Part shown: positions 1 through 41,998 of the stretch, piece after piece
Position numbering within the stretch: position 1 is the stretch's first letter
How the letters are laid out: the number at the start of each line of letters is the position of its first letter
IMG/VR virus record: IMGVR_UViG_3300037430_000006
Coordinates: 1 to 41,998 of that record
Direction: 5' to 3' (one strand)
Length of the DNA: 41,998 nucleotides
Origin: a virus
Notes under the pieces: model-generated
What the model was told of the DNA's origin: nothing
What the model saw: the letters and a program-made list of their open reading frames with translations, nothing else
Database searches by the model: none
Program-made: the position numbers and the translations under genes

Positions 1-2
1 AC

Positions 3-1001
3 GAGCAACCGGCCTCCGGTGGACCCTCTGACGCTTCCGCGGCCGAGAAAGCCTGGGCCGCCGCATTCTCGAAATACCGCGCCGCCGTGGCCACCGATCT
101 CCGCAAATGGCGCGACCGCCTGGCCAAGGGCAAGACGCGGCCGCACGTCTCGACCGTCATCCCGCCGCACGTCCGGAAGGCGATCGAGGACGGCGCGCCG
201 ATCGGCACTCAGCTGGCGGTGTTCGCCAAGGCCGAGCTGCCGGTCACGGGCAAGCGCCGGAAGCTCGAGCGCGCGCTCGAGCGCGCCATCAACGGATGGC
301 TCGCGAAGCTCGAGCCCAAGGTGATCGCCTGGGCGATCGCGAAGCTCGGGAAGGTGGCCAAGGCCGACGAGCCCACCTACGACGCCTCGCACATCGCCGA
401 CGAGCTGCTCGCCGAGCTCGGCGCCGGCGGCGCTCTCGGAGCGAAAGACGCGGCTCACGCCATCGGCATCGACCTCGAGCGCGTGCCCCCGGACGTCATC
501 GCCTACGCCGAGAAGCGCGCCGGCGAGCTCGTCGGGATGAAGCGCATCGGCGACCAGTGGGTCGCCTCCACCTCCGGCTACGCGATCTCCGACACCCTGC
601 GCGAGGACGTCCACGACCTGGTCGTGCGTGCCGTCGAGGAGTCCTGGACGCCCCAGGAGCTCGCCTCCGCCCTGAAGGGCGAATTCGAGCCGTACCGTGC
701 GGAGAGGATCGCGCGGACGGAGATTGGATACGCCTACGGCAACGGTGCCGCCGAGGTCTACGACGACGCCGGCCTCTCGGAGGTTGAGATCCTGGACGGA
801 GATGGATGCCTTCCCTTCGGGCACAGCGACGGAGCGCCGGCACCGTCCGGAGATCCCGCAGTGGTCCAAGCGGAAGCGGAGGCCAACGGCCAGGTGTGGA
901 CCGTCGCTCAATACCAGGCCGCGATCTTGGCCCACCCGAATTGCGTGAGGGCCGCGGTGCCCTACGTATCCGAGAAGCGCGCGCAAGCGAAGGCCGCGTG
1001 A
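3..1001 (+). CDS. Head morphogenesis protein, Mu gpF-like (5' end cut by window)
   Basis: The reading frame is open from the window edge, so the true start lies upstream; the first in-frame start inside the window, GTG at 87, is probably not the real one. The C-terminal third carries the pattern of the Mu F-like minor head family: ERIARTEIGYAYGNGAAEVY, then VEILDGDGC, and a terminal HPNCVRA. Such proteins sit between portal and capsid genes and act in early prohead assembly; in some phages they are fused to the portal C-terminus, which cannot be excluded here. The terminase large subunit at the other end of the window fits this gene order if the genome is circular. Confidence 0.75.
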   Translation, partial: EQPASGGPSDASAAEKAWAAAFSKYRAAVATDLRKWRDRLAKGKTRPHVSTVIPPHVRKAIEDGAPIGTQLAVFAKAELPVTGKRRKLERALERAINGWLAKLEPKVIAWAIAKLGKVAKADEPTYDASHIADELLAELGAGGALGAKDAAHAIGIDLERVPPDVIAYAEKRAGELVGMKRIGDQWVASTSGYAISDTLREDVHDLVVRAVEESWTPQELASALKGEFEPYRAERIARTEIGYAYGNGAAEVYDDAGLSEVEILDGDGCLPFGHSDGAPAPSGDPAVVQAEAEANGQVWTVAQYQAAILAHPNCVRAAVPYVSEKRAQAKAA

Positions 1002-1011
1002 GGAGATCAGC

Positions 1012-1578
1012 ATGAGCCCACTGGGAGGCGAGCAGCTCGGCGGCCGCATCGTCATCGTCGACGTCGGCCTGATGGCCAGCGGCACGACGCAGGCCACCGA
1101 CTACCCGACGATCACCCCGGACGGGAACGGCCTGAGCGGCGATGGGTTCGTGTGCGCGGTGAAGCGCGCGACCGAACGGCTCGTATCGAACGGCATCTCC
1201 GTGCGCATCGTCGACCCGGGCACGAACGTCAGCGGCGCGGCGCTGGGCCTGGACGACACGCCCTCGACGCTGCGCGGGACGCTCACCGTATTCGCCCGCC
1301 GAGCGGACCCTGCCGGGGTGGAGGACGATCTCGTCTTCGCTCTCGGTGATTCGCTCGTCCTTTGCGACCACTCCGCCGATCCGGTAGTGCTGGCCGCGGT
1401 CTCCGACATCCTGTCCCTCGCCACCGGCAGCAACGACGTATGCGAGCCCGGCGACCTGCTGCAGCTGATCTGGCAGGAGACGGGCGACGTGGGCTCGTAC
1501 GACTCCGACGACAGCGCCGTCGGAACGCGCCCTGAATTCCAGATCCTCGCCTGGCCGTTCACGACGGTCAGCGGCTAA
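1012..1578 (+). CDS. Hypothetical protein in head gene cluster
   Basis: 188 residues, ATG start, GGAG about 5 bases upstream. I do not recognise a family. The protein is acidic and predicted soluble, rich in Val, Asp, Gly and Ser, with no membrane segment or signal peptide. It lies between the head morphogenesis gene and the first structured leader, so a virion or assembly role is likely by position only. The gene is followed by a 120-base non-coding stretch, unusual in this compact genome, that holds leader copy 1. Confidence 0.6.
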   Translation: MSPLGGEQLGGRIVIVDVGLMASGTTQATDYPTITPDGNGLSGDGFVCAVKRATERLVSNGISVRIVDPGTNVSGAALGLDDTPSTLRGTLTVFARRADPAGVEDDLVFALGDSLVLCDHSADPVVLAAVSDILSLATGSNDVCEPGDLLQLIWQETGDVGSYDSDDSAVGTRPEFQILAWPFTTVSG

Positions 1579-1589
1579 CAGCTTCAACA

Positions 1590-1701
1590 CGAGGGGCTAG
1601 GGCCGTACACCCGAAGCTCCGCGACGCCCAAGCAGAAGGCGCCCCTCGAGCAGGTTCCGGGCACTCAAGAGAACTGGGCATCTCGCGAAAGCAGCGGGAT
1701 G
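1590..1701 (+). promoter_or_regulatory. Structured leader RNA element, copy 1
   Basis: Seen directly: outer stem P1 CGAGGGGC (1590-1597) with GCCCCTCG (1641-1648); UA; mini-hairpin P2 GGG (1600-1602)/CCC (1610-1612) followed by GAA; a weak P3 GCC/GGC (1626-1628/1638-1640); a linker with GAACTGGGCATC; and P4 CATCTCGC (1679-1686) with GCGGGATG (1694-1701), eight pairs including one G-U, which buries the ATG of the next gene. Copy 2 (4233-4344) has the same length. P1 and P4 sequences differ between copies but still pair, so the conserved thing is an RNA fold. Confidence 0.75.
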
Positions 1702-2091
1702 GCAGCGCAGGTCATCAATCTTCTTCCGTCGCAGACGGTCTCGGCCTCCGGCGCCGGGGGAGCGATCCCCATCACCACGGCGACGATGCTGTGGGCCTTC
1801 GTCAACAAGACGGCGGCCGTCGCGACGGTCACGGACCTCGACGTCTGGATCGAGGCATCCGTCGACGGCGGCATCAACTGGCACCCGCTCGTCGCCGACG
1901 TCGTCAACGATCGCGGCACGGTCGCTTCCAACAGGATCAACATTCTCGACAGCGACACGTCCACCTCAGCCACGAAGGCGAGCGCGACCTACAAGCAGGT
2001 CCCGGCGCCGCTGATCCGCGCGGCGTGGACGTTCACAGGCAGCGGCGGCTCCCAGTCCGCCACGTTCTCGGTCACGGCCGAAGCCAAGTAG
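1699..2091 (+). CDS. Small putative virion surface protein
   Basis: 130 residues, start ATG at 1699. The start codon lies inside the P4 hairpin of leader copy 1 and has no clear Shine-Dalgarno sequence, so initiation is probably controlled by that structure. The sequence has beta-rich character (many Thr, Ser, Val and Ala; WTFTGSGGSQSATFSVTAEA at the end) and no membrane segment. A beta-sandwich head decoration or fibre-like protein is a reasonable inference, because it shares its leader type with the capsid and tail-tube genes, which need high expression. I cannot assign a family. Confidence 0.6.
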   Translation: MAAQVINLLPSQTVSASGAGGAIPITTATMLWAFVNKTAAVATVTDLDVWIEASVDGGINWHPLVADVVNDRGTVASNRINILDSDTSTSATKASATYKQVPAPLIRAAWTFTGSGGSQSATFSVTAEAK

Positions 2092-2101
2092 GAGCAACGA
2101 C

Positions 2102-2461
2102 ATGCCGCGCGTAGCCATCTTTGAGATAGCCCTCGACACGAGATCGGGGCTGTCCTATCCGCCCGGCGAGAGTGCGGGTGACACGGTCAACAACCAGTAT
2201 TTCGTCTGGGGCGCGAACAAGATCCTGTCCGTCCGCAACCCCACCGGCGGCTCCCTCAACATCACGTTCGTCCCGCAGTCAACGCAGCTCGACGGGTTTA
2301 CGGCGCCCAGCAAAACGGTCGCGGTGCCGGCGAGCTCCCAGATGCTCATCGGGCCGTTCATCTCGGCCTACTCGCACCCCGAGGACGGCGATCGCGTTTA
2401 CGTCAACCCGGCGAGCGCATCGCTCCAGATGACGGTCCTCAACTCATCGGAGTTCAACTGA
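2102..2461 (+). CDS. Putative head surface protein, paralogue A
   Basis: 119 residues, ATG start with GGAGC about 7 bases upstream. It aligns over most of its length with the next gene product (2463-2819): both have DTVN(N/Q)Q near residue 30, a VRN(P/A)-G(G/A) turn with N(I/V)TF, then GPF followed by a beta-rich end. The pair therefore looks like a tandem gene duplication. Predicted all-beta and soluble. Position between the head morphogenesis and protease genes suggests a capsid decoration or stabilising protein, but this is inference. Confidence 0.6.
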   Translation: MPRVAIFEIALDTRSGLSYPPGESAGDTVNNQYFVWGANKILSVRNPTGGSLNITFVPQSTQLDGFTAPSKTVAVPASSQMLIGPFISAYSHPEDGDRVYVNPASASLQMTVLNSSEFN

Positions 2462-2462
2462 T

Positions 2463-2819
2463 ATGGCACGCGGAGTCTTGACGGTCACGCCCGTGTCGAC
2501 CAGCGGGATCCGAACGGGCGCCGGATTCGACGTCGCCGCCGACACGGTGAACCAACAGGAGTTCCCGAACGACGGATCGATGTTCCTGTGTGTCCGCAAT
2601 GCGGACGGCGCGGCCTCTCACAACGTGACGTTCTACGCGCAAGGGACGATCGACGGCGCAGCGATCTCGACGAAGGTGGTCACGATCGCGCTCTCCGGCA
2701 CGAAGTGGTTCGGTCCCTTTAGACCCAGGCTCTACAACCAGGCGAACGGAAACGTTCCCATCGACGGCGACTCGAACCAATTGTTCTTCCAGGTCTTCCG
2801 GGTTCCGCCGGTCGCCTGA
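2463..2819 (+). CDS. Putative head surface protein, paralogue B
   Basis: 118 residues; starts one base after the stop of its paralogue. Shared features are DTVNQQEF, FLCVRNADGAASHNVTF and KWFGPF, matching DTVNNQYF, ILSVRNPTGGSLNITF and MLIGPF in the upstream protein. The N-terminus is beta-rich (GVLTVTPVSTSGI). No enzyme motif. The close spacing implies translation from the same message. A second surface or decoration subunit that diverged after duplication is the simplest reading. Confidence 0.6.
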   Translation: MARGVLTVTPVSTSGIRTGAGFDVAADTVNQQEFPNDGSMFLCVRNADGAASHNVTFYAQGTIDGAAISTKVVTIALSGTKWFGPFRPRLYNQANGNVPIDGDSNQLFFQVFRVPPVA

Positions 2820-2830
2820 GTCGGAGCCCC

Positions 2831-4222
2831 ATGGATAAGCTGAAGCTGTTCGTTCCCATCACCAAGATCGACGAGGAGAAGCGCCTCGTCTACGGCGTCA
2901 TCGCGGAAGAGCGCATCGACAAGTCCGGGGAGATCTTCGACTACCAGAAGTCGAAGCCCCATTTCGAGGGCTGGTCGAAGATGTTCTCAGACGTCACCGG
3001 CGGGAAGTCCGTCGGGAACCTGCGCGTCATGCACACGCCGAAGGTCGCCGGGCACTTCGAGGCGATCGCGTTCAACGACGCCGAGAAGCGCATCGAGGCC
3101 GCCGCGAAGGTCACCGACGACGTCGAATGGAAGAAGGTCCTCGCCGGCGACTACACCGGTTTCTCCATCGGCGGCAGGTACGAGTCCCGGTGGAAGGACG
3201 AGGCCGCCAAGGCCGACCGCTACGAGGCCTCGCCCGCGGAGACCTCGCTCGTCGACAACCCGTGCATGTACGGCGCGACGTTCACCGCGATCAAGTCCGA
3301 CGGCGCAACGGAGCTGCGGAAATTCGTCGGCGGCCCGTTCGTCGAGGCCCTGAACGAGATCGTGGTCGAGATGGCGAAGTCGACGGCTCTATCGCTGACC
3401 GGCCGGACGAAGCGGCTCTCGGAGTTCGTGGAGTCGCTCGGCTTCGACAGCTCGACGCTGACCGTCACGACGGACGCCACCGGAACGATCGTTAAGGTCG
3501 CCTCCACCGCTCCATTGCCCGCGATTCCCGTGGCCCCCGTCCAGAAGGACGCCGAGGCCGCGATCGGCAACGCGAACGACGCGATCGCATCGCTGAAGGC
3601 CCTGGCCGTCGAGCTGCTCACCATGCCAGGCGAGCCCGACACGTGGACCCTGGGCGATGTCCTGAGCGCGATCCGATGCGCCATCTCCGGGAAGATCACC
3701 GCGGAGAACGCCGCGGAGGCTGTCGCAGCCGGAGCCGGGCCGGACAATCCGGTCGCGGTGGCCGCTGCCGCGACGCCAGCCGATCTCACGAAGAAGAAGG
3801 AAGACCCGACGCCGAAGGACGCGCCCGCTCCCGCCGCTGTGCCGCCAGCTCAGGGATCGGAGAGCGTCGAGGCCGTCGTCAAGGCTCAGCTCGCACCGGT
3901 GCTCCTGAAGCTCGAGGCGATGCCCGCAGCGGTCGTCAAAGCGGACCTTGAAAAGTTCGCGACGGCCGAAGGGCTATCGAAGCTCGTCAGCGAAGTCGTG
4001 GAGCTCCGGAAGATCGTCGAGAAGATCCCAGCGCCGCCGGCGGGCTCGCCCGTCCTCAAGACGCTCGGGACGGTTGGGGGGCAACCCGCAGCCGGCAGCG
4101 CCGCGTCGATCGCGGTGCTCGACAAGCTGCTCTCGGATCTGTCCGGGAGCGGTCAGCTGACACCCGCGATCGAGCGGGAGATCTGCCTGAGCAAAGCGAG
4201 CCTGAGCCTGCTCGGTCAGTAA
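2831..4222 (+). CDS. Prohead protease (XkdF-like) fused to a scaffold-like region
   Basis: 463 residues, ATG start with GGAG about 5 bases upstream. Residues 1-150 resemble the XkdF-type phage serine protease: VYGVIAEERIDKSGEIFDY, a candidate catalytic His68 in MHTPKVAG, and a candidate catalytic Ser112 in GFSIGG, ending with SLVDNPC. The rest is Ala/Pro/Lys-rich and helical with low-complexity segments (about 320-345) and ends in a helical tail, as expected of an internal scaffold. Protease-scaffold fusions are known in HK97-like phages. It lies directly before the major capsid gene, and no separate scaffold gene is visible. Confidence 0.8.
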   Translation: MDKLKLFVPITKIDEEKRLVYGVIAEERIDKSGEIFDYQKSKPHFEGWSKMFSDVTGGKSVGNLRVMHTPKVAGHFEAIAFNDAEKRIEAAAKVTDDVEWKKVLAGDYTGFSIGGRYESRWKDEAAKADRYEASPAETSLVDNPCMYGATFTAIKSDGATELRKFVGGPFVEALNEIVVEMAKSTALSLTGRTKRLSEFVESLGFDSSTLTVTTDATGTIVKVASTAPLPAIPVAPVQKDAEAAIGNANDAIASLKALAVELLTMPGEPDTWTLGDVLSAIRCAISGKITAENAAEAVAAGAGPDNPVAVAAAATPADLTKKKEDPTPKDAPAPAAVPPAQGSESVEAVVKAQLAPVLLKLEAMPAAVVKADLEKFATAEGLSKLVSEVVELRKIVEKIPAPPAGSPVLKTLGTVGGQPAAGSAASIAVLDKLLSDLSGSGQLTPAIEREICLSKASLSLLGQ

Positions 4223-4232
4223 CGAAACGGAA

Positions 4233-4344
4233 TTGCGGGGCTAGGGCCGTACACCCGAACCCCCGGTGCCCAGCCGGGACCGCCCCGCAACCCTACATCA
4301 CCTGGGCATGAGGGAACTGGGCATCCCGACGGACAGTCGGAATG
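4233..4344 (+). promoter_or_regulatory. Structured leader RNA element, copy 2 (major capsid leader)
   Basis: P1 is TTGCGGGGC (4233-4241) with GCCCCGCAA (4282-4290), nine Watson-Crick pairs. Inside are UA, P2 GGG (4244-4246)/CCC (4254-4256) plus GAA, and P3 CCCGG (4262-4266)/CCGGG (4274-4278). The linker repeats CTGGGCAT twice. P4 pairs CAT (4322-4324) with the capsid ATG (4342-4344) and CCGAC (4326-4330) with GTCGG (4336-4340), leaving one C-A mismatch. The distance from P1 to the start codon, 109 bases, is the same as in copy 1. No Shine-Dalgarno sequence is exposed. Confidence 0.8.
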
Positions 4345-5862
4345 CTGAATCTCCAGAAAATCACCGAAGACACCGCGGCGATGATCCTCGCCGGGACCAA
4401 GGACGGGTCGCTGCGCAAGGGCATCGACCTGACGACCGGCCTCGTCGGCGTCAACCTCCAGGCCCCGTCGAAGCAGCTCGTCGCCCTCCAGTCGCCCTTC
4501 CAACAGGCGATCAAGCGCATCGTGAAGCCGGGCGCCAACTCGGACACGTGGCGCACGATCACGGCACTCGGCTCGCCGATGCTGTTCCGCGGGGAGCGGC
4601 TCGCCGGATACAAGTTCTCGACGACCCTGGTCAACACGACCGCCACGTTCCGCGTGGCCGCGCTCGGCGGGGAAGTCACCCTCGAAGCGCAGGCGGCCTC
4701 GCAAGGGTTCGACCCCGCGCTCGCGAAGGAAACCTCGAACTGCCTGCTCAACTCCATGAAGCTCGAGGGGCAGGCCTTCCTGGGCGCATGCGCCACCGCG
4801 CTCGGGACCCCGACCGGCGTCGCCGTGGCCGGAGTGACCACGACACCCGCCGGAACTATCGCCAGCAACACCTACTACGTCCGCATCATCGCCATGACGA
4901 TGATGGCGGCGAATCGCGTCGGCCTCGACGTCGTCGGTGGCTACGGCGCCCTCACCGCCGCGAATGCGCATCTGGCCGGCCGGTCGGTCACGGTCGTCAA
5001 TCCGGCGACGGACAACGCCGGCGCAGCGATCACGACCGGCTGCGGACTCTCCGCGCTCTCGACGGAAGTCAACAGCGGAGCCCTCACCGGCCCCACCTCG
5101 ATCAAGATCACCTGGAACGCGGTCCCGGGCGCCGTCGCCTACGCCGTGTTCGTTGGAGTCGCCACCGGCGCCGCCAACCTCCGGTGCGAGTGCATCGTAA
5201 CCCAGACGTCCGTGACGCTGACCTCGGTCGTCGGGACGGGACTCGCCGCGAGCAACGCGACGCTCCCCGGAACCGACCAGACGGCCGACGCCAACTCGTA
5301 CGACGGGATCATCCCGCAGCTGATCGCCTCCGGATCCGGCGCTTACCTCAAGAACCTCGCCGGCACGCTCACGGGTGCCGCGGGTAACGGCGAAATCGTC
5401 GAGATCCAGGACGCCTTCGCGGCGCTCTTCCAGAGCGGCAAGATCGGGAAGTTCCGGGTGCTCGTCTCGGGTGTCGACGCGCGAACGCTCACGAAGCTCG
5501 GCGTGATCAGCAACTCGATGAACATCATCGCCCAGCCCGGGACCGACGGACGTGTCTCGCTCACCGCGGGCGCGCACATCGGCCAGATCATCAACGCGAC
5601 GACCGGCGATGTGTGCGCGGTCGACGTCGATCCGTGGCTGCCGGCCGGGACGATCGTGATCCTCCCGACGGAGGTCCCCTACAACAGCGCGAACATCACC
5701 GATCCGTTCACCTGGGTCGGCAACTACGACTGGATGCGTTGGGATTACAGCCCCAACCGTTCGGACGGCCCGATCTACCCGTTCGAGGTGCGCTGCAACG
5801 GAGCGCTCGAAGGGCAGTTCAACGCGGGCTGCGGACTGATCTACAACATCTTCAAGAGCTGA
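4342..5862 (+). CDS. Major capsid protein, HK97-like with Ig/FN3-type insertion
   Basis: 506 residues. The N-terminal part (1-150) and C-terminal part (320-506) read as one HK97-type capsid chain, with IIPQLIASGSGAYLKNLAG, a long helix (EIVEIQDAFAALFQSGKIGK) and a VLPTEVPY-like P-domain segment. Residues about 155-318 look like an inserted beta-sandwich with the FN3-like SIKITWNAVPGAVAYAVFVG. The insertion would project from the capsid surface. The gene follows the protease-scaffold gene and is followed by a terminator. Its start codon is paired in the leader hairpin. The family assignment rests on context and pattern, not on a search. Confidence 0.8.
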   Translation: MLNLQKITEDTAAMILAGTKDGSLRKGIDLTTGLVGVNLQAPSKQLVALQSPFQQAIKRIVKPGANSDTWRTITALGSPMLFRGERLAGYKFSTTLVNTTATFRVAALGGEVTLEAQAASQGFDPALAKETSNCLLNSMKLEGQAFLGACATALGTPTGVAVAGVTTTPAGTIASNTYYVRIIAMTMMAANRVGLDVVGGYGALTAANAHLAGRSVTVVNPATDNAGAAITTGCGLSALSTEVNSGALTGPTSIKITWNAVPGAVAYAVFVGVATGAANLRCECIVTQTSVTLTSVVGTGLAASNATLPGTDQTADANSYDGIIPQLIASGSGAYLKNLAGTLTGAAGNGEIVEIQDAFAALFQSGKIGKFRVLVSGVDARTLTKLGVISNSMNIIAQPGTDGRVSLTAGAHIGQIINATTGDVCAVDVDPWLPAGTIVILPTEVPYNSANITDPFTWVGNYDWMRWDYSPNRSDGPIYPFEVRCNGALEGQFNAGCGLIYNIFKS

Positions 5863-5869
5863 TCGATCG

Positions 5870-5900
5870 CCGAGGGCGGTCGTCAGCAGGCCGCCCTCGG
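5870..5900 (+). terminator. Terminator-like hairpin after capsid gene
   Basis: CCGAGGGCGG (5870-5879) pairs perfectly with CCGCCCTCGG (5891-5900) around an 11-base loop, seven bases after the capsid stop codon. The 3' side is CCTCTTC rather than a U run, so it may be an attenuating or stabilising hairpin rather than a strong intrinsic terminator. It could keep capsid mRNA abundant relative to the connector genes downstream. Confidence 0.6.
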
Positions 5901-5920
5901 CCTCTTCAGGCGAGGGCATG

Positions 5921-6214
5921 ATGGCAAGAAAGAAAGACACCGAACAGCAGCCCACGGCTGCCGCGGCCGCCGACGCGCAGGCGCAGGCCTCGACCGACAC
6001 CGCATCCGCGACGACGGACGAGAGCGCAGCGATCGCACCGCCCGAGCTCAAGGGCCAGAAGATCGCCCTCCTACGTCATCCGAACGTGACCTCGATCGGC
6101 CTCGAGGTCGGCGACGAGGTCGTGATCTTCCAGCCTCGGGAAGACGGCCTCTTCGAGGTCGAAGCCGAGCAGGTCGGGCTCCTCATGCCGCACGGGTTCG
6201 TCCGAGCCGAGTGA
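5921..6214 (+). CDS. Small putative head-associated protein
   Basis: 97 residues from ATG 5921; the adjacent ATG at 5918 is less likely because GAGGG would then be only one base away. The N-terminal 45 residues are low-complexity (Lys, then Ala/Gln/Thr/Asp), and the C-terminal half is a compact beta-like segment (QKIALLRHPNVTSIGLEVGDEVVIFQ). No recognised family. It sits between the capsid and the first connector gene, where small accessory head proteins are common. Confidence 0.6.
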   Translation: MARKKDTEQQPTAAAAADAQAQASTDTASATTDESAAIAPPELKGQKIALLRHPNVTSIGLEVGDEVVIFQPREDGLFEVEAEQVGLLMPHGFVRAE

Positions 6215-6218
6215 CGAC

Positions 6219-6842
6219 GTGGCCCTCGTCTCGACGGCGGAAGTCCAGGCGTGGGTCGCCGGCGACGGCGCCAGCTTACCCACGATCGACGCGACGCTTC
6301 TGACCGAATGCATCGCGGCCGCCGGCGAGCTGATCGTCGATGAGACCTCCCGCGTCTGGGAGGTCACGACGATCTCCGACGTCCTCGACGGGGATTCCGC
6401 TTCGGGGAAGCACGGCCAGATCTTGTTCTTGCGCCGCTTCCCGGTCACCTATCCGACGGACCCGATCACGATCACGGAGAACGGCGTCGCGCTCACCGTC
6501 GGTGCGGGCTATTCGACCTCCGCGAACGTCATCGTCAAGAACGCCGGCGCCGAGCGCACCTGCCAGCTGATCCGGCAGGGCTCGAACCTCCCCTGGTACG
6601 GGTCGAGCTCGTACGCCCTGTGGTCGCCCGGCTGCCAGAACATCACCGTTTCCTACAAGGCCGGCTATACCACGATCCCCACGCGCATCAAGTCCGTCGC
6701 GAAGGAGCTGGCTTGGCTGATCTACCAGCGCGGCCGCTACACCGGCGTCGAGCTCGTCTCCGCTGAAGGCACCTCTCGCAAGCTGATCAGCTCGCTCTCC
6801 GACTTCTCACAGGCGATCCTCGCCGATGCGCGGCGGTTCTGA
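6219..6842 (+). CDS. Head-tail connector/adaptor protein (gp6-like)
   Basis: 207 residues, GTG start 4 bases after the previous stop. Helical N-terminus (ALVSTAEVQAWV..LLTECIAAAGELIVDETSR), central beta segment with FLRRFPVTYPTDPITITENG, and C-terminal YKAGYTTIPTRIKSVAKELAWLIYQR. This layout, with paired helices at both ends and a GY..IP motif, is typical of adaptor proteins that bind the portal exit in HK97-like phages. Position right after the capsid genes supports it. Confidence 0.65.
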   Translation: MALVSTAEVQAWVAGDGASLPTIDATLLTECIAAAGELIVDETSRVWEVTTISDVLDGDSASGKHGQILFLRRFPVTYPTDPITITENGVALTVGAGYSTSANVIVKNAGAERTCQLIRQGSNLPWYGSSSYALWSPGCQNITVSYKAGYTTIPTRIKSVAKELAWLIYQRGRYTGVELVSAEGTSRKLISSLSDFSQAILADARRF

Positions 6843-6844
6843 CG

Positions 6845-7402
6845 ATGGACCGCGAGCGCACGTTCACCACCGACGAGATGGCGCAGGCGTTCCTGGATTA
6901 CGGGAGCGACATGCTGCGCGCGCTGATGGCCGGAGGGATGGCGGCCATCCTCGCCATCTCGGGCGACACGATCAAGCGCGAGCTCAATTTCCCCAAGAGC
7001 GGCCCGCCGGCCTTCCCGGGCCTGCGCCGCCAGACCGGAACGCTCCAGCGCTCCGTCGCCGCATCGCCGTACGTGGTCGAGAGGTCCGCGACCGAGGCGG
7101 AGGCCGGCTTCGGCACCTCCGTCCCCTACGGCGTCAACTTCGAGCAAGGCTTCGAGGGGACCGTCTCCGTCCGCGCGCACACGCGCACCAGCGACGTCGC
7201 CTTTGGCCGCAAGGTCAAGCCGTACACGGCCTTCGTCCGTGCGCATGACCGCTTCATGGACGTGCGGCCGCGCCGCTACATGGCGCGCACGCTCGCCGCG
7301 GATTCGGAGATGGCCGATCGACTGATCGACCGCTCGCTCTGGATGCTGTTCGCCTCCGGCCGCGCCCCGTCCGTCGAGGAAGTCCGGAAGGGGGCGGCGT
7401 GA
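6845..7402 (+). CDS. Neck/tail-completion protein (HK97 gp10-like)
   Basis: 185 residues, starts 2 bases after the connector gene. Features of the HK97 gp10-like or Mu gpG-like head-tail joining family are a helical start (MAQAFLDYGSDMLRALMAGG), the central LRRQTGTLQRSVAA, then VPYGVNFEQGF and a late MDVRPRRYMARTL motif. Such proteins close the neck between connector and tail. The gene order connector, gp10-like, terminator-like is standard. Confidence 0.65.
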   Translation: MDRERTFTTDEMAQAFLDYGSDMLRALMAGGMAAILAISGDTIKRELNFPKSGPPAFPGLRRQTGTLQRSVAASPYVVERSATEAEAGFGTSVPYGVNFEQGFEGTVSVRAHTRTSDVAFGRKVKPYTAFVRAHDRFMDVRPRRYMARTLAADSEMADRLIDRSLWMLFASGRAPSVEEVRKGAA

Positions 7403-8383
7403 ATGTCGCGGCCGCTGGATCCGGGCTTCGAGGTCAAGGACGAGGACGACTCGCCGTGGAAGTTCGGCGGCAGCGGCAGCCTTACGTCGGCGCCGAATCC
7501 GGTCTTTGCGGGATTGCAGTCGGCGCACCTCGGGGCGCTCAGGAGCATTCAGTTCATCGGGGGCTCCACGGTCGGCCAACAGATCCCGACGACACCGGGC
7601 GAGCTGATCGCGATCGCCGCGTGGCTCTACGCGGACGCCGGCGCCGTCTTCAAGGATCATCCGGTCAGCCTGCGCATCGATCTCAACCCGGGCGACGGCT
7701 CGAACCTCACTCTCAAGGCCACCGTGAAGCCCTCCCAGGTCGGCGGGCTGCTCTGGGTCCCGCACATCTACGCCGGGTTCACGGCCACGGGCACGCAGAC
7801 CTATCTCCAGTGGCAGACCGACGCGCCGATCACGCTGGGGTCGGCGTCGTGGTTCCTGGACGAGATCCGCGTCGTGGGGGACGACGACGTGGCTAAGCGC
7901 TCCCGCTGGCTCGCGCATCAGCGCCTCGTCTCCGTCTTGAAGGGGATCAACGGCGCCGCCGGTGGATACCACACCGACCTGCAGAACCGCGTCTTCACGA
8001 AGTACGTCAACCCGGTCGGCGCGACGCACCCGGCGCTCCCGTACCTGTGCGTCCCGCTCGTCAACACCGCGCTGCGGATCGAGCACACCTCGGAGACGTG
8101 GTTCCGGATGTACTGGACCGTCCCCGTGCAGATGTTCGTCGCGGAGACGAACCCGGGCGCGTACGAGACCGACGCCGTGCAGCGGATGCTGCACCTGACC
8201 GAGGACATCTACCGCGCGCTGATCCAGGACCCCACGCTCAATCACACCGTCGCCGAGATGACCTTCGGTTCCGGTGGCATCGAGCAGGGCGGGATCGCCG
8301 CATTCGACGGGCTGCCGTACGGCGGCTCCGTCGTCCCCATCGAGCTTTCACAAGTTTTCGGCCTCGACGTGCTCGGGCCGTGA
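7403..8383 (+). CDS. Tail terminator-like protein with N-terminal carbohydrate-binding-like domain
   Basis: 326 residues, ATG immediately after the previous TGA. Two parts are visible. Residues about 5-155 resemble a carbohydrate-binding jelly roll (DPGFEVKDED..WKFGG, FIGGSTVGQQIPTTPGE, then a WFLDEIRVV end), a pattern normally met in CBM4/9-like modules. Residues about 165-326 have the size and position of a tail terminator (RLVSVLKGING, then YWTVPVQMFV and a long helix ETDAVQRMLHLTEDIYRAL). The fusion would place a sugar-binding module at the head-tail joint. The function is inferred. Confidence 0.55.
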   Translation: MSRPLDPGFEVKDEDDSPWKFGGSGSLTSAPNPVFAGLQSAHLGALRSIQFIGGSTVGQQIPTTPGELIAIAAWLYADAGAVFKDHPVSLRIDLNPGDGSNLTLKATVKPSQVGGLLWVPHIYAGFTATGTQTYLQWQTDAPITLGSASWFLDEIRVVGDDDVAKRSRWLAHQRLVSVLKGINGAAGGYHTDLQNRVFTKYVNPVGATHPALPYLCVPLVNTALRIEHTSETWFRMYWTVPVQMFVAETNPGAYETDAVQRMLHLTEDIYRALIQDPTLNHTVAEMTFGSGGIEQGGIAAFDGLPYGGSVVPIELSQVFGLDVLGP

Positions 8384-8393
8384 GGAGACAACC

Positions 8394-9395
8394 GTGGCGA
8401 AGATCCTGACGTTCGACGGCCTAGCCGACAACGAACACACCTTTTTCACCGACCTCGACACCGGGGCGATGGTTCAAGTCGCACCCGGCGCGATCGTGCC
8501 GGTGCGGAAGGTCGACGATTACCAGCAGTACATCGACCGCGGTATGGCCACGCTCTCCGGCGAGGAAGACGGCGGCGATGGTCAGCTCGACAAGATCGCG
8601 GACGGCCTGCGCGCCATCCTCGCCGAAGTCGCGCCGCTCGACGGCGACCAGGCGTTCTGGACGCTCGACGAGATGCTCGAGCAGATCGCCTCCATCCAGG
8701 AGGCCGACACCACCGCGAAAGAGGTCTGGGCGGACAACGCCCTGAATCCGATGGTGACGTCGGTCACCCCGGCCGACCGCACAGACAACGTGCCGGCGGG
8801 CGGCCCGTTCCGCGTCGATCTCAACGTCCCGATCTACGAATCGACGCTCACCGCAACCAACTGCTACTCCCTTCTCGACGAGAGCGGGAACGCGTCCGAT
8901 CGCACCGTCGAGTCGGTCGAGGGCGACGAGGACCTGAAGGGCGCAAGCCTCACGCTCGACGACGATCTCACCCCCGGGCTCGTCTACCGCCTTCGCGTCG
9001 CAGGCCTCAACGCCGAAACCGGCCGGGCGCCGATGTTGGAGCCGTTCGTCCAGGAGATCGGCTTCCGGGCCGATACGCGGCCGGCGGTCAGCTCGACGAG
9101 CCCGGCCTCAGGCGCCGACAACGTCGCGATCGACGTGGCCGTCACGGTGAACTTCGACAAGTCGATGAGCACCGTGTCCGCCACGCTCTACGACGTCACG
9201 GCGGAGTCGTCGGCGTCGCTCTCGCTGTCTCCCACGGATGGGGACGCGCGTGACTCCTGGGCGAGCGAAGCCCTCTCTCTGATCGACGGCCATCACTACA
9301 AGATCCGCGTCGCGGCGACCGGCACGGTGTCCAGCAATGAGTACGCGCTCGCCGAAGACTTCGAGCAAGAAGACGACTTCCACGTCGTCGACTGA
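8394..9395 (+). CDS. Virion protein with two SbsA-type Ig-like domains
   Basis: 333 residues from GTG 8394, chosen because GAGGA lies 5 bases upstream and the preceding gene ends at 8383. An N-terminal beta segment and a helical linker (about 60-110) are followed by two Ig-like repeats. The first begins VTSVTPADRTDNVPAGGPFRV, and the second begins SSTSPASGADNVAIDVAVTV; both follow the 'P..G..NV' start of SbsA-type Ig modules. Such modules decorate phage virions and may bind host surface sugars. A 180-base non-coding stretch follows. Confidence 0.65.
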   Translation: MAKILTFDGLADNEHTFFTDLDTGAMVQVAPGAIVPVRKVDDYQQYIDRGMATLSGEEDGGDGQLDKIADGLRAILAEVAPLDGDQAFWTLDEMLEQIASIQEADTTAKEVWADNALNPMVTSVTPADRTDNVPAGGPFRVDLNVPIYESTLTATNCYSLLDESGNASDRTVESVEGDEDLKGASLTLDDDLTPGLVYRLRVAGLNAETGRAPMLEPFVQEIGFRADTRPAVSSTSPASGADNVAIDVAVTVNFDKSMSTVSATLYDVTAESSASLSLSPTDGDARDSWASEALSLIDGHHYKIRVAATGTVSSNEYALAEDFEQEDDFHVVD

Positions 9396-9478
9396 TCGGA
9401 ACACAACCGGCGAAGGCGTAAGGCGGGCGGCGGCACGCTCGGTTCCAAGCAAGCCGGTACGGAACGGAAACAAGAAGT

Positions 9479-9576
9479 TCAGCGGCTAGGGAGACGTCCC
9501 GAAAAGCGCGGCGCCTCACCGCGCCCGCCGCTGATCACCAACGAGGCATCCGGGGAAGGAGGCTCCTCCGAGATGC
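9479..9576 (+). promoter_or_regulatory. Structured leader RNA element, copy 3 (tail-tube leader)
   Basis: P1 TCAGCGGC (9479-9486) pairs with GCCGCTGA (9527-9534), different in sequence from copies 1 and 2 but fully complementary. UA, P2 GGG (9489-9491)/CCC (9498-9500) and GAA follow as in the other copies. P3 GCGCGG (9506-9511)/CCGCGC (9519-9524) is the strongest of the three. After the linker, GCATC (9546-9550) pairs with GATGC (9572-9576) and encloses a GGAG/CTCC hairpin. The ATG in this stem is one base out of frame with the tube gene, whose in-frame GTG is at 9580. The stretch 9396-9478 before it contains GC-rich repeats but no gene. Confidence 0.75.
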
Positions 9577-9579
9577 GAA

Positions 9580-10125
9580 GTGGCAACCAATTCCGGAAAC
9601 ATCGCGATCGGCAAAGCGACTGTGTCGATCGGCCCCTACGTGACGGCGGGCGGAGCAGGCTCGCTCGTCGACGTCGGGCACACGAAGGGTCCGACGACGC
9701 TCGAAGTCGCGTTCACCGACTACGAGATCATCACGGAGCAATCGTTCGGCGCGATCAAGAAGGTCCCGATCTCCGCCGCGGTGAAGCTCAAGGTCCTCAT
9801 GGACGAAGCCACCATGACGAACGTCATGACGGCGTTCCGTCAGGCGGCCGCCAATCTGTCCGGGACCGCTCCGAACCAGACCGGGCTCGTCGGCAACATC
9901 ACCGAGCTCTACAAGCAGATCCAGATCGTCACGAACGGCACGGGCTCGACCACGACGGCCGTCCGGACGATCACCCTCTGGAAGTGCATCGTCGAAAGCT
10001 GTGCGGCGGTGCAGTTCGGGAAGCAGCCCGAGCAGACGTACGAGGTCACGTTCTCCGTCCTGTACGACGACTCGGTCGCCACCGGCGACAAGTTCTTCAA
10101 GCTCGTTGACTCCGGCGGCTCGTGA
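9580..10125 (+). CDS. Major tail tube protein
   Basis: 181 residues from GTG 9580. Typical tail-tube features are a Gly/Ala/Thr-rich start (GNIAIGKATVSIGPYV), the segment DVGHTKGPTTLEVAF, a helix (DEATMTNVMTAFRQAAANL) and a YEVTFSVLYDDS end strand. It sits directly before the presumed chaperone and the tape measure. The start is uncertain: ATG 9573, paired in the leader stem, would be the expected start by analogy with copies 1 and 2 but is out of frame by one base. Confidence 0.75.
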   Translation: MATNSGNIAIGKATVSIGPYVTAGGAGSLVDVGHTKGPTTLEVAFTDYEIITEQSFGAIKKVPISAAVKLKVLMDEATMTNVMTAFRQAAANLSGTAPNQTGLVGNITELYKQIQIVTNGTGSTTTAVRTITLWKCIVESCAAVQFGKQPEQTYEVTFSVLYDDSVATGDKFFKLVDSGGS

Positions 10126-10132
10126 TCCTTCA

Positions 10133-10810
10133 GTGAGTCTCGAAGCTGCCGCCGGTCGCTTCCGCGTCGTCACGCACGACGGGCGGCGCTTCATTGTCTC
10201 CGCCCCGACGCTCGGGACCCTCGTCCTGGCGTCGGGGCTTTTTCCAAACGAGATCTCCGCCTTCGCTCACCTCGCCATCACAAACCCGGCGATGCTCCAG
10301 GGCGATCACGCCTACAACGTCAAGACGCTCGGCACCCTCCTGGGGGATACCTCAGACGGCCGCGCCGGCGAGGTCCTGGAGACCTGCGTCCGGGCCGTAG
10401 GCGGCGACCACGGGGACGTGATCGCAGCTACGACCCTTTCCCCGGGGCTCGCCGCCGTGCTCGGCGCCGCGGTGCTCTCGCTGTGCGACGTCCCGCGATG
10501 CTTCGCCGGCGCCGGGTGGGACAAGGTCGGGAAGCTCCCCGTCGAAGCTCCGGCCCGATCGCAGCAATCGGACGACTGGGTCGACCCCGCGGATGGCAGC
10601 TTCGAGCGCGCGATCGTCGCCATGTGCGAGCGGTTCGGCTGGACCCTCCGGCAGGCGATGGAGATGCCGTTCGAATGCGTCCTGATGGTCAACGACGCCG
10701 TCGCCGTCATTGACGACCCCGAAGCGAGAAAGCGCGCGAGCGATGCGGCGCAGGAGTTCCCGGTGCAGGCGTTCGCCCATCTGGGCATCGGCTACGAGCG
10801 GGTGAACTGA
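10133..10810 (+). CDS. Putative tail assembly chaperone
   Basis: 225 residues from GTG 10133, 7 bases after the tail-tube stop; the frame is open further upstream but would overlap the tube gene. A beta-rich start (GRFRVVTHDGRRFIVSAP) is followed by mostly helical sequence. The place between tube and tape-measure genes is that of tail assembly chaperones, which bind the tape measure during tail building. I see no separate G/GT pair, and no clear slippery site could be verified, so the usual frameshift product may be absent. Function inferred from position. Confidence 0.5.
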   Translation: MSLEAAAGRFRVVTHDGRRFIVSAPTLGTLVLASGLFPNEISAFAHLAITNPAMLQGDHAYNVKTLGTLLGDTSDGRAGEVLETCVRAVGGDHGDVIAATTLSPGLAAVLGAAVLSLCDVPRCFAGAGWDKVGKLPVEAPARSQQSDDWVDPADGSFERAIVAMCERFGWTLRQAMEMPFECVLMVNDAVAVIDDPEARKRASDAAQEFPVQAFAHLGIGYERVN

Positions 10811-13341
10811 TGGCCGGCAACGACCTGACCATCCGCGCGATCATCAAGCTGCTCGTCGAGGGCGGGCACATCCCGAAGGATGTCGCGAAGTCGATCGACG
10901 GGGTCGGCGCATCGGCGAAGACGACGAAGAAGGAGCTCGAGGGCCTCGGCTCCGCCGGCAAGCAGCTCGCGGACGAGCTGAAGAAGTTCCTGGGCGCGGC
11001 CGCTCTTGGCGATTTCATCAAGTCGAGCGTCGAGGATTTCGCGAAGGTTCAACGCGCGGTCAGTGCGCTCGGCTACACGATTCGCCAGCTCGGGCTCGGG
11101 ACCGCGGCCGACGCGGCGAAGATCAGGGACAGCCTGAAGGCGCTGGCACAAGACGGCGGCGCCGCGCTGATCGAATCGCTCCCGGCATACCAGCGATTTG
11201 CCGGCATCACGCACGATCTCGAAGCCGCGATGGCCGCGACGAAGCTGGCCTCCGACGTCGCAGAGAGCGGGATCGTCGACTTCGGCACCGCGGTCAACGG
11301 TGTCGTCGCTCTCCTGCAGGGGAAGGCCAAGCTCGCGGCCAACCTCTTCGGCCTGCAGCTGCGCGAGACCGGGGACGCGACGAAGGACAACGCCGCGCTG
11401 ATGGCGCTCCTGCAAAAGCAGGTCGGAGGCTTAGGCGACGCCTTCGACGACTCCGAGAACAAGATCAACAAGCTGGACGCCACGTGGGCGGACCTCAAGC
11501 AGACGGTGGGCGAGGGCTTCGCTCCGGCGATCGAGATCATCAACACGACGCTATTTCACGCGATCGGGATCTTCAAAGATCTCGGCGCGATCGCCGGAGC
11601 CGCGTTCGATTCGATGATCGGCGGAGCGACCAAGTTCTCCCAAATCGGCACTGCGGCGTTCGACATCAGCAAGCTCTTGAAGGATCCCAAGGCGTACTGG
11701 GAGGCTGTCGTAACCGCCTCCAAGGCGGCTGCCGGCTCCGTCTCTGAATCGTGGAAGGTGGCTCAAGAGCAGATCGTCGCCGACCACACGAAGGCCTCGA
11801 GCAAGATCGAGGACACGGAGAAGGGTCGGCAGAAGCTCGTCGCGCAGGCCGCGCTCGCGTCTGCGGAACAACAGGCCAAGATCGCGGAGCACGCCGCCCA
11901 CCAGCTCTTCGAGGCGACCAACGAGACCGCACAGAAGACAGTGCAGGCGCAGATCGAGGCCGCGAAGGACGGCTCGGCCGAGCGCCTCGCGCTCGAGCTC
12001 CAGCTCCTGGACCTCCAAGAAGCGGCCGAGCTCGAGAAGGTCAAGGGCTCCGAGACGGCGAAAGCCGACGTGCGCGCCGGCTTTGACGTCCAGCGGGCGG
12101 CCACCGAGAAGAAATTCAGCGACCAACGGGCGGAGGCGGAGCTCCGCGCCGCGGCCGACCTCGCCCGCGCGAAAGCCGAGCTCGTCCCGGAAGGGACGCG
12201 CGCCCGTCTGGATGCCGACCTCGAAGCGCTGCACGCCGAGCACAAAGCGGCGATGGAGTCGTTCCACGGCACCGAGACCGAAAAGGCGACGCGCGAAGCG
12301 ATCTACTTGGCCGCGCGCCTCCTCAAGATTCGCGAGTTCGCCAAGTCGAGCGCCCAGGCCGAGCTCGACATCTACGAGGAGCTGCTCCAATCCAAAGCCG
12401 ACCTCGAGGACGCCCAGCGCGCGCTCCGGCTGGCGTCCGTCGCCGACGAATCGCGGGCCGCCTACGCAATCCGGATGGAAGGCGTCACGGCTCAGTACGA
12501 CGACGAGCTGAAGCAGATCGATCAGCAGCGTCTCGACGCCGTGTTCTCGGCCGACCTCACCGCAGAGCAGATCGCGGACATCGACCAGGCCGCCAACCGG
12601 CGCCGCCTGGCTGCCTACACGAAGTTCAAGCTCGCCGAGATGCGGCTCGATCAGCAGCAGGCCACGGCTGCGATCGATTCGGCCATCCGCGTCTCGAATA
12701 CCGCGTTAGCACTCGCTCAGGCCGCCTGGGGCAAGTCGAAGGCCTTCGCCGTCGCCAAGATCATCGTCGACACGGGCGTGGCGATCATGAACGCCTGGGC
12801 GCACGCAACGAGCTATTGGGAAGGGATCGTCGAGACGGTCCTGATCTCGGGCATCGGAGCCGTGCAGCTCTCGAAGGTCAAGAGCGCGGATCCGGCAGCC
12901 GGCGCCGGCTTCGACGACCCCGTGAACGATCGCATGGCCTACCAGGGCGGCCGCCGCTGGGCGAAGGACTGGGTCGACAACACCTCGGCCGGGTTCTCCG
13001 AAGGGATCGCCGCGGCGATGGCCACGCCCACGAAGGCGCCGACGGCGGCCGCGGCGCAGAGCTGGCCGAGCTTCTCGCCGGCGCTGATGCGGTACGCGGC
13101 GCCGTCGATCGGCGGTTCCGTCGGGAGCATGAGCGACCGGTTCTCGGATGAACGCATCGTCGGTGCGCTCGCCGCGGTCAAGGACGCGATGGGCGCGCAG
13201 CCGTCGGCGGGAGGCTCGCCGATCGCCGTGCATAACCACTACGAGTTGAACCGCCCCGTGATCGTCGATAAGCGCTCGATGATCCGGCTCGTCGACGAGA
13301 TCGAGCGCGTCCAGCGCAACAACCCGAAGCGGGTGCGCTGA
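10810..13341 (+). CDS. Tape measure protein
   Basis: 843 residues, start overlapping the previous stop as TGATG. Long helical, Ala/Lys/Glu-rich chain with a hydrophobic stretch around residues 240-265 (NTTLFHAIGIFKDLGAIAGAAF) and a second around 620-680 (AIRVSNTALALAQAAW..AFAVAKIIVDTGVAIMNAW). Both are typical of siphovirus tape measures, which set tail length and help DNA entry. Using the usual 1.5 angstrom per residue, a tail of about 125 nm is expected. The C-terminus carries a Gly-rich hinge and a basic tail. Confidence 0.85.
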   Translation: MAGNDLTIRAIIKLLVEGGHIPKDVAKSIDGVGASAKTTKKELEGLGSAGKQLADELKKFLGAAALGDFIKSSVEDFAKVQRAVSALGYTIRQLGLGTAADAAKIRDSLKALAQDGGAALIESLPAYQRFAGITHDLEAAMAATKLASDVAESGIVDFGTAVNGVVALLQGKAKLAANLFGLQLRETGDATKDNAALMALLQKQVGGLGDAFDDSENKINKLDATWADLKQTVGEGFAPAIEIINTTLFHAIGIFKDLGAIAGAAFDSMIGGATKFSQIGTAAFDISKLLKDPKAYWEAVVTASKAAAGSVSESWKVAQEQIVADHTKASSKIEDTEKGRQKLVAQAALASAEQQAKIAEHAAHQLFEATNETAQKTVQAQIEAAKDGSAERLALELQLLDLQEAAELEKVKGSETAKADVRAGFDVQRAATEKKFSDQRAEAELRAAADLARAKAELVPEGTRARLDADLEALHAEHKAAMESFHGTETEKATREAIYLAARLLKIREFAKSSAQAELDIYEELLQSKADLEDAQRALRLASVADESRAAYAIRMEGVTAQYDDELKQIDQQRLDAVFSADLTAEQIADIDQAANRRRLAAYTKFKLAEMRLDQQQATAAIDSAIRVSNTALALAQAAWGKSKAFAVAKIIVDTGVAIMNAWAHATSYWEGIVETVLISGIGAVQLSKVKSADPAAGAGFDDPVNDRMAYQGGRRWAKDWVDNTSAGFSEGIAAAMATPTKAPTAAAAQSWPSFSPALMRYAAPSIGGSVGSMSDRFSDERIVGALAAVKDAMGAQPSAGGSPIAVHNHYELNRPVIVDKRSMIRLVDEIERVQRNNPKRVR

Positions 13342-15629
13342 TGTCGTTCCGTGCCTTCCGCTGCGTCCTCATCTCTCCCGTTGGCGTCCAGCTCGACGTG
13401 TCCAACCGCATCGACATCGACGAGGCCGCCAGCATCGAGCTCGACCCGGAGTCCGATCTCACCGTCATGAACCACGGCGATTGGCCGATGGTCTTGGACG
13501 ACGTCGACGGCGTCGTGGAGAGCTTCCTCGCCGGCGCCCAGCCATCCGACATCTACACCGTGATCCTCGAGCGCGAGCGCGCCCCGGGCGGCCCCTTCTG
13601 GGATCGCGTCTTCGGCGGCGTTCTCGATGTTCCGACGTCGCTCCACATCGACGACAAGACGAAGAAGCTGGAGGTTGGGGCGTACTCGTTCTCGAAGGGC
13701 ATGGAGCGGGTGCCAGGCACCTCCATCGCCACGACGTTCGCGGTGAAAACCGCGAGCATCTCCGCGGGAAGCCAGTCGATCACGCTTCTCGCCGGCGAGA
13801 CTGCGGACCTCGAGCCCGGTCACATCCTTCGCGTCTCCGACCCGACCCAGGCAATAGCGCCGCAGGATTTCACGGTCGACTACGTTCAGTCGTCTACGGT
13901 CGTCGTCGTCGCCGAGACGGCGATCGCCTCGATATCGTCCGCGACGGCGGTCGTGAGCAACCCGGGCTATAGGTGGCGATCGCCGGCGTTCCTGGCCGCC
14001 GCGATCGCGACGGCATCCGGGGTGACCCTCGACCCGTCGAATCTCATCAAGCCGCTCGCGCCCTACCTCGTGGCGACGCCGGTCAGTCTTCGAGGCGGAT
14101 CGCTGAGGCTGAAACCTCGGTCGGTCGTTCCGAGCGGCACCACCATCATCGGCACGTTCGGAGGCGGCCCGACCAACAAGCGGGTGCTCTCCGGAGGACC
14201 CCAGGGGACCTGGGCGGATCAGTCGAACATCACGTTCCCCCAGGGCGACTGGACGCCCTACCTCCTCTCGGAGCCCGGATCCATCTACGCGAGCTCCTCG
14301 GGCGGGGGATGGGATGACGGCAAGGACACCGTCCACAACGTGGCGGGCAATTCGACGCAGCCTTACCCAGCCGGCGGAGCGTGGGATCACGCTGGGTCGA
14401 AGATTTGGGGAACGGTCATTTCTGCGGCCACCGACGCCTCCAACAACGTCGGAGCTGTTCCGGTTCTCAATGGAAGCCTCGTTGGTGGACTGACCGTCGC
14501 GAGTCACAACATTTGGCGATGGGTCGCCGGACTGAGCACCAAGATCGACATGCTCGGCTGCGATTGGGATCCGGCCAACGCCCTCCTGTGGGGGAGCCTG
14601 CGCGACACGACCGGCTACAAGGCCATCCGGACATTTGATCCGGTTGGGTTGACCTATGCCGACGTCGACATAACGCGGTGCGGGCAGCTCCGGACCTGTC
14701 GCTATCTCGACCGGATGGTGCTCTGCGACGTCGCGACGGGAGAGCTCGCCTTTTACGCGACCACGGGAAGTCGCGTTGCGCGGGAGCGCTTCACCCCTCC
14801 CACCGGCGACGTCCTTCTCTGGACGCTTCGGGCATGGGGCACGCACCTCGCGTTTCTGATCTCGCGCTACGACGGCACGTACATCGCAATCTATGACGTC
14901 CAGGTCTCATCGAGCCCGACGACGCGAGACCACGTCTTCACGCCGGCCGCCTTTTACCGCGTGTCATCGGAACAGACGAGCTACGGATCGAACGGGGCGT
15001 TCCTGACCATTCGGACCGATGCGCTCGGCGCCCAGTACGGCTTCGGCTTCGCCGGATCGGAATGGTTCACGCTCGGAAGCCTCTTCGATGGAGTGATCCC
15101 GGCGGCCGACTTCTCGGAGAAATCATGCGCGGCCGCGGCGAAGGACATCGCGCTCGTCACTGGGTCGATCCTGCACGTCGACAACTTCAAAGTGCTTCGG
15201 CTCATCAATCGCAACACGCTCGGTGACGGAGCTCCTGTCGCCGACTACGGCGCGCCCATCGAGCGCACGCGCCAGCCGATCTCGGACATCTACCGCGCCT
15301 CTGTCGAGGTCAAGGGGACGTCGCAGGCCGGTGCTGCCATCTCGGAGATTGCGGACGCCTCGGATAACCACGGGGATTCGGCGAGGCGGCTGACGGTCAC
15401 GGCCGACCTTGTCTCAACACCCGGAATGGCGCTCGCGACCGCAGCGTCCTTGCTGGCGTTCGTCTCGCGCGTGCGCGGCGCCGAGAGCGATTCGGTCATC
15501 GATGAAGGCGACCCGGTGCAGCCGTTCGACAAGGTCACGGTCGGAGGAAGGGATCTCATTCTCTTCAAGCTCGCGACCGACCTCGCAACGGGAACGCACG
15601 CGCTCGATCTCCTGGAGGTTGTCTCGTGA
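13341..15629 (+). CDS. Tail tip/hub-like protein
   Basis: 762 residues, TGATG overlap with the tape measure. Beta-rich throughout. The N-terminus (FRCVLISPVGVQLDVSNRIDIDEAASIELDPESDL) and the C-terminus (RRLTVTADLVSTPGMALATA, DKVTVGGRDLILFKLATDL) resemble hub or baseplate folds, where an outer module is interrupted by a large central insert. Residues about 270-600 contain repeated W-D-x-A and Y-x-x-x-x-x-G patterns that could be a propeller-like insert. Host recognition or the tail hub is likely by position. No family is recognised with certainty. Confidence 0.55.
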   Translation: MSFRAFRCVLISPVGVQLDVSNRIDIDEAASIELDPESDLTVMNHGDWPMVLDDVDGVVESFLAGAQPSDIYTVILERERAPGGPFWDRVFGGVLDVPTSLHIDDKTKKLEVGAYSFSKGMERVPGTSIATTFAVKTASISAGSQSITLLAGETADLEPGHILRVSDPTQAIAPQDFTVDYVQSSTVVVVAETAIASISSATAVVSNPGYRWRSPAFLAAAIATASGVTLDPSNLIKPLAPYLVATPVSLRGGSLRLKPRSVVPSGTTIIGTFGGGPTNKRVLSGGPQGTWADQSNITFPQGDWTPYLLSEPGSIYASSSGGGWDDGKDTVHNVAGNSTQPYPAGGAWDHAGSKIWGTVISAATDASNNVGAVPVLNGSLVGGLTVASHNIWRWVAGLSTKIDMLGCDWDPANALLWGSLRDTTGYKAIRTFDPVGLTYADVDITRCGQLRTCRYLDRMVLCDVATGELAFYATTGSRVARERFTPPTGDVLLWTLRAWGTHLAFLISRYDGTYIAIYDVQVSSSPTTRDHVFTPAAFYRVSSEQTSYGSNGAFLTIRTDALGAQYGFGFAGSEWFTLGSLFDGVIPAADFSEKSCAAAAKDIALVTGSILHVDNFKVLRLINRNTLGDGAPVADYGAPIERTRQPISDIYRASVEVKGTSQAGAAISEIADASDNHGDSARRLTVTADLVSTPGMALATAASLLAFVSRVRGAESDSVIDEGDPVQPFDKVTVGGRDLILFKLATDLATGTHALDLLEVVS

Positions 15630-16630
15630 GCGGCTACACCCGCGACGTCGTGATCCGGATCTCACCGAAGAACGGGAGCGACATCATCCGTTGGTTCGAA
15701 GACGAGCTCACCGACGTCGGCCGACACACGCTCGTCGAGCTGACCTATCCCGAGGAGTCGGAGAGGTTCAAGGACATCAACCGCTCCGTGCGATCGCGCG
15801 TGTTCGGCTTCCGGCCGACCGTGACGATCACCGTCGAGATCATGTCCATGGCGGATCAGGCGTTCCTCGCCGACGTCGAATCCGCCCTCGCGGACGAGAC
15901 GTCCTTCGACGTCTTCCTGTCGCTCGATGGGGGCGTCGTCGAGCGTCAGGTGCGGCTCCGCCGCGGGGGTGTCGAAAAGCCGTTCCGCGGGAAGGTCTTC
16001 GCCGGATCCACCTTCACCCTCGACCTCGAAGCCGTCGACCTCATCCCCACGAAGCCCTCGATCCTGAGCCCTCCGCCGATCGGCCGGGAGTTTCTGAGCG
16101 ACCCCAGCATCGAGCTGTGGTCGGGCGGGCAGCCGGTGTGCTGGAGCGGCACGGCTTCAAACGGCGGCGAGACGATCACCGTCTTTCAAGAGACGGTCCT
16201 GCTCTACGACGGATCCAACGCCGCGCGGCTCACCCGCTCCGGCGGGTCGCAATACCTCCAGTTCGCTGCCATCCCGATGAGCGGCTTCAGGCGTAACGCT
16301 TGGTACCAAGCCACGATGCGGTTCCGCTCGGCCGTCGCGCTCTCGGCGAACATCAACGTCACCTCCTACGACGCCAACAACGCCCACGCCGACTACTCCG
16401 TTCGGGCGGATGGGAAGACCTGGAATCAGAACAGCGGGGATCTCGTTCCGGCGACGACGCCGTCGAGCAGCTCGTTCACGCCGCTGACCGCCTATCTGCG
16501 GATGCCGTCCTGGCTCGACTCCAGGACGATCGTCTACCTGCGCACCAATTGCTACTACACGGGCATCGTCCGCGTTGACGGGTGTTCCTTCTACGGGCCC
16601 GTCCTCCGCCCGGGCATCGGGACCTGGTGA
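15626..16630 (+). CDS. Minor tail protein with C-terminal carbohydrate-binding-like domain
   Basis: 334 residues from a GTG that overlaps the previous stop (GTGA). Residues 1-145 look like a compact distal-tail-like domain (FGFRPTVTITVEIMSMADQAFLADVESAL, then FAGSTFTLDLEAVDLIPT). Residues about 150-334 resemble a jelly-roll sugar-binding module (FLSDPSIELWSGGQPVCWSG, then SGFRRNAWYQATMRF and IVRVDGCSFYGP). It is the second CBM-like module among the structural genes. A role in the tail tip and host surface binding is inferred. Confidence 0.55.
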   Translation: MSGYTRDVVIRISPKNGSDIIRWFEDELTDVGRHTLVELTYPEESERFKDINRSVRSRVFGFRPTVTITVEIMSMADQAFLADVESALADETSFDVFLSLDGGVVERQVRLRRGGVEKPFRGKVFAGSTFTLDLEAVDLIPTKPSILSPPPIGREFLSDPSIELWSGGQPVCWSGTASNGGETITVFQETVLLYDGSNAARLTRSGGSQYLQFAAIPMSGFRRNAWYQATMRFRSAVALSANINVTSYDANNAHADYSVRADGKTWNQNSGDLVPATTPSSSSFTPLTAYLRMPSWLDSRTIVYLRTNCYYTGIVRVDGCSFYGPVLRPGIGTW

Positions 16631-17124
16631 TGGAGCAGCCGGGAACGCCGCTTCCGCTCGCCGTCATCCACGTCAAGGACATCGGCGACGTGAACCCGAA
16701 GTGCACGCCTGGAGTGTCCCCGGACGTCTTCGACGACTCGACCGGGAAGGTCTGGACGTGCGACGTCGACGTGTACGTCGAGCGACCCGTCGCGCCCGGG
16801 CCTCACACGCACGTCCCGGCGCTCACGCCGTTCAGGGCCCTCATCTACTTGGACAACAGCGGCCCTGTGATCGGAGCCGTCGATTCGGATTTTGCCGTGA
16901 CGATTCAGTACGACAACGCGGGGACGCTCGACACGGCGCCCGAGGTCGCGACCGTCACCGAAGAAACCGGCGCGACCGGCTTCTACTGGGTCACGTTCAC
17001 ACCCACGCTGCTAGGCGTCTACTACCAAGTGGCCGTCGCCTACACCGCAGGCTTCGGCGTATCGATCACAGCATCGGGCCCCATGGCCTTCGTGTCGGCG
17101 GCCACCTACGGCGAGGTCGCATGA
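16630..17124 (+). CDS. Putative tail-tip accessory protein, beta-rich
   Basis: 164 residues from ATG 16630, TGATG overlap with the gene before. Predicted all-beta, with a single Ig-like pattern (ALIYLDNSGPVIGAVDSDFAVTIQYDNAG .. GFYWVTFTPTLLGVYYQVAVAYTAG). No membrane segment. It probably completes the tail-tip block; the next genes are membrane or exported proteins, marking a change of module. No family recognised. Confidence 0.55.
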   Translation: MEQPGTPLPLAVIHVKDIGDVNPKCTPGVSPDVFDDSTGKVWTCDVDVYVERPVAPGPHTHVPALTPFRALIYLDNSGPVIGAVDSDFAVTIQYDNAGTLDTAPEVATVTEETGATGFYWVTFTPTLLGVYYQVAVAYTAGFGVSITASGPMAFVSAATYGEVA

Positions 17125-17642
17125 TGCGCCGCCCCGCGGATCCGCTCGCGGTCTTCTTCGTCGCCGTGGCGGTCGTCGCGGGGATCGCGTGCGCGGTTGC
17201 GCTTCTCTGGGCGCTCTCGATGGAGGCGCGAGCCGGAACGTGTCCGTGGCCGCCCGCCTTCGGCGGCGCCGGCGTCATTTGCACCGCTTCGAATGAAGCC
17301 ATCGAGTGCCGCTGCGACGAATGCCTCCAGTGGGATCCGTGCACGGATTGCGACAGCTACGACGTCCAGCGGACCGACATGGACGGCACGGTGCACGTCT
17401 GGCACATCCCTCCCGGACGCTACGTCGATGACGCCGGCAACGCGTCCCCGCTGCCTCCGATCCCGGTCTGGTGCCCGGCCAAGCACGACGGGTCCATGCC
17501 GTTTGAGGGGAGGACCTACAAATACGCCGTAAGGGCGTGCGTCTCCGCGACGGGCCAGTGCTCCGCGTTGACGGGGCAACACATTTACATCGGCGCGCCG
17601 TACGCGATTGGATCTTTCCGGCCGCCGGTGCAGGCGAATTGA
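17121..17642 (+). CDS. Membrane-anchored Cys-rich protein with FN3-like end
   Basis: 173 residues, ATGA overlap. A hydrophobic N-terminal segment (residues 9-32, LAVFFVAVAVVAGIACAVALLW) is followed by a region with about ten cysteines, including C-x-C-x2-C (ECRCDEC) and DPCTDCDSYDVQR. The end (TYKYAVRACVSATGQCSALTG) looks like an FN3 strand pair. The cysteines imply an oxidising compartment, so the bulk is probably outside the cytoplasm. Role unknown; envelope remodelling or superinfection exclusion are possibilities only. Confidence 0.55.
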   Translation: MMRRPADPLAVFFVAVAVVAGIACAVALLWALSMEARAGTCPWPPAFGGAGVICTASNEAIECRCDECLQWDPCTDCDSYDVQRTDMDGTVHVWHIPPGRYVDDAGNASPLPPIPVWCPAKHDGSMPFEGRTYKYAVRACVSATGQCSALTGQHIYIGAPYAIGSFRPPVQAN

Positions 17643-17643
17643 G

Positions 17644-17892
17644 ATGCGAATCCTATTCGGAGTGGTCGCCGCGCTGTTCATCGCCGTGTCGCCGGCCGGC
17701 TCCGAATCCGCGCAACCGAACTTCACCGAGCTGACCGGCATCGTTGCCGAGCTCGCCCGCGAGCAGGCCGTCACATCCGGCAACCTCGAGGCGCTGCGCG
17801 TCGAGCTCGAGCGCACCACCGAGGCGATGAACTCGCTCTCCACGAACATCGGCGATCTGGCCAGAGCCGTACGGGAAAGGGATCGACGATGA
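17644..17892 (+). CDS. Small exported coiled-coil protein
   Basis: 82 residues from ATG 17644, one base after the previous stop. A signal-like start (MRILFGVVAALFIAVSPAGS) leads into a heptad-like helix (LTGIVAELAREQAV..LEALRVELERTTEAMNSL). Such small exported helical proteins in lysis regions can be spanin-like, but there is no lipobox and no second overlapping gene. Function not assigned. Confidence 0.5.
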   Translation: MRILFGVVAALFIAVSPAGSESAQPNFTELTGIVAELAREQAVTSGNLEALRVELERTTEAMNSLSTNIGDLARAVRERDRR

Positions 17893-17893
17893 C

Positions 17894-18145
17894 ATGCGGC
17901 CAGACACGTGGAAGAGGCGTCTTGGGGAGCCGTGCTTCGTCAAGCTCGGCGGCATCGCAAAGGCGTACGCGATGCCCGGCGAGAAGCCGTGGCAGACGCT
18001 TCAGCGATTGTGGTTGCTCGAGATTCTGCTCGAGCACGGCGGCGACGTGTCGCGCGTAGCGGAGGCCCTGGGCGTGAAGCCGGTAGCGATCTACGAACGC
18101 ATCGGGCGAGTGAAGGCGCGCCTCACGGAAGAGGCAAAGCCATGA
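17894..18145 (+). CDS. Small helix-turn-helix DNA-binding protein
   Basis: 83 residues from ATG 17894, one base after the previous stop. The C-terminal half matches a Fis-type helix-turn-helix: LEILLEHGGDVSRVAEALGVKPVAIYERIGRVKARL, where 'GGDVSRVAEALGV' is the usual turn. It is unusual to find a DNA-binding protein inside a run of exported and lysis proteins; it could adjust late transcription. The 36 bases from its stop to the next start contain only a 13-codon frame. Confidence 0.6.
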   Translation: MRPDTWKRRLGEPCFVKLGGIAKAYAMPGEKPWQTLQRLWLLEILLEHGGDVSRVAEALGVKPVAIYERIGRVKARLTEEAKP

Positions 18146-18179
18146 CGACGTTCGCGCTCGTCGCTCTCTTGGTGGCCCG

Positions 18180-18527
18180 ATGATCGCCGCTCTACTCGTC
18201 GCGCTGTCCTGTGTCGTCACATGCCAGGATCCGCCCACGTGCGCCATCTTGCGCATCAATTGGCTACAGACCGTCAACCCGCAATTGACGCCGCCCCAAA
18301 TCTGCTGGGGCGATGCGCCGCTGGCGTTGACCCACTGCAACATCTATCCCGCCTCCGCTTGCATCGGGCCGCAGCCGATCTGCGACGAGATCGGCCAGGA
18401 CACCGGCTATCGCTGCGGAACCGACATCTACCCGCCGGTGGGGGTGGACACGTACGTCAGGCCGACGGGGGCACGGGATGGCGACTGGGATAGCGGGTGC
18501 ATCCCGTGGCCGGCACCGACCCCATGA
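18180..18527 (+). CDS. Exported Cys-rich protein
   Basis: 115 residues from ATG 18180. A signal-like start (MIAALLVALSCVVTCQDPPTC) is followed by about eight further cysteines spread through Pro/Gly-rich sequence, suggesting disulfide bonds outside the cytoplasm. The Cys at residue 11 is not in a good lipobox (Ala, not Leu, at -3). No family recognised. It overlaps the muralytic enzyme gene by ATGA. Confidence 0.5.
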   Translation: MIAALLVALSCVVTCQDPPTCAILRINWLQTVNPQLTPPQICWGDAPLALTHCNIYPASACIGPQPICDEIGQDTGYRCGTDIYPPVGVDTYVRPTGARDGDWDSGCIPWPAPTP

Positions 18528-19003
18528 GCGGCCACGGCGAGCTCGTCCCCGGCATCGACCTAGATCGCCTCCTGCGCGCGATCGCCGTGGTCGAGACCGC
18601 CGGCGGCCGCAACAACGTGCCTCGGTTTGAAGTCTCGTACATGCCCGCGGGCTGGGCGGCCGAGGTCCAGGGGCGCCTGCTCGTCGGCACCGGCCGGAAC
18701 TTCAGCCCCATCGCGCGAGCGCGGTGGGACAAGTGGGGCGTGTGGACCTCCGCATCGCTCGGCCCTTGGCAGATCCTCTATCACACCGCGGCCAATCTCT
18801 CGTATCTCGGCGCCCCGTGGTACCTCGTCGAGCCCGGGACATCCGAGCAATACGTCGTCGGCCGGCTGCGCTCGATCGCGCGGGGCGGCGCAACGACCAT
18901 TCGCCAATTCGCAGACGCGTGGAACTCCGGATCATGGCGCGACGCGAACGAAGTCCCCGCCTATACCGCCGCCGTCGAGGCGGCCTACGCGAAGGCCGCA
19001 TGA
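18524..19003 (+). CDS. Muralytic enzyme (lytic transglycosylase-like endolysin)
   Basis: 159 residues from ATG 18524, which overlaps the previous stop; a GTG at 18497 is also in frame. The motif LLRAIAVVETAGGRNNVPR places a candidate catalytic Glu24 as in SLT-type lysozymes, and SLGPWQILYHTAANL (78-92) corresponds to the family's 'G..QI' segment. It lacks a signal peptide, so it would reach the wall through the holin encoded at 19478. Gene order (enzyme, membrane coiled coil, small basic protein, holin) fits a lysis cassette. Confidence 0.7.
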   Translation: MSGHGELVPGIDLDRLLRAIAVVETAGGRNNVPRFEVSYMPAGWAAEVQGRLLVGTGRNFSPIARARWDKWGVWTSASLGPWQILYHTAANLSYLGAPWYLVEPGTSEQYVVGRLRSIARGGATTIRQFADAWNSGSWRDANEVPAYTAAVEAAYAKAA

Positions 19004-19350
19004 CCGAGCGCGGGCGATCGAAGCTCACGATCACGATCGAGGCAGCGACGCTCGCCGCGGTCCTCGCCGCGTGGGTCACGGTGAAGGAGGACATCGCCGC
19101 GCTCAAGCGGACGCGCGAGGACCTCCCTTCGCTGATCGCCTCCCAGGTGGCAGAGAAGATCACGGAACAGAACCTCGTCACCCGCAGCGAGTGGCTCACC
19201 GACAAGAGCGACCAGGATCAGCGCCAATCGGACCTCGTGGCTTCGGTGACATCGCTCCGTGGCGAGATCCGCTTCGTCGACCAGCATCAGAGACACCTTC
19301 TCGGCGTCGTCGAGAACTATCAAGGCTTCAAGAAGGAGACGACCAAATGA
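19000..19350 (+). CDS. Membrane-anchored coiled-coil protein (possible inner-membrane spanin)
   Basis: 116 residues from ATG 19000, ATGA overlap with the lysin. One N-terminal hydrophobic helix (LTITIEAATLAAVLAAWVTV) and a long charged helix (KEDIAALKRTREDLPSLIASQVAEKITEQ, then LVASVTSLRGEIRFVDQHQ). This is the layout of Rz-type spanins or of holin-associated coiled coils. No lipoprotein partner overlapping it is visible, so the spanin call is tentative. Confidence 0.5.
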   Translation: MTERGRSKLTITIEAATLAAVLAAWVTVKEDIAALKRTREDLPSLIASQVAEKITEQNLVTRSEWLTDKSDQDQRQSDLVASVTSLRGEIRFVDQHQRHLLGVVENYQGFKKETTK

Positions 19351-19481
19351 CCACGAAGAAGAAGGTCCGCAAGATCGCGCGATCGGCCATCACAGGACGA
19401 ATCGTTCCGCTCTGGTACGCGGAGCTCAACCCCGACACGACCGTCGTCACGAAGAAGACGGTGAAGAAAGGAAGCCGATGA
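19347..19481 (+). CDS. Small basic phage protein (SAITGR motif)
   Basis: 44 residues from ATG 19347. The pattern RSAITGRIVPLWYAELNPDT, followed by TTVVTKKTVKK, matches a widespread family of 40-50 residue phage proteins with 'SAITGRFV...A..NP.TTV'. They are often found beside lysis genes; their function is unknown to me. It overlaps its neighbours on both sides by four bases, supporting real translation. Confidence 0.65.
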   Translation: MTTKKKVRKIARSAITGRIVPLWYAELNPDTTVVTKKTVKKGSR

Positions 19482-19783
19482 CCTCCGACCCCCTGATGCA
19501 GCTGTTCTTGGTCCTCGCCACGCTCGCAACGATCGGCGCCGGCATGATCGGCACGCTGAAGGCGATGACCTCGCTGTCCGTCCGGGCCGTCTCCGTGCTG
19601 TCGATCGCGGCCATCGTTGGCCTCGCCGTGCTCGCGCAGGCCTCCGGGTTCCTCCCGATGATCCAGGCGCAAGGAAGCAGGGGAATGCTGATCGCCGGCG
19701 CCTGGGGCCTCGCCGCGGCGCTCGGCGGCCACGGGCTCACGTCGCAGTCGGCGCTGTCCGCTCTGAAGCGCAACGACGCGTGA
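19478..19783 (+). CDS. Putative holin
   Basis: 101 residues from ATG 19478. Three hydrophobic segments are visible: residues about 6-27 (LMQLFLVLATLATIGAGMIG), 37-60 (AVSVLSIAAIVGLAVLAQASG) and 72-88 (MLIAGAWGLAAALGG). It has a short N-terminus and a Lys/Arg C-terminus (ALKRNDA). Size, topology and place next to the lysin are those of a class I type holin that opens the inner membrane. The family is not identified. Confidence 0.65.
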   Translation: MTSDPLMQLFLVLATLATIGAGMIGTLKAMTSLSVRAVSVLSIAAIVGLAVLAQASGFLPMIQAQGSRGMLIAGAWGLAAALGGHGLTSQSALSALKRNDA

Positions 19784-19956
19784 GCGACGAGACGGAGAAG
19801 GACGGCTCCTCTGCGCTCGAGCCGGCGGAGCTCGAGGCGAGCCCATCCGAAGAGATGGACGCCGCCGAGGATGCGATGCAGGGGAACGGGCCGGGGAATC
19901 CGTACCGCATTGGACGAAAGAGGACGCGCAAGCCCCAGCGCCGACGACGGATGTAG
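19780..19956 (+). CDS. Small acidic-to-basic protein
   Basis: 58 residues from GTG 19780, GTGA overlap with the holin stop. The first 40 residues are acidic (ELEASPSEEMDAAEDAM), and the last 15 are strongly basic (GRKRTRKPQRRRRM). No fold recognised; such tails bind nucleic acid or membrane surfaces. Coupled translation with the holin supports a real gene. Confidence 0.5.
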   Translation: MSDETEKDGSSALEPAELEASPSEEMDAAEDAMQGNGPGNPYRIGRKRTRKPQRRRRM

Positions 19957-19998
19957 ATTCAGCTTCGCACGTTTCGAACTCTTGAGAGGGAGTCTGCT

Positions 19999-20218
19999 AT
20001 GCACTACAAGAACGGCCGAGAGGCGAAGAACGGCGACAAGGTGATGATCGTCGAGGGCTACAACGCCGGTTGCACCGGGAATCCTCTACGAAGCGACCGC
20101 CGGCAACGACTTCTGCAACGGCAAGCTGGCTCCGTTCGACAGCAGAAACACGATGCCCAATCTCGCGGAGTGCCTTCACCTCGACGACGTGAAGGAAGCG
20201 GCCGCCAAGATCTCCTGA
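19999..20218 (+). pseudogene. Small conserved phage protein with apparent +1 frameshift
   Basis: The frame starting at ATG 19999 (AGAGGG upstream) reads MHYKNGREAKNGDKVMIVEG and then turns into Arg-rich sequence. In the next frame, from about 20078, the reading is GILYEATAGNDFCNGKLAPF, ending in NLAECLHLDDVKEAAAKIS with a stop at 20216. Joined, these give one plausible protein of about 72 residues like a family I know from phages ('NGREAK.GD' start, 'CNG' middle, 'ECLHLDD' end). The shift falls near TGCACCGGGA (20071-20080). One extra base, a sequencing error, or a programmed shift would each explain it. Confidence 0.6.
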
Positions 20219-20224
20219 CGCCCG

Positions 20225-20413
20225 ATGCGCGATCGCTGGGTCTGGACCGACGGGGACGGATGGCTCTGGGCCGGCTACGGCGACGATGAGCGGCAGGGGA
20301 CTGCGTACGTCATCGAGTCCAAGACGCCGCCTTCGAAGCCCATCCTCGACGCGCACGGCCGAGAGGTAACGATCGCGCCGGCGAGGCCGCCGCTGGGCTT
20401 CAAGCTGCGATGA
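20225..20413 (+). CDS. Small Trp-rich hypothetical protein
   Basis: 62 residues from ATG 20225, 6 bases after the preceding gene. The start is rich in Trp and Gly/Asp (DRWVWTDGDGWLWAGYGDD); the rest is polar with no known motif. It overlaps the next gene by ATGA, which supports translation. No function assigned. Confidence 0.5.
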   Translation: MRDRWVWTDGDGWLWAGYGDDERQGTAYVIESKTPPSKPILDAHGREVTIAPARPPLGFKLR

Positions 20414-20568
20414 AGATCGTGACCGTCCGTCGCCGTTCCTTGGCCGCCCGGCTCTTCCGATTTCCGGCGCTCATGTTTTTCCACTACACGATCCTGCGCA
20501 AGAGCGGCGTATCGCGTGGCCGAGCATTGCACGCCGGATGGTCGCTCGCCTCCTGCGTATTGCTATGA
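20410..20568 (+). CDS. Small basic hypothetical protein
   Basis: 52 residues from ATG 20410, overlapping stops and starts on both sides (ATGA each time). The sequence is basic with a hydrophobic middle (SLAARLFRFPALMFFHYTIL) and could be amphipathic or membrane-associated. No family recognised. The tight overlaps and the lack of any other gene for this stretch are the main evidence. Confidence 0.45.
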   Translation: MKIVTVRRRSLAARLFRFPALMFFHYTILRKSGVSRGRALHAGWSLASCVLL

Positions 20569-21212
20569 CGCTCGGCCGCCCGTACGCGATCGCCGCTGGC
20601 ATCCTCGGGTGGATCCTCTTCGCCGTCACGCTCTGGTACGACCATCGACCGCAGCCACCGGCAGCGCCGGCGACGATCGAGCAGCTGCACGCCGCTGGCT
20701 TCACCGAGGCGCACGTCAGCACCGTGCTACCTCCAAGCGTGCACCACGACAGCGTGGAAATTCCCGGCGCCGAGCGGATCGGCTACGTCCGCGTGACCGA
20801 CGGGGCAAAGGAGGTAAATACCCCAGAGGTCAGGATCTTGCCCAGCAATTGCGTAGAGAATGCGCACCAGACGCCCAACTGGACGCTCCGCCCGGGCGAC
20901 CTCGGCCTGCGCGACGGCTCCCTCGACATCCGGAAGGCCGGCCGGTCAGCGTTCGTGAGGTTCGAGGCGACGCTCACCGCGCAGACACCGGAGGGTGAGG
21001 TTTCGCGCACGATCACGCCGACGGCCGAGGCGTGGATCTCTACGAAAGCGCTGGGGCTACCGCCCCGATTCGGTCCCACGATCCGAGCGAGCACGCTCCC
21101 TTCGATCGAGGCCGGGGTCTACTGGACGAAGGGCAGGGCTCAGTACGACGTGACCATGGGTCGCGACATCTATAGAAGAGAGTGGTTCGTCGCCGGCGGG
21201 GTGCGCTTCTAG
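20565..21212 (+). CDS. Membrane-anchored hypothetical protein
   Basis: 215 residues from ATG 20565, chosen for its ATGA overlap; an in-frame ATG at 20538 would add nine residues. One N-terminal hydrophobic segment (YAIAAGILGWILFAVTLWY) is followed by about 185 residues of beta-rich soluble sequence ending VYWTKGRAQYDVTMGRDIYRREWFVAGGVRF. The terminal Phe and alternating strands recall outer-membrane proteins, but this is weak. It is the last gene of the rightward late block. Confidence 0.5.
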   Translation: MTLGRPYAIAAGILGWILFAVTLWYDHRPQPPAAPATIEQLHAAGFTEAHVSTVLPPSVHHDSVEIPGAERIGYVRVTDGAKEVNTPEVRILPSNCVENAHQTPNWTLRPGDLGLRDGSLDIRKAGRSAFVRFEATLTAQTPEGEVSRTITPTAEAWISTKALGLPPRFGPTIRASTLPSIEAGVYWTKGRAQYDVTMGRDIYRREWFVAGGVRF

Positions 21213-21235
21213 CCCGGGCGGTCCGCCGGCCGGGC
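21212..21235 (+). terminator. Terminator-like hairpin at end of late block
   Basis: GCCCG (21212-21216) pairs with CGGGC (21231-21235), and GGCG (21217-21220) with CGCC (21224-21227), right at the stop of the preceding gene. No U run follows directly, though CCCTTTTTC occurs at 21270-21278. It separates the rightward late genes from the leftward int block. The gap 21213-21426 also holds ACCCAC/GTGGGT (21282-21287/21292-21297) and GCAGCG/CGCTGC (21335-21340/21344-21349) hairpins and the attP below; no gene is seen. Confidence 0.45.
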
Positions 21236-21370
21236 CCTCTGTCCGCCCCCACTTCGCTCCCTTTTTCACCCCTCCATCTGCACCCACTCCGGTGGGTTCA
21301 ACGGATCACCTGGGCCACAATACCAATAGAAGAAGCAGCGAAGCGCTGCGGATTACACCTTTCTGACGGG

Positions 21371-21410
21371 CTTTCAAGGCGACTGCCTTCAGCCACTCGG
21401 CCACTCCTCC
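21371..21410 (-). other. attP: Probable attP core: 5' half of a tRNA-Ser gene
   Basis: Read on the minus strand, the stretch starting at 21410 has the acceptor 5' strand GGAGGAG, then TGGCCGAGTGGCTGAAGGC, the D-arm of bacterial tRNA-Ser, and an anticodon loop CTTGAAA (anticodon UGA). After the loop only GC fits, and the rest does not form an anticodon 3' strand, long variable arm or T-arm, so the tRNA identity ends at the anticodon stem. It lies 16 bases beyond the integrase stop codon. Tyrosine integrases often recombine at tRNA anticodon stem-loops, so this is most likely the phage attachment core. Confidence 0.7.
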
Positions 21411-21426
21411 GTATGGGAATTCCGCG

Positions 21427-22515
21427 CTATCTAGATTTTGCACCCGTTCGGCGTTTGGATAGGGCACCCCTACGCAGCGCCTCCTCTGGGATCCGGATGT
21501 ACGCCATCGTGGTCGTGATCGACGAGTGCCCGAGCCACGCTTGGATGATCGGAACCGGTGTTCCGCGCAGCGCCTGCCACGTCGCGAACCGTCGGCGCAG
21601 TCCATGCCACCGCGGCTCGAAGCCGAGCCCCTTTCTCCACGCCGGCGCGGCGCACCCGGAGACCGCTTCCTTGTCCGTCACGCCGAAGATCGGCTGCTCC
21701 GCGCTCCGCCCAGCCATCAAAGCCTCGACGGCCTTCCTCACGCGCGTGGTGAGGACCGGGACGATGCGACGCTCGGCCGTCTTCGTGCGGTCCTTACGCT
21801 CGCCGCGCGACTCCACGTGGAACACTCCGTTCTCGAGGTCGACATCCCGCACGCGCAGCTGACCGATCTCCGTCAGCCGCAAGCCGGCGTCGGCGCCGAT
21901 CAGGACCGCGGCCAGGGCCCGCTTGTCGTAGGCGTCCCGGGCGGCCGCGACGAGGCGGCCGAGCTCGAGCTCGGAGGGGCACCAGGTCGCCGTGTTCCGG
22001 ATGTACTTCGGGCGCTTGATCTGCACCGGGATCTTGGAGATGTACCCGGCCTCGTGTGCGTGCCGGAGGATCTGGGCCAGCCGGTCGAGCAGGTGTCTCA
22101 CGTGAGACGTCCCCGCGCCAGCCTCCCGCTCAGTTGAGGCGTAGGCGTCGACGTCGCGCTGGCGTAGGGAGGCGATCCGCCGGGAGCCGATCGGCGCTTG
22201 GGCGATGCGCTGGCACTCGATCCCGTACGTGCGGAGGGTCGTGTCCGAGTATACGTGCCGCGTCCCCGCGCGCATCATGTCGAGCAGCTCGGGGATGACG
22301 TCCTTGACCCGCACGTGCTCGGCCATCCCGCGCGGATGGGCGATCCCCGCCTTGACCTCGACCTTCCGTTGCTGGAGTGCGGCGAGCGTCGCCTTTGCGA
22401 TGTCCTGCGTCGGGACGATCTGCTCGATTCGTTCGCCGTCGATCGTGATCCGGACGCGGAACTTCCCGCCGCGATATGGGCGGACGCTGCCCCAGCCGCG
22501 GGCGGGCAGTTTCAT
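21427..22515 (-). CDS. int: Tyrosine recombinase, phage integrase
   Basis: 362 residues from ATG 22515, which overlaps the upstream zinc-ribbon gene stop (ATGA). Residues 10-55 form an arm-binding-like domain (SVRPYRGGKFRVRITIDGERIEQIV), 70-170 a core-binding SAM-like domain, and 175-345 the catalytic domain. Visible catalytic residues are Arg213 (AGLRLTEIGQL), His304 and Arg307 (HGLRRRF), His330 (LGHSS) and Tyr339 (TTMAYI); Lys245 is the candidate lysine. It acts on host and phage DNA to integrate and excise, with the excisionase-like protein at 24775. attP lies directly downstream. Confidence 0.9.
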   Translation of the reverse strand: MKLPARGWGSVRPYRGGKFRVRITIDGERIEQIVPTQDIAKATLAALQQRKVEVKAGIAHPRGMAEHVRVKDVIPELLDMMRAGTRHVYSDTTLRTYGIECQRIAQAPIGSRRIASLRQRDVDAYASTEREAGAGTSHVRHLLDRLAQILRHAHEAGYISKIPVQIKRPKYIRNTATWCPSELELGRLVAAARDAYDKRALAAVLIGADAGLRLTEIGQLRVRDVDLENGVFHVESRGERKDRTKTAERRIVPVLTTRVRKAVEALMAGRSAEQPIFGVTDKEAVSGCAAPAWRKGLGFEPRWHGLRRRFATWQALRGTPVPIIQAWLGHSSITTTMAYIRIPEEALRRGALSKRRTGAKSR

Positions 22516-22691
22516 TTCTCGGGTGTCGGGAGTTTCGGGATATTCAGCGCGATCGTGGCCTTGCCGTCCTCGCCGAGCTTTTTCTTCCACAGTCCGCGCG
22601 GCGTCCATCCGCACCACTTGCACTGCGGCGGGCCGAAGACGCTGACGCTGCGTCCGCAGCTGGGGCAATTGCCGATGTCGGGGAGGGTCAC
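22512..22691 (-). CDS. Small zinc-ribbon protein upstream of int
   Basis: 59 residues from GTG 22691. Four cysteines in two pairs, CPSC (9-12) and CKWC (24-27), form a zinc ribbon; the rest is basic then Pro-rich (LWKKKLGEDGKATIALNIPKLP). It ends inside the int start codon (ATGA), so the two genes are translationally coupled. It may bind DNA or a host protein during integration, or be a leftover accessory. No family name can be given. Confidence 0.6.
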   Translation of the reverse strand: MTLPDIGNCPSCGRSVSVFGPPQCKWCGWTPRGLWKKKLGEDGKATIALNIPKLPTPEK

Positions 22692-22698
22692 GGCGCTC

Positions 22699-23246
22699 TC
22701 AGTTCTCGTTGAATAAGTAGACGCGAATCGATCGAACGCTCCAGCCGTCGGTGCAACCGGCCGGGACTTTCACGCGCATCCATGGTCCGCGGGTGTGAAA
22801 GATCGTCCTGGAGCCCGGCACAATGGCGCCCGGACCGTCTCGTGAGTCAGAAGACGGAGCGAAATCGTCGTCCGCGGACCATCGCCATTCGGTCGTGGCG
22901 CAAGTGAGGTAGTAGCTTTCGGGCCAGTACAACACGTGCACGCCGACCATGCTGTAGCCGCGGGTGTCGACAGCGCCGCTGATGAACCCCTCGCTTTCGG
23001 TGATCGGCGCCGGAGCCGTGAGGAGTTCGAGCACAATCGGCTGCGGCTTGGGCGCCGGCATGTTGCCGACGTTCACCGTGCCGGTCACAGTTTGCACGGC
23101 GGGCCAGTTCGTCACGCTTACCGGGAGCGCCGGCCAGCCGACGTCGATCCTGTAGTACAGCGCGCTCGGATCGTTGAATGTCACGGCGCCGGCGGGCACG
23201 GAACCCAGGACGGCTAGCAGAAGAACGAGCGAAGACGAGCGTTTCA
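22699..23246 (-). CDS. Exported hypothetical protein in lysogeny block
   Basis: 182 residues from ATG 23246, chosen because it begins a clean signal peptide (MKRSSSLVLLLAVLGSVPAG, likely cleaved after AGA). The mature part is beta-rich with two cysteines (YYLTCATTEW and VPAGCTDGW) and ends SVRSIRVYLFNEN. Being inside the leftward int-repressor block, it could be expressed by the lysogen and change the host surface or exclude other phages. That role is inference from position; I do not recognise a family. Confidence 0.55.
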
Positions 23247-23254
23247 TGCCGCCA

Positions 23255-23440
23255 TCAATCCCTGAAGCGTCCGACCACGAACACGCCAAGGCCGACGAGG
23301 AAGAAGAGCGAGCAAAGGGAAATCGTGACCGCCTGCGCGGCTCCATTCGCGGCGGCTCCACCGATGCAGCCGAGAGTCGAGCCCATGCACATCACGGCGC
23401 CGACGACCTTTGCGCGGCTCGGTTTTTTACCGACTTCCAT
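23255..23440 (-). CDS. Small two-helix membrane protein in lysogeny block
   Basis: 61 residues from ATG 23440, with GGAG 6 bases upstream on the minus strand. Two hydrophobic segments: residues 11-30 (VVGAVMCMGSTLGCIGGAAA) and 35-57 (AVTISLCSLFFLVGLGVFVVG). Three cysteines lie in or near the membrane. Small two-helix proteins in prophage conversion regions often act in superinfection exclusion, but nothing in this sequence proves that. Confidence 0.55.
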   Translation of the reverse strand: MEVGKKPSRAKVVGAVMCMGSTLGCIGGAAANGAAQAVTISLCSLFFLVGLGVFVVGRFRD

Positions 23441-23643
23441 GGTTGTCTCCGATTCGCTTTCGCCGTACAAGAGCGGCCGCACGGTTCGAAACAAAAACCC
23501 AGGCCCGTCACCTCAATGGCTTCCGGCGCAGCGACCCGCCGTCGGGAGACCCGCGTGGAAACGCGCGGATGGCGGCGCCGCCGGGCTGAGGTTCCCTTGG
23601 CCGCGAAGATCATCCTGTTTCGAATTCCCACGGGGACCCTCAC
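23392..23643 (-). CDS. Doubtful basic reading frame between repressor and membrane protein
   Basis: The 199 bases between the repressor stop and the membrane protein start hold no convincing gene. One frame starts with GTG at 23643, overlapping the repressor stop as GTGA, and gives an 83-residue Arg-rich protein that overlaps the next gene by 49 bases. The Arg-rich composition is what shadow frames give in this GC-rich DNA, so I regard it as unlikely, but the start overlap is of the kind used elsewhere in this genome. Confidence 0.2.
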   Translation of the reverse strand: MRVPVGIRNRMIFAAKGTSARRRRHPRVSTRVSRRRVAAPEAIEVTGLGFCFEPCGRSCTAKANRRQPWKSVKNRAAQRSSAP

Positions 23644-24044
23644 GTCCGAGCCTTCATGGCTCGCCCACTGCGCGCACTGCCCGCTGATGGAGTCGTGTCG
23701 GATTCCTTGGGGCGCGGATTGTCCGCCAGAAGCGATCGGACGAGCTGCATCACAGCACGTCGATCGGGGCCCGAGAGGCGCAGTACATCCATTCCGGCCT
23801 CGACCGCCTGCCGCGGCGGTTGCGGAATCGAAAGGTTAGCCGCCGCCGGCTCGTCGAAATCAAGGAGCGCGTCGGGCGTCGTGGACGTGGATCGAGCGAT
23901 CCCGGCCAAGTTCTGCGCGCGAACGTCACCTTTGCCCGCCATGGCGCGATGCAACGCGCTCGGGCTGATCCCCGCTTCGCGGGCGACCACGATCACGTCC
24001 TTTCCCGATCGCCGCACGGCTTCCGCGATCCGGCGCCCGGTCAT
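23640..24044 (-). CDS. Lysogeny repressor, XRE-type helix-turn-helix
   Basis: 134 residues from ATG 24044, preferred because AAGGA lies 7 bases upstream; GTG 24062 would add six residues and would be nearly leaderless. The N-terminal domain is an XRE helix-turn-helix (RIAEAVRRSGKDVIVVAREAGISPSALHRAMAGKGD), and the C-terminal half has a helical segment (VLRLSGPDRRAVMQLVRSLLADN) and an unstructured tail. There is no peptidase dyad of LexA/CI type, so induction would not be by RecA-stimulated self-cleavage. It faces the Cro-like gene across the switch region. Confidence 0.75.
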   Translation of the reverse strand: MTGRRIAEAVRRSGKDVIVVAREAGISPSALHRAMAGKGDVRAQNLAGIARSTSTTPDALLDFDEPAAANLSIPQPPRQAVEAGMDVLRLSGPDRRAVMQLVRSLLADNPRPKESDTTPSAGSARSGRAMKART

Positions 24045-24062
24045 CTCCAATTCCTTCGCCAC

Positions 24063-24078
24063 GCGTAAACGCTAGACG
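24063..24078. promoter_or_regulatory. Candidate operator O1 in switch region
   Basis: GCGTAAACGCTAGACG shares 12 of 16 positions with the site at 24116-24131. Its first ten bases have GCGT and ACGC arms around AA, a near palindrome fitting a dimeric XRE regulator. It lies just upstream of the repressor start, so bound protein would block leftward transcription. Confidence 0.5.
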
Positions 24079-24110
24079 GAACGCGCTTTACAGAAAAGTG
24101 AAAAATAGTC

Positions 24111-24139
24111 TTGACGCGTTTATGCGAGACGCCTAACTT
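24111..24139 (+). promoter_or_regulatory. Candidate early promoter for the Cro-like gene
   Basis: -35 TTGACG (24111-24116), a 17-base spacer and -10 TAACTT (24134-24139); the -10 is weak (three of six). Transcription from here would begin near 24146-24147, exactly at the GTG of the Cro-like gene, which would give a leaderless message. The -35 and spacer overlap operator O2. Confidence 0.45.
24116..24131. promoter_or_regulatory. Candidate operator O2 overlapping early promoter
   Basis: GCGTTTATGCGAGACG resembles O1 at 24063-24078, in the same orientation and 53 bases away. It starts within the -35 and covers most of the spacer of the rightward promoter, so occupation would shut off the early operon. 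Confidence 0.5.
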
Positions 24140-24146
24140 CTGCGGC

Positions 24147-24347
24147 GTGAACGCCTCATTCAATCCCAAAAAGCTGACGCAGGCCCGCGGGGAGCTGTCG
24201 CTCGAAGCCATCGCCGCAGCGGCCGGTGTGTCAGCCAACACGATCCGGAACTGGGAATCCGGACAACACGAACCCAGCGCTTCGGCGCTGAAAGCCATCG
24301 TCGACCTCACGGGCAAGCCCTTCGACTTCTTCTTCCGAGCCGCGTAG
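24147..24347 (+). CDS. Cro-like XRE helix-turn-helix regulator
   Basis: 66 residues from GTG 24147. The helix-turn-helix spans most of the protein: KLTQARGELSLEAIAAAAGVSANTIRNWESGQHEPSASALKAIVDL. The first gene of the rightward early operon and divergent from the repressor, it is the expected antagonist in the lysis-lysogeny switch. The start was chosen because the promoter -10 ends only eight bases before the GTG; an upstream in-frame ATG would lie inside the promoter. Confidence 0.7.
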   Translation: MNASFNPKKLTQARGELSLEAIAAAAGVSANTIRNWESGQHEPSASALKAIVDLTGKPFDFFFRAA

Positions 24348-24349
24348 TC

Positions 24350-24778
24350 ATGGCCCCGAAGGTACGAGCGGGCGACGCGGACGCGGCAGCGAAAGGAATC
24401 CGGCGCTCGGCCGCTCGACTGGACGCGCGATCCGGCGCCGATCCTAAAGACCGGACGCCACTTTCGCCCACGATCGAGGGCGAGATCCGGCGCGCGCTGG
24501 ACCTCCTTCAAGGGACGCGGAAGGTCGAGGGCGTCGCGTGGGATCTCGGTCTCTCTCGCTCCGTCTACTACGAGCGCGTCATCGATCATCCCCTCACGCT
24601 GACCGTCGAGCAGCTGCTCACCCTCTTGGTCCTGTGCCCGGACCCGCGATTCAACGCGCGGCTTCGCCAGCACTTCGCGGCCCTCGACGCCTACCAGGCT
24701 GTCGCGGAAGCAAGGGCGGGGGAGACCTACATCCGCATCACGACCGGCCAGCGCGCTCTGTTCGGTGGCGGCCGATGA
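24350..24778 (+). CDS. Early putative DNA-binding protein
   Basis: 142 residues from ATG 24350, 2 bases after the Cro-like gene. The first 40 residues are charged and probably disordered. Residues 42-85 (EGEIRRALDLLQGTRKVEGVAWDLGLSRSVYYERVIDHP) look like a helix-turn-helix with 'AWDLGLSRSVYYERV' as turn and recognition helix. The position matches that of CII-like or other early regulators, but there is no proof of that function. Confidence 0.5.
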   Translation: MAPKVRAGDADAAAKGIRRSAARLDARSGADPKDRTPLSPTIEGEIRRALDLLQGTRKVEGVAWDLGLSRSVYYERVIDHPLTLTVEQLLTLLVLCPDPRFNARLRQHFAALDAYQAVAEARAGETYIRITTGQRALFGGGR

Positions 24779-24987
24779 CCGTCCCCGCCCTTCTGACCGA
24801 GCGCGAAGTCGCCGCCCGCCTGCGCGTCGGCAAAACCACCGTCCAGCGCTGGCGCGCGCAGGGCCTCATCCCCTTCGTGCGCATCGGCGATTGCGTCCGC
24901 TATCGCGTCGTCGACGTCGAGAACTTCGAAGCCGACCACTACCACGACGCCGCGGTCGTCTCGCTTCCGCGGAGGAGAAACGCATGA
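24775..24987 (+). CDS. Excisionase-like MerR/HTH_17 protein
   Basis: 70 residues from ATG 24775, ATGA overlap. LLTEREVAARLRVGKTTVQRWRAQGLIPFVRIGDCVRYRVVDVENF is a standard small winged helix-turn-helix of the excisionase/MerR type. In a phage with a tyrosine integrase such a protein usually directs excision by bending attachment-site DNA; a purely transcriptional role is the alternative. It is on the opposite strand from int and would be made early in lytic growth. Confidence 0.65.
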   Translation: MTVPALLTEREVAARLRVGKTTVQRWRAQGLIPFVRIGDCVRYRVVDVENFEADHYHDAAVVSLPRRRNA

Positions 24988-25391
24988 CCGCATTGATAGC
25001 GATCATCTTCGGCGTGGCGATCGCCATGCTGTCGTTGGCGCACAACATCATCTCCACGCGCACGCTCGGCCGCCGCATCGACGGACTCTCGGGGCTCCTG
25101 ACCGAGCGCCTGAAGGGCGAGCTCGACGCGCGCCGAGTCCTCGAAGACACGCTGACGAAGGAGATCCGCGCGCTCGACAAGCGGATGATCGTCTGCTCCT
25201 GGTGCCTCGCGATCGTCCACAACGCCAACGCCGAGAACGGCCCGAAGATGCTGGAGCGCACGGGCAACGACGGCGAGACGATCCGGATCATCGGCTGCCA
25301 TCACTGCATCCCCAAGCTCAAGCAGATGGGATTTCAGTACGCGAAGGCGCCGCTCGGTGAGATCGCCGCGGTGGAAGAGGCCGCGTCATGA
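24984..25391 (+). CDS. Membrane-anchored zinc-binding-like protein
   Basis: 135 residues from ATG 24984, ATGA overlap. One N-terminal membrane segment (LIAIIFGVAIAMLSLAHNII), a coiled-coil helix (LTERLKGELDARRVLEDTLTKEIRALDK), then paired CSWC (about 72-75) and CHHC (about 103-106) motifs that would bind zinc on the cytoplasmic side. No known family. It could tether a cytoplasmic activity to the membrane early in infection. Confidence 0.55.
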   Translation: MTALIAIIFGVAIAMLSLAHNIISTRTLGRRIDGLSGLLTERLKGELDARRVLEDTLTKEIRALDKRMIVCSWCLAIVHNANAENGPKMLERTGNDGETIRIIGCHHCIPKLKQMGFQYAKAPLGEIAAVEEAAS

Positions 25392-25646
25392 CGATCACGT
25401 ATCGAGTCGACGAAGTCCCGCATCTCCACGCGCGACCTCCCTCCTTGCACGGCTCCCGATTTCGGCAAGGCGACGCGATCGCCCGACGTCCGCGACGTTG
25501 TGGACTCGCAACGAACGGAGCGCCATCAGGCGACCGACGTTCCGGTCGAGTGGGCTGCGCCTCGGTCTCGTCGCTGGGAGAGCGCCGCCGCGTACGCGAT
25601 CGCGGCGATCGTCGGCTTCGTATTCGCCGCGTGGCTGGTGCTGTGA
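25388..25646 (+). pseudogene. Small tail-anchored membrane protein with apparent +1 frameshift
   Basis: ATG 25388 overlaps the previous stop and reads MTITYRVDEVPHLHA, then becomes Arg-rich. The next frame, from about 25432, reads DLPPCTAPDFGKATRSPDV and ends in a clear membrane segment (AAAYAIAAIVGFVFAAWLVL) with a stop at 25644; it has no ATG and no good start of its own. The joined product of about 85 residues would be a tail-anchored protein. The shift lies near CACGCGCGACC (25429-25439). The stop overlaps the next gene (GTGA), which supports the second frame. Confidence 0.5.
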
Positions 25647-25906
25647 CTTCCGCGCAGTGGCGAGCCGCTGGCGGACGGCCGCGCGTCCAGCTTGGCAGTC
25701 CGATCGTGGACGGTCCGCGTCGTTGCCGAGGGTGCGGACGGGAGTTTCAGTCGGCCAACGCGCTGCGCCAGCATGCCGAGCGGATCCACGCGGAGCCGGT
25801 CAGGGGCGTGGGGGTCCTCTCGGATATCAGCCTCGAAGGCGGGCTCGCGCTTCCCGTCATCGCCGCGGCGATCGGCGCGACGACGCGACTGCGGCGCCGC
25901 CGATGA
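25643..25906 (+). CDS. Small protein with a classical C2H2 zinc finger
   Basis: 87 residues from GTG 25643, GTGA overlap with the preceding stop. Residues 28-49, CRGCGREFQSANALRQHAER followed by IH, give C-x2-C-x12-H-x4-H with the usual Phe35 and Leu41, a textbook C2H2 finger. The N-terminus is basic (AAGGRPRVQ), and the C-terminus is a hydrophobic helix plus RLRRRR. C2H2 fingers are rare in bacteria outside the Ros/MucR type. DNA binding or a protein contact is likely; targets unknown. Confidence 0.65.
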   Translation: MTSAQWRAAGGRPRVQLGSPIVDGPRRCRGCGREFQSANALRQHAERIHAEPVRGVGVLSDISLEGGLALPVIAAAIGATTRLRRRR

Positions 25907-26154
25907 TCGATCCGGCGGCCGTTGAACGCCGGGCCCGGGAGCGCACCGCGGCCGAGAAAGCGTGGGACGACTTTCAGCGGTTGTCGTATCGCTGCGTCAA
26001 TCTCGCGACGCGTGCGACGGAGGCCGAGAAGCGAGCCGACGGCGCCGAACGTTACGCCGACGTGATCGAACGCACGTGCGATCGGCTGATCGCCGAGAAC
26101 CGTGACCTGCGCACAAAGCTCGCCGCGATCGAGCGGCAGAGGAGGACCGCTTGA
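25903..26154 (+). CDS. Small coiled-coil protein
   Basis: 83 residues from ATG 25903, ATGA overlap. Almost entirely charged helix: VERRARERTAAEKAWDDFQR, then RATEAEKRADGAERYADVIERTCDRLIAENRDLRTKLAAIERQ with heptad spacing of Ala/Leu/Ile. Such small early coiled coils are common in phages and often bind host proteins, but no specific role can be assigned. Confidence 0.5.
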   Translation: MIDPAAVERRARERTAAEKAWDDFQRLSYRCVNLATRATEAEKRADGAERYADVIERTCDRLIAENRDLRTKLAAIERQRRTA

Positions 26155-26357
26155 CCCCGACCGAAATGATCCTGCGCTATTTCCAATACGGCCATCTCCC
26201 GGTCGCTCTCGCGGAAGCCTCGAAGCCGTTCTGCCAGCTGGCCGAGACGATCGCCAGCGGCCCGACGTCTGGTCCGGAGACGACGACCGCGCTGCGGAAG
26301 CTGCTCGAAGCGAAGGACTGCTACGTCCGAGCCGTTCTGCACGAGCGGCAGGCCTGA
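26151..26357 (+). CDS. Conserved small phage protein (LRKLLEAKD family)
   Basis: 68 residues from TTG 26151, with GAGGAGG 5 bases upstream, a strong site that justifies the rare start. The pattern ILRYFQYGHLP followed by SKPFCQLAETI and ALRKLLEAKDCYVRA is a conserved phage family that I know from many actinobacterial and proteobacterial phages. It forms a helical hairpin. I have a weak recollection that this hairpin fold groups with the Acb2/Tad1 cyclic-nucleotide sponges; I cannot verify it here, so an anti-defence role is only a hypothesis. Confidence 0.6.
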   Translation: MTPTEMILRYFQYGHLPVALAEASKPFCQLAETIASGPTSGPETTTALRKLLEAKDCYVRAVLHERQA

Positions 26358-26363
26358 CCGCCC

Positions 26364-26519
26364 ATGTGGATGGACGACAGCCGGGAGCAGCGCATCGCGG
26401 AGGACGCGTACGAGCGCGCCTGCGAGGCGAGCAAGCGCGTGGCAACGAAGCCGGCGCCGTCGCTCGCGACGCTGCTCGGCGAGTCATCGGCCATTCAACG
26501 CATTGACGAGGGGAGGTGA
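26364..26519 (+). CDS. Small hypothetical protein
   Basis: 51 residues from ATG 26364. Charged and helical (SREQRIAEDAYERACEASKRV), with a polar C-terminus. No motif. The 3' end carries GGGGAGGTGATG, so its last codons supply the ribosome-binding site and start of the following 25-residue frame. Moderately likely to be real because of fit in the operon. Confidence 0.45.
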   Translation: MWMDDSREQRIAEDAYERACEASKRVATKPAPSLATLLGESSAIQRIDEGR

Positions 26520-26596
26520 TGGTCGTGCTGATCCTGCTGCTGATGTCGGTCTGGCTGGGCGTCGTCGTCGACGACGGCGTCCCTTTCAAGCACTGA
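26519..26596 (+). CDS. Possible 25-residue membrane peptide
   Basis: ATG 26519 overlaps the preceding stop (TGATG) and has GGGGAGG about 2-3 bases before it. It encodes a hydrophobic segment (VVLILLLMSVWLGVVV) followed by DDGVPFKH and a stop, just before a terminator hairpin. It could be a regulatory or membrane-stress peptide, or simply a chance frame at the operon end. Confidence 0.35.
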   Translation: MVVLILLLMSVWLGVVVDDGVPFKH

Positions 26597-26604
26597 AACG
26601 AAAC

Positions 26605-26628
26605 GGGCCGGCGTTGACGCGCCGGCCC
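26605..26628 (+). terminator. Hairpin terminator after first early operon
   Basis: GGGCCGGCG (26605-26613) pairs perfectly with CGCCGGCCC (26620-26628), nine GC pairs around TTGACG, followed by TTAACC. It lies 8 bases after the last small frame and before the recombination operon, and is the strongest hairpin in the early half. The U run is short, so termination may be partial or subject to antitermination. Confidence 0.65.
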
Positions 26629-26671
26629 TTAACCCGAACAGAAGCCCTTTTCCCGGCACGGAGGATAACCC

Positions 26672-27589
26672 ATGGGAGAACCTGTTGTGAACATTGACGA
26701 CGACGCTATCGATGTGGACACCGAAGCATTGACGCCTGCCGCGTGGTCCACGCGCGACGTCGATCCGATGAAAGAACTGGCCCGCTTCGAAGCGGCGGCC
26801 GAGCTGCAGCGCCGCCTGATCCCAGCCTCGATCAAGTGCACCAAGCCGCAGGACTGGGTCGACATGGGCGGCAAGGCGTACCTCCAGGCCACCGGCGTCG
26901 AGCGTATCGCGCCGCTCTGGGGGCTCGTCTTCGGCCAGCCAGAGGTCGAGAAGATCGACCAGGGCGGAGGCGAGTACTACTTCGTGGCCCGCGGCTTCGC
27001 GGCGTCGCGTCGCACCGGCTGCTTCTACAAGAGCGTCGAAGGCGGCCGCTCGTCGGACGATCCCTTCTTCGTTCGCTTCGATGAGGACAAGCCCGAGTTA
27101 GAAACATGGAAGGGCATGTCCGCCGACGACAAGCGGGATTGGAAGCGCACGCACCGCATTCCGCCGGACGAGCTCGACGTGCGCAAGGCCGCGATCACCA
27201 ACTGGCAGTGCCGTGCGGCCTCGATGCTGACGGGTCTGCGCGGTCTCACGCCGGCGGATCTTGCCGCGGCGGGCCTCGCCGGCGTCAAGAAGGTCGACTT
27301 TGCCGGCGGCACGAAGGGCGGGGCGACGTCGGCGGATCTCGGACAGGCGAAGGCGGAGTTCTGGAACGACATCCTGAAGCGCACCGGCGGAGATCTCGAA
27401 GCCAGCCGGAAGCTCATCAAGGAATGCACGTCGTTCAAGAAAGACGACGGAACGATGTTCGATGGCTACTCCAGCCATGACGGCATCAAGTCGGCCGGGA
27501 TGCTGGGGAACGCGAAGAAGAAGCTCGCGGCGCACCCCGTCTTTGGTGACGCGAAGATGGCGGCAGGGGAAGGGAAGGCGGGCGCATGA
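26672..27589 (+). CDS. Putative single-strand annealing or DNA-binding protein
   Basis: 305 residues from ATG 26672, with GGAGG 7 bases upstream. It has an acidic N-terminus, a central domain (GGKAYLQATGVERIAPLWGL, then YYFVARGFAASRRTG) and DVRKAAITNWQCRAASMLTGLRGL. The end is KKKLAAHP. Phage proteins of this pattern occur next to RecB/Cas4-like nucleases and are thought to be recombination or annealing proteins. Here the nuclease follows at 28954 in the same operon, supporting a recombination pair. I cannot confirm a Rad52- or RecT-type fold by reading. Confidence 0.4.
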   Translation: MGEPVVNIDDDAIDVDTEALTPAAWSTRDVDPMKELARFEAAAELQRRLIPASIKCTKPQDWVDMGGKAYLQATGVERIAPLWGLVFGQPEVEKIDQGGGEYYFVARGFAASRRTGCFYKSVEGGRSSDDPFFVRFDEDKPELETWKGMSADDKRDWKRTHRIPPDELDVRKAAITNWQCRAASMLTGLRGLTPADLAAAGLAGVKKVDFAGGTKGGATSADLGQAKAEFWNDILKRTGGDLEASRKLIKECTSFKKDDGTMFDGYSSHDGIKSAGMLGNAKKKLAAHPVFGDAKMAAGEGKAGA

Positions 27590-28317
27590 GCGAAGCCGCC
27601 ATCGCCGTCGTTCCCACCGATCAACTCGCGCGCGTCGACACGCTCGGCGCCATCACCAAGATCGAGAACGCCGACGCCGAGACCCTGGCCGTCGACGGGC
27701 TCGCCTTCGTCCAGTCGATCGGGCGCAATCTCGAACGGGCCCGAAAGGAGCTGGTCGACCCGCTCAACAAGAAGGTCCGGGACGTCAACGACGGGTTCCG
27801 GCCACTCATCGACCGGACCACCAAGGCCGAAGACGCCATCAAGAAGGCGCTGATCGATTGGCGCCGGCGTGAGCGCGATCGCATCGCCGCGGAGCAGCTC
27901 CGGGTGCAGCGCGAGAACGAGGAGCGCGAGCGCGCCGCGGCGGAGAAGATCGCGAAGGATGCGGCCGCCGTGGTCGAGACGACCGTCGACAAGGCGAAGG
28001 CCGCCGGCTTCACCGAGGACGAGGCGGACGAGCTCGCCGCGATGGAAGCCGCCGACGTCGTCGCGGCGGCCCCGGCGCCGCTTCGAGAGGTCGCGCCGGC
28101 GCCGATCGCCAACACCACCAAGGCGACGCTCGGGAAGGCCGTGGGCCGGATGGTGTGGAAGTTCCGCATCACGAACCCGCTGCTCGTGCCGCGGGCTTAC
28201 TGCTCGGTCGACGAGACCGCGATCCGGCGCGCCGTGGCCGCTGGCATCCGGAATCCCGACATGCCCGGCGTCGATATCTACGAAGAGGAGCAGATCGCGG
28301 GACGGAGCGCGTCATGA
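27586..28317 (+). CDS. Phage coiled-coil protein of recombination operon
   Basis: 243 residues from ATG 27586, ATGA overlap. Residues 45-150 are a long charged coiled coil (LERARKELVDPLNKKVRDVN .. RERDRIAAEQLRVQRENEER). The C-terminal domain has the pattern WKFRITNPLLVPRAYCSVDETAIRRAV, then PGVDIYEEE, shared by many phage proteins encoded near annealing proteins and exonucleases. Its exact function is unknown to me; an accessory to recombination is likely from position. Confidence 0.55.
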   Translation: MSEAAIAVVPTDQLARVDTLGAITKIENADAETLAVDGLAFVQSIGRNLERARKELVDPLNKKVRDVNDGFRPLIDRTTKAEDAIKKALIDWRRRERDRIAAEQLRVQRENEERERAAAEKIAKDAAAVVETTVDKAKAAGFTEDEADELAAMEAADVVAAAPAPLREVAPAPIANTTKATLGKAVGRMVWKFRITNPLLVPRAYCSVDETAIRRAVAAGIRNPDMPGVDIYEEEQIAGRSAS

Positions 28318-28703
28318 TCGATCTCAAGATCCCCGACGAGATCATGCAGAAAGCCGTCACCGATGCCGTCACGAAGGGCATCGAGAAGGGCGTCGCTGAT
28401 TGGGAGGTAGCCCGTGCTGTCGCTGAGGCGGCGCGCGATGCCGTCAACGCTTCCGGCCTCATCGCGGCGGTATCCAAGGGCGTCAAGGACGCCGCCACGA
28501 TCAAGGCCGAAGAGATCACGACCGAGGTCGTCGCGTCGCTCGGACCTGCGATCGCTGCGGCCATGCGATCGGTGCTCGTCGGGGCTTTGGCGGATTTCGT
28601 GCTCGCGGCGACCGAGCCAGCGACATACGGACACGACAAGCAGTCCAAGCGCGTCGCGCTCCTCAAAGAATGGGGCGAGACCGGGGCGAGGAGGGCGTCG
28701 TGA
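28314..28703 (+). CDS. Helical hypothetical protein
   Basis: 129 residues from ATG 28314, ATGA overlap. Alanine-rich helices with no charged coiled-coil heptads (VARAVAEAARDAVNASGLIAAV, MRSVLVGALADFVLAATEPA). No motif or membrane segment is clear. Lies between the coiled-coil protein and the nuclease in one operon. No function assigned. Confidence 0.5.
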   Translation: MIDLKIPDEIMQKAVTDAVTKGIEKGVADWEVARAVAEAARDAVNASGLIAAVSKGVKDAATIKAEEITTEVVASLGPAIAAAMRSVLVGALADFVLAATEPATYGHDKQSKRVALLKEWGETGARRAS

Positions 28704-28957
28704 TGAGGCCCGAGGACGACCCGCGTTTCGAGCAGAGTCCAGACTCGGCCGACAGTCTCGGGTCCGTCGATGCCGACGTGAACAGCGTCCCGGCCTACAT
28801 CGCCGCCGCCTACGAGACAACCCTTGAGGGTGCGCGCAAGGCGTGCGTCGATCATCACGCGATCCTGAGCGATGGGATGCGGCTTGGCAGCATGGCGTTC
28901 TACGTCGGCGACAAGATCGCGGCCGCCGCACACCTCACTGCGCGGGAGGACTCATGA
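28703..28957 (+). CDS. Small acidic hypothetical protein
   Basis: 84 residues from ATG 28703, TGATG overlap. The first 35 residues are acidic and polar (DDPRFEQSPDSADSLGSVDAD), followed by a helix (IAAAYETTLEGARKACVDHH). A GTG one codon upstream is also in frame. No family recognised. It overlaps the nuclease gene by four bases. Confidence 0.5.
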   Translation: MRPEDDPRFEQSPDSADSLGSVDADVNSVPAYIAAAYETTLEGARKACVDHHAILSDGMRLGSMAFYVGDKIAAAAHLTAREDS

Positions 28958-29979
28958 GCGCCCCCGCACCCAACACCACCATCGACCCGATCTCCGCGCT
29001 CGTCTCCGCCTGGGAAGGGGAGCTGCGCTCCAAGGACCACACCGGCAACGCGGCCGCGCGCGATCGCGTCTGGGCCTCCGGCTTCCGTTCCTGCACCCGC
29101 GCGATGGCGCTCGATCTCCTGCACCCGGAAGATCGCGGCAAGATCGAAGCCGACGCGCTCGAGCGGATGCGCCGTGGCAACGAGCGGGAGGCCTCGATCG
29201 TCGCGCGGCTGATGCAGATCGGCCCGCGCTGCACCCCGCCGTTCGAAGTGATCGAGCAGCAAACCCGCTTCGAGATCTCGGACCGGGACGGCACCGTCCT
29301 GATCTCCGGGAAGTTCGACGGCCGCCTCAAGTTCGGGCCGAAGATGAAGCCGCCGTTCGAGGTCAAATCCGGTGAGACGTTCAAGCGCGCGACCTGCCTC
29401 GAGGATCTCGACCACTCCCCGTGGACGCGGCACGCGCTCGACCAACTGCTTGCCTACCTCCTGAGCCAAGGAGAGCCCTGGGGCTTCTTCATCATCGACC
29501 GCCCGGGCGTCCCGCTCTTCCTCCGCGTCAACCTCGAGGACCACCTCGCGCGCGCGGAGCACGCCTTGCAGAAAGCACGCACGGCCGTCGATGCGCGCTT
29601 CGGGCGGGTCGCGATGCCGCCCTTCACGCAGGACCGGGCGGAGTGCCGCCGGTGCGACCACTTCAAGAAATCGTGCGCGCCGCCGTCGGACTACGGCGCC
29701 GGCGTCCAGGTGATCACGGATCCGCACCTGATCACGCTCGCGGAGATCCGGGAGGCCAACCGGGCCGCTGGCAAGGAATACGAGCGTGCCGACAAGGAGA
29801 TCAAGGCGGCGCTGCGGGGCGTGGAGAGCGCCCTGCTCGGGGACTTCATCGCGCGCGGGACGTGGCAGAAGGGAACGAAGACCAACGTCCCCGACGACAT
29901 CAAGGCGCAGTACTCGACGGTCGACCCCAAGGCGAAGTTCATCCTGAAGATCGATCGGCTCGAAGACGCGACCGCATGA
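28954..29979 (+). CDS. Cas4/RecB-like PD-(D/E)XK exonuclease with Fe-S cysteines
   Basis: 341 residues from ATG 28954. Catalytic motifs: Asp122 in SGKFDGRL and Glu136-x-Lys138 in FEVKSG. Four cysteines are placed as in Cas4/AddB-type 4Fe-4S nucleases: Cys47 near the N-terminus and Cys231, Cys234 and Cys241 (CRRCDHFKKSC) near the end of the nuclease domain. Known family members digest DNA ends 5' to 3'. With the presumed annealing protein (26672) it would form the phage recombination pair. The C-terminal 85 residues are helical. Confidence 0.75.
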   Translation: MSAPAPNTTIDPISALVSAWEGELRSKDHTGNAAARDRVWASGFRSCTRAMALDLLHPEDRGKIEADALERMRRGNEREASIVARLMQIGPRCTPPFEVIEQQTRFEISDRDGTVLISGKFDGRLKFGPKMKPPFEVKSGETFKRATCLEDLDHSPWTRHALDQLLAYLLSQGEPWGFFIIDRPGVPLFLRVNLEDHLARAEHALQKARTAVDARFGRVAMPPFTQDRAECRRCDHFKKSCAPPSDYGAGVQVITDPHLITLAEIREANRAAGKEYERADKEIKAALRGVESALLGDFIARGTWQKGTKTNVPDDIKAQYSTVDPKAKFILKIDRLEDATA

Positions 29980-30173
29980 GCCGCCGCGACAAGACCGACC
30001 GCTGCGATGCCTGCCATGAACGCGTCCGACACATCCGCACGGTCACGACCAAAGAGTTCGATCAGACCAAGGCGGTGTGGCTTCCCTACGACGTCGGCGC
30101 GCGCGGCGAGCTGCTCACCGTCAACGGGAATCCAGTCGCCCACAAGTGCAGCAAGAAGGAGCAGGCATCATGA
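29976..30173 (+). CDS. Small zinc-binding-like protein
   Basis: 65 residues from ATG 29976, ATGA overlaps at both ends. CDACHERVRH (residues 9-18) with a later HKC suggests a zinc site. The middle (VTTKEFDQTKAVWLPYDVGARGELLTV) is beta-like. It sits between the exonuclease and the DEDD exonuclease; role unknown. Confidence 0.5.
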   Translation: MSRRDKTDRCDACHERVRHIRTVTTKEFDQTKAVWLPYDVGARGELLTVNGNPVAHKCSKKEQAS

Positions 30174-30757
30174 GCAACACCATCGACCACATCGTCGTCG
30201 ACGTCGAGATCCAGAATCCCGTCGAGAGCCTTCCCGGGCGCTGGAATGACACCGACAAGATGGGTGTCGCGGTCGCCGTCGTCTACGAATTCAAGTCCGA
30301 CCGTTACCACGTCTATCTCGAGGGCGACGTGGCCGAGCTGCGGGAGCGGATCCTGCGCGCGGACCGCGTCTCCGGCTTCAACATCTACCGGTTCGATTTC
30401 CCGGTGATCTTCGGCCTCCACGGCCGCGAGCGGAAAGTCGAGCTGCTCCCGAAGACGAACGACATCCTCCGGCGGATCCAGTCGGCGCTCGGCGTCGACG
30501 AGGACCGCGGCCCGTTCCATCTGATGAAGGGCTGGACCCTCGACGCTTGCTGCAAGGGCACCTTCGGCGCCGGCAAGAGCGCGAACGGAATCGAGGCGCC
30601 GAAGTGGTACCAGGCCGGCCAGATCTCCAAGGTCATCAGCTATTGCCTCGACGACGTGAGGCTCGAGCGCGACCTGGTCGCCTTCGTCGATCGAGAGGGC
30701 CACGTGAAGCACGAGAGCGGGCGCGTGCTGGGGCTCGCGACGGCGGTCGGGCGATGA
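30170..30757 (+). CDS. DnaQ-like DEDD 3'-5' exonuclease (RNase H fold)
   Basis: 195 residues from ATG 30170. The DEDDy pattern is visible: Asp11 and Glu13 in VVDVEIQ, Asn71 and Asp76 in GFNIYRFDFPV, and Tyr158 with Asp162 in YCLDDVRLERDLV. The protein is about the size of the YprB-type ribonuclease H-like domain without a polymerase. No DNA polymerase is seen in the window, so it may trim recombination or replication intermediates rather than proofread. Confidence 0.7.
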   Translation: MSNTIDHIVVDVEIQNPVESLPGRWNDTDKMGVAVAVVYEFKSDRYHVYLEGDVAELRERILRADRVSGFNIYRFDFPVIFGLHGRERKVELLPKTNDILRRIQSALGVDEDRGPFHLMKGWTLDACCKGTFGAGKSANGIEAPKWYQAGQISKVISYCLDDVRLERDLVAFVDREGHVKHESGRVLGLATAVGR

Positions 30758-31209
30758 GACCACCCGCGTCCGTGTACCTCGCCGCGCGCTGGTCGCGACG
30801 GGAAGAAATCGAGAAGTACGCAGCGCAGCTTGCGGTGATGGACATCCGCGTCACGAGTCGGTGGCTGACCGATCCGGATCACCGGCTCGCGGATCAACCC
30901 GACTCGCAGGCGTTCAACTCCAAGCTCGCGATGCACGACCTCGAAGACGTGACGACGGCGGAGGCCCTGATCTACTTCGCGCCCGGCGGGACGCGGGGCG
31001 GATCGCACGTCGAATTCGGCATGGCTCTCGCGCAGAAGAAGCGCTTGTTCTGGGTGGGAGAGCGTGAGCACGTCTTTTCGTGGCTGCGAAACGTCGAGCT
31101 ATTTCCAGATTGGTCGCACCTCTTGGCGTACTTGCAAGGCGCGGTCGATGGCTACGTCGCGAAGCCGCCGACCATCGTCGACGCGTGCGAGGCGACAGCG
31201 CGGTCATGA
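30754..31209 (+). CDS. Nucleoside 2-deoxyribosyltransferase-like protein
   Basis: 151 residues from ATG 30754, ATGA overlap. The start VYLAARWSRREEIEKYAAQL, the middle DLEDVTTAEALIYFAP and the signature GGTRGGSHVEFGMALAQ, then RLFWVG, match the deoxyribosyltransferase/DRPH fold, with the Glu of HVEFG as candidate catalytic residue. The family moves deoxyribose between bases or splits modified nucleotides. In phages it can serve nucleotide salvage, base modification or counter-defence. Confidence 0.65.
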   Translation: MRPPASVYLAARWSRREEIEKYAAQLAVMDIRVTSRWLTDPDHRLADQPDSQAFNSKLAMHDLEDVTTAEALIYFAPGGTRGGSHVEFGMALAQKKRLFWVGEREHVFSWLRNVELFPDWSHLLAYLQGAVDGYVAKPPTIVDACEATARS

Positions 31210-31340
31210 AGATCCTCCCGCTCTACGCTCACGGCGATCGGGTCGGCTGGTACGCCGATGACGAGCCGTGCGCGTATCGCTGGTATCTGACGTGCTGGCT
31301 AGCGATCCAGTGGCGACGCATCACGGCGAGGCGGCCATGA
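31206..31340 (+). CDS. Small Trp-rich hypothetical protein
   Basis: 44 residues from ATG 31206, overlapping both neighbours by ATGA. Sequence VGWYADDEPCAYRWYLTCWLAIQWRRI is rich in Trp, Tyr and Cys and could be membrane-interacting. Only the tight fit in the operon supports it; no function assigned. Confidence 0.45.
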   Translation: MKILPLYAHGDRVGWYADDEPCAYRWYLTCWLAIQWRRITARRP

Positions 31341-32092
31341 GCGCCGACATCATCGCCTGCGCATGCGGCTGCGGTCGGAAGCTCCTGCGCTTCCTGAACG
31401 GCCGCGAGCGTAGTTTCATTTCAGGGCACAACGGCCGCGCATGGACCGTCGAGGAGGAGGCCCGTCTCCGCGAGCTGTATCCCGACATCAAGACGGAGAA
31501 GCTCGTTCCGGTCTTCGGCAAGCCGCTCCAGAAGATCTACTCGAAGGCCGCGAGGCTCGGGCTGAAGAAGAGCGCAGCGTTCCTCGCGAGCCCTGACGCC
31601 TGCCATCTTCGCCGCGAGAACAACCCCGGCGTGGCGAATCGGTTCAAGCCCGGACACGTGCCGGCGAACAAGGGCGTGAAGCACCCGAAGGGCTGGGCGC
31701 CCGGGCGGATGGCGGAAACGCAGTTCAAGCCGGGCCAGCGCGGGAGCCGATGGGTGCCGATCGGCAGCACTCGAATTGTCGACGGCTACCGGTACACCAA
31801 GGTCGATGACATCCGGAGCACCAGGGGCGGGATCGGGTTCATCCCGTGGACCCGGAACTGGAAGCTCACGCACGTCATCCTCTGGGAAAAGGAGCACGGG
31901 AAGATGCCGGCGCATCACGCGCTGGTTTTCAAGAACGGCGATCGCACCGACATCCGGCTCAGCAATCTAAAGCTCGTCCATCGTCGCGAGGTCCTGGCGC
32001 GCAATTCGGTGCACAACCTGCCGAAGGCGCTCAAGAAGGTCGTGATGATGCGGGCCCAGCTGGTCCGGAAGATCAGGAGGCTCTCCGCATGA
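31337..32092 (+). CDS. HNH endonuclease with N-terminal SANT-like DNA-binding segment
   Basis: 251 residues from ATG 31337, ATGA overlap. An N-terminal CACGCGRKL with a later H suggests a zinc knuckle. Residues about 36-78 (WTVEEEARLRELYPDIKTEKLVP) resemble a SANT/GcrA-like helix-turn-helix. FKPGHVPANKGVKHPKG is the linker known from phage HNH proteins, and the nuclease part is HVILWEKEHGKMPAHHALVF followed by NGDRTDIRLSNLKLVHR. It may be a homing-type nuclease, though it sits in an operon without an intron. Confidence 0.75.
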   Translation: MSADIIACACGCGRKLLRFLNGRERSFISGHNGRAWTVEEEARLRELYPDIKTEKLVPVFGKPLQKIYSKAARLGLKKSAAFLASPDACHLRRENNPGVANRFKPGHVPANKGVKHPKGWAPGRMAETQFKPGQRGSRWVPIGSTRIVDGYRYTKVDDIRSTRGGIGFIPWTRNWKLTHVILWEKEHGKMPAHHALVFKNGDRTDIRLSNLKLVHRREVLARNSVHNLPKALKKVVMMRAQLVRKIRRLSA

Positions 32093-32349
32093 GCGGTACC
32101 AAGAACAAGATCGAGGACCTCCGGAACCATCTGTTCGAGACGCTCGAGCAGCTGAAGGATCCAGAGAAGCCCATGGACATCGAGCGCGCCAAGGCTGTCG
32201 CCGAGGTCGCCGGCAAGATCATCGACTCCGCCAAGGTCGAAGTCGCCTTCCTGAAGGTCACGGGCGCATCCAGCGGGACGGGATTCATCCCGGAGGAGCG
32301 CCAGCTTCGGCCGGCGGCGGCGCCGAGCGCCATCACGGGCCGACGCTGA
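32089..32349 (+). CDS. Conserved small phage protein
   Basis: 86 residues from ATG 32089, ATGA overlap. The pattern IEDLRNHLFETLEQLKDPEK, then DIERAKAVAEVAGKIIDSAKVEV, is one I know from many phage early operons, usually beside HNH or recombination genes. It forms two helices. Function unknown. Confidence 0.6.
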   Translation: MSGTKNKIEDLRNHLFETLEQLKDPEKPMDIERAKAVAEVAGKIIDSAKVEVAFLKVTGASSGTGFIPEERQLRPAAAPSAITGRR

Positions 32350-32507
32350 TGCGGTGCACTTCCTGCGGCTGCGACGACCAGCACGCGTGCATGACCGGCG
32401 ATCTGCACCCCACGCCCTGCCACTGGGTCGCGCCGTTCCTCTGCTCCGCATGCCGCGATGAGGGGATCCGGCTGTACGAGATCGCGACTGGCCGGAGGGC
32501 GGCATGA
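32349..32507 (+). CDS. Small Cys-rich zinc protein
   Basis: 52 residues from ATG 32349, TGATG overlap. CTSCGCDDQHAC (residues 3-14), then CHW and CSAC (39-42), give seven cysteines and three histidines, a zinc-knuckle composition. It overlaps the next gene by ATGA. The role is unknown; several such zinc micro-proteins occur in this early region. Confidence 0.5.
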   Translation: MRCTSCGCDDQHACMTGDLHPTPCHWVAPFLCSACRDEGIRLYEIATGRRAA

Positions 32508-32743
32508 CCGGCGCTGCCCGTTCCCGCCGCGCCCACGCCGAGGCTAACCGCCTGGGCTACGAACGCTGCAAAGACCTCCCGCTCGGCGCGCCCGTCACGC
32601 TCACGCTCGACGACGGGAGCGAGATGGAGACCGTGACGGATTCGTCGCCGTGGCAGCTTGGCGGTGGGACCTGGCTCATCAAGGTCAAGGGCAAGTCGGG
32701 CGGGTGGGACTGCGGACGGGTGAGACGGCGGGCGGCGGCATGA
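32504..32743 (+). CDS. Small beta-rich hypothetical protein
   Basis: 79 residues from ATG 32504, ATGA overlaps on both sides. A basic N-terminus (SRRAHAEANRLGYERCKDL) is followed by a beta hairpin region (VTLTLDDGSEMETVT .. GGGTWLIKVKGKSGGWDCG) that resembles a small SH3-like barrel. No family recognised. Confidence 0.5.
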   Translation: MTGAARSRRAHAEANRLGYERCKDLPLGAPVTLTLDDGSEMETVTDSSPWQLGGGTWLIKVKGKSGGWDCGRVRRRAAA

Positions 32744-32895
32744 CGCACGTCTGGTACTGGCGTTGCCGTCTCGCCGAGCGAAAGGGCCAGCCGTGTCGGG
32801 TGCTCGCGCGCGGCAAGCTCAACTCGATCCTCGTCGAATTCAATGACGGCTTCCGCGTGCTGACGAGCCGCTACGCGGTGAGGCTGGCGCGATGA
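32740..32895 (+). CDS. Small SH3-like hypothetical protein
   Basis: 51 residues from ATG 32740. CRLAERKGQPCRVLARGKLNSILVEFNDGFRVLTSRYAVR is the usual pattern of a short phage protein with a KOW/SH3-like barrel: 'G..C.V...G..N...V.F.DG....T.R.A.R'. Function unknown. It overlaps both neighbours by four bases. Confidence 0.55.
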   Translation: MTHVWYWRCRLAERKGQPCRVLARGKLNSILVEFNDGFRVLTSRYAVRLAR

Positions 32896-33086
32896 CCCGC
32901 GCCGAACTGGCCACCGCTCTCCGTCTCGCGTTTCTCTCGGCGTCGGGCCATGCCGACGGCTGGGATGCGGTGGCGGAAGCAGCCGAGCAATACGCCGATC
33001 GCCGAGTGGCTGAGGCGAGCTACCGCCAGAGCGAGATCAATACCGGGAACATCATCCGTGCGCAACGCGCGGCGGGGACATCGTGA
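32892..33086 (+). CDS. Small helical hypothetical protein
   Basis: 64 residues from ATG 32892. Alanine-rich helices (AELATALRLAFLSASGHADG, then AVAEAAEQYADRRVAEASY). No motif. It overlaps both neighbours by four bases. No function assigned. Confidence 0.45.
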   Translation: MTRAELATALRLAFLSASGHADGWDAVAEAAEQYADRRVAEASYRQSEINTGNIIRAQRAAGTS

Positions 33087-33289
33087 CGACGCAGGACGAA
33101 CGCTGCACGGCGACTTCCAAGACAACCCGGAAGCGCTGCCGGCGCCTCGCACACCCGGGCGAGACCCTTTGCTATCTCCACGGCTGGCGATCCTACCTAG
33201 AGATCAAGCTCGGCAGTCCGAGGCGACCCGTACAGAAGATCCCGCTTGAAGACGAGTGGGCCGAGCTGCAACGAAAGGAAGTGCCATGA
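33083..33289 (+). CDS. Small protein with C-x10-C-x10-C-x2-H zinc motif
   Basis: 68 residues from GTG 33083. Cys8, Cys19, Cys30 and His33 (RCTATSKTTRKRCRRLAHPG, then CYLHG) form a zinc motif often seen at the N-terminus of phage small terminase subunits and related proteins. The same motif occurs in the gene at 37335 and in the small terminase at 39545, so it may be a shared DNA-binding module. It precedes the HerA-like ATPase. Confidence 0.55.
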   Translation: MTTQDERCTATSKTTRKRCRRLAHPGETLCYLHGWRSYLEIKLGSPRRPVQKIPLEDEWAELQRKEVP

Positions 33290-35019
33290 AGCTCCATCTC
33301 GCCCCCGGCCTCACGCTCCCGGCGGCCGTCGTCACCGAGAAACTCGGCTTCCTCGGCCGAACCGGAAGCGGGAAGACGTACGCCGCGCAGCTGCTCGCGG
33401 AGCAGATGCACGCCGCCGGCGCGCAGTTCATCGTGCTCGATCCCGTTGGGGTCTGGTATGGACTTCGTCTCGCGGCCGACGGCAAAGGGAAGGGACTGCC
33501 GATCCCCGTGCTCGGCGGCCTCCGCGGGGACATCCCGATCGAGCCGACGGGAGGCGCGCTGATCGCTGACCTGGTCGTCGATCGCGGAACGTCCGTCATC
33601 CTCGACGTCTCTCAGTTCGAATCCGACGCCCAGAAGGCGCGGTTCGCGCAGGACTTCGCCGATCGATTCTTCTTCCGGAAGAAGGCGGCTCCATCGGCCG
33701 TGCACCTCTTCATCGAAGAGGCCCAGGAGTTCGTCCCGCAAAACCCCCAGCGCGAAGAGACGCGGATGCTCCACGCCTTCACGCGGCTGTTCAAGATCGG
33801 CCGGAACTTCGGCGTCGGCGGATCCCTGATCACGCAACGCCCCCAGGAAGTGAACAAGAAGGTCCTGAACCTGGTCGAGCTGCTCTTCGCCTTCCAGCTC
33901 ACCGGGCCCCAAGAGCGCAAGACGATCGAGGGGTGGATCGCCGACAAGGGGCTCGACGAGGACATCGCCGGCGAGCTCCCTAAGCTCGCGGTCGGACACC
34001 CGCACGTCTGGTCGCCGGCGTGGCTGAAGATCTCCCGCGTCGTCGCGATCGCGAAGAAGTCCACCTACGACGCGTCGAGCACGCCGGTCATGGGCAAGGC
34101 GGCCGTCGCCCGCGAGCTGTCGCCCGTGGATCTGGATGCGCTGCGACGGGAGATGGCGTCCACGATCGAGAAGGCGAAGGCCGACGACCCCCGGGAGCTG
34201 CGGAAGAAGATCGCGCGCCTTGAAGAGGAGCTCCGGGCCCAGCGCGGCAAGATCGAACGCGTTGAGGTCCCTGCGCTCGACGAGAAGCTGGTCGCTCGGT
34301 TCGAAGCGGCCGCGCGCATCCTTCAGAAGCACGGGCTCGAGCTTCACACCGAAGGCGAGGCCTTCGCCAGCACCGCCGAGGAATTGATGATCGAGCTGCG
34401 CCGGACGCAGGCAGCGGCTCGCCAAGATGCAACCCCGAGGACGACCGCGACGCGGCGGGATGGGCCCGCAAGCGCCGCGACCAAACGCGCCAGCCCGGAG
34501 CCCCGCGGGGAAGAACGTAGGCCCGCCGCAGGGAAGCTCGCCCCGCGGGGCTCCGGCTCGAACGGCTCTCTCCCACGGGGCGAGCGCCGGATCCTCGCCG
34601 CGATTGCGCAGCACCAAGAGGGCGTGACGCGCGCTCAGCTGACAATCCTGACCGGCTACAAGCGAAGCTCGAGGGACACCTATCTCCAGAAGCTCCAGGC
34701 CCGCGGGCTGATCGCATGCGGGTCGATCGACATCGTTGTCACCGGGGACGGGATCGTCGCTCTCGGTCCCGACTTCGAAGCGCTCCCGACCGGTGATGCT
34801 CTCCGTAAGCACTGGCTCGACAAGCTGCCGGAAGGGGAGCGCCGCATCCTCTCGATCGTCGCCGACGCGTATCCGAAAGCCGTCTCGCGCGACGTGATCT
34901 CGGCCGAGACTGGCTACAAGCGATCGAGCCGGGATACGTACCTGCAAAAGCTCTCAGCGCGGCGCCTCGTGATCCAGGGGCACGACGGAATCATCGCCGC
35001 GGCGGAGTTGTTCTCGTAA
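33286..35019 (+). CDS. HerA/VirD4-type ATPase with two C-terminal winged helices
   Basis: 577 residues from ATG 33286, ATGA overlap. Walker A GRTGSGKT (24-31), Walker B HLFIEEAQEF with Glu144 and Glu145, and ITQRPQEVNK (182-191) mark a HerA/FtsK-superfamily pump. Residues 285-400 are a charged coiled coil and 400-430 a disordered Arg/Pro linker. Two repeats starting GERRIL at 432 and 517 each carry TGYKRSSRDTYLQKL, a duplicated winged helix. Likely role: DNA translocation or helicase work in phage replication or recombination; no other helicase is seen in the window. Confidence 0.7.
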   Translation: MKLHLAPGLTLPAAVVTEKLGFLGRTGSGKTYAAQLLAEQMHAAGAQFIVLDPVGVWYGLRLAADGKGKGLPIPVLGGLRGDIPIEPTGGALIADLVVDRGTSVILDVSQFESDAQKARFAQDFADRFFFRKKAAPSAVHLFIEEAQEFVPQNPQREETRMLHAFTRLFKIGRNFGVGGSLITQRPQEVNKKVLNLVELLFAFQLTGPQERKTIEGWIADKGLDEDIAGELPKLAVGHPHVWSPAWLKISRVVAIAKKSTYDASSTPVMGKAAVARELSPVDLDALRREMASTIEKAKADDPRELRKKIARLEEELRAQRGKIERVEVPALDEKLVARFEAAARILQKHGLELHTEGEAFASTAEELMIELRRTQAAARQDATPRTTATRRDGPASAATKRASPEPRGEERRPAAGKLAPRGSGSNGSLPRGERRILAAIAQHQEGVTRAQLTILTGYKRSSRDTYLQKLQARGLIACGSIDIVVTGDGIVALGPDFEALPTGDALRKHWLDKLPEGERRILSIVADAYPKAVSRDVISAETGYKRSSRDTYLQKLSARRLVIQGHDGIIAAAELFS

Positions 35020-35055
35020 TCACGCGGCCGTGTGCCGCTCACGAAAGGGGGACCG

Positions 35056-35334
35056 ATGGGACCAAGGCAGAAGGGGCTACCGGGCATCGCTGACACCGTC
35101 AGGAAGTACCCGAAGCTCGACGACGAGCTGGAGGCCCACGTCGAGCTGCTCGACGAGCTGGACAAGGCGCGCGGTGCGGTCGAAGAGCACGCCGACACGC
35201 TCCAGAAGATGCTCCGAGAGAAGAAGCTCAGGAGCTACGCGAGCGAGCGCCTGATGATCGGGATCAAGACGAACGAGCCGCGGCTGTACGCCAAGCGGCT
35301 CACGGCACCGAAGAAGAAGGACGAGGCGGCCTGA
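35056..35334 (+). CDS. Small helical protein before replication gene
   Basis: 92 residues from ATG 35056, with AAAGGGGGA ending 4 bases upstream; an in-frame GTG/CTG frame further upstream is not needed. Charged helix (YPKLDDELEAHVELLDELDKAR) and a basic C-terminus (YAKRLTAPKKKDEAA). It shares its last base with the replication gene start. Possibly a small partner of the replication protein. Confidence 0.5.
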   Translation: MGPRQKGLPGIADTVRKYPKLDDELEAHVELLDELDKARGAVEEHADTLQKMLREKKLRSYASERLMIGIKTNEPRLYAKRLTAPKKKDEAA

Positions 35335-36065
35335 TGGGGTCTACGGTCACCCTCCATAAAGCGCTGGTGAATGATCGGGAATTCCGGGCGCTGCCCAGAG
35401 ATGCCAGGCTTTTGTTCCTCGAGCTGCGGCTCGACAGTCGGATGGGAATTTCGGGGTTCGCTCGCATCCCGTGGGATCAGTTTCTGAAGCACGTCCAACT
35501 CACACCTCGTCGCGCTGAGGCCGCCCTCGCCGAGCTAGTCCGCAAACCATGGTTGAAGCTCGATCGCAAGCGCGACCTGTTCTGGATCGTCCGAGCGTTC
35601 GCTCACGACCCGTGGAAAAACGAGTCGGTCCTCAAGGCCGTAGCGAAGGAGATCCGGGACTGTCCCAAGAGCCCGCTCCTCTTGGAATGGTGGCGGATGT
35701 ACGAAGACGTGTTCCCCAAGCAGGGGACGTTGCACTGGGGCATCAAACAAGCTGTAGACAAGTTGTCTACAGGTTGTGGACAGGTTGTGGACAACCTGCA
35801 AGAGAAGGCCTCCGGTTCCGGTTCCGGTTCCGGTTCCGGTTCCGGTTCCGGTTCCGGTTCCGGTTTCACACCGGAGGGGGTAAATCCGGAAGCGGAGATA
35901 GCTCCCAAGACCGCGCGCGCGCGTCATGGCGTCGCCGGATCGGATCTCTCTCCGCTGGAAAATCCGGCCCCGGACCGGAGGGAGATCGCCCCCGGCAAAG
36001 AGCACATGGCCGAGGGCGTGGCGCGGATGCGGGCCGCACTCCGGAAGCCGAAGGTGCTCGCATGA
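35334..36065 (+). CDS. Putative replication initiator with (Ser-Gly) linker and internal origin
   Basis: 243 residues from ATG 35334. The N-terminal 120 residues form a winged-helix-like domain (LHKALVNDREFRALPRDARL, then ISGFARIPWDQFLKHVQLTPRRAEAALAELV) like phage replisome organisers. Residues about 160-177 are a Ser-Gly run made by a tandem hexanucleotide, and the C-terminus is basic. The DNA between the two protein parts holds a DnaA-box-like cluster, as in lambda O, where the origin lies in the initiator gene. The role is inferred from this layout and from neighbours (HerA-like ATPase, PD-(D/E)XK-like protein). Confidence 0.6.
   Translation: MGSTVTLHKALVNDREFRALPRDARLLFLELRLDSRMGISGFARIPWDQFLKHVQLTPRRAEAALAELVRKPWLKLDRKRDLFWIVRAFAHDPWKNESVLKAVAKEIRDCPKSPLLLEWWRMYEDVFPKQGTLHWGIKQAVDKLSTGCGQVVDNLQEKASGSGSGSGSGSGSGSGSGFTPEGVNPEAEIAPKTARARHGVAGSDLSPLENPAPDRREIAPGKEHMAEGVARMRAALRKPKVLA
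35753..35798. other. Candidate phage replication origin (DnaA-box-like cluster)
   Basis: Four 9-mers related to the DnaA box lie within 46 bases: TGTAGACAA (35753-35761), TTGTCTACA (35763-35771), TGTGGACAG (35775-35783) and TGTGGACAA (35786-35794). The first two make a palindrome centred on 35762. ACAGGTTGTGG is repeated in tandem (35769-35779, 35780-35790), and CAGGTTGT/ACAACCTG is a second palindrome (35781-35798). This iteron-like arrangement is flanked by the TCCGGT repeats. Confidence 0.6.
35811..35864 (+). repeat. Tandem hexanucleotide repeat TCCGGT, nine copies
   Basis: Nine perfect units of TCCGGT from 35811 to 35864 inside the replication gene. In frame they encode alternating Ser-Gly, a flexible linker. 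Because six is a multiple of three, copy number changes leave the frame intact. It lies 13 bases after the DnaA-box-like cluster. Confidence 0.9.
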
Positions 36066-36238
36066 CCGCCGCCGAACGAGCCCGCAAGCACGGCGCCCTG
36101 CGCTCGAAGCACCCCGAGATCCAGGGCGCGAAGCTGAAGCCCTACGCCGACCCCGATCTCGAGCGGGAGTTTCGGCGCGGGCTGAAGCAAGACCGACCGC
36201 AGCCGGTGCGCTACGTGATGCCGCCGAGGCGCGTGTGA
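36062..36238 (+). CDS. Small basic hypothetical protein
   Basis: 58 residues from ATG 36062, ATGA overlap with the replication gene. Basic and helical (TAAERARKHGALRSKHPEIQ, then LEREFRRGLKQDRPQPVRYVMPPRRV). No motif. It ends inside the GTG of the next gene. Confidence 0.45.
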   Translation: MTAAERARKHGALRSKHPEIQGAKLKPYADPDLEREFRRGLKQDRPQPVRYVMPPRRV

Positions 36239-36663
36239 ATAGCCCGGTCTCCCGCACGCTCGAGCTGCTCCGCCTCGAGGGCTACGAGCCGGCGATCGTC
36301 GAGCGATCGATCCCGACTCGGCCGAAGCCGACGAAGATCGACCTGCATGGCATCGCCGACGTCGAGGCCTGGGCGGACGATCACACGCTCTACGTGCAGG
36401 TCTGCCGCGACGAGGACCTGGCCGAGCACCGCGCGAAGGCCTGGGTCGCGACGTTCTGGCGGGCGAAGGGCGACCCGCGGCCGGCGCGCGACGTCCTGGC
36501 TGGATTGCTGGCGGATCCGTCGCGGCGGTTCGAAATCTGGGCGTGGGCGCTCCGGGGAAGCCGCCGCGGCCGGAAAACCTGGAGCGAGCGCCGGTGGCGA
36601 GCGATCGCGTGCGAGGATGGCATCGCGTTCGTCGAATCCGAATCGGCGGAGGAAGTGGCGTGA
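36235..36663 (+). CDS. PD-(D/E)XK-like nuclease family protein
   Basis: 142 residues from GTG 36235, GTGA overlap. RTLELLRLEGYEPAIVERSIP, then TKIDLHGIADVEAWADDHTLYVQVC and EHRAKAW, follow a known phage family with a 'DLFG..D......VQ' core, related to PD-(D/E)XK/VRR-NUC-like enzymes. Here the Q of YVQVC replaces the usual Glu-x-Lys partner, so catalysis is uncertain. A Holliday-junction or replication-linked role is possible. Confidence 0.55.
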   Translation: MNSPVSRTLELLRLEGYEPAIVERSIPTRPKPTKIDLHGIADVEAWADDHTLYVQVCRDEDLAEHRAKAWVATFWRAKGDPRPARDVLAGLLADPSRRFEIWAWALRGSRRGRKTWSERRWRAIACEDGIAFVESESAEEVA

Positions 36664-37064
36664 CGAGGGCGGATGTCCAGGAGCTCCTGGGGCACTGCAA
36701 GTTCGTCACCGGTATCGAGCTCGGTTCGTCTCCGTTCTACAAGCCGGGCTGCACGATGCTTGTGCATTTCGATGGCCACGCGATTGCCGCTCAGCGCTCG
36801 CTGGAGTCGGTCTTGTTCCATCTCGTGAGCGCGGTTGAGCAGGAGGCTCGTCGATTGATGGCCATGCCCAAGCCCCCGCCGAGTCTGAGCCGTCCCGCCC
36901 CGGTGGTCGTCAGCCAGATCGTGGAACGATGCCTGCTGCACGAAGGGAAGGCGTTGGTGGAAGCGATGCACGCCGCGGCTCGCCGTGGCCCGGTTGTGGA
37001 CTTCCACCTGGGGTGCGCCCACTGCCTGCGGGACTGGGTCTTCCCGCTCGGCGATCGAAACTGA
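36660..37064 (+). CDS. Hypothetical protein
   Basis: 134 residues from GTG 36660, GTGA overlap. The N-terminal half is alpha/beta (FVTGIELGSSPFYKPGCTMLVHFDG) and the C-terminal half helical, ending FHLGCAHCLRDWVFPLG with a C-x2-C pair. No family recognised. It closes the replication gene block. Confidence 0.5.
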   Translation: MTRADVQELLGHCKFVTGIELGSSPFYKPGCTMLVHFDGHAIAAQRSLESVLFHLVSAVEQEARRLMAMPKPPPSLSRPAPVVVSQIVERCLLHEGKALVEAMHAAARRGPVVDFHLGCAHCLRDWVFPLGDRN

Positions 37065-37075
37065 AGGGAAACCCC

Positions 37076-37309
37076 ATGGAGGTCCCCATGCCACGACTGC
37101 CACAGCCGGTAACCGTCACGTCCATCAAGCGGGAGGCCTTCACGCGCGCCCCGGACGGGAAGGTCGGTCTCGTCGAGCAGATCGTGCACATGGTCTCGCT
37201 CGGCGGCGAGCTGTCGATCGAGCTGCGCCAGGTGCTCCCGGAGCATCATGAGTACCGGATCGGGGAGCAGTTCGTCATCGGCCTTTTCAACGACGCGCAG
37301 CGCCAATAG
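37076..37309 (+). CDS. Small beta-rich hypothetical protein
   Basis: 77 residues from ATG 37076, with AAGGGAA 5 bases upstream; ATG 37088 is an alternative. Sequence ELSIELRQVLPEHHEYRIGEQFVIGLFN is beta-rich and typical of small phage SH3-like proteins. No function assigned. Confidence 0.5.
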   Translation: MEVPMPRLPQPVTVTSIKREAFTRAPDGKVGLVEQIVHMVSLGGELSIELRQVLPEHHEYRIGEQFVIGLFNDAQRQ

Positions 37310-37334
37310 CCTCCGCCGGCGATAAATTCCCGGC

Positions 37335-37943
37335 ATGCGTCGCGTTTGCAAAGCGAACCGCAAAGACGGGAAGCCGTGCCGCGCGGCCGCGATGAAGCGC
37401 AGCGAGCGGTGCCGGATCCATCGGCATGCCGCCTTCCACGTGATCGACAAGAGGCCGAAGCGTAGCGTCACGCTGAGCAAGGACGGCAAGACGCTGACGT
37501 TCCATGACGTGAAGATGGACGCCCTTCCCTACCTGACCCCGAATCCGTACATGCTGCCGGTTCTGCCTACCACGGGGAGCAACCAAGCCACAGCCGACAG
37601 CCTGACGATTGAGGACGCGCTCTCGAACTGGCACAAGCTCGCGGCGTTGAGGCCGGCGTGGATGCCGTTCCCGCACGTGAACTGCCGGGCCAACCCCTAC
37701 GCCGACGCCCTCACCGCCGAACGTCTCTCGGCCGACGATCTCGCACCGAAGATCACGCGCAACACCACCGTCGACGACTGCTCCGACCACAGCGAGTCCC
37801 GAATGGCGTCCCTTCGTCGGGAAAACGCAGCTAAGCGCCACGGAACTCGGATTCAGTGCACGGAGTGCGACGGCGAGTGGTTTTGGTCTTATATCTCCAT
37901 CGATGAGGAGTGGGCCGCTCTCCAAAAGGACGTCCAGCCGTAA
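37335..37943 (+). CDS. Hypothetical protein with N-terminal zinc motif
   Basis: 202 residues from ATG 37335. The N-terminus RRVCKANRKDGKPCRAAAMK, then RCRIH, places Cys5, Cys15, Cys26 and His29 as in the proteins at 33083 and 39545. A second site is CTECDGEWFW near residue 180. The middle is polar and without motif. It may be a DNA-binding regulator; function unknown. 71 non-coding bases follow. Confidence 0.5.
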   Translation: MRRVCKANRKDGKPCRAAAMKRSERCRIHRHAAFHVIDKRPKRSVTLSKDGKTLTFHDVKMDALPYLTPNPYMLPVLPTTGSNQATADSLTIEDALSNWHKLAALRPAWMPFPHVNCRANPYADALTAERLSADDLAPKITRNTTVDDCSDHSESRMASLRRENAAKRHGTRIQCTECDGEWFWSYISIDEEWAALQKDVQP

Positions 37944-38014
37944 ACGGTTGCACGTGTACAAGTTAGCCGTTCTGGCTGTAGTCTTCGCGACCCGCCAAAT
38001 CCGGGAGCCCTTCG

Positions 38015-38356
38015 TTGACGCTCTACGTGGCTTGCGTTTGCTGCCCGCGCCCGGCGAAGCACCCGAACGCCGAGCTCCCGCAGTGCCATGCGTGCGCGCA
38101 GGCGGTGGCTAGACGTCAGGAGTGGACGATCGGATCGCTGAACGCGAGGCACGCGAGCGACCGTAGGGCGTTCAAGCTTGGCCTCCGGGTCGCGATCCGC
38201 GCCATCGAGAAGAGAGACCGGGAGACATTCCGCCGCGCGATGGCGATCGCCGCGCGCCGGCTTCGAAGCATGCGGCGGACGTTCGTGGCGAGGACCGGGA
38301 CGGCGCCGCTCAAACCGTTCCCGGAGCAGAGCGAGCCGGTGGGCCTTGACGGGTGA
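38015..38356 (+). CDS. Basic zinc-binding-like protein
   Basis: 113 residues from TTG 38015, supported by GGGAG 7 bases upstream. CVCCPRP and CHAC (residues 7-10 and 24-27) make a zinc pair, followed by a basic helical domain (AIEKRDRETFRRAMAIAARRLRSMRRTF). It could bind nucleic acid. The next gene overlaps as TGATG. No family recognised. Confidence 0.5.
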   Translation: MTLYVACVCCPRPAKHPNAELPQCHACAQAVARRQEWTIGSLNARHASDRRAFKLGLRVAIRAIEKRDRETFRRAMAIAARRLRSMRRTFVARTGTAPLKPFPEQSEPVGLDG

Positions 38357-38523
38357 TGGAGGATGACGACGCGCCGTGGGACGGCCGCGAGCGCCGCATC
38401 TGCCCGACGCCGGCGACGGTCTACCCGGACGGCACGTTCTTCCACGAATGCACATGCATGGACTGGCTGTTCTCGCCGTTGATCACCGAGGGGATCGACC
38501 GTAGGAACAAGGTGAGCCCGTGA
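38356..38523 (+). CDS. Small hypothetical protein
   Basis: 55 residues from ATG 38356, TGATG overlap. Acidic start (MEDDDAPWDGRERRICPTPA), then FFHECTCMDWLF with a C-x-C and a hydrophobic patch. It could be a zinc-binding micro-protein. No function assigned. 32 bases separate it from the sigma factor. Confidence 0.45.
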   Translation: MEDDDAPWDGRERRICPTPATVYPDGTFFHECTCMDWLFSPLITEGIDRRNKVSP

Positions 38524-38555
38524 TCTGACCCTCGCGCGTCCACATCTTCCGGATC

Positions 38556-39173
38556 GTGGCGCGCACCACGGCTGCTGACGAGCTCGCACTCTGGAAGCGG
38601 ATGCGGCATGGTGACCTTGCCGCCCGTGACGAGCTGGTGGTCCGCAATCTCCCCCTCGGCCGCTACTTCGCCAATCGCTACCGCCGGTCGGGCGTTCCGC
38701 ATGACGACCTGGTCTCCGCCGCCTACGGCGCGATGGTCACCGCGGCCGACAGGTTCGACGCGCGCGTGGCCCGCTATGGGACCTATGCCTCGTGGTGGAT
38801 CAACCGCGCGCTGAAGACGCTCGTCGCGGACGATCGGCTCGTCCGCTTGCCGATGAAGAAGGCCGTGGCCGCGCCCCCGGAATCAACGGTCTCGTTCTCG
38901 CGCACGCCGGAAGACGCAGAGACGACGCGCGTCCCGGAGGACGTCTTCGGAACGGCCCCAGAGCAAGGCCGCTGGAGCCAGGTCGCCGACCTCCGCGCGC
39001 TGATGGGGACCGCGCTGACCGAGCAGGAGGCGACCATCATCCGCCGCCGGTTCCGGGACGACGAGACGCTGAAGGCCATCGGGGAAACCCTGGGGCTCTC
39101 GAGAGAACGCATCCGACAGATCGAGAAAGGCGCGATCGCCAAGCTGAAGAAGGCGCTGGTGGTCGCGGCATGA
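38556..39173 (+). CDS. Sigma-70 family RNA polymerase sigma factor
   Basis: 205 residues from GTG 38556. Region 2 is seen at about 10-95 (HGDLAARDELVVRNLPLGRYFANRY, then DDLVSAAYGAMVTAADRFD and YGTYASWWINRAL), and region 4 at about 145-200 (ALTEQEATIIRRRFRDDETL, then LGLSRERIRQIEKGAIAKLK). Region 3 is short and region 1 absent, so it is a compact group-3-like factor. Being just upstream of the terminase and head genes, it is the best candidate for switching host RNA polymerase to late phage promoters. Confidence 0.9.
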   Translation: MARTTAADELALWKRMRHGDLAARDELVVRNLPLGRYFANRYRRSGVPHDDLVSAAYGAMVTAADRFDARVARYGTYASWWINRALKTLVADDRLVRLPMKKAVAAPPESTVSFSRTPEDAETTRVPEDVFGTAPEQGRWSQVADLRALMGTALTEQEATIIRRRFRDDETLKAIGETLGLSRERIRQIEKGAIAKLKKALVVAA

Positions 39174-39376
39174 GGGCGAGAATCGCTGGAAAGCTCCTAG
39201 CGTCACGCTCGCACTGTGACCTGTGCGGATCGCCGATCGACATCAACCTGCGCCGTCGCGGGTCGACGGTCGCCACGGTACGCCGTCGCTGCTCGGAGCA
39301 CTCCCACATCGCGATGCGTGGGGCGTGGCGCCGATTGAAGCAGGAGCGGCGAGCCGAGCGAGAGGCTGCCGCATGA
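39170..39376 (+). CDS. Small basic zinc-binding-like protein
   Basis: 68 residues from ATG 39170, ATGA overlap with the sigma gene. CDLCGSPI (residues 16-23), then CSEHSH, suggest a zinc site, followed by a basic helix (GAWRRLKQERRAEREAAA). It could bind DNA or RNA polymerase. Its coupling to the sigma gene hints at a shared role in late transcription, which is inference. Confidence 0.5.
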   Translation: MRARIAGKLLASRSHCDLCGSPIDINLRRRGSTVATVRRRCSEHSHIAMRGAWRRLKQERRAEREAAA

Positions 39377-39552
39377 TCGATCTCGATCCCACCACCAAGG
39401 TCGACGCCCTGGGCCGGGCCGTCGTCGAGCTGTCCAGCGTCGGGGATTACCTGCGCGTCTACTTCGACGACGGCACCTGCGAAGACATGACGTGGGAGGA
39501 GTTCGACCTCTGGCGGACCACGCTCAAGCCGAAGACGGGAGCGAATGCGTGA
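39373..39552 (+). CDS. Small acidic hypothetical protein
   Basis: 59 residues from ATG 39373, ATGA overlap. Acidic and beta-rich (ELSSVGDYLRVYFDDGTCEDMTWEEFDLW). It overlaps the small terminase gene by eight bases. No family recognised. Confidence 0.5.
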   Translation: MIDLDPTTKVDALGRAVVELSSVGDYLRVYFDDGTCEDMTWEEFDLWRTTLKPKTGANA

Positions 39553-40054
39553 CCCGCGGCTGTGCCACGCCAGAAGCAAGCAGAGCGGGAAGCTCTGCCG
39601 GAACTTCGGCATCCCCAAGGGAGACGGCACTTCGACGAAGACATGCCGCTTTCACGGCGGAGGTCATGAACTGCGCGCGCCTGGAGATCCAGCGCGTGGC
39701 GGCCGCCCTCCTGAGACATTCAGCTACGTCCGATCGGTCCCGGTCGAGTTCAAAGAAGCCTACGCCGCCGCTCTCCGAGAGGTCGGCAAGCTCGAGCATG
39801 AGATCGCTCTGGCCCGAACCAACCTCCTCCGACTCCAGCTCAAGTATGAAGCCGAGCCCAAGGGCGGGATCCCTCTCGGAGCCCAGCTCCGACGCCCATA
39901 CGCCGAGATCGTCGGCGCGTATCTCGACCGGATCTCCCGCCTCGAGGCCCGCCGCGCGCGTCTTCTGGCCTCGCCTTCTGGCGCTTCTGATTTCGCTGAC
40001 GTCGATCGTGTGCTCGACCACCTGCTCGAGCGCGAGGCCGGCGATGGCGATTGA
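39545..40054 (+). CDS. terS: Terminase small subunit (zinc-motif type)
   Basis: 169 residues from ATG 39545. The N-terminal zinc motif has Cys7, Cys18, Cys34 and His37 (LCHARSKQSGKLCRN, then CRFHGGG), followed by RAPGDPARGGRPP and a long helical region (FKEAYAAALREVGKLEHEIALARTNLLRLQ, then RISRLEARRARLL). Helical oligomerisation and the place directly before terL support the small terminase, which recognises the packaging site. It overlaps terL by 11 bases. Confidence 0.7.
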   Translation: MRDPRLCHARSKQSGKLCRNFGIPKGDGTSTKTCRFHGGGHELRAPGDPARGGRPPETFSYVRSVPVEFKEAYAAALREVGKLEHEIALARTNLLRLQLKYEAEPKGGIPLGAQLRRPYAEIVGAYLDRISRLEARRARLLASPSGASDFADVDRVLDHLLEREAGDGD

Positions 40055-41309
40055 CACGCTGTCGCCGAAGCAGCGCGAGACCGTCAAGGCAGCGACCGCC
40101 CGCATCAACATCTGGCACGGCTCGGTCCGGTCCGGAAAGACAGTGGCCTCTCAGATCGCATGGGTTGATTTCGTGCGTAAGGGCCCGCCCGGCACGTTCG
40201 TGATGGCTGGGAGGACCCGCGACACCCTCGACACCAACGTGCTGCAACCGCTCCAGGAGTTCCTGGGGCCGCGCCGGATGCAGCTCCACCGCTCGCGCGG
40301 GATGGCCACGATCTGCGGCCGGCCGGTGCGCCTGCGCAGCTTCGACAACGCTACCGCCGAGCTGAAGGTCCGTGGCGCCACGTTCGCCGGCGCCTACGTC
40401 GACGAGGTCACGACAGCCCCGCAGTCGTTCTTCGCGATGCTGGATTCCCGGCTGTCGATCGACGGCTCGCGTCTTTACGGGACCACCAACGCCGACGGGC
40501 CGGTGCACTGGCTCAAGACGGAATACCTCGACCGGGAGCACGAGCTCGACCTCCGGTCGTTCCACTTCACGCTCGACGACAACCCGTACCTGCCCCAGTC
40601 GTACAAAGATGCGCTCCGCGTCAACTACACCTCGCTCTGGCGGAAGCGCTTCATCGAGGGGCTGTGGGTCGCCGCGCAGGGCGCCATCTGGGATGCGTTC
40701 GACTCCGACCGCCACGTCGTCGACCTGGTGCCGGCCGACGCCAAGTGGAAGACGGTCCTGCTCGCCGTCGACTACGGCACCGCCAACCCGTTCGTCGCGC
40801 TGCTCGTCGGGCTCGACTCGAAAGACCAGTTCTGGGTGATCGACGAGTGGCGATGGGACTCCCGGGCCAAGGGCAGGCAGCTCTCCGACCTCGAATACAG
40901 CGCGGCGCTCGTCGAATGGCTGAAGCCGCTCCCGGATCCGCTGAAGCCGAGCCGCACGCTGGTCGATCCGTCCGCCGCGTCCTTCATCGTCCAGGCCAGG
41001 CAGGACGGCCTTCCGGACGTCTGCGACGCCGCCAACGACGTCGACGACGGTCTCCGGATGGTCAACACGACGTTCTCGCGCGACCGGCTGTTCATCGCGC
41101 GGAAGTGCGCGCAGGTCCGGAAGGAGATCTCGTCATATTCCTGGGATCCCAAGGCCCAGGCGCGCGGGCTCGATCAGCCGATCAAGGCGAACGACCACGG
41201 CTGCGACGCGCTCCGATACGCGATCTACACGACGCTGCGGCCCAACTCGGTCGACTCCTATATCTCGTTCCTCGACGCGCAGCTGGCGAAGCAGAAGGGG
41301 CGGGCGTGA
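40044..41309 (+). CDS. terL: Terminase large subunit (PBSX type)
   Basis: 421 residues from ATG 40044. ATPase: Walker A GSVRSGKT (26-33) and Walker B AYVDE (117-121). Nuclease: Asp243 in LLAVDYGTANPF, Asp308 in LVDPSAA and Asp384/388 in DHGCDALRY, the RNase H-like metal ligands. This is the DNA-packaging motor that docks on the portal and cuts the genome. Length and motif order fit the PBSX/Terminase_3 type. The portal should follow but lies mostly beyond the window edge. Confidence 0.92.
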   Translation: MAIDTLSPKQRETVKAATARINIWHGSVRSGKTVASQIAWVDFVRKGPPGTFVMAGRTRDTLDTNVLQPLQEFLGPRRMQLHRSRGMATICGRPVRLRSFDNATAELKVRGATFAGAYVDEVTTAPQSFFAMLDSRLSIDGSRLYGTTNADGPVHWLKTEYLDREHELDLRSFHFTLDDNPYLPQSYKDALRVNYTSLWRKRFIEGLWVAAQGAIWDAFDSDRHVVDLVPADAKWKTVLLAVDYGTANPFVALLVGLDSKDQFWVIDEWRWDSRAKGRQLSDLEYSAALVEWLKPLPDPLKPSRTLVDPSAASFIVQARQDGLPDVCDAANDVDDGLRMVNTTFSRDRLFIARKCAQVRKEISSYSWDPKAQARGLDQPIKANDHGCDALRYAIYTTLRPNSVDSYISFLDAQLAKQKGRA

Positions 41310-41647
41310 AGCCGGCGCACTGGCTGCGACGTCTCGCATGGCGCGTCCTCGGCGAACCTCCGCAATTCGGCTCGTACGTCGAACCGCGACGACTCCCGAA
41401 GGAAGCCCTCAGTTCCTGGGAGGTCAGCTGGGGCGGTCACCGCGTGAACGGAATGGACCGGCTCATCGGCTCATCTTCGTCCTATTCGGCCATCGAATGC
41501 GACTACCCGGACTGCCTGGGAAGTGTCCAGGAGCTCGCGTTCGTTGACGGGCAACCTCTGCTTCTCTGTCGAGCCCACTTCACGCCGGTGTCGGCAGTCA
41601 TCGCGTTCGAGAGCCGCCCGGCGCTCAGGCGCGGGGAGCGGATGTGA
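41306..41647 (+). CDS. Small zinc-site-like hypothetical protein
   Basis: 113 residues from GTG 41306, GTGA overlap with terL. The basic start (KPAHWLRRLAWRVLG) may be amphipathic, and IECDYPDC .. LLLCRAHF gives C-x4-C and C-x2-H, a likely zinc site. No family recognised. Small inserts between terL and portal are common. Confidence 0.5.
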   Translation: MKPAHWLRRLAWRVLGEPPQFGSYVEPRRLPKEALSSWEVSWGGHRVNGMDRLIGSSSSYSAIECDYPDCLGSVQELAFVDGQPLLLCRAHFTPVSAVIAFESRPALRRGERM

Positions 41648-41940
41648 AGATCACGTGGCTGCCGAATCGAGGCGTGGCCGTCTTTCCCTACTACGTGGGA
41701 TCGAAGCCTCGCGGCCCCTTTCCGTGCGGGTTCTGCACGGCGCTCGTCTCGTATCACCACCGTGGCGCTGAAGGCGTCAGGACGTTCGAGCGCATGGACT
41801 CCGGGAAGATCGCGCGCGACGCGGTCACCGGAGAGCCGATCGAGCACACGAACGAGCGGTGTCTGGCGAAGGTCCGCACAACGGTCGTGCAGCGGCCCAT
41901 CCCGGATGCGGGTCGATTGGCGGGGGAGGCCTCCCGATGA
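41644..41940 (+). CDS. Small hypothetical protein
   Basis: 98 residues from GTG 41644, GTGA overlap. Contains FPCGFCTALVSYHHRGAEG, a C-x2-C with nearby histidines, and otherwise polar sequence. No family recognised. The stop overlaps the next start by ATGA. Confidence 0.5.
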   Translation: MKITWLPNRGVAVFPYYVGSKPRGPFPCGFCTALVSYHHRGAEGVRTFERMDSGKIARDAVTGEPIEHTNERCLAKVRTTVVQRPIPDAGRLAGEASR

Positions 41941-41998
41941 CCCGCTACGCCGGCGACGTCACCCGCAAGGAATCGCTCGACATGGCGGCGACGCTCGC
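41937..41998 (+). CDS. Start of a gene cut by the window edge (portal or small protein)
   Basis: ATG 41937 overlaps the previous stop and reads MTRYAGDVTRKESLDMAATL to the edge. Too short to identify. The place after terL and before (in circular order) the head morphogenesis gene at the left edge makes a portal or a small gene before it the likely content. Confidence 0.4.
   Translation, partial: MTRYAGDVTRKESLDMAATL

Follow-up and report, generated by a model that had tools for sequence, protein, structure and literature searches.

Three int-alpA-type leader RNAs ahead of genes in one viral genome and a proposed translational switch based on two-site loop pairing

Introduction

Which RNA recurs three times ahead of genes in one viral genome, and what might it do to the genes that follow? 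The window analyzed here (the whole stretch of 41,998 nucleotides, positions 1 to 41,998 of IMG/VR record IMGVR_UViG_3300037430_000006) had been credited, in a sequence-only reading, with three copies of a structured leader RNA. The sites of these three related leaders were confirmed at 1590-1698, 4233-4340, and 9479-9570, all on the + strand, and stem P1, the UA, the GGG..CCC mini-hairpin (P2), the GAA, and the closing arm P1' were found at the proposed positions with the proposed sequences. Close relatives of the downstream proteins were absent or nearly absent among IMG/VR and annotated phages, and homologues were therefore sought through the RNA. The proposal of a shared, covarying, cis-acting leader RNA that precedes genes and has homologues elsewhere is supported by these homologues, by an independent covariance model, and by covariation.

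Identification of the RNA family

A cmscan search of the whole window against Rfam returned a single match, copy 3, which matched RF02996 (int-alpA) at 9479-9546 with 54.7 bits, the gathering score being 35.8. Searched alone, copy 2 scored 26.7 bits for RF02996, which is below the cut-off, and copy 1 gave no RF02996 match; across the window and the copies searched alone, int-alpA was the only family above chance in Rfam, and no other riboswitch or ribozyme family was matched. The leaders had been taken to belong to no known family, which is wrong because copy 3 lies above the RF02996 cut-off (copies 1 and 2 lie below it). Thirteen of 16 sampled relatives were also above it.

Relatives were gathered from IMG/VR and GTDB genome contigs using short patterns and a P1 filter. 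The filter was added because the bare pattern GGCTAGGG..CCCGAA, tried and rejected as a search key, was too short and gave many chance matches. An alignment of 70 outside sequences, with no window sequence included, was used for the covariance model R1, which recovered all three copies as its top matches (51.4, 31.5, and 20.9 bits, with E-values of 3e-14, 6e-8, and 1e-4 that are rough for R1). The next match in the window scored 14.4 bits, and the R1 search gave no further convincing copy there. As R1 ranks the three copies first without holding any window sequence, they are not chance matches, and the homology of all three to the int-alpA family is supported.

Rfam classes RF02996 as "Gene; sRNA". 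In the literature searched, the only naming of int-alpA was as a genomic match (PMC12370729), and neither a functional study of int-alpA nor a study naming RF02996 was found.

Fold and loop pairing among relatives

For stems P1-P3 in 45 aligned R1 matches, 95.7% of the cells were paired, and changes on both sides were counted in 163 cells versus 44 after shuffling and 13-48 when the partners were slid; this 45-copy alignment was fitted to the structure, and sliding the partners nonetheless abolished the signal. At 50 loci fetched by a pattern holding no P1 information beyond GGC, P1 reached at least 7 bp in 80%, versus 10% when the 5' arm was taken from another locus; thus, P1 is not an artefact of the filter. 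P3 had been no condition for entry into the first alignment, yet it paired in 88% of the cells, and each of its four pairs showed changes on both sides. The first relatives were retrieved with the motif of the sequence-only reading itself, a selection that accounts in part for the unvarying GGG/CCC of these sequences. The P2 loops (1603-1609, 4247-4253, and 9492-9497 in the window) are rich in palindromic 4-mers (AGCU, GUAC, GAUC, GGCC, ACGU, and UCGA), which were present in 26 of 42 distinct loops versus 11.5 after shuffling, the loops counted not being mutually independent; they suggest that loop-loop dimerisation through P2 is worth a test.

The sequence-only reading had overlooked the key feature: the loop of P3 (L3) has complements at two places further downstream, and one of the two usually covers the ribosome-binding site. 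Among approximately 110 relatives, nearly all showed these sites in tandem: site A just 3' of P1 (~4-11 nt past it), and site B usually 10-15 nt beyond A, right before the start codon. Site B lies between complementary arms that make it part of a hairpin loop (the hairpin being P4), and this loop usually contains a Shine-Dalgarno (SD) sequence. The relatives hold 61 different L3 words. When both sites had to be present and their lengths had to add up to at least 9, two-site pairing was found in 82% of 79 copies with distinct P3 regions, versus 18% when each L3 was set against the tail of a different copy (such a tail likewise having a ribosome-binding site) and 10% when it was set against shuffled tails. 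A held-out set was obtained by searching ~710 genomes of three classes with R1, which gave matches in 10 of 240, 18 of 229, and 2 of 245 genomes, each count including a centre genome chosen for carrying a copy. The 30 new copies taken from it showed two-site pairing in 90%, versus 25% for mixed loops and tails; ~10-18% of the relatives are without the pattern at the threshold used. P4 of at least 5 bp was present in 66% of the first set (26% with the 3' flank swapped) and in 56% of the held-out copies (29% with the 3' flank swapped), as in ACGCAC-GGTAGGG-GTGCGT-G-ATG and GCGCAT-GAGG-ATGCGC-GA-ATG. In all 27 of the held-out copies having both sites, B ended 2-11 nt before the first start-like codon.

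Two similar sites could also arise in a passive pseudoknot that stabilises the leader or fixes the translation level without switching, B resembling A as both are SD-like. A and B are similar words, often purine-rich, and a switch would be one without a known trigger. However, B fits its own L3 far better than the L3s of other copies, and the match to its own L3 extends to words that are not SD, such as CTGTG, GGTAAA, and CTGGGCA, and we consider the passive explanation unlikely.

The int-alpA family was reportedly first described by Weinberg et al. (2017, NAR), and the pairing of the loop with site A as a pseudoknot may already have been noted there. The anatomy beyond the known fold, consisting of two-site L3 pairing, P4, and site B at the start codon, is new here.

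Anatomy of the three window copies

Copy 3 has a core at 9479-9534 (P1 9479-9486/9527-9534 and P2 9489-9500) in which the three-way junction with UA and GAAAA linkers is present. Its L3, GCCTC (9513-9517), faces site A, GAGGC (9543-9547), and the P4 hairpin CGGGG-AAGGAGGCTC-CTCCG (9551-9570) carries the SD-like site B, GAGGC, in its loop (9559-9563). The gene that follows (9580-10125, 181 aa, phrog_2175) begins with GTG at 9580, and not with the ATG at 9573 from which a tail protein had been proposed to start. Upstream of copy 3, at 8274-9395, lies a gene for a protein with bacterial Ig-like (Big_5) domains, and a HerA/TrwB-like ATPase with a winged-helix-like end is encoded elsewhere in the window, at 33256-35019.

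In copy 2, the core spans 4233-4290 (P1 4233-4241/4282-4290, P2 4244-4256, and P3), the junction linker being GAACC. L3, TGCCCAG (4267-4273), can form 7 bp with site A, CTGGGCA (4302-4308), and the loop of the P4 hairpin GGGA-ACTGGGCA-TCCC (4312-4327) carries a site B (4317-4323) identical in sequence to site A. A further hairpin, P5 (CCGAC/GTCGG, 4326-4340), lies between site B and the ATG. The downstream gene (4342-5862, 506 aa, phrog_13692 of unknown function) adjoins a head-protease-like gene.

Copy 1 has a core at 1590-1648 with P1 (1590-1597/1641-1648), the UA, P2 (1600-1612), the GAA, and a weak P3, so that P1 and P2 are the only sound stems of its junction. Its L3 word GCCCA (1626-1630) is complementary to site A, GGGC (1659-1662), and the P4 hairpin GAGA-ACTGGGCA-TCTC (1669-1684) carries site B, TGGGC (1675-1679), in its loop. 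P5 (CTCGC/GCGGG, 1682-1698), a pairing read from the sequence, overlaps the 3' arm of P4 and adjoins the start codon of a gene (1699-2091, 130 aa) that has no family match. The poor P3 and the loop-A match of only 4 bp are accompanied by a folding energy no better than that of shuffled sequences (z +0.3), whereas copies 2 and 3 fold better than theirs (z -2.2 and -2.7); copy 1 may be decaying.

Counted from the start of P1, the ATG follows at 109 nt in copy 1 and copy 2 alike, an equality already noted in the sequence-only reading. Their P4 hairpins have the same loop and differ in one stem pair that is altered on both sides (A-U to G-C). The hairpin previously called P4 in these copies corresponds in part to P5, which shares bases with the P4 supported by relatives; it was dropped in favor of the latter. 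Nor does the "linker" GGCATC hold as a single element: in copy 3 it is site A, and in the other two copies it falls within site B, inside the loop of P4. Site B of copies 1 and 2 is not SD-like and ends 18-20 nt before the AUG, with P5 filling the gap. The major capsid and tail tube assignments of the second and third target genes stand as probable, their profile support being weak: the gene after copy 2 probably encodes the major capsid protein and that after copy 3 a tail tube or Ig-domain protein.

Position before genes and range of targets

A reading frame with an ATG started 26-46 nt after P1' in 29 of the 30 held-out copies, whereas only 4.6% of random positions had an ATG frame of 100 or more aa beginning at such a distance. 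The downstream proteins of relatives include HNH, GIY-YIG, and AP2-domain endonuclease-type proteins, Rha, KilA-N, integrases, proteins matching DUF927 of Pfam, helicases/DnaB, Dam, and tail tube proteins, and many are unknown. With targets so diverse (endonucleases, Rha, KilA-N, integrases, helicases, and tail genes), the proposed specificity for highly expressed virion proteins does not hold. Homing-type endonucleases are the commonest recognisable targets (five loci besides the HNH loci), and leader and endonuclease gene may move together as one cassette. Another recurrent target gene, seen at four loci, encodes long proteins (~580-960 aa) with similar N-termini (YCVVGI-like). Five further copies precede tail-type proteins, two by Phage_tail_3 matches and the others as judged by eye; structural targets are thus not unique to the window. 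In annotated phage records, the element often stands before inserted-looking genes, sometimes opposing the direction of the late genes. The carriers are phages and prophages of Pseudomonadota, Desulfobacterota, Planctomycetota, Actinomycetota, Bacillota, and others. A record usually holds one copy, and the three in the window are unusual; the window also stands apart in that one phage has three copies before structural genes and in that site B is set back from the start codon.

The Rfam class would suit a trans-acting small RNA that is encoded between the integrase and alpA genes and acts elsewhere, and the founder order is present in E. coli, where an integrase gene, the RNA, a 317-aa gene, and a gene for an HTH regulator follow each other. 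However, the annotated start of this 317-aa gene lies directly behind site B, and in nearly every copy site B and P4 are found where the next gene has its ribosome-binding site, with the downstream genes varying while the spacing stays constant. Moreover, the integrase-alpA setting, which gave the family its name and is not a structural criterion, fits the E. coli copies but is absent from most relatives and from the window copies, which lie in a structural region. We therefore regard action in trans as improbable.

A role in transcription, in which P1 and the U-rich stretch after it would terminate transcription or prevent its termination, draws on the T-run that directly follows P1' in 26-31% of the copies. 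Approximately 70% of the copies lack such a run, as do all three in the window, and an attenuator or antiterminator needs neither a two-site complementarity reaching the SD nor a constant distance to the start codon; with the T-run confined to a minority, the terminator role was set aside as quite improbable. A self-cleaving ribozyme or processing site releasing the mRNA, an option raised in the sequence-only reading and suggested by the compact junction with a pseudoknot and the conserved unpaired UA and GAAAA, is very improbable, as no Rfam ribozyme family was matched and two competing loop partners would be left unexplained.

Proposed switch mechanism

We favor a translational switch because one loop has two partners that cannot be paired together and the second is usually the ribosome-binding site. 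Sequence comparison shows the fold, the complementarity between L3 and both sites, the P4 hairpin, and an unvarying placement ahead of start codons. With a probability of roughly 0.7, each copy would be a cis-acting int-alpA 5' leader that switches translation of the next gene by mutually exclusive pairings. The three-way junction (P1, P2, and P3, with the UA and GAAAA linkers) would present the P3 loop as an anti-SD strand. Two partners would be open to this strand: site A, with which it would form a pseudoknot, and site B within the loop of P4, which is the SD in most relatives. The two pairings would exclude each other and, we infer, compete in vivo. Pairing with A would leave the ribosome site free (on), and pairing with B would hide it (off), and presumably either the binding of a small molecule or protein or the order of folding sets the balance. 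The conserved junction (UA, GAAAA, and GGC/GCC) offers a possible binding place for a ligand or protein.

An alternative pairing in the leader that includes the SD, as in translational riboswitches, is indicated for the family by comparison, site B of copies 1 and 2 not being an SD. As this site is a poor SD 18-20 nt from the AUG and behind P5, we conjecture that mutual exclusion of P4 and P5 could replace direct masking of the SD in these two copies.

An orphan RNA filed as an sRNA thus appears to be a generic translational switch of phages and prophages in several phyla. Under the two-site rule, a structure that had lacked an explanation yields a mechanism open to simple tests with compensatory mutants, and the question arises of what signal is shared by so many phages and flips the int-alpA switch. 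If it works in standard hosts, it would provide a compact natural translation switch. More tentatively, int-alpA might rank among the most widespread regulatory leaders of phages and form a new class of ligand- or protein-sensing switch, in which a decoy competes with the ribosome site to time unrelated genes across many phyla.

Comparison with known systems

The window copies resemble RF02996 int-alpA in the three-way junction, the UA and GAAAA linkers, the P3 loop, and the tail. The Rfam model (71 nt) ends at site A and is without P4, site B, the start codon, and a role as a cis-leader, and the window copies differ in preceding structural genes, with three copies in a single genome. In translational riboswitches of the preQ1 and SAM-II classes, the SD is hidden by a pseudoknot, and in the switch proposed here a loop pairing would likewise hide an SD a few bases upstream of the start codon. 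Unlike these riboswitches, to which no sequence match was found in Rfam, int-alpA has a loop with two alternative partners and targets without a metabolic theme. The leader hairpins of T4 homing endonucleases and the pseudoknot leaders of the rpsO and gene 32 type are gene-specific. Like the switch proposed here, they act through RNA structure on initiation at a phage or ribosomal gene, and endonucleases, as in T4, are also common targets of int-alpA; in contrast to all of them, int-alpA is one family found across very many phages before unrelated genes.
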